From Actinomycetota bacterium (GTDB taxonomy: Bacteria; Actinomycetota; Geothermincolia; Fen-727; Anoxymicrobiaceae): a DNA stretch of 39,017 bases. The stretch covers positions 1 through 39,017 of the forward strand of contig JAGUWJ010000168.1 in NCBI GenBank assembly GCA_020062425.1, given 5' to 3'. The position numbers and the translations under genes were made by a program. Below, one piece after another: positions 1-39,017 of this stretch (position 1 is its first letter; each line of letters begins with the position of its first letter). The notes below the pieces were generated by a model. The model was not told the origin of the DNA, searched no databases, and was given only the letters and a program-made list of their open reading frames with translations.

Positions 1-1
1 A

Positions 2-163
2 GGGACCGCGGCGGTTACGCGTGTCCTCATCGAGACGTCGGACGGCGAGAAGACCTGGGGCACCATAGGGGTCAGCGAGAACATCATCGAAGCCAGCTGG
101 GAAGCGCTGGTCGACAGTCTGGAGTACGGGCTCGCGCACAAGAGGCAGCAGCCACACGAGTGA
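2..163 (+). CDS. cimA: Citramalate synthase, C-terminal fragment (5' truncated by window)
   Basis: Open frame from window start to TGA at 161-163: ...[52 protein letters not shown]; the [18 protein letters not shown] tail is typical of CimA. Confidence 0.8.
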
Positions 164-175
164 GGGGGATGATGG

Positions 176-943
176 ATGCGGCTGGTCAGGTTCATGGCGG
201 AAGGCTGCACCGGCTACGGGGTCTACCGGGAGGACGGGGTCTATCCCGTCTCCTGGGAGCCTTACGACTACCTGGTCGACACCGTGGAGATAGTGGAGCC
301 CGGTTCGGTGACTTTCCTGTCCCCGGTCGTCCCATCCAAGATCATCTGTGTGGGGCTCAACTATTCAGACCATGCCGAAGAGCTGGGGATGGAAGTCCCC
401 GCTGAGCCTGTCCTGTTCATGAAAGGGTCCAACACGGTCCTTGACCCCGGCGGAGTCGTGCTGTATCCGGAACAATCGGGGCGGGTCGATTACGAGGGTG
501 AACTGGCGGTGGTGATGGGAAGCGAGACGCGCTCGGTGAGCGAAGGGGAAGCGCTCTCGCACGTGCTGGGGTATACCTGCGGCCTGGACATGACCGCGAG
601 GGACCTGCAGGCCCGCGACGGGCAGTGGACCAGGGCCAAGAACTTCGATACTTTCTGCCCTCTGGGGCCGTGGGTGGAAACCGAGGTGGACCCCTCCGAC
701 CTTGAGATAACCTGTCGCAGGAACGGTGAGGTCGTGCAGTCATCGCGGACCTCGCGGATGGTGTTCGCTGTGCCCGCACTTGTCTCGTTCATCTCGAATG
801 TTATGACGCTTTATTCTGGTGATATCATTATGACCGGCACACCGCCCGGTGTGGGCGAGGTGTCGCGCGGTGACAGGCTGGAAGTGACCATAGAGGGGAT
901 AGGAGCGCTCGAATGCAGCATAGAGGGAAGCGCCTGGACCTGA
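176..943 (+). CDS. Fumarylacetoacetate hydrolase (FAH) family protein
   Basis: KIICVGLNYSDHAEELG, LFMKGSNTV, DYEGELAVVMG, FDTFCPLGPWV, GDIIMTGTPPGVG motifs of the FAH fold. Confidence 0.92.
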   Translation: MRLVRFMAEGCTGYGVYREDGVYPVSWEPYDYLVDTVEIVEPGSVTFLSPVVPSKIICVGLNYSDHAEELGMEVPAEPVLFMKGSNTVLDPGGVVLYPEQSGRVDYEGELAVVMGSETRSVSEGEALSHVLGYTCGLDMTARDLQARDGQWTRAKNFDTFCPLGPWVETEVDPSDLEITCRRNGEVVQSSRTSRMVFAVPALVSFISNVMTLYSGDIIMTGTPPGVGEVSRGDRLEVTIEGIGALECSIEGSAWT

Positions 944-963
944 TGCCCCGCGGCGAGGGGCAC

Positions 964-2121
964 ATGGGTGACACCATACTCAAGACCGACGGTTTCGAGA
1001 TTCTCAAGCACGCTCTCACATATGTGCGGTACAACAGCTTCCTGTGGCCGCTCGCCTTCGTCATAGCGCTTGCCGGTGGTGGTGCCCAGGGCTTCAGTCT
1101 CTGGGTGCAGAGCCCCGTCTACAGGGGTTTCACCGGCTACTCGCCCGTGCACCTGGTGGGAGATCGCATAGTTGATTACGCGGAGGGAAACCCGTACTTC
1201 TGGGTGCTGTTCATCGCGGCCGGTGTAATTGTAGCGCTTGCGGTGATAGCTTTCGGGGTGATCGCTCAGGCCGCCGCGGTGGGAGGCGTTGCCGACATAG
1301 ACTCGTTCAGTGAGGGGAGGCTCAAGAGGTCCTGGCGCGACGGGCTGGACGCCTTCCCCAGGGCTTTCAAGCTGACCCTGGGATACCTGGTGCTGATGGT
1401 CCTGCTGGCGTTCCCGTCATTCCTGCTCTTCTGGCTGATGCCCGACAGCGACTCGATATTTCTCCTGCTGGCAGGGCTGCTCCTGGGGGGAGCTTTCGTC
1501 CTCATAGGCGCCGTTCTCATGGCTGTGGTGGAATTTGCCTTCAGGTACCTCGTGCTGCAAGGCACCAGGGTCGTCGAATCGGTGAGAATGTCCGTCGCCA
1601 CCTGCAGGAAGTACTGGAGAGAGGTCCTGGTAACGTACCTGTACGTGCTTATCATCAACATCGCTGCGGGATTCGGAATAGTCATTCTGATGGCGGTGAT
1701 AGGCTCACCCCTGGTGTGGATCTTCGAGAAGACCACAGAGAATCACAATCCGTTCCTAATCGCGGTCAGCATACTGGTATTCTTTGTCGCGTGGGCGCTG
1801 TCGGCGGCCCTTCTGGGAGTCTTTGCCATCACCGCGAGCGCCGTCTGGACGCTGACCTTCATCGACCTGCAGACGGCGATGCATACCTCCGACCAGTTCG
1901 AAAGGCTTCGCATGCCTGCACGGCCTCCGCTCGACAGCGTACCGGCGGGGGTGCCCGGGTTGGCCTCAGCCATGAGGCAGGGTACCGGGCCGTCGCCGAT
2001 CGGATCGCCAGCACCGGCCTGGAAAGCCGCTCCCAAGAAGTCAAAGGGCATCCTGGGTACAATAGGGGTGCTGCTTCTCCTCCCGATAGCCAGATTCTTC
2101 AAGCCCAAGCAGAAGGACTGA
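964..2121 (+). CDS. Multi-pass membrane protein of unknown function
   Basis: ORF open from 913; ATG at 964 follows gagggg and lies after the FAH stop. Several hydrophobic segments; basic C-terminus ending RFFKPKQKD. Confidence 0.75.
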   Translation: MGDTILKTDGFEILKHALTYVRYNSFLWPLAFVIALAGGGAQGFSLWVQSPVYRGFTGYSPVHLVGDRIVDYAEGNPYFWVLFIAAGVIVALAVIAFGVIAQAAAVGGVADIDSFSEGRLKRSWRDGLDAFPRAFKLTLGYLVLMVLLAFPSFLLFWLMPDSDSIFLLLAGLLLGGAFVLIGAVLMAVVEFAFRYLVLQGTRVVESVRMSVATCRKYWREVLVTYLYVLIINIAAGFGIVILMAVIGSPLVWIFEKTTENHNPFLIAVSILVFFVAWALSAALLGVFAITASAVWTLTFIDLQTAMHTSDQFERLRMPARPPLDSVPAGVPGLASAMRQGTGPSPIGSPAPAWKAAPKKSKGILGTIGVLLLLPIARFFKPKQKD

Positions 2122-2250
2122 ACGCAACAAACGGGGTCAGTCCCGGATTGTGTCCTTTCGCTCGCACTCGGGCGCGCGGTGACCCCACACGTAAGGCGTC
2201 GGCTCCGCCGCACCAGTGGCTCAGGGGTTTAAATCCCTAAAGAAAGAGTG

Positions 2251-2328
2251 TGGTGGCGCATAGGGGATTTGAACCCCTGTTACCGCCTTGAGAGGGCGGC
2301 GTCCTAAACCTGACTAGACGAATGCGCC
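2251..2328 (-). tRNA. tRNA-Glu (anticodon CTC), CCA encoded
   Basis: Minus strand GGCGCATTCGTCTAGTCAGGTTTAGGACGCCGCCCTCTCAAGGCGGTAACAGGGGTTCAAATCCCCTATGCGCCACCA; anticodon stem CCGCC/GGCGG, loop CTCTCAA; T-arm GGGGTTCAAATCCCC. Confidence 0.93.
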
Positions 2329-2449
2329 ATGTATTACGCGTGCCGCCCGGCCCGCGCCGGGTCCACCACTCGCGCATGATAGCAGAACCGCGCGCTTCAT
2401 ACAAACGCCCGTCTCACAACGACTGAGAGGGCGCTTTCAATAAAATAAA

Positions 2450-2523
2450 TGGCTGGGGGAGAAGGATTCGAACCCTCGCTACCTGAGCCAGAGTCAGGTG
2501 TCCTACCACTAGACGATCCCCCA
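2450..2523 (-). tRNA. tRNA-Gln (anticodon CTG), CCA encoded
   Basis: Minus strand TGGGGGATCGTCTAGTGGTAGGACACCTGACTCTGGCTCAGGTAGCGAGGGTTCGAATCCTTCTCCCCCAGCCA; loop CTCTGGC; acceptor TGGGGGA/TCCCCCA. Confidence 0.93.
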
Positions 2524-2536
2524 GCGGCTAAGAGTG

Positions 2537-2565
2537 ATGATACAAAATGCGCACTGATCCCACAA
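2537..2565 (-). promoter_or_regulatory. Putative sigma70-type promoter for tRNA-Gln/tRNA-Glu
   Basis: Minus strand TTGTGG (2565-2560) - 17 nt - TATCAT (2542-2537), just upstream of tRNA-Gln. Confidence 0.5.
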
Positions 2566-2574
2566 GCGCGGCAC

Positions 2575-3366
2575 TCACAGTGTGTTCTCGAACCATTCCC
2601 GCACCATGGACTCGCGCCCGCCAAGTTCGGCGTGCCAGACACCGGGCACGATGAAGGTCTCCGAGGGTGGGGACACCGATTGAGCGAAACGCTCGATATC
2701 TTCAGGCGGAAACACCTCCCACTCCCCGAAGATGAGGAACTTGGGGATGGGTGGAAGGTCATCGGCCACATCTTCAGGGCCCAGGTTCGGCCCAGGCTTA
2801 GGGGTCCTGTCCACTCGCATGCCGAGCAGCCGAAGGACCGCGCTGTCTATGAGGGGGCGGTCGAACCAGTCGCCGAACTCTACCATGCGTGGCGGGCAAC
2901 CGATGGACACGAACGAGTCGAAGACGGGCTTCCGCGCGGCCAGCAGGAAGCCTGCGGCCGCCCCAATTGAGTAACCCGTAACCCCTATCCTCTCGAAGCC
3001 GAGACTACGCACGTGTTCCACGACCGCCTCCAGATCCTGGGAGGGCTTGTCGAAGCGAAGTGGGCAGCGCCCGCTGCTCCGGCCGTGCCCCCGGAAGTCG
3101 AACATGAACACGGTGAAACCGGGCATCAGCTCGCGCGCCATGTTGACCATCCAGTGCTGGTAAGACCTTCCTATGGCCGCGTGGGCGAGTACTACCGCTT
3201 TCCGGGAAGAGCCGCCTTCGATGCGTGTGCAGAAGAGATCGACCCCGTCGGTGGAGCGGACCTTGAAGGTCGTGTGAGGCACGCCGCGCAGGCGCCTGCT
3301 CCTCATCAGCTCCTTGAGGGCGGGCTTCAACACAGCCAGAGCCTGCCTGTCACGCTCTCTCATCAA
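2575..3366 (-). CDS. Alpha/beta hydrolase
   Basis: VFMFDFRGHGRSSG, nucleophile elbow GYSIGA, C-terminal His in GVWHAELG; start TTG 3366 or ATG 3363 after GGAGGTGAGG. Confidence 0.88.
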   Translation of the reverse strand: MMRERDRQALAVLKPALKELMRSRRLRGVPHTTFKVRSTDGVDLFCTRIEGGSSRKAVVLAHAAIGRSYQHWMVNMARELMPGFTVFMFDFRGHGRSSGRCPLRFDKPSQDLEAVVEHVRSLGFERIGVTGYSIGAAAGFLLAARKPVFDSFVSIGCPPRMVEFGDWFDRPLIDSAVLRLLGMRVDRTPKPGPNLGPEDVADDLPPIPKFLIFGEWEVFPPEDIERFAQSVSPPSETFIVPGVWHAELGGRESMVREWFENTL

Positions 3367-3408
3367 TGCCTCACCTCCGAGTAGTATAATCGAGTGTGAG
3401 GTGACGTC

Positions 3409-3588
3409 GTGAGGAACAGGACTCGGAAGCGAGGAATATACCAGGGGATAAGGAAGCGGATTCCCGCCCCTACGAGGGTCGAGCGCGACCGGCGCGAACA
3501 GCTCAGAGAAAAAGAGGACGAGAAGGAGATGGGGGAGGAGAGCGCGTCGCGCCGCGACAGAGAGCAGAACGGGGAAGCGGAACGATGA
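3409..3588 (+). CDS. Small highly charged protein (59 aa), translationally coupled to cupin
   Basis: GTG 3409 to TGA 3586-3588: VRNRTRKRGIYQGIRKRIPAPTRVERDRREQLREKEDEKEMGEESASRRDREQNGEAER*. Stop overlaps the next ATG (ATGA). Just below the 60-aa cutoff of the ORF track. Confidence 0.5.
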   Translation: MRNRTRKRGIYQGIRKRIPAPTRVERDRREQLREKEDEKEMGEESASRRDREQNGEAER

Positions 3589-3908
3589 TACTGGAAAAGT
3601 CGTGGGGAGTGATAAGAGAGTACGTGCTGAACCAGGTCTGCACGGTGAGGATACTGGAGATGACCGCCGGCCAGTCCACCAGCGTGCACTACCACCGGCT
3701 CCGCGACGACATGTGGATTATCCTGGACGACGGCCTCGAAGTTGAGGTGGACGAAAAGCGTTATTTCCCTACCGCGGGGGACGAGTTCGTGATAAAGGCC
3801 GGAGTGCCCCACCGTATATTCGCCGGTGAGACAGGCGGAAGGGTGCTAGAGATAGACTTCGGCTTTACGACTGAGGACGACATCCTTCAGATCGAGTTCG
3901 AAGAATAG
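3585..3908 (+). CDS. Cupin-domain protein (mannose-6-phosphate isomerase type II-like)
   Basis: RILEMTAGQSTSVHYHRLRDDMWIILDDGLEVEVDEKRYFPTAGDEFVIKAGVPHRIFA cupin pattern. Confidence 0.88.
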   Translation: MILEKSWGVIREYVLNQVCTVRILEMTAGQSTSVHYHRLRDDMWIILDDGLEVEVDEKRYFPTAGDEFVIKAGVPHRIFAGETGGRVLEIDFGFTTEDDILQIEFEE

Positions 3909-3928
3909 AAGAGAGTTTGCTGGCTCTT

Positions 3929-5488
3929 TCAGGCAAGATGCCCACCCCAGCCGCCTCCGCCAGGTGTGAGGATCCTTATTACGTCGCCGCTGTTGACGCT
4001 GAAAGTGATCTTTGATGAAAGCTTTCTACGATTTCCTTCAGAGATGAGGTAATCGCGGCCCTGCTTCCCCGGTGCACCACCGGAAAGCCCCCATGGCCCG
4101 GTCTTCCTGCGATCGCCCATCACCGTCACAGTACAGTCTTCCAGCACCTCCAGCGCCCGGTCGAGCCCGTCGCCTCCGCGGTGAGCCCCGCTTCCACCGG
4201 AGCCGCGCCGTATCCTGTAGTGCAGCACCCGTAACGGGTAGGAGCATTCCAACGCTTCGATGGGTGTGTTCAGGGTGTTCGTCATGTGTGCCTGGGTCGC
4301 GCTGGCTCCAGCGAAAGCGGGGCCGCCGCCGGCACCTCCCGCTATGGTCTCGTAGTACGAGAACGGGTAAGGGCCTGACGCTCGCCCGATGGAGAGGTTG
4401 CTCATGGTTCCGTAGCTGGCGGCCGGCATCAGTTCCGGTAGAGCGTCCGAGAGAGCGCCGAGCAGGGCGTCCACGATCCTCTGAGAGGTCTCGATGTTTC
4501 CCCCGCAGACCGGCCGGGGTCTCTTCGCCGCCACAAGGCAGCCTTCGGGCACGAAGACCTCGATGGGCCTGAAGGCGCCGTCGTTGGCGGGAATGTCCCC
4601 TCCGGTGATACAGCGGAAGACATAGTAGGTCGCGGAAAGCGTGACGGACAACGGGCAGTTGAACGGACCCTCCACTGCGGGGGAGGTGCCGGTGAAATCG
4701 ACCAGTACGCTACCTGACTTGACGCTGACCTTCACCTTGACGGGGACAGGCTCGTCAGAGAAGCCGTCGTTGTCGAGGTGGTCGGTGAAAGCGTAATCGC
4801 CCCGCGGGATCCGGGATATGGCAAGGCGGGTCAGTTCCTCCGAGTAATCCATGAGGTCTGAGTATCCACGGATAAGCGCACCGGTCCCAAGCCTTTCAGC
4901 GAGAGCGAGGAGCCTATGCTCGCCTACGGAGTGGGCCCCGATCTGTGCGGCGATGTCACCGGACCTCTCTTCCGGGGTCCTGGAGTTGCGGCATATCAGG
5001 TCCACCACTCCCTGCTCGGGGTCACCATGTCTGCGTATGAGCACGGGGGGAAGGATAAGTCCCTCCTGGAAGATGTCGCTAGAGAGGGCGAGAGAACCGG
5101 GCGCCAGCCCACCCACGTCCGAGTGGTGGGCGCGGCTCGCCAGAAAACCGACCAGTCGGCGACCCTTGAAAGCGGGTGAGACCATCGAGATGTCGGGGAG
5201 GTGCGTGCCGCCTGAATACGGGTCGTTGAGAACGGCCACGTCGCCGGGCTTGAGGTTGAAGCGGTCGAGTACCGCCCGAACGGTCTCTGGCATCGCGCCG
5301 AGGTGCACCGGTATGTGCTCGGCCTGCGCCGCCAGCTTTCCTTCCGGGTCGAAAACGGCGCAGGAGTGGTCTTTTCGCTCCTTGATGTTGGGTGAGTAGG
5401 CGGAGTGGTGGAGCGCGGCGCCCATCTCCTCCGCGACGGCTGAGACCTGGTTCCGGAAGACCTCGAGGGTAAAGGCGCCGGCCCTCAT
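3929..5488 (-). CDS. Hydantoinase B/oxoprolinase family protein
   Basis: HHSAYSPNIKERKDHSCAVFD, VLNDPYSGGTHLPDISM, TPGGGGWG; typical HyuB family. Confidence 0.93.
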   Translation of the reverse strand: MRAGAFTLEVFRNQVSAVAEEMGAALHHSAYSPNIKERKDHSCAVFDPEGKLAAQAEHIPVHLGAMPETVRAVLDRFNLKPGDVAVLNDPYSGGTHLPDISMVSPAFKGRRLVGFLASRAHHSDVGGLAPGSLALSSDIFQEGLILPPVLIRRHGDPEQGVVDLICRNSRTPEERSGDIAAQIGAHSVGEHRLLALAERLGTGALIRGYSDLMDYSEELTRLAISRIPRGDYAFTDHLDNDGFSDEPVPVKVKVSVKSGSVLVDFTGTSPAVEGPFNCPLSVTLSATYYVFRCITGGDIPANDGAFRPIEVFVPEGCLVAAKRPRPVCGGNIETSQRIVDALLGALSDALPELMPAASYGTMSNLSIGRASGPYPFSYYETIAGGAGGGPAFAGASATQAHMTNTLNTPIEALECSYPLRVLHYRIRRGSGGSGAHRGGDGLDRALEVLEDCTVTVMGDRRKTGPWGLSGGAPGKQGRDYLISEGNRRKLSSKITFSVNSGDVIRILTPGGGGWGGHLA

Positions 5489-7491
5489 GAGGAAGCCTCC
5501 AGCTCCAGGTTGCCCATCATATCGACAGAGGCGCGCCAGCCCGGAGGTACCACGGTGGTGGTGTCATCCTGCACGATGAGGGCGGGCCCGGAGACGGGTC
5601 TCGAGGGGACGATATCCCATCTCGAGTAGACACGACCGGTGCAAGGGCGGCCGTCAAAATGCATCTCCTTTTCCGCGAGGGGCTCGCCTCGGCTTTGGAC
5701 GGTGGGAGGGGAGGCCTGAAGAGGTGACTCCTGGCGCGGGGCCCGGCAGCTGAGGCGCATGTTGACCACTTCTATCTCTTGATCGGGTCGAGAGTAGCCG
5801 AACTCGCTCGCGAACGCCTGCTCGAAATGAACGCGTATCTCCTGGAGATCCATGCGTGGGGCGGGGACGGAGACCTCGTGCGACTGCCCGCGGTAACGCA
5901 TGTCGAGGCTGGTGCGGAAACTGAGGACGCCCTTGAAGCCCTCTTTGCGCATCTCTGTCGTCGCCTGCGAGCGGAGTTCTTCGAGAGAACGCGACAGCGC
6001 TCCGACGCTTTTTTCGTCCAGCACGCACAGGATCGATCGGGTATGGTCGCGTCCGGGTTCGGCCAGCAGCATGCCCACGCTGGAGAAGAGCCCGGGGTGG
6101 ACGGGCACTATGACCCGAGGCATCTCGAGCCTCTGGGCAAGCTCGCAGGCGTGCATGGGCCCCGCGCCGCCGAAGGCTATGAGAGCGCAATCACGGGGGT
6201 CGTGCCCGCGCTCTAGGCTTATCTTCTTGACCGCACCCTCAGTGTGTGAAAGGGCTATCTCGAGAATTGCTTCGGCGACTTTGACCGCGTTGCGCCCGTA
6301 GGCGAGTTCCTTAAGCGCTCCTGCGCTGCGGTCGGGGAAGAGAGGCATGGTCCCTCCCAGGAACCACGCCGGTTCGAGCCTTCCCAGGGAGACGTTGGCG
6401 TCAGTCACAGTCGGGGACTTTCCCCTTCCGTAGCAGGCGGGTCCCGGATCGGCTCCGGCGCTTTCCGGACCGACCTTGAGTACCCCCGCCCGGTCAAGGA
6501 AAGCAATAGAGCCGCCGCCGGCCCCGATGGTGTGGATGTCAACCATGGGGAGAGCGACCGGAAGACCGCTTATGCGAGTGTCCCTGGTGATGGTAAGACC
6601 CTGGTCGATAAGAGAGACGTCGGTCGAGGTTCCACCCATGTCGAAGCTCACGGCCTTGTCGATTCCCAGGGAACCGGCGAGCCATCGAGCAGCAATCGCG
6701 CCACCGGCAGGGCCGCTCAGAATAAGGTCGGCTGGTCGGCTGCGAGCCAGCCGTGCCGAAACGGTGCCACCTGCGGAGTGCATGAGCCGAAGGCCGCCTC
6801 TCTTTCCGCCGTCTCTCAGCGAAGATTCGAGACGGTCCAGGTATTCCCCCATAACGGGAGCTATATAGGCGTTTATCAATGTGGTGGAGGCGCGCTCGTA
6901 CTCACGGTATTCTGGCAGGATCCGGCACGACAGCGACGTCTCGATGCCCAGGGCGGCGAGCTCTTCTGAGATCATCTCCTCGTGCTCTGGACGCTCGAAG
7001 GAGAAGAGCAGGCATACCGCCGCGGAACGGGCACCGCTCCGCGCGACGGCTCGTGACAGCTCGCGGGCGTCTTTCCTGGTGAGTTCTTTCAGGACCGTGC
7101 CCCCTGCGGTTACGCGCTCGGGGGCTTCAAAGCGGAGAGGCTTTCCCGCCAGCGGCCGAGGTTTGGTAACGGCGAGCGTGTACAGGTCAGGCCGTTCCTG
7201 TCTGCCTATCTCTATGATGTCCGAGAAACCTTCCGTACCGATGAACGCGGTGCGGGAACCCTTCCTCTCGAGGATGGCATTAGTAGCCACAGTAGAGCCG
7301 TGAACCACGGTTGCGCCGGAGGCTCCAGCTCCGCTGATGGCATCAAGGACGCCTTTTTCCGGTTCGTGGGGTGTGGATGGGACCTTCAGGGCGGTCAGCC
7401 CTGCGGTGTGTACGGCTATGAGGTCGGTGATCGTCCCGCCTACGTCAACCGCGACGAGCGAAATATCGCCTCCGCGAACATCCTCGATCAA
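5485..7491 (-). CDS. Hydantoinase/oxoprolinase family protein (HyuA-type)
   Basis: VAVDVGGTITDLIAV, HGSTVATNAILERKG, FDMGGTSTDVSLI, GAGGGSIAF. ORF opens at 7692 but homology begins at LIEDVRGGDISLVAVDVGG; likely TTG start ~7491 with upstream AAAGGA. Overlaps HyuB by 4 nt. Confidence 0.9.
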   Translation of the reverse strand: MIEDVRGGDISLVAVDVGGTITDLIAVHTAGLTALKVPSTPHEPEKGVLDAISGAGASGATVVHGSTVATNAILERKGSRTAFIGTEGFSDIIEIGRQERPDLYTLAVTKPRPLAGKPLRFEAPERVTAGGTVLKELTRKDARELSRAVARSGARSAAVCLLFSFERPEHEEMISEELAALGIETSLSCRILPEYREYERASTTLINAYIAPVMGEYLDRLESSLRDGGKRGGLRLMHSAGGTVSARLARSRPADLILSGPAGGAIAARWLAGSLGIDKAVSFDMGGTSTDVSLIDQGLTITRDTRISGLPVALPMVDIHTIGAGGGSIAFLDRAGVLKVGPESAGADPGPACYGRGKSPTVTDANVSLGRLEPAWFLGGTMPLFPDRSAGALKELAYGRNAVKVAEAILEIALSHTEGAVKKISLERGHDPRDCALIAFGGAGPMHACELAQRLEMPRVIVPVHPGLFSSVGMLLAEPGRDHTRSILCVLDEKSVGALSRSLEELRSQATTEMRKEGFKGVLSFRTSLDMRYRGQSHEVSVPAPRMDLQEIRVHFEQAFASEFGYSRPDQEIEVVNMRLSCRAPRQESPLQASPPTVQSRGEPLAEKEMHFDGRPCTGRVYSRWDIVPSRPVSGPALIVQDDTTTVVPPGWRASVDMMGNLELEASS

Positions 7492-7570
7492 AGTGTCATT
7501 TTCCTTTCGTCTGGCCAGGTGGATATTATAGAATAGCTGCAAGCACCAGCGGAGCAAGGCGGGTGGGACA

Positions 7571-8452
7571 ATGAGCGGCTCTCCCAATAACCGGGAAATC
7601 GTAGAGATGCTGCAGTCGTTCCGTGAAAGCCTGGAGGAAGAAAATCTGCAGGACCTGTACGACGAGGAGATCGAGCAGGTCGCTGAAGGCATCTACGGAG
7701 GACTGACCAGGTGCCTCGATGACGAACTGTTCATGCAGGAGTTCCTGCCGTACGGATATGTCTTCCGTGAGGCAGTGAGGCACGGCATTCGCAGGAGAGA
7801 CAAAGGATTCCCCGTAGAGAAAGTCATGAGAGAGCACATACTGCTGCGCGAGGCGTTCTGGAAGCACAGGAAGGACCAGGTGCAGAGGGTACACGATTTC
7901 GACGTGGAGAAGCGTACTCTACAGTGCTTCAACAGCCTGTTCCAGGCTACGCTGTACGCTTACCACGACAAGAGCCTGAGCATTGAGGTAATGGACGCGC
8001 TCCGGGACCCGCTGACCGGGGTCTTCAACGCGCATTACTTCAATACGCGCCTCGAGGAGGAGTTGAGACGCTCTGAGAGATATTTCAGAGACGTTACGCT
8101 GCTGGTATTCGAGCTCGATTCCAACAGGGCTGACCATTCCGAGGAAGAGGCCGAGCTGCTGCGGGCTTTCGTACGTGTGTTGCGCAGAAACGCGCGCTCG
8201 TCGGACATACCGGCCAGGGTGGACTACTCGAGGTTCGGGATCATCGCACCCGAGACCAAGATGGAGGGCGCCGAGGTCGTGGCTCTCAGGCTCAAGAACA
8301 AGGTGCTCAACTACTTCGCGGACCTTGGAAAGGGGTACGTTGGCGCCGAGGTCGGCGTCGGGCTTGCGTCTTACCCTGACCACGGGTACGATCCCGAGGC
8401 GCTCTTGAAGGAAGCCGACGATATGATGAAGAGGGAGGCCGCGGGACCCTGA
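7571..8452 (+). CDS. RsbRD-N-like/degenerate GGDEF domain protein
   Basis: C-terminal half has DPLTGVFNAHYF...EEELRRSERY and VGLASYPDHGYDPEALLKEADDMM of GGDEF domains, but DYSRF in place of GGDEF. Helical N-terminal half. Confidence 0.75.
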   Translation: MSGSPNNREIVEMLQSFRESLEEENLQDLYDEEIEQVAEGIYGGLTRCLDDELFMQEFLPYGYVFREAVRHGIRRRDKGFPVEKVMREHILLREAFWKHRKDQVQRVHDFDVEKRTLQCFNSLFQATLYAYHDKSLSIEVMDALRDPLTGVFNAHYFNTRLEEELRRSERYFRDVTLLVFELDSNRADHSEEEAELLRAFVRVLRRNARSSDIPARVDYSRFGIIAPETKMEGAEVVALRLKNKVLNYFADLGKGYVGAEVGVGLASYPDHGYDPEALLKEADDMMKREAAGP

Positions 8453-8463
8453 GGCCCGCAGCT

Positions 8464-9567
8464 TTGATGAGCACTGATTTCGAGAGACTGACGAGAAGAG
8501 AGATAAGAGACCTCCCCGTCTACAGCCCCGGGCTCGGCATAGAAGATGTCAAGCGGATATACGGCGTGAGCGAAGTGGTGAAACTCGGCTCCAACGAGAA
8601 CCCGTTGGGGCCGTCTCCGCTCGCGGTGGAAGCGATCAGAGGGGCCGCTGGAACGGTATCCATATACCCCGACGGAGCATGTACGGAGCTGCGTAGTAAG
8701 CTGTCCGAGAAGCTGCGGGTCGCGCCGGAGAGGTTCATCTTCGGCAACGGTACGGATGAGATAATAGATCTCATCTTCTTTGCCTTCTTCAACCAGGGCG
8801 ATGTGGCTGTCATGGGAGATCCCACCTTCTCGTCTTACTTTCTCTCGGGAATGACCATGGGAGCGGCTCTCTCCTATGTGCCGCTCTGCGATCACTGCCA
8901 CCTGGTGGACGAGATGATCGCCGCGGTGGACGAGCGGACCAAGGCGGTCTTCATCGGCACACCGCACAACCCCACTGGTACCATATGCACCGCACGGGAA
9001 CTGGAGCTGGCCCTGGAGGCTCTGCCGCCGGAGGTCCTGCTCGTGTGGGACGAGGCGTACTGCGAGTACGTCGACGATCCCTCGTACCCCGACAGCCTCG
9101 AGTACCTGGACCGATTTCCAAACCTGCTCGTGCTGAGGACCTTCTCCAAGATATACGGCCTGGCGGGCCTCAGAGTGGGCTACGGCATGACTGCCCCGGG
9201 TGTCGTCGACTATCTTGAGAGGGTACGGCCCCCGTTCAACGTGAACAGCCTGGGGCAGGTCGCCGCAATCGCCGCGCTTGATGACGAGGAGCACGTGAAG
9301 AGGAGCAGGGCGACGAACGCGGAGGGCAAGCGCTTCCTGGACGGTGAGTTCCGGCGCCTGGGGCTCGACCCGATTCCCACGCAGGCGAACTTCATACTTG
9401 TCCGGTTCGACGAGGTGACAGAAGACCTGGCCGGAAAGCTTCTGGAGAAGGGGATCATCGTCAGAGATGGAGATTCGCTCGGCTACCCCGGCCACGTGAG
9501 GGTCACCGTAGGAACGCCCGAGCAGAACAGGGCCGTCATCGGAGCCCTGGAGGAGATCCTGGGCTGA
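8464..9567 (+). CDS. hisC: Histidinol-phosphate aminotransferase
   Basis: KLGSNENPLGPSP, GNGTDEIIDL, PHNPTGTICT, DEAYCEY, RTFSKIYGLAGLRVGYG (PLP Lys). Confidence 0.92.
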   Translation: MMSTDFERLTRREIRDLPVYSPGLGIEDVKRIYGVSEVVKLGSNENPLGPSPLAVEAIRGAAGTVSIYPDGACTELRSKLSEKLRVAPERFIFGNGTDEIIDLIFFAFFNQGDVAVMGDPTFSSYFLSGMTMGAALSYVPLCDHCHLVDEMIAAVDERTKAVFIGTPHNPTGTICTARELELALEALPPEVLLVWDEAYCEYVDDPSYPDSLEYLDRFPNLLVLRTFSKIYGLAGLRVGYGMTAPGVVDYLERVRPPFNVNSLGQVAAIAALDDEEHVKRSRATNAEGKRFLDGEFRRLGLDPIPTQANFILVRFDEVTEDLAGKLLEKGIIVRDGDSLGYPGHVRVTVGTPEQNRAVIGALEEILG

Positions 9568-9593
9568 GTGCCTCGGACTGGAGGAACCAGAGC

Positions 9594-10802
9594 TTGAAAG
9601 CGACAATCGTCATTCCCTCGTACTGGGGCAGGCGCTCGACCGAGCCGCTCAACATGGACGACGCGGTGTACGACCACCCCACCCCTCTCGACGTGACGGG
9701 GACTCTAGGGCGGGCTCTCGTGAGTATCGATGTGCTCGAGAACAGGGACTTCAACGTAGTGGTTCTCGCGTGCGCCACCAACCCCGAGATAGCGACGGAC
9801 GTCGAGAGAAGGGTAAGCGAAATAACCGAGCCGGTGCGATCGAAGTTCCCGGTTGCGGTGCTGTCACACTCCTTCGAGCAGCGGATGAAGGAACATGTCA
9901 TTGAGGAGGCCGGACCCGGTGTAGACCCCGACGTGGTCTCGCTCACGGGTTACTCGAACATACGGAACATGTGCCTGCTGGCGGCGGAAATGGCCGGTTC
10001 TGAGGTAGCAGTCCTTTTCGACGACGACGAGGTATACGAGGATCCGCGCTACCTGGACCGGGTGTTCGAGAATATCGGTCGGGAGCGTGACGGGAGGTTT
10101 GTCGGCGCGCTCGCTGGATACTACATAAGGCCGGAGGGAGGCTACCTCATCCCGCCGCCGGATGACTGGTATATGGCGGAGTGGCCGATGGTGCCGCTGA
10201 TGAACGAGTCGTTCGGTCTGATAGGGGAAGGGCCAAGGCTGAAGCCTACCCCGTTCGTCTTCGGCGGCAATATGGTGGTCCATCGCGATGTATGGAGGAA
10301 GGTCGCCTTCGACCCCAACGTACGAAGGGGAGAGGATATCGATTATCTTACCAACTGCAAATTCTTCGACATCGACTTCATGCTGGATAACGAGCTGTCA
10401 ATAAGGCACCTGCCGCCGTCCAGCACGGTCCCGGCCTGGCAGCATTTCCGGGAGAACATCTACAGATTCATCTACGCGCGCGAGAAGCTGGCAGGGCAGG
10501 TGCCGACGGAAGGACTCAGGATGGTCGATGTCAGCGAGCTCGACCCGTACCCCGGCAGGTGCATGCGGGACGACCTGGAGGACATGATATTCAAGACCTG
10601 TGTATTGCAGGGACTCTTCTATCTGGACAGGGGAGACGAGCTCGGGTTTACCGAGAGCATGCGGAACGTGAAGCATGCCCGTTTCGACGCACGGCCGCAG
10701 CACGACCCCTTCACCTGGTACCTCGAGTTCAACCGGCGCTGGACCCGGCTGCTGGAGTTCCTCGCCGCCGACGACACGTTATCCCGCGAGCTTCCGTTCT
10801 AG
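9594..10802 (+). CDS. Putative glycosyltransferase (GT-A type)
   Basis: MKATIVIPSYWGR N-terminus, acidic motif FDDDEVYEDPRYLD, FVFGGNMVVHRDVW. Confidence 0.65.
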   Translation: MKATIVIPSYWGRRSTEPLNMDDAVYDHPTPLDVTGTLGRALVSIDVLENRDFNVVVLACATNPEIATDVERRVSEITEPVRSKFPVAVLSHSFEQRMKEHVIEEAGPGVDPDVVSLTGYSNIRNMCLLAAEMAGSEVAVLFDDDEVYEDPRYLDRVFENIGRERDGRFVGALAGYYIRPEGGYLIPPPDDWYMAEWPMVPLMNESFGLIGEGPRLKPTPFVFGGNMVVHRDVWRKVAFDPNVRRGEDIDYLTNCKFFDIDFMLDNELSIRHLPPSSTVPAWQHFRENIYRFIYAREKLAGQVPTEGLRMVDVSELDPYPGRCMRDDLEDMIFKTCVLQGLFYLDRGDELGFTESMRNVKHARFDARPQHDPFTWYLEFNRRWTRLLEFLAADDTLSRELPF

Positions 10803-10845
10803 AGCAAGACTTCCATTGGGGACGGACCCTTTACCGTAAATCCCC

Positions 10846-10948
10846 GTTGGGACTTCCGTTGGTGTCAGGCACCAAGGGAAGTTTTCTGGTTGAATGCCAG
10901 TAACTGGCATGACTTCCCTTGGTGCCTGACACCAACGGAAGTCCCAAC
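10846..10948. repeat. Perfect 37-bp inverted repeat (REP/BIME-like) with inner 17-nt palindrome
   Basis: Left arm 10846-10882 GTTGGGACTTCCGTTGGTGTCAGGCACCAAGGGAAGT is the exact reverse complement of 10912-10948; spacer holds ATGCCAGTAACTGGCAT (10894-10910). Confidence 0.9.
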
Positions 10949-11035
10949 CGAAATATGGAACGCAAATGGGTGGGGAGACTGTGCAAAGTGTCGAAAACAT
11001 AATGGGATAACTTGAAGTAGAAGAACGGCCTGGGT

Positions 11036-12277
11036 ATGACTGTTTTAGAAAAAGCAGTGATAGATGACCTCGAAGCGATAGGGAGTGCCGACATACTCGT
11101 CGGCATCCCTTCTTTCCGCAACGCAGATACAATCGCACATGTGGTCAAGCAAGCTGCTCATGGGCTCGTAGAGTATTTTCCGGGTATGAAGCCCGTGCTC
11201 GTCAACTCGGACGGCGGCTCAACCGACCGCACCAGGGACGTCGTTCTCTCTACTGAAGTGCCCTCGCAAGTCAGAAAGATAGTAACGCCATACAGAGGTA
11301 TCGCCGGTAAGGGAAGCGCCTTCAAGACGATCTTCGAGATAGCGACCAGGCTCGGGGTGAAGGCCTGCATAGTCGTCGATTCGGACCTTCGCAGCATAAC
11401 TCCCGAATGGATGAAGAACCTGGGCGGACCTGTGCTGGAAGAGAAGTACGACTTCGTGACCCCGCACTACCTCCGCTACAAGTATGACGGAACGATCACC
11501 AACGCCCTGGCATATCCCCTGACCCGGGCGCTTTACGGCAAGCGCATACGCCAGCCCATCGGCGGCGACTTCGGGTTTTCCGGTGAACTGGCGGCGGTCT
11601 ACTCGGAGCGGGACGTCTGGGAGACGGACATCGCCAGGTTCGGCATAGACATCTGGATGACCACCCTTGCTGTAAACGAGAGTTTCCGCATCTGCCAGGC
11701 TTGCATGGGTCTGAAGCTGCACAACAACAAGGACCCCGGCAGCGACCTCGCCGCCATGTTCCGCCAGGTGACCGGCACCATGTTCGACCTCATGAGGACG
11801 TACGAGGAAAAATGGATGGAAGTCCATAAGTCTACCCCCGCGCCGGTCCTGGGGGAGGAGTGCAAGGAGGAACCTGACGTCGCGGAGGTCTCCTACGAGA
11901 ACCTGCTGGACCACTTCCGCAAAGGCTTCGAGGAGCTTGGTGACGTATGGCGGATCATCCTTCGCCGGGAGAACTTCCGCCAGGTGGAGGCGGCTTACAG
12001 GGCGAGCGACGAACAATTCGAGTTCTCCAGCGGCCTGTGGGTCCGCGTGGTCTACGACTTCGCCATCGGGTATAACTTCGGGCCGCTCTGCTCGGAGGAC
12101 GTCATCGACGCACTGCTTGCCCTTTTCTGCGCGCGCACGGCGCGCTTCGTGAGAAAGACTGAAAACCTCACCTCCTACGAGGCTGAGATAGAAGTAGAGC
12201 GTACAGCGGAGAACTTCGAGGTGCTCAAGGATTACCTGCGGTTCTACTGGAACGCCGCTCAAGAAGCCTGCTCCTGA
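11036..12277 (+). CDS. Glycosyltransferase, GT81-like (glucosylglycerate / glucosyl-3-phosphoglycerate synthase-like)
   Basis: GIPSFRNADTIAHVV, VNSDGGSTDRT, GKGSAFKTIFEIA, VVDSDLRSITPEWM, RALYGKRIRQPIGGDFGFSGELA, FGIDIWMTT match remembered GT81 members. Confidence 0.75.
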   Translation: MTVLEKAVIDDLEAIGSADILVGIPSFRNADTIAHVVKQAAHGLVEYFPGMKPVLVNSDGGSTDRTRDVVLSTEVPSQVRKIVTPYRGIAGKGSAFKTIFEIATRLGVKACIVVDSDLRSITPEWMKNLGGPVLEEKYDFVTPHYLRYKYDGTITNALAYPLTRALYGKRIRQPIGGDFGFSGELAAVYSERDVWETDIARFGIDIWMTTLAVNESFRICQACMGLKLHNNKDPGSDLAAMFRQVTGTMFDLMRTYEEKWMEVHKSTPAPVLGEECKEEPDVAEVSYENLLDHFRKGFEELGDVWRIILRRENFRQVEAAYRASDEQFEFSSGLWVRVVYDFAIGYNFGPLCSEDVIDALLALFCARTARFVRKTENLTSYEAEIEVERTAENFEVLKDYLRFYWNAAQEACS

Positions 12278-12298
12278 CCAGCCGGGCGCCGGCAGGAC

Positions 12299-13300
12299 TC
12301 AAGTCCCGACCTCATTGACCACGTTATCCAGCTTCTCGCCCTTCAGAGCCTTCACCACGTTCAGCAGGGAAGCTGTTATGATGCGTAGCCTCGACTCGTT
12401 GGAGGCGCCGGCGGTGTGGGGTGTGAGGATGGTGTTGGGTGCACCGATGAGGGGGTTATCGGGTCTTATCGGCTCGTCGACGTACACGTCCACAACAGCT
12501 CCGCCCAGGCGGTTCTCCCTCAGGGCCGAAGCCAGCGCGCGCTCGTCGACCACCTCACCCCTGGCCACGTTCACCAGCACGGCAGTACTCTTCATGAGAT
12601 TTATGCGCCTCGCGTCGAGAAGGTTTGCCGTTTCCTCGGTAAGGGGAGCGTGGAGGCTCACCACGTCTGCCGATGCCAGAAGCTCGTCGAGGTCCAAGAA
12701 GCTCACCCCGAGCTCCCGCTCATCTTCGGAGGGAAGCCTCACCACGTCGTAATAGACGATGGAGCAGCCGAATACACAGGCCCGCGCCGCGACCTCGCGA
12801 CCAATGCGGCCCATGCCGACGATGTCCAGCACCTTGCCGCAAAGCTCGAAGACGCCGTGTCCCGCCATCTCGTCCTGGGCCCATTCGGCACGCTGGGTCT
12901 TCTCGTTCTGCAGAATGAGTTTTTTCAGGCACGCCAGCGCGCCCAGGATGGTATGCTCGGCTACCGCCACGGCGTTAGCTCCGGCTGCGTTTGCGACGGG
13001 GATGCCCTGGCGCGCCGCCTCTTCGACGTCGAGATGCTGGTAGCCAACCGACGGCTGCTGGATAAGAAGGCACGGAGCGGCCGCCCTCATGGCTTCGGCG
13101 TCCATCCCAATGTGGAACGAGTAGTCGCCGACGATTATGTCAGCGCCGGCCACTTCTTCCAGGAACTCCTCCCGGTTTGCGCCCTCGAAAGAGCGGACCT
13201 CGTACTCCCCGTGGTCGTCGCTCGCGACTACCGCACTGATCAGGGACCTCACGAGTTCCGCTGGAAGCGGCGACAGGACCAGGATTCTCTTTACAGCCAT
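12299..13300 (-). CDS. D-isomer-specific 2-hydroxyacid dehydrogenase
   Basis: DIVGMGRIGREVAARA Rossmann motif, VNVARGEVVDERAL, HTAGASNESRLR; likely start at MAVKRILVLSPLP (13300). ORF open to 13348. Confidence 0.88.
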   Translation of the reverse strand: MAVKRILVLSPLPAELVRSLISAVVASDDHGEYEVRSFEGANREEFLEEVAGADIIVGDYSFHIGMDAEAMRAAAPCLLIQQPSVGYQHLDVEEAARQGIPVANAAGANAVAVAEHTILGALACLKKLILQNEKTQRAEWAQDEMAGHGVFELCGKVLDIVGMGRIGREVAARACVFGCSIVYYDVVRLPSEDERELGVSFLDLDELLASADVVSLHAPLTEETANLLDARRINLMKSTAVLVNVARGEVVDERALASALRENRLGGAVVDVYVDEPIRPDNPLIGAPNTILTPHTAGASNESRLRIITASLLNVVKALKGEKLDNVVNEVGT

Positions 13301-13360
13301 ATCCATCCCTTGACTCCCAACCTTCAATGAGAAGACACCGCAGTTCAAAGGATCGTCCGT

Positions 13361-13389
13361 AAAAAGCAGAAAGCCCCTTTCGGGGCTTT
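13361..13389 (-). terminator. Intrinsic terminator of the Cys-peptide transcript
   Basis: Minus strand AAAGCCCC-GAAA-GGGGCTTT (13389-13370), GAAA tetraloop, then CTGCTTTTT (T-run at 13365-13361). Follows the TAG of the 20-aa ORF by a few nt. Confidence 0.8.
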
Positions 13390-13394
13390 TTCCG

Positions 13395-13457
13395 CTAGCA
13401 GCTCTTTGAGCACTTGCAGGTGCTCGAGGCCTTCTTGGCCAGCTTCACGATTTTCAC
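13395..13457 (-). CDS. 20-aa Cys-rich micropeptide, candidate RiPP precursor
   Basis: GTG 13457 to TAG 13397-13395: M(V)KIVKLAKKASSTCKCSKSC*. SD GAAGGGGGGG just upstream; no in-frame alternative ATG/GTG/TTG before an upstream TAA. Below the ORF-track size cutoff. Confidence 0.65.
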   Translation of the reverse strand: MKIVKLAKKASSTCKCSKSC

Positions 13458-13493
13458 CGTGACCCCCCCTTCTGGTTGGGTAATGCACAGACA

Positions 13494-13522
13494 ATATTAC
13501 ATCCACCAGGGCTCGTTTTCAA
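13494..13522 (-). promoter_or_regulatory. Putative sigma70 promoter of the Cys-peptide gene
   Basis: Minus strand TTGAAA (13522-13517) - 17 nt - TAATAT (13499-13494), about 40 nt upstream of the GTG. Confidence 0.65.
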
Positions 13523-13608
13523 CGCCGGAAGCAGAAGTGCGAGATGCAAAACCAGACGACTTGACTTGCGCATCGGAGATGCCTGTTAATAGTCGAGGAG
13601 GTGAGGGC

Positions 13609-13836
13609 ATGGCCCGTTTCGATGGTTTCCAGTCGAGGGTGGGTCCGTTCGTGAGGGGAGAGCTCAACATGAATGACGACCCCGAGGAGTTCAAGCGCCT
13701 CATCTGCGCCGATTGCGAGTTCTTCACACCGGGGGAGGACGAAGAGCTCGAGTGCGGATGCTACCACATCCTGATGCGCCTCTTAGAGAACGGGCGCGTG
13801 ACACTGGAGCAGCTCTCTCGTGACCTCGAGGGCTAG
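13609..13836 (+). CDS. 75-aa CxxC/CxC protein, upstream partner of radical SAM enzyme
   Basis: ATG 13609 with SD GAGGAGGTGAGGGC; MARFDGFQSRVGPFVRGELNMNDDPEEFKRLICADCEFFTPGEDEELECGCYHILMRLLENGRVTLEQLSRDLEG. The 13414 upstream extension in the ORF track is antisense to the peptide gene and unlikely to be coding. Confidence 0.8.
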   Translation: MARFDGFQSRVGPFVRGELNMNDDPEEFKRLICADCEFFTPGEDEELECGCYHILMRLLENGRVTLEQLSRDLEG

Positions 13837-14998
13837 GTTCCTGGGGTTGGGCAGGAGCTTCTTCCTGAAAGAACTGGAGTACCCTGCCGTATACGACACG
13901 TCGAGCGATGAGCTGTACCAGGTCGATGCCAACGGTCTCCGGGAACTCGCCCGCGCGGATGGGTCACTCGATCGGGCGGACGCAAGGTTTCCACGAGAGT
14001 TCCTCGATTTCTGCCTCGAGGAGGGCGTCCTGGTGGCAGGAGACAGCCCCTGGAGCCGAGAGGTCACCGTAGGTCGAAACGAGCGGCCGTCTCTCAGGTA
14101 CCTCATGATAGAGATCACAAGGAAGTGCAACCTCTCATGCAGGCACTGCTACCTGGGAGAGTCCAGCGGGATCGATATGAGCGTGAAGACGCTCGAGAAG
14201 GTACTGGATGAGTTCGAGCAGATGGGCGGCCTTCGCCTGATCGTCACCGGCGGCGAACCGCTGCTCCACCCGGAGTTCGAGAAGATAAGCTCCCTGTGTG
14301 CCGGCAGGTCCTTTCGCACGATCCTGGTGACCAACGGGACTCTTATAGATGAGCGGACTGCGCGCGCCCTCGAGTTCCAGGAGGTGCAGATATCAATAGA
14401 CGGGACCGAGGCGGGGCACGACTTCATGAGGGGGAAGGGGTGCTTCAAGGAGGCTTTGCGGGGCCTGGAAAACCTCAAATATGCGGAATCCGACGTCTCC
14501 GTTGCGACCATGGTCCATCAGCGTAACATCGAAGAGCTGGATGCGCTGGAAACGCTGGTCAGGAGCTTTGGGGCCGTATCGTGGACGCTAGACGTCCCCT
14601 GTGAGTCCGGAAGGCTGGCCGACGGGGCCGATACCGTCATGCCGGACCTGGCGGAAGCGGCTCGCGAGATGGATAGGGCGTTCGGCTCAGAGCAGCACGA
14701 GCCATCGGGGGATCACGCCTGCGGGGCACACCTGGCGCTGGTCAAGCCTGACGGGGATATGGTCAAGTGCGGTTTCTACGAAGATGTTTCAGGCGGCAGC
14801 ATCGAGCGGGGCTTGAGAGAGGCCTGGCTCAGGCTTCCGCGCATGAGGATCTGCGAGTTGGATTGCTACTGCGACCACCTGCAAGAGTGCGGGGGAGGAT
14901 GCAGGTTCCGCGCGGAGACGCATTTCGGCAGGAACGGGCCCGACCCGTTGAAGTGCATCCAGTTCGGTGTGAGCCCGCCCGGACGAGGTGCGTCTTAA
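13820..14998 (+). CDS. Radical SAM/SPASM-domain protein with PqqD/RRE-like N-terminus
   Basis: Radical SAM ITRKCNLSCRHCYLG (CX3CX2C), VTGGEPLLHPEF; C-terminal Cys cluster CG...KCGF...ICELDCYCDHLQECGGGC...KC; N-terminus FFLKELEYPAVYDTSSDELYQVDANGLRELARADGS...FLDFCLEEGVLVAGD. GTG start overlaps preceding ORF. Confidence 0.85.
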   Translation: MTSRARFLGLGRSFFLKELEYPAVYDTSSDELYQVDANGLRELARADGSLDRADARFPREFLDFCLEEGVLVAGDSPWSREVTVGRNERPSLRYLMIEITRKCNLSCRHCYLGESSGIDMSVKTLEKVLDEFEQMGGLRLIVTGGEPLLHPEFEKISSLCAGRSFRTILVTNGTLIDERTARALEFQEVQISIDGTEAGHDFMRGKGCFKEALRGLENLKYAESDVSVATMVHQRNIEELDALETLVRSFGAVSWTLDVPCESGRLADGADTVMPDLAEAAREMDRAFGSEQHEPSGDHACGAHLALVKPDGDMVKCGFYEDVSGGSIERGLREAWLRLPRMRICELDCYCDHLQECGGGCRFRAETHFGRNGPDPLKCIQFGVSPPGRGAS

Positions 14999-15184
14999 TG
15001 TGGAAAAGCCGAATGGGCGAGCACTCCACCACAATATATTGAGTCTTAACCTTCAATAATCCCCAATATATTCCACAAATTAACATCTCATCCCAATATT
15101 CCGGGTAAGACACCAAGATTTTCCGCAGAAATCGCTAAAGAAAGTGGTCTTTTGTAGCCGATAGTGTTGCAAAGGGGCGAGTAA

Positions 15185-15214
15185 TGGTGTAAAGTGGTGA
15201 AGCGTGGAGAGGTG
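15185..15214 (+). promoter_or_regulatory. Putative MraZ operator (three 10-bp TGG repeats)
   Basis: TGGTGTAAAG / TGGTGAAGCG / TGGAGAGGTG, 10-bp period, immediately upstream of mraZ. Confidence 0.65.
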
Positions 15215-15225
15215 AGAGGTAAGCT

Positions 15226-15648
15226 ATGCTGGTCGGTTCATTACAGAGAGCGGTCGACGCCAAGGGCAGGATAATACTGCCACGCGAGTTCCGTTCCGAC
15301 TTCGAGGGCGGCCTCATGGTGACGAAGGGGCTCGATAACTGCCTGCTGCTTTACCCCATGAGGGAGTGGGAGAACCTCGTCGGGCGCATCGATGAGATGC
15401 CATCCGGGAGCGAGTCGACCAGGAGGTTCACCCGGCTGTTCTTCGCGAACGCGCACCACCTGATGCCCGACGGCCAGGGAAGGGTCCTTGTCCCTCCCCG
15501 TCTCCGCGAGATGGTGGGCATAAAGAACGAAGTGGTCATAGTGGGCCTCTCGAACAAGGCCGAGGTATGGGAACCGGAGAGATGGAGCATATACACCAGC
15601 GAGAACGAGGAGCATTACGAGCAGTCCGCGTCAGACATCGGGGTGTGA
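15226..15648 (+). CDS. mraZ: Transcriptional regulator MraZ
   Basis: MLVGSLQRAVDAKGRIILPREFRSDF...GRVLVPPRLREMVGIKNEVVIVGLSNKAEVWEPERW; first gene of dcw cluster. Confidence 0.96.
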   Translation: MLVGSLQRAVDAKGRIILPREFRSDFEGGLMVTKGLDNCLLLYPMREWENLVGRIDEMPSGSESTRRFTRLFFANAHHLMPDGQGRVLVPPRLREMVGIKNEVVIVGLSNKAEVWEPERWSIYTSENEEHYEQSASDIGV

Positions 15649-15649
15649 T

Positions 15650-16594
15650 GTGGAAGGCGCTGGCAGCGCGGGGCACAGGCCGGTCATGCTGGCCGAAGTT
15701 CTCCAGTACCTTGCGCCAGAGAAAGGAGAAGTGATCGTCGATGGAACACTCGGAGCAGGCGGACACGCTGAAGCTGTCCTTGAAAGGATCGCGCCTGGGG
15801 GCAGGCTCATTGGTATTGACAGAGACCCGGCGGCAGTTGCTGAAGCGCGGAAGCGGCTTGACCCCCTGGGGTCGGCGGTCAGTATACATCGCGAAAATTA
15901 CCGAGATATGCAGTCCGTCCTTGATGGCGAAGGGCTAGAGACGGTTGATGGGATTCTGCTCGACCTGGGGCTCTCATCCATGCAGGTGGACGACCCCGAT
16001 AGGGGCTTCAGCTTCAGGTCGGATGGGCCACTGGACATGCGAATGGGACCTGACGCTACTCAAAAAGCGGAGGAGATCGTGAACACTGAGACCGAGCAGG
16101 AGCTTGCTCGGATCATATTCAGATATGGAGACGAGCGGTGGGCCAGGCGTATCGCCCACTTCATCGTGGAGGCAAGGGAGCGCCGCCCCCTACAGACGAC
16201 CCGCGAGCTTTCGAAAGTCGTGGAGGACGCGGTTCCGGTCTCGGCAAGGCGGGGCCGCAAACACCCGGCTCGAAAGACGTTCCAGGCGCTCCGCGTTGCG
16301 GTGAACAACGAACTCGAGGATCTCAGGGAGGGGATCATTGCAGGAGTCGAACGCCTGGCCCCGTCCGGGCGGATAGTAGTGCTTTCGTATCAGTCTCATG
16401 AGGACAGGATAGTGAAACGCACGTTCAACTCCCTGGCAGGAGGACTCGACTATCCGCCCGGAGGACCGCTCGAGAGCTTACCCGTCCTCGAAGTCCTCAC
16501 CAGGAGGCCTATGCGCGCCTCCGAGAAAGAGATCGAAGACAACCCGCGTGCCAGGAGCGCAAAGCTGCGGGCGGCCGAGAGAAGAGCAGGTTGA
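15650..16594 (+). CDS. rsmH: 16S rRNA (cytosine1402-N4)-methyltransferase
   Basis: GHRPVMLAEVLQYL, DGTLGAGGHAEAVL, ILLDLGLSSMQVDDPDRGFSF, HPARKTFQALRVAVNNEL. Confidence 0.96.
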   Translation: MEGAGSAGHRPVMLAEVLQYLAPEKGEVIVDGTLGAGGHAEAVLERIAPGGRLIGIDRDPAAVAEARKRLDPLGSAVSIHRENYRDMQSVLDGEGLETVDGILLDLGLSSMQVDDPDRGFSFRSDGPLDMRMGPDATQKAEEIVNTETEQELARIIFRYGDERWARRIAHFIVEARERRPLQTTRELSKVVEDAVPVSARRGRKHPARKTFQALRVAVNNELEDLREGIIAGVERLAPSGRIVVLSYQSHEDRIVKRTFNSLAGGLDYPPGGPLESLPVLEVLTRRPMRASEKEIEDNPRARSAKLRAAERRAG

Positions 16595-17068
16595 ATGACT
16601 GCGGCTGAAAAGGCGAAGAGGAGGAGCAAGAAGCTCTGTAAACCAAAAAGAAAACCCGGGCCGGAGCCGCGCGCGAAGCGGCTCACCTTCGGATTCCTCA
16701 TGCTGGTCCTGTTCATCCTCGGTTGCATCGGCGTATTCATGGTGGCAATGCACCAGAGCGCGGTCGGGCGCGATATTGAGACCAGGCGAATCGAGCAGGA
16801 GATCGCCTCGGAGAAGACCAAGCAGAAGAGCATGCGGGTCGAGCTTGCACGACTGAGATCACCCGGGCGCGTCGCCAGGGTGGCCCAGGAGGAACTGGAC
16901 TTCCAGGAACCGTGCACCGTTATCTACCTTAGGTATTCGAGCACTTCAGACGGCGGCGTCGCTTCTATCAAGACCCATGCCGCGCGTGACAAGGAGTCAC
17001 CGGAGCAGGGCGAGAAGAATCAAACGTCCGCGGAGAAGGAAAGCGCAAGCGAGCTGACTCGAAGATAG
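16595..17068 (+). CDS. ftsL: FtsL-like cell division protein (short bitopic, coiled coil)
   Basis: Basic cytoplasmic N-terminus, one TM (LTFGFLMLVLFILGCIGVFMVAM), coiled coil, position between rsmH and ftsI. Confidence 0.75.
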   Translation: MTAAEKAKRRSKKLCKPKRKPGPEPRAKRLTFGFLMLVLFILGCIGVFMVAMHQSAVGRDIETRRIEQEIASEKTKQKSMRVELARLRSPGRVARVAQEELDFQEPCTVIYLRYSSTSDGGVASIKTHAARDKESPEQGEKNQTSAEKESASELTRR

Positions 17069-18790
17069 GTGAGACCGGTGGCCCAGAGAGAAGGCAGGGA
17101 CAGGAGGATAGCCCTCGTCAGCTTTCTCTTGTTCATGGGGCTTGTTGTTGTAGCAGGCAAGCTATTTGTCATCCAGGGTCTGGAGGCCGGACGCTACCGG
17201 AAGCTCGCCGAAGAGCAGCGGGATACGATCATCACGGTTACGCCCAGGCGGGGCACCGTACTCGACCGCGAAGGCGAGATAATCGCCATCAGCGAAGACG
17301 CGACGACCATATACGCCACGCCCTACCAGGTAAAAGACAAGCCTGGTACCGCGCTTAAGATAGCCACCGTCCTGAACTCCGACGAGGACGAAATACTCGA
17401 CAGACTGGAACAGCCTACAGGTTTTGTCTATTTAATGCGTAAGGTCGACAAGACGGTCGCGCAGAAGCTCAAAGAGGAAGACCTCGAGGGCATCGGCTAC
17501 ATAGAGGAAAGCAAGCGTTTCTACCCGCTCGGCAGCCTATTCTCACAGGTGATCGGCGTGGTGGATGTCGACAATAAAGGCTCTTCTGGCCTGGAGTTCC
17601 ACTACGAGGACATCCTGGGAGGGAAAGGTGGGGAGATACTCCTCGAGCGAGACGCCGCCGGAAACCCGATCCCCGGTAGCGAGAAGAAGAGGCTCGAGGC
17701 TGTTGACGGCGTGGACCTGCGGATGACCCTCGACAAGGATATCCAGGCAAGGCTCGAGGAGTCGCTGGAGAGCGGTTTCGAGCGATACGGGGCCAGGGCG
17801 GGCACGGGGATCGTCATGGACTGTAATACCGGCGCAGTGCTGGCGATGGCGACCTATCCCACTTTCGATCCGAACAAGCGGGAGGACCTCGACCCTGAGG
17901 AAATGCGCAGTCGCGCCGTGACCGACATCTACGAACCCGGGTCGGTGATGAAGGTCCTGACGGCTGCGGCCGCACTGGAGCAGGGAGTTGTCAACAGTGG
18001 TACAGTGCTGAACGTACCGTCCGAGCTGAATGTCGCGGACAAGGTCTTCAAGGAAGCGGAGCCCATGCCCTCCCGACAGCTCACGTTTTCTCAAGTCATC
18101 AGTCAGTCGTCTAACGTAGGGACCATACAGGTGGCGATGGAGCTGGGTCCGGTCCAGCTATCCTCGTACCAGGACCTCCTTGGACTGGGGCGCCCGACGG
18201 GCATAGACTTCCCGGGGGAAGTAGCCGGCCTGGTACCTCCCTACAGCGAGTGGTCAGGCACGAGCGCGGCCACCATGAGCATCGGGCAGGGGATTTCCGT
18301 GACGCCTATGCAGATAGCATGTGTTGTTGCGTGCATCGCGAATGGTGGAAGAAAGGTAGCTCCACATCTGCTGCAGTCGAAGATCGAGGACAGGGGATCG
18401 GTTGACATGGGTCTGGGGGGGCTGGGTGAAAGAGTACTTTCCGAGGCGACTTGCAGGGAGCTAACAGGGATACTCGAAAAAGTTGTGTCACCAGGCAACA
18501 CGGGAGTCAAAGCGGCAGTCGACTACTACAGGGTCGCAGGAAAGACCGGAACCGCGGCCAAGCCTCTAAAGGGGGGCCGGGGTTACGGCGGTGGCTACAT
18601 GGCGACCTTCGCAGGATTTGCTCCCGCGGAGGACCCCCGACTGGTATGCCTGATAGTCTTTGACGATCCCTCACCGATATGGGGTGGAGACACCGCCGCG
18701 CCTGTATTCAGCGAGGTCATGGGATTCAGCCTGCAGCACCTAAAAATAGACCCGAGCTTCGAACCAACATCCGCCGGCGAGGAAGACTGA
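17069..18790 (+). CDS. ftsI: Peptidoglycan transpeptidase FtsI / class B PBP
   Basis: RRGTVLDREGEIIA, SxxK in EPGSVMKVL, SSN in SQSSNVGTIQ, KTGT in VAGKTGTAAKP. Confidence 0.95.
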   Translation: MRPVAQREGRDRRIALVSFLLFMGLVVVAGKLFVIQGLEAGRYRKLAEEQRDTIITVTPRRGTVLDREGEIIAISEDATTIYATPYQVKDKPGTALKIATVLNSDEDEILDRLEQPTGFVYLMRKVDKTVAQKLKEEDLEGIGYIEESKRFYPLGSLFSQVIGVVDVDNKGSSGLEFHYEDILGGKGGEILLERDAAGNPIPGSEKKRLEAVDGVDLRMTLDKDIQARLEESLESGFERYGARAGTGIVMDCNTGAVLAMATYPTFDPNKREDLDPEEMRSRAVTDIYEPGSVMKVLTAAAALEQGVVNSGTVLNVPSELNVADKVFKEAEPMPSRQLTFSQVISQSSNVGTIQVAMELGPVQLSSYQDLLGLGRPTGIDFPGEVAGLVPPYSEWSGTSAATMSIGQGISVTPMQIACVVACIANGGRKVAPHLLQSKIEDRGSVDMGLGGLGERVLSEATCRELTGILEKVVSPGNTGVKAAVDYYRVAGKTGTAAKPLKGGRGYGGGYMATFAGFAPAEDPRLVCLIVFDDPSPIWGGDTAAPVFSEVMGFSLQHLKIDPSFEPTSAGEED

Positions 18791-18933
18791 GATGATAGAG
18801 ACGGTAAGAATAGCTGGAACGCTCATCAAATGCAGCTTCAGCAAGCGGGAGAGGGGTTACTTGACTTCGAAGCACATGCGGTCAAAGAGGACACGTGGGA
18901 TAGAGGACGGCGAACGGAGGGGCGACGAGGAAC

Positions 18934-20418
18934 ATGCGAGTGGAAGATCTGCTGGAAGGCGTTGAGGCACGGTTGCTTCAGGGGGCGCCCGAAAAGGTGA
19001 CGGGCGTCTCCTACGACAGCCGGACGGTGGAGCCTGGAGAGGCTTTTTTCTGTATTAAAGGGCTGATCACCGATGGTCATCTGCACACGGGCCAGGCAGT
19101 CGAGAAGGGAGCATCCCTGCTTGTTGTCGAACGTATGCCCGATGACGAACTGCCGCCTGAAACGGCGGTCGTTAAGGTTCCAGATACACGGGCCGCGCTT
19201 GCGCGTGGTTCGGCGAACTTCTTCGGACGGCCTTCAAGCGAGCTGAAGCTCGTCGGAGTGACCGGCACCAACGGAAAGACCACTACCACTTTCCTGGTGG
19301 AGAACATATTCAAGAAGGCCGAAAAGGTCACCGGGCTCATCGGCACCGTCGAGAACCACATCGGCGACCGCGTCGAGCCGGTCACCAGGACCACGCCAGA
19401 ATCGATGGACCTTCAACGCCTGCTCAGAAGGATGGTCGACAGCGGGGTAGAGATCGCGGTCATGGAGGTCTCTTCACATGCCCTTGAGCTCCACAGGGTA
19501 GACGCATGTGATTTCGACGTGGTCGTTTTTACTAACCTCACGCAGGACCATCTGGACTTCCACATCTCGCTCGAAGAATACTTCGGCGCCAAGAGGAGGT
19601 TGTTCGAGGGCGGCGAGTTCGGAGAGGACAGGATAGCGCTGATAAACATCGATGACGGGTTCGGTCGCCGGTTGCTCGAAGAGACCCAGCTGCCCACGCG
19701 CAGTTACGGGTTGGACCCTGGAGCCAAGGTACGGGCGTCGGACATCGAGGTATCTTCCGAAGGGAACCGTTTCAAACTCGATCTGTACGGTGAGGAGATG
19801 CCGGTGTCGACCCGCCTACAGGGGAGGTTCAACGTTTACAACTGCGTGAGCGCGGCAGGCGCCGCTTACGAGCTTGATGCCGGATCGAGCAGCATACTGT
19901 CAGGCCTCGAGTCTCTGCACGGGGTACCGGGCAGGTTCGAGAACATCGATTGCGGACAATCGTTCACGGTGATAGTGGATTACGCCCACACGCCGGACGG
20001 GGTGAGGAGCCTTCTCGAAGCGTGCCGGGAGGTATCGGGCGGGCGGGTGATGATCGTGGTCGGTTGCGGTGGGGACAGGGACCGCTCCAAGCGCCCTCTG
20101 ATGGGCGCTGCGGCCGCCGAGATCTCCGACAGGTGCATATTCACTTCGGATAATCCGCGAGGTGAGGACCCCGGTTCCATAATAGAGATGATACTCGAGG
20201 GAGTGCGGGGGAGGTTCCCGCCTGAAAAGTACATGGTGGAGGTCGACCGCAGGGAAGCCATCCGGAAAGCGTTCTCGCTGGCGGAACCGGGAGACCTTGT
20301 CGTGATTGCAGGAAAAGGCCATGAGAGCGGCCAAATCTTTGCAGACGGAGTGATACCGTTCGACGACCGGCAGGTGGCGCGTGAGTGCCTGAAAGAGGTG
20401 CCAGGTGCTGTCTGTTAG
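18934..20418 (+). CDS. murE: UDP-MurNAc-L-Ala-D-Glu:meso-DAP ligase
   Basis: GVTGTNGKTTTTFLVENI, and FTSDNPRGEDP (DNPR motif associated with meso-DAP specificity). Confidence 0.95.
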   Translation: MRVEDLLEGVEARLLQGAPEKVTGVSYDSRTVEPGEAFFCIKGLITDGHLHTGQAVEKGASLLVVERMPDDELPPETAVVKVPDTRAALARGSANFFGRPSSELKLVGVTGTNGKTTTTFLVENIFKKAEKVTGLIGTVENHIGDRVEPVTRTTPESMDLQRLLRRMVDSGVEIAVMEVSSHALELHRVDACDFDVVVFTNLTQDHLDFHISLEEYFGAKRRLFEGGEFGEDRIALINIDDGFGRRLLEETQLPTRSYGLDPGAKVRASDIEVSSEGNRFKLDLYGEEMPVSTRLQGRFNVYNCVSAAGAAYELDAGSSSILSGLESLHGVPGRFENIDCGQSFTVIVDYAHTPDGVRSLLEACREVSGGRVMIVVGCGGDRDRSKRPLMGAAAAEISDRCIFTSDNPRGEDPGSIIEMILEGVRGRFPPEKYMVEVDRREAIRKAFSLAEPGDLVVIAGKGHESGQIFADGVIPFDDRQVARECLKEVPGAVC

Positions 20419-21835
20419 TCTCGAGGAAGTGGCCGGGGCGACCGGAGGCACTCTCAGCAGTGGCGGGGGGTCCCGAGTGAAGCGTGTCTCCACTGACACG
20501 CGCACTCTTAAGAAGGGCTCTTTGTTCTTCGCACTCAAAGGTGAAAGTTTCGATGGACACGCTTTCCTTATGGAGGCCGCCCGTTCAGGCGCAGGAGCGG
20601 CAGTGGTGTCGGCTAGAAGCCGGTACCTGCCTGAGTTCACGCGTGAAATTCCCGGTTTCCCTCTGATCAAGGTACATGACACCACCAGGGCACTGGGAGA
20701 CCTGGCGTGTTTCGTACGCAAGGGATTGGACGCCAAGGTGGTGGGCATCACTGGAACCACTGGAAAGACCTGCACCAAGGATTTCCTGGTCGCGATACTC
20801 TCGAGATTGATGCGCGTGGTCCACTCCCCGGGGAATTATAACAACGAGATAGGTCTTCCCCTTACGATCTTCGACGCGGATGAAAAGGACCAGGCGATTG
20901 TGCTGGAGATGGGGGCGCGGCGGCCGGGCGATATCAGAAGACTCGCCGGCATAGCCGAGCCCGGGTTCGGGATCATCACCAATGTCGGTCCGGGTCACCT
21001 GGAGCTGTTCAAGACCGAGGAGAAAGTGGCCCGCACCAAGGCTGAGCTGGCGGAATCCATCTCTGATGGTGGAGTCCTGGTGCTGAATGCAGACGACCCC
21101 CGTTCCGATTGGATTGCTTCGCGGACGAGCGCAAGAGTGTTGCGCTTCGGGCTCCGGGCCGACGCGGAGTACCGCGCCGCTGACATTGTTACCGACGGCC
21201 TGGCAAGGCCATCGTTCAGGTTGAAAGGCCCCGGCCTCGGGGTTGACGTGATTCTGAGGGAGTCGGGACGTCTACAGGTGCCGAACGCCCTAGCCGCGGC
21301 GGCCTGCGCGCACGCTATGGGCGCAGGCCCGGCGGAGATACAAGAGTGCCTGGGCAGGGCGTCGCTGAGTCCCTGGCGCATGGAAGTGAAGAAGGCGCCG
21401 GACGGATATGTGGTGATAAACGACACGTACAATGCGAATCCTCTCTCGATGCGGAGCGCCCTGGCCACGCTTGCCGAGTTCGGACCCGGGAGTCGTACCG
21501 TTGCTGTCCTGGGTGGCATGGCTGAGCTGGGCGCAAACAGCAGGGAGTTCCACAAGCAGGTCGGCGCATGTGCCGCTGAAGTCGACATCGACATACTGGT
21601 CACAGTCGGCAGGCAGGCAAGGAGTTACGCCACTGCGGCACTGGTGGAGGGGATGCCCAGGGGCAGCGTGTTCAGGTGCGGTGACATATCGGAAGCGGAA
21701 ATGCGACTCGGTGAGGTACTCGAACCGGGGGACGCGGTACTTTTGAAGGCTTCCAGGGTCGCGCGTCTGGAGGTGCTCGCGGCCAGGCTGCTGGATAAGG
21801 GATTCATCGAAGACAGGGTGGTAGAAATTGTATAG
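20405..21835 (+). CDS. murF: UDP-MurNAc-tripeptide:D-Ala-D-Ala ligase
   Basis: GITGTTGKTCTKDFL, NYNNEIGLPLTIF, VINDTYNANPLSM, VLGGMAELG. Confidence 0.95.
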   Translation: MLSVSLEEVAGATGGTLSSGGGSRVKRVSTDTRTLKKGSLFFALKGESFDGHAFLMEAARSGAGAAVVSARSRYLPEFTREIPGFPLIKVHDTTRALGDLACFVRKGLDAKVVGITGTTGKTCTKDFLVAILSRLMRVVHSPGNYNNEIGLPLTIFDADEKDQAIVLEMGARRPGDIRRLAGIAEPGFGIITNVGPGHLELFKTEEKVARTKAELAESISDGGVLVLNADDPRSDWIASRTSARVLRFGLRADAEYRAADIVTDGLARPSFRLKGPGLGVDVILRESGRLQVPNALAAAACAHAMGAGPAEIQECLGRASLSPWRMEVKKAPDGYVVINDTYNANPLSMRSALATLAEFGPGSRTVAVLGGMAELGANSREFHKQVGACAAEVDIDILVTVGRQARSYATAALVEGMPRGSVFRCGDISEAEMRLGEVLEPGDAVLLKASRVARLEVLAARLLDKGFIEDRVVEIV

Positions 21836-22874
21836 GGTCCTGGCCTCAGCGTTCATATCGGGCATGCTGTGCCTTCTGCTCACTCCGGTGCTGATACGCC
21901 TGCTGCGGAAGCGCGAGATCGGTCAGGTCATAAGGGAAGACGGGCCGCAAGCGCATTTCGTCAAAAAGGGCACGCCCACCATGGGTGGGCTGCTGATAGT
22001 GCTGGGGACTGTTGTTTCTTACCTTATACTTTCAGCCAGAACCCCGGAAGGCCTTATAGTCGTCGGGACCATGGTGCTCTGCGGCCTGCTCGGCTTTACC
22101 GACGATTATATCCAGATAAGGAAGAGGCGTTCTCTGGGACTGAAGCCCTCAGTGAAGTTCGCGGGGGAGATGGTGATAGCCATCGCCTTCGCGATGCTTG
22201 CCACGCGGTTTCACTCCACGGGTTACCCGCCTCTCCCGGCTGACCTGAGCTTCGTCGGGAGCACGCTGTTTCCGCTGGGCTGGTTCTTTTTCATCTGGGT
22301 CTTCATAATGGTCACCGCTTCGACCAACGCGGTCAATCTTACTGATGGACTTGACGGACTCGCTTCGGGCTCGATGATAATGGTGATGGCCGCGTACCTG
22401 CTCATCGCGTTCACGATGTTCAGGCATCCCATAACCGAGCATCCGAACTTCTATGATTTCTCCGGGCTGCCCGCTCTGGACATAGCGATAATCTGCGGGG
22501 CGGTCCTGGGAGCATGCGTAGGATTCCTGTGGTGGAACGCCGCTCCCGCCCAGATATTCATGGGGGACACCGGCTCACTGGCGCTGGGTGGAGTGCTGGC
22601 GGCCATTGCCATCATGACCAGAACCCAGCTTCTCCTGCTGCTGCTGGGCGGCTTGTTCGTGATAGAGGCACTTTCCGTGGTTATCCAGGTAGGTGTCTTC
22701 AAGCTGACAAAAGGAAAACGGGTATTCCGCATGGCGCCCATACATCATCATTTCGAGCTGATGGGATGGTCAGAGTTCACGGTCATGGTCCGTCTCTGGA
22801 TCATCAGCGGCTTCTGTGTGATGGCGGGATTCGCCGTGTTCTACGTTGATTTCGTGACGAGGGTCCCCAAGTGA
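21828..22874 (+). CDS. mraY: Phospho-MurNAc-pentapeptide transferase
   Basis: KKGTPTMGGLLIVLG, GFTDDYIQIRKRRSLGL, NAVNLTDGLDGLA, MGDTGSLALGG, MAPIHHHFELMGW. Confidence 0.97.
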   Translation: MYRVLASAFISGMLCLLLTPVLIRLLRKREIGQVIREDGPQAHFVKKGTPTMGGLLIVLGTVVSYLILSARTPEGLIVVGTMVLCGLLGFTDDYIQIRKRRSLGLKPSVKFAGEMVIAIAFAMLATRFHSTGYPPLPADLSFVGSTLFPLGWFFFIWVFIMVTASTNAVNLTDGLDGLASGSMIMVMAAYLLIAFTMFRHPITEHPNFYDFSGLPALDIAIICGAVLGACVGFLWWNAAPAQIFMGDTGSLALGGVLAAIAIMTRTQLLLLLLGGLFVIEALSVVIQVGVFKLTKGKRVFRMAPIHHHFELMGWSEFTVMVRLWIISGFCVMAGFAVFYVDFVTRVPK

Positions 22875-24286
22875 TAGACCTCGAAGGATTGAAGGTGCTG
22901 GTCGTAGGACTGGGCGCGAGCGGCGAAGCCGCGGCCCGTGCCGCCACCGGCCTTGGAGCCGGCGTCACCGTCGTGGACAGCTCGGCTTCTCCGCTCAAAG
23001 CGGAATCTGCCCAGGAGATGAAGTCGCTCGGAGTGAATGTGCTGCTGGGGGTGGACATACCAGAGGACATGGGCCTGTTCGACCTGGTGGTTGCGAGCCC
23101 CGGAGTGCCTGACCGGTCAGGGGTCCTGACCGAAGCCAGGGCGAGAGGACGGAAGGTCATCAGCGAGCTGGAGCTCGGCTACAGGTTGCTGGACGGTCAC
23201 ACTTTCCTGGCCGTGACCGGGACCAACGGTAAGACGACGACGACCAGCCTGCTTGGGAAGATGCTGACCGACGCTGGAGTGAGAGCCGTAACGTGCGGAA
23301 ATATCGGAGATCCCGTGGTGGGACTGTACGGGAGAGTAAGCCCCGATGCAGTGCTGGTCGCGGAGGTCTCCAGCTTTCAGCTTCAGAACATAGAGGAGTT
23401 CAGGCCGCGCGTGGGGGTCGTGCTCAACGTGGCGCCAGATCATTTCGACTGGCACAGGGACATGAATGAATACATTTCCGCCAAGGCGCGAATGGTTGAG
23501 AACATGGAAGGCGAAGACAGCCTGGCGTACAACCTGCAGGATCGTGCCTGCGTGGACATCGCCGGCAAAGCGTCGTGCCGCCTCCTGGGGTTCGGCTTGA
23601 CCAGGCAGGAAGGCAGCGCCGTCTGGCTGGACGGGAATTGGATGATCTCCGGAGGCGCGCTTCCCGGGGCGCGGGTGCTCGACGTATCGAAACTCAAGGT
23701 GAAAGGCGCGCACAACGTCCTGAACGTCATGGCGGCAGTGGCTGCAAGCCTGGCGCTGGGAATTGACCCCGCCGAGGCAGGAGCTTCCGCCTGCCGCTTC
23801 GAAGGACTCGAGCACAGGCTCGAGTACGTGGACGATATAGCCGGTGTCAGTTATTTCAACGACTCCAAGGCGACAAATCCGCACGCTGCTCTTAATGCCA
23901 TAAGGACCTTCCACGAGCCACTTGTGGTTATCATGGGTGGAAGGAACAAGGGTCTGGAATTCACCGATCTGGCTCGCGAGGCTTGCGCCCTCCTGGAAAA
24001 AGGTGAGATGAAAGGCATAGTGCTGGTGGGGGAGAGCTCGCCGGAGATAAGGGCAGCGCTCGAAGAGCAGTGCGGTGGCTTCGGAACCGGGCAGATTGTT
24101 GAGGCGTGTGACCTCGAGGACGCCTTGAACAAAGCTCACGTACTTGCGGGAGGTGAGGGTACTGTCCTCTATACCCCTGCGTGCGCCTCGTTCGATATGT
24201 TCCGAGATTACGCGGAACGGGGAAGGGCTTTCAAGGAATCCGTGAGACGGTTCAAAGGAAGTGTCTGCGATGCCGGCCGCGGGTAG
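22871..24286 (+). CDS. murD: UDP-MurNAc-L-Ala:D-Glu ligase
   Basis: VTGTNGKTTTTSLLG, VAEVSSFQLQNI, NVAPDHFDWH, YFNDSKATNPHAA, GGRNKGLEF. Confidence 0.96.
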   Translation: MIDLEGLKVLVVGLGASGEAAARAATGLGAGVTVVDSSASPLKAESAQEMKSLGVNVLLGVDIPEDMGLFDLVVASPGVPDRSGVLTEARARGRKVISELELGYRLLDGHTFLAVTGTNGKTTTTSLLGKMLTDAGVRAVTCGNIGDPVVGLYGRVSPDAVLVAEVSSFQLQNIEEFRPRVGVVLNVAPDHFDWHRDMNEYISAKARMVENMEGEDSLAYNLQDRACVDIAGKASCRLLGFGLTRQEGSAVWLDGNWMISGGALPGARVLDVSKLKVKGAHNVLNVMAAVAASLALGIDPAEAGASACRFEGLEHRLEYVDDIAGVSYFNDSKATNPHAALNAIRTFHEPLVVIMGGRNKGLEFTDLAREACALLEKGEMKGIVLVGESSPEIRAALEEQCGGFGTGQIVEACDLEDALNKAHVLAGGEGTVLYTPACASFDMFRDYAERGRAFKESVRRFKGSVCDAGRG

Positions 24287-25526
24287 CCCGGCGAGACGAG
24301 AGCACCCTGAGCCGCAGGGTGCTCCACGTCGGCATAGAACCCCTGCGGGGACCCCGCCTGCAAGGTCTGCCCGCCGGCCGGCAAGGAAGCCGTCAGGAAA
24401 GACCAACCCTTCCACGAAAGTGATGCTGAACGTCGAGCCGGCCTACTTCGTCCTGCTGCCTACCGCTGCACTGCTTCTGCTCGGACTGGTGATGGTGTTC
24501 TCGGCCGGTTCGATCATCGGCATGGACCAGAACATCGGAGGATACAGGTACTTCCTGCAGCAGCTGACCTGGGCGGCCATCGGGCTTGGCCTCATGGTGT
24601 TCTTCTGGAAGTTCGATTACCACAAGCTCGGAAAGGTGAGCTGGTCCGGGGTCCTCATATCACTGGTGCTGCTGGTGATGGTGCTCTTCTCAGGCCGCTC
24701 CGCATACGGCTCTAAGCGGTGGCTGGACTTCGGGCCTGTGAACATCCAGCCGACGGAGATAGCAAAGTTTACACTGGTCATCTTCGCTGCTTACGTACTC
24801 GTAATGAAGGGCGACCGGCTCAAGCAGTTCTTCCACCTGCTGGTTCCGGTTGTGGCGCTCACACTGGTGGAGGCCGCGCTCATACTCAGGCAGCCTGACC
24901 TGGGCAGCGCACTGGTGATGTGTTTCTCCATAATGGTTCTCTTGATAGTTGCAAAGACGAAGGGTACGCATCTCGTGGCGATTGCGCTGGCAGGCATGAC
25001 CGCTGCCGTTCTTTTCGCGGTAACGGCCCCCTACCGATTACAGAGGATACTGGCGTTCCTAAATCCATGGAGCGACCCGCGCGGTGCCGGTTACCAGGTC
25101 ATCCAGTCGTATGTCGCGCTGGGCTCGGGAAGCATAAAGGGTCTCGGCCTGGGGATGAGCAGGCAGAAGTTCCTCTACCTGCCCAACGCGCATACCGACT
25201 TCATCTTCGCAATAATTGGCGAGGAACTGGGTTTGATCGGCACCATGGTGGTGCTGTTCCTGCTCGGCATCCTGGCCTACGGCGGAATGAGGATCGCCAG
25301 GATGGCGCCGGACGACCTGGGACGGCTGCTGGCGGCTGGGATAACCGGCCTCATAGTGATCCAGGCACTGGTCAATATCGGTGGAGTCACCGGCCTTCTG
25401 CCTATTACCGGTGTTCCGCTACCGCTTGTCAGCTCTGGAGGCTCGAGCCTGGTAGTGTGCATGGGCTGTATCGGTGTCCTGTTGAACATAGCCGCTCAGG
25501 GTAACCGCCGGGAGGTCTCGAAATAG
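24261..25526 (+). CDS. ftsW: Lipid II polymerase/flippase family FtsW (SEDS)
   Basis: GLVMVFSAGS, LDFGPVNIQPTEIAKFTLV, RQPDLGSALVM, AHTDFIFAIIGEELGLIG, PITGVPLPLVSSGGSS. GTG 24261 gives a 54-aa Pro/Arg-rich extension; ATG 24423 is the alternative start. Confidence 0.95.
   Translation: MSAMPAAGSPARREHPEPQGAPRRHRTPAGTPPARSARRPARKPSGKTNPSTKVMLNVEPAYFVLLPTAALLLLGLVMVFSAGSIIGMDQNIGGYRYFLQQLTWAAIGLGLMVFFWKFDYHKLGKVSWSGVLISLVLLVMVLFSGRSAYGSKRWLDFGPVNIQPTEIAKFTLVIFAAYVLVMKGDRLKQFFHLLVPVVALTLVEAALILRQPDLGSALVMCFSIMVLLIVAKTKGTHLVAIALAGMTAAVLFAVTAPYRLQRILAFLNPWSDPRGAGYQVIQSYVALGSGSIKGLGLGMSRQKFLYLPNAHTDFIFAIIGEELGLIGTMVVLFLLGILAYGGMRIARMAPDDLGRLLAAGITGLIVIQALVNIGGVTGLLPITGVPLPLVSSGGSSLVVCMGCIGVLLNIAAQGNRREVSK
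24295..24330 (+). repeat. Strong hairpin within/leading ftsW 5' region
   Basis: GACG-a-GAGCACCCTG-AGCCG-CAGGGTGCTC-ca-CGTC, perfect 10-bp stem at 24300-24324; followed by GCGGGG-A-CCCCGC at 24345-24357. Confidence 0.8.
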
Positions 25527-26656
25527 ACTTCGTCGTAACAGGCGGCGGGACGGGCGGTCACGTCTATCCCGCCGTCGCTCTGGGAAAATATCTCGAGGAC
25601 AGGTCCGGCGCCACGGTCCTGTTCATGGGTTCGAACTCGGGGATCGAGGCCGCCGAGGCTGAGAAGGCAGGCTTGCGCTTTGTCGGCCTTGAGCTTATGG
25701 GAGTAGCCGGAAGGCGGCCGCTGGAGACGGCACGCTCGCTCTACATGTTCAAAACTGCGCTGCTCAGGTGCAGGAAACTCTTCAAAGAAGAGCGACCTGA
25801 GGTCATTATCGGCACCGGAGGTTATGCCGCGGCACCGGCGTGCTTCGCCGCTGCCATGTGCGGCGTTCCGCTGGTGCTGCACGAGATGAACTACTTCCCG
25901 GGGCTGGTGACGCGATCGCTCAGCAGAAGGGCGGATATCGTGTCGACCGCGTACTCGGGAACGGCGGCTTACCTGAGCAAGAGGGCCCACGTTGCTCTCA
26001 CCGGTGTGCCGGTGCGAGAGGAAATTGCCGGATTGCGTGACAAGACGGTACATGAAAGCGCTCGCGAGGCCGCCCTGGCCTATTTCGGCCTGGCGGATGG
26101 AAAAAGGACACTTCTGGTCTTCGGAGGCAGCCAGGGTGCGAGAGCGCTCAACCAGGCGGTGAGCAGGATGAAGGATTACATAGCTGCGGTCCCTGGAGTC
26201 CAGGTCCTGCACGTAACCGGGAGTCGCAGACCCGAGGAGAGGGAAAGTGGCGAGAGTGGAGACCGGGGCGGCGGGGGGAGTTACGTCGCATGGGAGTACT
26301 GCCACAGAATGGACCTGGCCTACGCCGCTGCCGACCTCGCGCTCTGTAGGGCCGGAGCGGGTACGCTGGCGGAACTGAAGGCAGCAGTAGTCCCTGCGGT
26401 CATAGTTCCTTACCCTTACGCCACACGCGGACATCAGGAGATGAATGCGGCCGAGTTCGAGAAACAGGGAGCGGCGAAAGTGGTGCTGCAGGAGGGAGAT
26501 TCCGCCGTGAACGCCGTCCGGGAAGCGCTGAGTTTGCTCGATTCGCACGATGAGCTGGAGTCGATGCGCGAATCGATGCGTGCCATGCCGGGCGCGAACG
26601 GCTCAGAAGGTATAGCGGCTCTGGTGGAAGAATTGAGAACAAGGACCAGGCACTGA
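25523..26656 (+). CDS. murG: UDP-GlcNAc:lipid I GlcNAc transferase; apparent ATA start
   Basis: IDFVVTGGGTGGHVYPAVALGKYLE...; ORF-track start 25625 lies after the GGGTGGH motif. SD GGGAGGT at 25510-25516, ATA at 25523, upstream in-frame TAA 25502-25504. Confidence 0.9.
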   Translation: MDFVVTGGGTGGHVYPAVALGKYLEDRSGATVLFMGSNSGIEAAEAEKAGLRFVGLELMGVAGRRPLETARSLYMFKTALLRCRKLFKEERPEVIIGTGGYAAAPACFAAAMCGVPLVLHEMNYFPGLVTRSLSRRADIVSTAYSGTAAYLSKRAHVALTGVPVREEIAGLRDKTVHESAREAALAYFGLADGKRTLLVFGGSQGARALNQAVSRMKDYIAAVPGVQVLHVTGSRRPEERESGESGDRGGGGSYVAWEYCHRMDLAYAAADLALCRAGAGTLAELKAAVVPAVIVPYPYATRGHQEMNAAEFEKQGAAKVVLQEGDSAVNAVREALSLLDSHDELESMRESMRAMPGANGSEGIAALVEELRTRTRH

Positions 26657-26675
26657 CACTACGGGGGCTGATAGT

Positions 26676-28088
26676 ACGGATTACAGGCTGGACAAGACCG
26701 GTGAAGGAGAGATAGTTCACCTTGTCGGCATAGGTGGGGCGGGCATGAGCGCTATCGCCACCGTTCTCCTGCAGATGGGATACCAGGTGGCGGGGTCCGA
26801 CCTGAAGGAATCCGCCAACGTGAGGAGGCTGCGCGACCAGGGAGCTGTTATCGGCCTCGGCCACCGGGCCGAGAACCTCGGCGAGGCCGGTGTGGTGGTG
26901 CGGTCGTCGGCCGTGTCCGCCGACAACCCGGAGATCTCCGAAGCTCTTAGCAGGGGTATCCCGGTCATCAGCAGGGCGGAGATGCTGTCGGCCATAATGC
27001 GCGAGAAGAAGGGCATAGCAGTTGCCGGCACCCACGGAAAGACAACCACCTCCTCCATGGTCACGACTGTGCTGGCTGTATGCGGGGTCGAGCCGGCCTT
27101 CCTCATAGGAGGGGAGCTGAACGAGATAGGCACAAACGCCGGTTACGGCTCAGGGGAATACCTGGTTGCCGAGGCTGATGAGAGCGATGGTTCCCTCCTA
27201 TGCCTCAGGCCGCTGCATGCGGTTCTCACAAACGTTGAGCTGGACCATACGGATTTCTTCGAGGACGTGGAACATACCGCACGCGTTTTCGAGGAATTCC
27301 TGGGCACTCTGCCGGAGGGAGGCTTCTCTATCGTATGCGGGGACGACCCAGGGGGCCGCAAGGTAGGCGAGGCGTGTCTCGAAAATGGAGGGGCGGTACT
27401 CTTTTACGGATCGCTCGAAGACAACGATTACCGCTTCCAGGACGAGTCAAACGGTCCAGGGGGCTTGAGCTACAGGGCCTTGTTCAGGGGGAAAGACCTC
27501 GGCTTTGTGACCATGACCGTCGCCGGCATGCACAACATCTACAACAGCCTGGCCGCACTGGCCGTAGCCCACGGTCTGGGGCTGGATACCCGGAAGGCCG
27601 TGGAGGGGTTAGGAGGGTTCAAAGGGGTACGTCGCAGGTTCGAGTTGGTCGGTGCTCTGGGGGGAGTAGAAATCATTGATGACTACGCCCACCACCCAAC
27701 CGAGGTGAGGGCGGTGCTGGAACTGGCGTCCTCACTGAGGCCGGGGAGGGTCGTGGCAGTGTTCCAGCCACACCGGTATTCCCGCACGGGTGACCTGGCT
27801 GGAGAGTTCGGGGCAAGCTTCAGGGGAGCTGACGTAGTGGTGGTGACCGATGTCTACGGGGCAGGTGAGGAACCTGAGCCTGGCGTGACCGGAAGGCTCA
27901 TCGCTGACAGCATACTGGAAGCCGAGCCGGGCAAGAGTGTACTTTACGAGCCATCCAGGGCGGATCTGGCGGGTTTTGTAGTCCCATTCCTGAGGCAAGG
28001 TGACATGGTGATCACGATGGGCGCCGGGGATATTACGCAGTGTGCCCGCGAGATACTGGATCTTCTCGCTTCGGGCTCCGGTGAGTGA
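26676..28088 (+). CDS. murC: UDP-MurNAc:L-Ala ligase; start codon uncertain (no ATG/GTG/TTG upstream of the GxGGxGM motif)
   Basis: EIVHLVGIGGAGMSAIATVL, VAGTHGKTTTSSMV, EADESDGSLL, DDYAHHPTEV, FQPHRYSRT. Frame bounded by TGA 26634-26636; candidates ACG 26676, CTG 26688, ATA 26712. Confidence 0.9.
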   Translation, partial: TDYRLDKTGEGEIVHLVGIGGAGMSAIATVLLQMGYQVAGSDLKESANVRRLRDQGAVIGLGHRAENLGEAGVVVRSSAVSADNPEISEALSRGIPVISRAEMLSAIMREKKGIAVAGTHGKTTTSSMVTTVLAVCGVEPAFLIGGELNEIGTNAGYGSGEYLVAEADESDGSLLCLRPLHAVLTNVELDHTDFFEDVEHTARVFEEFLGTLPEGGFSIVCGDDPGGRKVGEACLENGGAVLFYGSLEDNDYRFQDESNGPGGLSYRALFRGKDLGFVTMTVAGMHNIYNSLAALAVAHGLGLDTRKAVEGLGGFKGVRRRFELVGALGGVEIIDDYAHHPTEVRAVLELASSLRPGRVVAVFQPHRYSRTGDLAGEFGASFRGADVVVVTDVYGAGEEPEPGVTGRLIADSILEAEPGKSVLYEPSRADLAGFVVPFLRQGDMVITMGAGDITQCAREILDLLASGSGE

Positions 28089-28095
28089 GGCTCCC

Positions 28096-28998
28096 ATGGG
28101 CGATCTCGCGGATTCGCTTGCGGACATAGAGGGCATTGAGGTCGAACGTGACGTCCTATTGTCCACCTTGACCACATGGAGGGTGGGGGGTCCTGCGGAG
28201 TTCCTGGCCAGGGTGTCCTGGATCCCCGCTCTGAAAAAGGTCCATGAAGCAGCCGTTGAAAAGGGTGTTGAGATCCTGGTTCTAGGCCGCGGCTCCAACG
28301 TTCTCGTCTCCGATCGCGGTTTCAGAGGCCTGGTCCTTCTCTTGCGCGGCGACTTCGAGGCTGTGGAGGTATCTGGCGGCACCGTCCGGGCCGGGGCCGG
28401 AGCGGCGCTGAGGACCGCCTCTGAAGCCGCAGCCGGGTCTTCCCTCACGGGGCTCGAATTCGCCCATTGGATACCCGGCACAGTAGGTGGGGCAGTCATG
28501 ACGAACGCGGGCGCACATTCCTCGAGCACCTGCTCCGTGCTGAGCAAGGTCAAAGCGCTCGACCGACTGGGTGAAGAGATAGAGTTCGAGGTCTTCGAGG
28601 ACCGATACAGGTCCGCGCTCGTCCCTGAAGACGTAACGGTAACGAGCGCGTGGTTCGATCTGCGGCAGGCACCTGTCGAAGAGATAGAGACGCGCATACG
28701 CGAGTATGGTGAGCACAGGCGCAGATCTCAGCCGAGGGGCGCTGCGACCGCCGGTTCAGTGTTCAGGAACCCGGAAGGTGACTCGGCCTGGAGGCTGATC
28801 GAGGCGGCGGGCATGAAAGGGAAGCGCGTGGGAGGTGCGGGGGTCTCGCTTGATCACGCTAATTTCATAGAGAACCTCGGTGAAGCTAGCGCGGCGGACA
28901 TCAGGCTTCTAATGGAAAGAGTCGCGGACGAGGTCAAGAAGAGCTTCGGGATAGAACTGCATCCTGAGGTGCGCCTGGTGGGATTCGAGGAGGAATGA
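28096..28998 (+). CDS. murB: UDP-N-acetylenolpyruvoylglucosamine reductase
   Basis: TTWRVGGPAEFLARV, LVLGRGSNVLVSDRGFRGLVL, GLEFAHWIPGTVGGAVMTNAGAH, PRGAATAGSVFRNP, NFIENLGEAS. The start may instead be a GTG ~15 nt upstream overlapping murC. Confidence 0.93.
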   Translation: MGDLADSLADIEGIEVERDVLLSTLTTWRVGGPAEFLARVSWIPALKKVHEAAVEKGVEILVLGRGSNVLVSDRGFRGLVLLLRGDFEAVEVSGGTVRAGAGAALRTASEAAAGSSLTGLEFAHWIPGTVGGAVMTNAGAHSSSTCSVLSKVKALDRLGEEIEFEVFEDRYRSALVPEDVTVTSAWFDLRQAPVEEIETRIREYGEHRRRSQPRGAATAGSVFRNPEGDSAWRLIEAAGMKGKRVGGAGVSLDHANFIENLGEASAADIRLLMERVADEVKKSFGIELHPEVRLVGFEEE

Positions 28999-29002
28999 GA
29001 AG

Positions 29003-29944
29003 TTGTCGAAGAAGGTAGCCGTACTTATGGGAGGAAGCAGCGCGGAGCGCGAGGTATCGCTCGAGACTGGAGCTGCCGTTGCCACCGCGTTGAGAGAGCT
29101 CGGGAACGAGGTGGTGGAGATTGACGTCACCCCATCGCTTCCGCTCGACCTGGCCGAGGTGAAGCCGGACGTCGTGTTCCCCGCGTTACACGGCCGGGGT
29201 GGAGAGGACGGCACGGTGCAGGGGCTGCTGGAGATAATGCGCATCCCCTACGCCGGCAGCGGGGTGCTGGCAAGCGCCGCGGCGCTCGACAAGGTTGTTA
29301 CCAAGGATCTGCTGGATTACCACGGCATCCCCGTTGCCGACCACGTGGTGCTGGAATCCGGCTGCGACGCAGATCGCGAGATCCTGGTGGCAACGGAGCG
29401 CCTTTCGCTACCGGTGATGGTAAAACCGGCGAGTGAGGGAAGCAGCATCGGCGTTGCCCGGGTTGACAGCGCGGAGGAGCTTGCTCCCGTACTCGACCAG
29501 GTGTTTATGCACGACTCCCGCGCCCTGGTGGAGCGATTCATAGACGGAAAGCTGCTCACAGTGGGGCTGATAGGTCCCGAGCCAATGATCCTGCCTGTAT
29601 TGCACATCAAGCCCAAGGTAGGTTTCTACGACTACAAGGCCAAGTACCAGCCGGGAATGACGGAATACGAGGTGCCGGCGGCTATACCTGATAGATTGGC
29701 AGAGAGGACACAGGAGCTGTCACTAGATTCTTTCAGGCTGCTGGGGTGCGATGACATGTCAAGGGTGGACCTTATACTCGAGGACGGCACCGACAGGCTC
29801 TTCGTACTCGAGATCAACACGCTTCCCGGGATGACGGCGACGAGCCTTGTGCCTAAGGCTGCCGCCGCCGCCGGCCTGAGCTTCACTGACGTGGTGGCGG
29901 AGATAATGGACGGCGCGCGACTCAAGATCAACCTTGCGGAGTGA
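29003..29944 (+). CDS. ddl: D-alanine--D-alanine ligase
   Basis: VLMGGSSAEREVSLETG, FPALHGRGGEDGTVQGLLE, KPASEGSSIGVARV, EINTLPGMTATSLVPKAA; TTG start. Confidence 0.95.
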   Translation: MSKKVAVLMGGSSAEREVSLETGAAVATALRELGNEVVEIDVTPSLPLDLAEVKPDVVFPALHGRGGEDGTVQGLLEIMRIPYAGSGVLASAAALDKVVTKDLLDYHGIPVADHVVLESGCDADREILVATERLSLPVMVKPASEGSSIGVARVDSAEELAPVLDQVFMHDSRALVERFIDGKLLTVGLIGPEPMILPVLHIKPKVGFYDYKAKYQPGMTEYEVPAAIPDRLAERTQELSLDSFRLLGCDDMSRVDLILEDGTDRLFVLEINTLPGMTATSLVPKAAAAAGLSFTDVVAEIMDGARLKINLAE

Positions 29945-29947
29945 GCT

Positions 29948-30718
29948 GTGAAAAGGCTTAAGAAGCCCTCTGGGCGGAGGAGCCGACGTTCGCGCTTCGC
30001 CACGGGTGCCAAGCGCTTGCTCATCGTCACTGCGGTGCTGCTGCCGTTGATTCTGGGACTCGGCATCTGGCTGGCATTGTTCACTGATACATGCGCGATC
30101 AAAGAGGTCGCGATAAACGGTAATTCGCATCTTTCTTCAGAGCAGGTCCGCGAGCTGAGCGGGGTGGACGCGTATAAGAACCTGCTTACACTGCCCGTGG
30201 CCAGGCTCTCGGGCAACCTGGAGAGAGAGCCGTGGATCAAGGCGGCGCGTATCGGTCGGAGGCTTCCCGGTACCGTGCTAATTGGCATCGTGGAAAGGAA
30301 ACCGCTTGCGGTGGTTGATTGCTGTGGAGTCGGTTTCCTGACGGACGACTCCGGGTATGTTATAAGCGGTGTCTCCGGGGAGGAGTTTGCCTCCCTTCCG
30401 CGCATCAACGCTAGCGACTTTGCCCCACCCGAGGTAGGCGATACAGTCCTCGACGACAGTACCATGAGCGGCGTGAAAGTGCTCGTGGCCATGGACGGCG
30501 CAGTTCGCTCTACAATAGAAAAGGTCGACCCTGCCGGTGAGGGAGGCATCATCTTCACCTCGATGGACGGCTTTCAGATCCTCTACGGAAAGTCGGAGCT
30601 TCTTGAGGAGAAAAGCGACGTGCTAAAGGCTGTTCTGGAGGACGTTAAACGAAACGACAGGATTATCGAATACGTTGATGTTAGGGTGCCGGATTCACCC
30701 GTGATAATGCCGCGGTAG
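29948..30718 (+). CDS. ftsQ: FtsQ/DivIB-like cell division protein (POTRA)
   Basis: Basic N-terminus, single TM, KEVAINGNSHLSSEQVRELSGV POTRA, LEREPWIKAARIGRRLPGTVLIGIVERKPLAVV. Confidence 0.88.
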   Translation: MKRLKKPSGRRSRRSRFATGAKRLLIVTAVLLPLILGLGIWLALFTDTCAIKEVAINGNSHLSSEQVRELSGVDAYKNLLTLPVARLSGNLEREPWIKAARIGRRLPGTVLIGIVERKPLAVVDCCGVGFLTDDSGYVISGVSGEEFASLPRINASDFAPPEVGDTVLDDSTMSGVKVLVAMDGAVRSTIEKVDPAGEGGIIFTSMDGFQILYGKSELLEEKSDVLKAVLEDVKRNDRIIEYVDVRVPDSPVIMPR

Positions 30719-30784
30719 TGGCCCCTCTTGCGCCACGAAAGGCCACAGATTATACTGAAGCCTTAACTAAGCTTGATATATATC

Positions 30785-30813
30785 TTAAGTTAACAGTGAT
30801 TATCTGGTAGAAT
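30785..30813 (+). promoter_or_regulatory. Putative promoter upstream of ftsZ
   Basis: TTAAGT (30785-30790) - 17 nt - TAGAAT (30808-30813) in an AT-rich stretch. Confidence 0.4.
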
Positions 30814-30924
30814 GTCTTGTTGAACAAATGGTATAAGGTGAGAGTACGAAGGGGTCTGGTAAGAGAAACCTCGAGGAGAAATGCGGCGAATTAAGAAGCT
30901 TTTGCAGCGGGAGAGGAACGTGCC

Positions 30925-32046
30925 ATGCCTGAGGATCTGAAACAGTTCTTCGCAGTGATAAAGGTAGTCGGCGTAGGTGGCGGAGGTAACAACGCCATCA
31001 ACCGCATGATACGCGACGGGATGAGGGGAGTGGACTTCATCGCCATCAACACCGACGCGCAGGACCTTCTCGCGTGCGATGCCGACGTGAAGATAAGCAT
31101 CGGTGAGGAGCTCACCCACTTCTTGGGGACGGGCAACCAGCCCGAGCTCGGGCGTGACGCCGCCGATGAACACAAGGACGAGATCAAGGAAGCGCTCAAG
31201 GGCAGTGACATGGTCTTCATAACCGCCGGCGAAGGTGGGGGGACCGGTACAGGCGCGGCGCCGGTGGTTGCAGAGATAGCACGTGAGATAGGTGCACTCA
31301 CCATCGGAGTGGTCACCAAGCCGTTCGATTTCGAGGGAACCCACCGCAGACGCCAGGCCGAGGAAGGGGTGGAGTATCTTAGCGAGCGGGTCGACACGCT
31401 CATCATCATCCCCAACGACAAGCTGTTCGAGCTGACGGACTCGCGCATAAGCATAGAGGAAGCGTTCCGAAAGGCGGACGAGGTCCTCAGGTTCGGCGTG
31501 CAGGGCATAACGGACCTCATCAACACCCCCGGCTTTATCAACCTGGACTTCGCCGATGTGAAGAAGATACTCTCGGTACCCGGCTCAGCGCTGCTCGGCA
31601 TGGGTGAGGCAAGCGGCGAGGATCGCGCCGTCAAGGCCGCAGAGAACGCGGTCTCGAGCCCGCTGCTCGAGTCCTCCATAGATGGGGCGCAGGGGGTCAT
31701 TATCAACGTGACCGGCGGCAACGACATGTCCCTGCAGGAAGCTCGTGACGCAGCCGAGATAATCAGGGGAGCGTGCGACCCCGATTCAGAGGAGATATTC
31801 GGCGTCATCATCGATCCGTCTCTGAAAGACAAGATCAAGGTGACCGTCATCGCCTCAGGGATAGAGCCGGGCAGGCTGGGGTTCGCCAGGCCCGCCAGGG
31901 CCGCTGCAAGGCGCAGGGTCGAGAGCGAGGAAGAGGAGCGAGAGGCTCCGCCGAGAGAGAGGCCCACCCGCGAGCGGGAACGCCCGGCAAAGACCATCTT
32001 CGAGGAAGAGGACATAACCATACCGCCGTTCCTGCGGAACCGATAA
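30925..32046 (+). CDS. ftsZ: Cell division protein FtsZ (copy 1)
   Basis: VVGVGGGGNNAINRMI, TAGEGGGTGTGAAPVVAEIA, T7 loop NLDFADVKKIL, charged linker, C-terminal peptide DITIPPFLRNR. Confidence 0.96.
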   Translation: MPEDLKQFFAVIKVVGVGGGGNNAINRMIRDGMRGVDFIAINTDAQDLLACDADVKISIGEELTHFLGTGNQPELGRDAADEHKDEIKEALKGSDMVFITAGEGGGTGTGAAPVVAEIAREIGALTIGVVTKPFDFEGTHRRRQAEEGVEYLSERVDTLIIIPNDKLFELTDSRISIEEAFRKADEVLRFGVQGITDLINTPGFINLDFADVKKILSVPGSALLGMGEASGEDRAVKAAENAVSSPLLESSIDGAQGVIINVTGGNDMSLQEARDAAEIIRGACDPDSEEIFGVIIDPSLKDKIKVTVIASGIEPGRLGFARPARAAARRRVESEEEEREAPPRERPTRERERPAKTIFEEEDITIPPFLRNR

Positions 32047-32263
32047 AGTCTATATATATACTTGATACATTTCTGAACAGCTTATTTCAGCTTGCTATAT
32101 CCCCGGTCGAGGTATTTTTCGCTGCCAACTGGTCTATTGTAGCGTGACGCTCATACGCCCATATCGTAGTTGGGGCAACGGGCTGTCGGGCGGTGATTCT
32201 TTCTGGTAACATCACCGGCAGGGTGATTCCGAAGCATCCAGGTCCGGACACGGAAGTGGCTTT

Positions 32264-33310
32264 ATGCAGGAAAGTCAGCAGGTTTTCGAGGCAAAGATAA
32301 AGATCTTCGGTGTTGGTGGTGGCGGAAACAACGCCCTGAACATGATGATCGGGTCTGGGCTGAAAGGCGTCGACTTCGTTGGTGTGAATACCGACATACA
32401 GGCGCTCAGGGGCTGCAGAGCCGAGAAGCTACTCCCCATTGGCGTCCACATGACCCATGGGCTCGGCGCGGGAAATGACCCGGAGGTGGGTGCTCGGGCT
32501 GCCCAGGACAGCATAGACGATATTGATGCCGAGATGAGCGGGGCTGACCTCGTTTTCGTTACGGCCGGCAAGGGAGGCGGCACGGGCACGGGCGCGGCGC
32601 CAGTAATAGCCTCCTCAGCCAGAGAGCACGGAGCCCTTACGGTCGGGGTCGTGACAAGGCCGTTCACCTTTGAGGGACGCAAGCGCGCCGAACAGGCAGA
32701 GGCGGGGATAGAACAGCTACGGGGCTCTGTTGACACGCTCATAGTGATCCACAACGACAGCCTGCTCGAGATCGCCGAGGATCTTCCGGTCGTCGAGGCG
32801 TTCAGGCTTGCCGACGACGTGCTGTGCCAGGGCGTGCTGGCGATAACGGAGCTCATCACCAGGAAAGGTGAGATCAATGTGGACTTCGCCGACCTCAAGC
32901 ACGTGCTGGAGGACTCCGGTACGGCGCTCATCGGCATCGGGCTTGCTTCCGGGAAAGAACGGGCGCGGCAGGCTGCTCTTTCTGCCATCGACAGTCCCCT
33001 CCTCGAATCGAGCATAGACGGAGCCACCAGGGTGCTGATGAACATAACCGGCGGCGGAGACCTTTCGCTCTTCGAGGTGAACGAGGTCGCGGAGGTCGTT
33101 GCGCAAGCCGTGGACCCCGAGGCGAACATGATATTCGGTGCGGTCATCGACGAAGACTCTTCAGGGCAGGTGAAGGTGACCGTGGTGGCTTCCGGCTTCA
33201 GGGAGAGGCGGACCGGCGCGCCGAGGGCGGGAGGGGTCGGAGTCGAGACGGGTGGTAAGTCACTGTCAGCGGAGCGAGTGGATATCCCCACTTTCCTGAG
33301 AAACCGATGA
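32264..33310 (+). CDS. ftsZ: FtsZ-family protein (copy 2, tandem paralogue)
   Basis: IFGVGGGGNNALNMMI, TAGKGGGTGTGAAPVIA, T7 loop NVDFADLKHVL, C-terminal peptide VDIPTFLRNR. Confidence 0.95.
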   Translation: MQESQQVFEAKIKIFGVGGGGNNALNMMIGSGLKGVDFVGVNTDIQALRGCRAEKLLPIGVHMTHGLGAGNDPEVGARAAQDSIDDIDAEMSGADLVFVTAGKGGGTGTGAAPVIASSAREHGALTVGVVTRPFTFEGRKRAEQAEAGIEQLRGSVDTLIVIHNDSLLEIAEDLPVVEAFRLADDVLCQGVLAITELITRKGEINVDFADLKHVLEDSGTALIGIGLASGKERARQAALSAIDSPLLESSIDGATRVLMNITGGGDLSLFEVNEVAEVVAQAVDPEANMIFGAVIDEDSSGQVKVTVVASGFRERRTGAPRAGGVGVETGGKSLSAERVDIPTFLRNR

Positions 33311-33397
33311 GGTTCTGGGATGGGAAGTCCGCGGAACGGCGCGGATGGCCCATCGAAGCCTATGATATATAATGAGATCGCTGAGCTTTGAACTTTC

Positions 33398-33418
33398 GCG
33401 TGGCGACAAGCGCCACGC
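33398..33418 (+). terminator. Hairpin, possible weak terminator after ftsZ copy 2
   Basis: GCGTGGCG-ACAAG-CGCCACGC, 8-bp perfect stem followed by TTAATAATT. Confidence 0.45.
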
Positions 33419-33438
33419 TTAATAATTGATGTGCAAAG

Positions 33439-35307
33439 GTGTTCAACTTGAATAGCTCTCTCCCCGGCGGCCTCAACGGCCGGTTGCAGGAACTGCTTCT
33501 GCTGGTCGAGAGACCGAGCCGTTACCTGGGGGGCGAATGGAACTCGCCCGAAGTAGCGCCCGGCGGTGTTTCGGTCGCGCTGGCTTACCCGGACATATAC
33601 GAGATAGGCTCCAGCAACCTCGGGTTGGCCATACTCCAGGAAGTGGTCAACGAGATCGAGGGCGCGAGCGCCGAGCGGGTGTACTCCCCCTGGGTGGATA
33701 TGGAGGCCGGGATGCGGTCGTCGGGCCTCCCGCTCTTCACGTTGGAGACGCACCGGCCTGTGTCCTCGCTGGATATCTTCGGCATATCCGTACCGCACGA
33801 GCTCACCTACACAAACATCCTGAACCTCATCGACCTGGCCGGCCTGCCGCTGGCCTCGGTAGACAGGAGGGATGGCCCCATCGTGATAGGCGGAGGCTGC
33901 GGCACCGCCAACCCGGAGCCACTGGCCGAGTTCTTCGACCTCTTCGTGCTGGGCGACGGGGAGGAAGTCCTGACCTCGATAGTGCTCACCGTGGCCCGGG
34001 CCAAGGAGGCGGGGCTGCCACGGTCACGCGTGATCGAAGAGCTGGCTCTTCTGCAGGGGGTGTACCGTCCCGCTGATTACGAGGTCATCTACAACACCGA
34101 CGGCACGGTAGGTGAAGTCCGCCGGCTGGACGGCAGTGACAGGAAGCCAGGAAAGGGTCTTGTTGACATCGACCGCTGGCTATACCCCCGGAAACCGATA
34201 GTGCCTTTCTGCGAGCCTGTTCACGATCGGCTCAACGTGGAGGTGTTCCGCGGATGCACCCGGGGCTGCAGGTTCTGCCTGTCCGGGATGACCGGCAGGC
34301 CCGTGCGGGAGCGCTCCGCCGGCGAGGTGGTGAAGCTGGTAGACGAGCTCTCTCAAATCACTGGCCACGACGAGGTATCGCTGTGCTCGCTCTCATCGAC
34401 CGACTACTCGCGCATAGACGACGTCGCTTCCCGGGTCACCAAGATCTGCCGGGACAGGAACATGATACTGTCCCTGCCCTCGCTCCGGATGGATGCGATG
34501 TCCGCCGGCCTCGCTGCCCGCCTAGACAAGGGGGGACGGGGTGGCCTCACCTTCGCCCCCGAGGCGGGCACTGAAAGATTGAGGGCTGTGATAAACAAGC
34601 CTATCAGCGAGGAAGACATGGCCCATGCCGTCCTGCACGCGGTGAGGGCCGGGCGAAGGCGCATAAAACTCTATTTCATGATCGGCCTTCAGACAGAGAC
34701 CGACGAAGACGTCCTCGAGATCTCCAGGCTTGTGTACCGGCTGCGCGACGTGGTGAGGCGCGAGTCATTGCCACCGCCGTCGTTCAACGTGAGCGTATCG
34801 ACCTTTGTGCCCAAGCCACATACGCCTTTCCAGTGGTGCGCCCAGGAGAGCAGGGAAGGAGTCAGGAGGAAGCAGGACCTGCTCAAGTCCTCACTCCGTT
34901 CCAAGAGCGTGAACCTCTCCTGGCACGACCGCGATATGAGTGCCGTGGAAGGATTCTTGGCCAGAGGAGACCGGCGCATCTCCTCCGTCATCAGGAGGGC
35001 CTGGGAGAGTGGGGGGAGGTTCGACTCGTGGTCGGAACACTTCGATATCTCGATATGGGAGAGCGCCTGGGAGGCGGCCGGGCTCGACCCGTCGCTATAC
35101 CTGGGAAGGGAGCGAGGTGCCGACGAGGTCTTTCCGTGGGAGCACCTCGACCACGGTCTCGACAGGGACTTTCTGAGGCGTGAACTCGAACGGGCTCTGG
35201 CGGGGGAGCTTACCTCGGACTGCCGGGGCGGGGATTGCTCGAAGTGCGGTGTCTGCACAGACTTCGATACCGAGCCGCGCTTGAGCGGTCAGTGGGAGGG
35301 GGGCTAG
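33439..35307 (+). CDS. TIGR03960-type B12-binding/radical SAM protein
   Basis: GCTRGCRFCLSGMTGRPVRERS (CX3CX2C), LTFAPEAGTERLRAVINKPISEEDM, FVPKPHTPFQW, C-terminal CRGGDCSKCGVC. Confidence 0.88.
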   Translation: MFNLNSSLPGGLNGRLQELLLLVERPSRYLGGEWNSPEVAPGGVSVALAYPDIYEIGSSNLGLAILQEVVNEIEGASAERVYSPWVDMEAGMRSSGLPLFTLETHRPVSSLDIFGISVPHELTYTNILNLIDLAGLPLASVDRRDGPIVIGGGCGTANPEPLAEFFDLFVLGDGEEVLTSIVLTVARAKEAGLPRSRVIEELALLQGVYRPADYEVIYNTDGTVGEVRRLDGSDRKPGKGLVDIDRWLYPRKPIVPFCEPVHDRLNVEVFRGCTRGCRFCLSGMTGRPVRERSAGEVVKLVDELSQITGHDEVSLCSLSSTDYSRIDDVASRVTKICRDRNMILSLPSLRMDAMSAGLAARLDKGGRGGLTFAPEAGTERLRAVINKPISEEDMAHAVLHAVRAGRRRIKLYFMIGLQTETDEDVLEISRLVYRLRDVVRRESLPPPSFNVSVSTFVPKPHTPFQWCAQESREGVRRKQDLLKSSLRSKSVNLSWHDRDMSAVEGFLARGDRRISSVIRRAWESGGRFDSWSEHFDISIWESAWEAAGLDPSLYLGRERGADEVFPWEHLDHGLDRDFLRRELERALAGELTSDCRGGDCSKCGVCTDFDTEPRLSGQWEGG

Positions 35308-35308
35308 C

Positions 35309-36064
35309 TTGCGCTCGCATGAGCCGTTGAGACTCCGGATACAGTTGACCAAGGAGGGCCCCGCCCGGTACTTGAGCCACTCGGAATACTCCCGGGCGAT
35401 ACTGTTCGCGGCAAGGCGGTCGGCACTTCCCCTCGGTTTTACGGGAGAGCACCGTCCACGTCTCAAGGTGTCTCTTTCACCGCCGCTCCCGATAGGCATA
35501 ACCAGCGAGTGCGAACTGGTGGACCTTCAACTCATCGGGTACGTCCCCGCAGCGGAAGCCGAAGTGGTTCTGTCACGCGCGTTCACAGCGGGAATAAAGG
35601 TGGTGTTCTGCCGCCTGATGGGAGCGGACGAGAAGCCCGTGGGGAAGCTGATCGACACCGCCACTTACCGCGTGACACTGCCGGAGGGCTACGGCGCCGG
35701 ACGGTGGCGGGCGGCTGCAACGGAGTACATTGAAAAAGACCGTGTCCTCTTCGAGCGGGTGCAGCCCAGGAAGACCAGGACGTTGGACTTGAGGCCTGGG
35801 ACTCACCGGCTGGAGGTCGAGACGGATGAGAGCGCGGGAGCGATCTTGAACATGACGCTCGACGACGGGATAAGCGGGACCGTCAAACCGTGGGAAGTGG
35901 TCGAGGTGCTCGCGTCTTACGCCGGAGTGCCCGAGAAGGATTGGAAGCGCGCGGGTATACACAGGAACGGTCTTTTCGCGAGAAGAGGCGAGAAGCTCGT
36001 TTCCCCGATGGAGGCGGGTGCTGGAAGACCTGCGGTGACCCGAAGGGGAGGTAGACGGTTTTGA
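35309..36064 (+). CDS. TIGR03936-type radical SAM-associated protein (DUF2344)
   Basis: LRIQLTKEGPARYLSHSEYSRAILFAARRSALPLGFTGEHRPRLKVSLSPPLPIGITSECELVDLQL; follows the TIGR03960-type gene. Confidence 0.88.
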   Translation: MRSHEPLRLRIQLTKEGPARYLSHSEYSRAILFAARRSALPLGFTGEHRPRLKVSLSPPLPIGITSECELVDLQLIGYVPAAEAEVVLSRAFTAGIKVVFCRLMGADEKPVGKLIDTATYRVTLPEGYGAGRWRAAATEYIEKDRVLFERVQPRKTRTLDLRPGTHRLEVETDESAGAILNMTLDDGISGTVKPWEVVEVLASYAGVPEKDWKRAGIHRNGLFARRGEKLVSPMEAGAGRPAVTRRGGRRF

Positions 36065-37302
36065 AAAAGGTCAAGAAAGAACTGATCGTCACCTGCGAAA
36101 AAGGAGCGTGCAGGCTGGCCCTCCTCGAAGACGGCGAGGTGGTAGAGGTCTACATCGAGAAGAAGCGCAAGAGGTCGATAGTCGGGAATATCTATGTAGG
36201 TCGGATCACCAACGTCCTGCCCGGTATGAGCGCGGCCTTTGTGGACATAGGCGTGGGGAAGAACGCCCTTCTATACCTCCAGGACCTTGTCCTCATGGAA
36301 GACGGAACCCACGTCAGGCCCAGGAAGATAGGCAAGGCGCTCAAGCAGAACGACTCGATCGTGGTGCAGGTGACCAAGGACCCCATGTCCGGCAAGGGCG
36401 CTCGGCTTACTACCTATATCAGCCTTCCTGGAAGGATGATGGTCTATATGCCGTTCTCCAAGCGATCAGGGGTGAGCAGAAAGCTGCCGGATCGCGAGCG
36501 CGATCGCCTGAAGAAGGCGGCCAGAGACATAAAGCCGGAGTCGGGGAGCACCATCATAAGGACCGCGGCCCAGAAAGCGCGTAAGAACGACCTCAAGAGC
36601 GACCTCGATTTCCTGGTCAAGCAGTGGAAGGAGACCCAGGCCAAGATAAGCGGGGCCAAGCCGCCGACGCTGGTGTACGCCGAGCCGGACCTGGCGGTGA
36701 GGGTGGTTCGAGACCTTGTCACGCGCGACTTCAAGAGCGTACTGGTGGACAGCAAGGCCGAGTTCAACCGGGTGAGGGATTACCTCTCAAAGAGCGCGCC
36801 CGAGCTTAAAGACAGGGTGCAGATGTACAAGGACAAGCAGCCGCTCTTCGCGCGATACGGCGTCGACCGTGCCATCGAGGCTGCGCTTCGAAGGAGGGTC
36901 TCGCTGCCGTCCGGAGGTCACATAGTAATCGACGAGGCGGAAGCTCTGACCGCTATCGACGTGAACACCGGCTCCTACACCGGCAAGAAGAGCCTCGAGG
37001 ACACCGTGCTGAAAACAAACCTGGAGGCAGCGGTTGAGGTGGTCAGACAGCTGCGCCTGCGCGACATCGGAGGAATAATAGTCATCGATTTCATCGACAT
37101 GGAGAACCCCGAAAACAGGGCGAAGGTCCTGGACACCCTGGAGACAGAGCTTGACAGGGACAGGACCAAAACCCAGGTGGTAACGCTCTCCGAACTCGGG
37201 CTGGTAGAGATGACCAGGAAGAACGTCACCGAAGGACTCGCCGACACTCTGGGAAGGACCTGCCCCAACTGTGAAGGACGAGGCCTGATCTTCACCGGTT
37301 GA
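36061..37302 (+). CDS. rng: Ribonuclease E/G family protein
   Basis: GNIYVGRITNVLPGMSAAFVDIGVGKNALLYLQD S1-like, TAIDVNTGSYTG, IGGIIVIDFIDME, GRTCPNCEGRG; TTG start overlapping preceding stop. Confidence 0.93.
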   Translation: MKKVKKELIVTCEKGACRLALLEDGEVVEVYIEKKRKRSIVGNIYVGRITNVLPGMSAAFVDIGVGKNALLYLQDLVLMEDGTHVRPRKIGKALKQNDSIVVQVTKDPMSGKGARLTTYISLPGRMMVYMPFSKRSGVSRKLPDRERDRLKKAARDIKPESGSTIIRTAAQKARKNDLKSDLDFLVKQWKETQAKISGAKPPTLVYAEPDLAVRVVRDLVTRDFKSVLVDSKAEFNRVRDYLSKSAPELKDRVQMYKDKQPLFARYGVDRAIEAALRRRVSLPSGGHIVIDEAEALTAIDVNTGSYTGKKSLEDTVLKTNLEAAVEVVRQLRLRDIGGIIVIDFIDMENPENRAKVLDTLETELDRDRTKTQVVTLSELGLVEMTRKNVTEGLADTLGRTCPNCEGRGLIFTG

Positions 37303-37374
37303 GGAGGGTGCCGCGTACCGCGGATATACCACCGGCGGGTGATGCGTGACCACGTACTTCGTTGTAGTATCATG

Positions 37375-37380
37375 TATAAT
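37375..37380 (+). promoter_or_regulatory. Putative -10 (TATAAT) upstream of rplU
   Basis: CATGTATAATGTC ~30 nt upstream of the rplU ATG; no good -35 seen. Confidence 0.4.
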
Positions 37381-37408
37381 GTCTTGACTCAATCGACTGG
37401 AGAATGGG

Positions 37409-37795
37409 ATGTACGCTGTAGTAAGGACGGGTTCCAAGCAGTATAAGGTCTCTCCCGGGGATCGCATCACGGTGGAGAAGCTGGAGGTTCCCGAGGGCAA
37501 GAAATACACCTTCGAAGAGGTGGTGCTCTACCACGACGGAGAGAACCTCGTGGCCAGTCCCAAAGAGCTGGCCAAGGTGAAGGTCGCTGCCAGGGTGTTG
37601 GACCAGGGCAGGACGGACAAGACGGTGGTGTACAAGTACAAGCCGAAGAAAGGTTACCATCGCAAGAGAGGCCACAGGCAGCAGCTCACGCGCCTGGAGA
37701 TCGAGGAAATAACGATGAGAAAGACCGCTCCGAGGCAGAAAGCGGCCTCCGGCAAGGTCGCCGGAACCGCCGCCGGGACGAGCGAGAAGGGTTAA
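37409..37795 (+). CDS. rplU: 50S ribosomal protein L21 with C-terminal extension
   Basis: [27 protein letters not shown]...[25 protein letters not shown] plus ~25-aa tail. Confidence 0.96.
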
Positions 37796-37808
37796 GCGGA
37801 GGTTTTGG

Positions 37809-38072
37809 ATGTCCAGTAAGAAAGGTGTAGGCAGCTCGAGGAACGGACGCGACAGCCAGTCGAAACGGCTGGGCGCCAAGAAGTTCAGCGGGCAGCGTGT
37901 CACGGGAGGCAACATCCTGGTCAGGCAACGAGGCACCAGGATAAAACCCGGGTTGAACGTGGGGATGGGCAGGGACCACACACTCTACGCCAAGGTCGAC
38001 GGAGTGGTAAGCTACGACTCCAGCGGCAACAGGGCTGTACTGAACGTGGTTCCCGAACAGATCGGTGACTAG
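37809..38072 (+). CDS. rpmA: 50S ribosomal protein L27
   Basis: [64 protein letters not shown]. Confidence 0.97.
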
Positions 38073-38156
38073 CGCGGGCGCTACCGGTTTTTACCGGTCG
38101 CGTGACGGTGTATAATCAACAATACGAGCGCTTTTGATCGAAACGGGGGTCACGGC

Positions 38157-38621
38157 TTGGGCAAACGCAAGATTCTGGTCGTCGATGACGACCCCACCAT
38201 GGTCAAGCTGATCAACGTCAACCTCAAGCTGAACAACTATGCCGTTCTGGAAGCCACCTCGGGCGAGCAGGCCCTGGAGATAGTCAAGAACGAACCGCTT
38301 GACCTGGTGGTCCTAGACATAATGATGCCGGGCGTGGACGGCTGGGAGGTCCTGAAAAGGATCCGGAGCAACCCCGACTCACAGGAGATGCCGGTGATCC
38401 TCGTTACCGCCAAGACCCAGGACAGCGATGTAATTAGGGGCTGGGAACTGGGAGCGGATGAGTACGTCATAAAACCGTTCAACCCGCTACTGCTAGTCGA
38501 AGTCATCAAACTGGTGCTCGATCGCAGCTACGAAGAGCGTCTCGAAAGACGGAAGAAGCAGAAGGAGAAGCTCGAAGTCCTGCGGAGCCTTTCGCGACCC
38601 CGGCAGGAACCGTCAAGCTAG
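38157..38621 (+). CDS. Response regulator receiver protein (stand-alone REC)
   Basis: ILVVDDDPTMVKLI, LDLVVLDIMMPGVDGWEVLKRIR, VTAKTQD, KPFNPLLLVE; TTG start; C-terminal coiled/basic tail, no output domain. Confidence 0.92.
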   Translation: MGKRKILVVDDDPTMVKLINVNLKLNNYAVLEATSGEQALEIVKNEPLDLVVLDIMMPGVDGWEVLKRIRSNPDSQEMPVILVTAKTQDSDVIRGWELGADEYVIKPFNPLLLVEVIKLVLDRSYEERLERRKKQKEKLEVLRSLSRPRQEPSS

Positions 38622-38670
38622 GGCAACCGCCGCTTTCCCGATCATTCATCAGCGCAACCACGGGTGATTT

Positions 38671-39017
38671 ATGTTTATCGACGAGGCAGAGATCCATATA
38701 ACAGGAGGCAGGGGCGGCGACGGCTGCGTCTCCTTCCGTAGGGAGAAGTACCGTCCACACGGCGGCCCCGACGGCGGCGACGGCGGCCAGGGGGGGAACG
38801 TCCTCATCCGTGCCTGCAACGAGCGTTCGACCCTGGGGGAGCTCAACCGCAGACGTCACCACCGCGCCTCCGACGGCTCGGGCGGAGGCTCCCAGAACAG
38901 GACGGGAGCCCGCGGTGTCGATCTGGTCATAGAGGTCCCCCCCGGGACGGTTCTCAAGGATGAATCCGGCTGTGCCCTGGCCGACCTCATCGAAGCGGGG
39001 CAGGCCTTCAACGCCGC
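38671..39017 (+). CDS. obgE: GTPase Obg, N-terminal part (truncated by window end)
   Basis: MFIDEAEIHITGGRGGDGCVSFRREKYRPHGGPDGGDGGQGGNVLI...VPPGTVLKDE; Gly-rich Obg fold downstream of rplU-rpmA. Confidence 0.95.
   Translation, partial: MFIDEAEIHITGGRGGDGCVSFRREKYRPHGGPDGGDGGQGGNVLIRACNERSTLGELNRRRHHRASDGSGGGSQNRTGARGVDLVIEVPPGTVLKDESGCALADLIEAGQAFNA

Follow-up and report, generated by a model that had tools for sequence, protein, structure and literature searches.

The window, i.e., the whole stretch of 39,017 nucleotides that was analysed (contig JAGUWJ010000168.1 of the Actinomycetota assembly GCA_020062425.1, family Anoxymicrobiaceae), carries a compact group of three genes, referred to here as A, B, and C. 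Gene A, encoding a very short peptide, is divergent from the B-C pair, and a dehydrogenase gene follows it on its own strand. The features of the locus are as follows:

12299-13348, minus strand (that of gene A, beyond its terminator): 2-hydroxyacid dehydrogenase gene, SerA-like
13361-13389, minus strand: intrinsic terminator of gene A, AAAGCCCC GAAA GGGGCTTT plus a T-rich tail
13395-13457, minus strand: gene A, a conserved open reading frame for the 20-aa peptide MKIVKLAKKASSTCKCSKSC, the proposed RiPP precursor
about 13470-13463, minus strand: Shine-Dalgarno (SD) sequence of gene A, AGGGGGGG, read from the sequence
13494-13522, minus strand: promoter of gene A, with -35 TTGAAA (13522-13517), a 17-nt spacer, and -10 TAATAT (13499-13494)
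13595-13603, plus strand: SD sequence of gene B, GAGGAGGTG, read directly
13609-13836, plus strand: gene B, a 75-aa acidic helical protein (alignment A1, AlphaFold)
13820-14998, plus strand: gene C, a radical SAM/SPASM enzyme (Radical_SAM PF04055, 3e-21)

Gene A starts at a GTG (13457-13455) and stops at a TAG (13397-13395); its terminator is an 8-bp stem with a GAAA loop (hairpin at 13389-13370), followed by the T-rich tail. When the sequence was re-read, the promoter, SD, GTG, stop codon, and hairpin that an earlier note had assigned to this gene were each found in place. The layout proposed for the peptide is a basic leader of about residues 1-10 followed by the core TCKCSKSC. Taken alone, the promoter and terminator pattern is weak evidence for a gene, as a scan gave two promoter-like sites (overlapping versions of a single site) against 0.6 expected, and two terminator-like sites against 2.2 expected; that gene A is real is decided by its conservation. 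An Rfam scan of the window matched no RNA family at the gene A locus, and its only matches were two tRNA genes elsewhere (2254-2328 and 2453-2523, minus strand).

Peptide A is conserved as a family of 20-21 residues with the consensus M[KR]IxKxx[KR][KR]x[SG][SG]TCKCxxSC(G), with three cysteines (four in a few copies), a charge of +3 to +7, and one copy per genome; Phe, Tyr, and Trp are absent from every copy. Examples found beside orthologues of C include MRIVKVAKKASSTCKCSKSC, MRITKIPRRKGGTCKCNKSCG, MIKKIVRRKGGTCKCNKSCG, MKIRKSGKKSSSTCKCSSSC, and MKIVKVSTSSSSTCKCSGSC, each with a strong SD. Most relatives have ATG as the aligned start codon, and the SD reads AAGGAGG or GGGAGG at the same position as in the window; about 33-39 nt 5′ of the start, a TATAAT-like -10 element is present in most members of the class to which the window belongs. 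Downstream of the stop codon, a stable hairpin is present in nearly all copies, and its stem sequence differs between clades. Across the 28 tabulated copies, the core residues T, C, K, C, S, and C do not vary. The pattern first used for searching accounts for part of this invariance; in the other two clades, whose copies were retrieved with the looser CKC-x3-C-stop, the T and S are present all the same. The core codons switch synonymously (ACC/ACT, TGC/TGT, and AAG/AAA, with AGY/TCC at the invariant Ser), indicating that the peptide itself is under selection. Searches of whole genomes agree: TCKCxxSC gave one match each in 22 of the 32 genomes of the window's class, vs. a single match in total for a reversed control pattern. 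A relaxed peptide pattern matched 63 genomes across the phylum; among 20 further sites inspected, the five with cassettes were real, and the other 15 were chance matches or lay within other genes.

Peptide A has no significant match in NCBIfam or Pfam, the NCBIfam precursor families included; a thiopeptide-precursor match for one copy (0.021) fell below the cut-off and was discarded. In the literature search, no paper combining TCKC and radical SAM was found, and the titles and abstract openings of the papers retrieved contain no description of the peptide.

Gene C encodes an enzyme with a radical SAM cluster motif, C103-x3-C107-x2-C110, and with the SPASM cysteines C301, C317, C351, C353, C357, C361, and C379, all of which except C353 fall in invariant columns of an alignment of 26 sequences (alignment A2). 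Its AlphaFold model (pLDDT 92) retrieved SuiB, SkfB, then an anaerobic sulfatase-maturating enzyme (anSME), and ChlB in Foldseek, and the matches to the RiPP maturases SuiB, SkfB, and ChlB cover most of the enzyme. Residues of about 6-76 form a PqqD/RRE-like domain, for which the evidence is weak but comes from independent sources. Only a few members show significant similarity to PqqD (TIGR03859 at 1.4e-4, the best of three members; PF05402 at 0.0045, in two members), the window enzyme itself having no PqqD match, and a profile of the domain had no meaningful match among PDB sequences; the full-length fold match to SuiB takes in this domain. The enzyme fits no curated NCBIfam maturase, the best of 90 matches scoring 105 bits vs. 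a cut-off of 500.

Gene B, which the earlier note had not recognized as part of the group, lies directly upstream of C in nearly every locus, and in the window the start of C overlaps its end by 17 nt. The residues C33-x2-C36-x-F38 and C49 are invariant in alignment A1. The protein matches no family in Pfam or NCBIfam with any significance, including the PqqD and MftB models, and its AlphaFold model is helical (pLDDT 89) with no fold match in the PDB by Foldseek. Most B proteins are acidic (-2 to -14); two, one of them from the third clade, are not, and charge matching between A and B is therefore not universal.

The association of A, B, and C is constant. Orthologues of C (34-62% identity) were found in 29 genomes, which fall into three separate clades of the phylum, the window's class among them. 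A profile search with B returned 29 of 398 Actinomycetota genomes; every one of these carries a C orthologue, and B was found in those genomes only. Gene A is present in all 29, complete in 28 and in the last cut by a contig end that falls inside the gene (atgcacatcaagaaggtagccaagaaggctgcaa, after ATGCACATCAAGAAGGTAGCCAAGAAGGCTGCAA). Conversely, A, B, and the C orthologue are all absent from nine genomes of the window's class. Ten more genomes with B belong to the second clade, and nine of them have A. In the tenth, which is 69% complete, B is interrupted by a stop codon (L161; G468:C145, 2848-3018) and neither C nor A was found nearby, an apparent case of joint cassette decay. The earlier note had held that its reading of A as a RiPP precursor would fall if the peptide, its SD, and its cysteine pattern were not conserved beside orthologous radical SAM genes; overall, the peptide, SD, and C-x-C-x3-C pattern are kept in 38 of the 39 genomes bearing B, and that reading is supported. 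A single-sequence search of genome contigs with enzyme C gave one 27% match in Methanolobus, which has no such peptide beside it and is not a C orthologue, and a search of plasmids returned only generic maturases, e.g., MftC and NirJ. WhiB proteins point to Actinomycetota as the phylum: two of its genomes, 8-9 Mb in size, have 8-11 of them, and among 14 control genomes only one (Corynebacterium glutamicum) was positive. WhiB is absent from the window's genome and the other carriers tested, which fits deep-branching anaerobic classes.

The whole A-B-C unit measures less than 1.7 kb, and its internal arrangement and surroundings differ between clades. In one clade gene A lies upstream of B and divergent from it; in the others it follows C in the same direction. 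The gap is 6-580 nt in intact loci, and in one genome (G292) the open frame of C continues into A. In two genomes, G019 (L063) and G024 (L068), A is found on a contig other than that of B and C; in G019 at least, where the contig is 48.6 kb long, linkage is not needed. Both the neighbours and the orientation vary by clade. In the window's family the neighbours are the 2-hydroxyacid dehydrogenase gene and the mraZ/dcw cluster, and in another group they are PAS kinases and IS200-like transposases; the second clade has cytochromes and ferredoxin-like proteins there, and the third has proteins that, read from sequence, resemble transaldolase and transketolase.

Some further observations concern these surroundings. 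The IS200-like transposase family adjoins the cassette in three genomes of genus g16 (L040, at 7321-8355; L037; L036), and in G024 the gene order is different. In the window, an AT-rich intergenic stretch (15000-15225) separates C from mraZ, the start of the dcw cluster; AAAGTGGT-like words are repeated directly 5′ of mraZ and resemble MraZ operator boxes, and a strict GTGG-N5-GTGG search gave no match in that stretch. On the other side of gene A, a 402-aa protein without a Pfam match (9594-10802) lies near genes for a glycosyltransferase-2 (11036-12277), a GGDEF protein (7571-8452), and an aminotransferase (8464-9567).

The comparisons establish that A is real and conserved, that it constantly accompanies B and C, how C is built from its domains, and that A has its own promoter, SD, and terminator; the reading of the cassette as a RiPP system is well supported. 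Very probably, A, B, and C are a radical-SAM RiPP cassette in which C modifies the core of A, and their family is absent from the libraries searched. In the proposed pathway, the strong transcription unit of A would supply a precursor of 20-21 residues, the basic N-terminal segment of which (M[KR]IxK...) would be held by the PqqD/RRE-like domain fused to C. The enzyme would cleave SAM reductively at its CX3CX2C cluster and, by way of the SPASM auxiliary clusters, oxidatively modify the core TCKCxxSC. The product may contain one or more thioether bridges from Cys to an aliphatic carbon, with Thr, Lys, or Ser as the acceptor. Such cross-linking is our leading guess, to which we give an even chance by analogy; among the chemistries considered it appears the likeliest because the core has three Cys, no aromatic residue, and Thr, Lys, and Ser that are likewise invariant. 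Alternatively, A may undergo other oxidations or epimerisation, or the product may bind metal. B would act as a dedicated partner, either as a carrier of the basic peptide or with an electron, metal, or sulfur function. Points that run counter to this scheme include the size of the precursor, which at 20 aa, about 10 of them in the leader, is among the shorter ones of RiPPs, and the fact that A is unlinked to C in G019 and G024.

Many radical-SAM RiPPs are bacteriocins or signals, and A, being cationic, might likewise give rise to a secreted antimicrobial or signalling RiPP. However, no transporter, exporter, protease, or immunity gene recurs near the cassette in the loci of the clades compared, and the core, unlike those of bacteriocins, is nearly constant over three clades and occurs in one copy per genome. 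A secreted product is therefore unlikely, and the near-constant core, the single copy, and the missing transporter, protease, and immunity genes suggest instead an intracellular product that is cofactor-like or metal-binding. A more specific proposal is that anaerobic, deep-branching actinobacteria make a new intracellular, peptide-derived cofactor that is redox- or metal-active through cross-linked Cys, with B as a new type of dedicated carrier or activator; this is put forward tentatively, as a possibility in which our confidence is limited.

Alternatively, A might remain unmodified and serve C or B as a Cys-rich metal- or cluster-binding peptide, e.g., as a metallochaperone or as a ligand of an auxiliary cluster. 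The C-x-C-x3-C core could plausibly bind a metal, its three Cys are invariant, and B likewise has three invariant cysteines. Yet the enzyme that accompanies A is a radical SAM/SPASM protein bearing a PqqD/RRE-like domain, a layout typical of peptide-modifying enzymes; a strong transcription unit of its own is expected of a substrate made in excess; and the Thr, Lys, and Ser of the core are as invariant as the Cys, which metal binding alone does not demand. We consider an unmodified peptide decidedly unlikely. The arrangement in the window, where a short Cys/Ser-rich ORF is followed by a terminator and then by the SerA-like gene on the same strand, could also recall an attenuation leader peptide that senses Cys or Ser and controls the dehydrogenase gene at 12299-13348. 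In other clades, however, the gene past the terminator is a different one or is on the opposite strand, and A stays with B and C; A is kept as a peptide, with synonymous change, even where it is unlinked, and it is missing where B and C are missing. Because neighbours and orientation change between clades, a leader acting in cis is excluded, and we regard attenuation as very improbable. Finally, that a small RNA is the conserved element and the ORF incidental, as the compact promoter-to-terminator unit with its stable hairpin might suggest, is scarcely credible, since conservation tracks the reading frame and the amino acids (including codon-family switches at the invariant Ser), the terminator stem is not kept between clades, and Rfam is silent at the locus.

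As a radical-SAM RiPP system, the cassette would add a family whose precursor is among the shortest and whose core is near-invariant, with a partner protein that matches no known family. The family is defined by clean three-gene co-occurrence in deep-branching actinobacteria; we know of no characterised RiPP from these lineages. At less than 1.7 kb, the unit is small enough for co-expression to probe its chemistry directly. Should the product prove to be a cofactor, a hidden piece of anaerobic metabolism would come to light, and PQQ and mycofactocin would be joined by another RiPP cofactor made from a short precursor. More generally, 20-codon genes that are skipped by annotation can be recovered through their phyletic link to maturases.

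Several known systems come close to the cassette. In SCIFF/ranthipeptide systems (CteA-CteB, PDB 5wgg; PapB), too, a radical SAM/SPASM enzyme is encoded next to a short precursor that contains Cys; the enzyme has an N-terminal RRE, to which the PqqD/RRE-like domain of C may correspond, and the C profile matches CteB over the core at 2.6e-15. However, a SCIFF precursor has six Cys in about 45 residues, vs. three Cys in eight residues in the 20-21 aa of A, and the CX3D/CX3E repeats of PapA-like precursors do not occur in A. C scores 63.9 bits with the PapB model (cut-off 340), and its 25 best matches do not include the SCIFF maturase model; to our knowledge, a gene like B is not part of SCIFF systems. 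Membership in the SCIFF class, which the earlier note had brought up as an example, is not supported by any of these comparisons, with the enzyme far below every NCBIfam maturase cut-off and the peptide without a precursor-family match. The sactipeptide maturases (SkfB, 6efn; StsB; AlbA) share with C the fold, SPASM clusters, and, if A is its substrate, Cys-containing substrates, SkfB being both a fold match (E 2.3e-15) and the best sequence match in the PDB (7.9e-23). C nevertheless falls short of the AlbA (62 vs. 850 bits) and StsB (80 vs. 625 bits) cut-offs, the precursor is unrelated, and exporter and immunity genes are not part of the cassette. The best fold match of all is SuiB (5v1t), a Lys-Trp cyclase of the StrB/streptide type, which C resembles in its putative N-terminal RRE, radical SAM core, and SPASM domain alike. 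The absence of Phe, Tyr, and Trp from A makes the Lys-Trp cross-linking of SuiB impossible, and it excludes the Glu-Tyr chemistry of PqqE and the Tyr-decarboxylating chemistry of MftC as well. The PQQ and mycofactocin systems (PqqA/D/E and MftA/B/C) differ from the cassette in their substrate residues (Glu and Tyr, and a C-terminal Val-Tyr, respectively), which A lacks, and in score (54 vs. 381 bits for PqqE; 97.5 vs. 265 bits for MftC, which is among the closest family models to C). They nonetheless resemble it in having a very short, highly conserved precursor, an RRE (putative in the cassette) with a radical SAM/SPASM enzyme, and a small partner gene, and in a cofactor-like pattern of conservation. 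With radical-SAM RiPPs at large, the cassette shares a conserved short precursor gene and an enzyme that bears CX3CX2C and SPASM/twitch cysteines, and its standing as a new family within this known kind is well supported.
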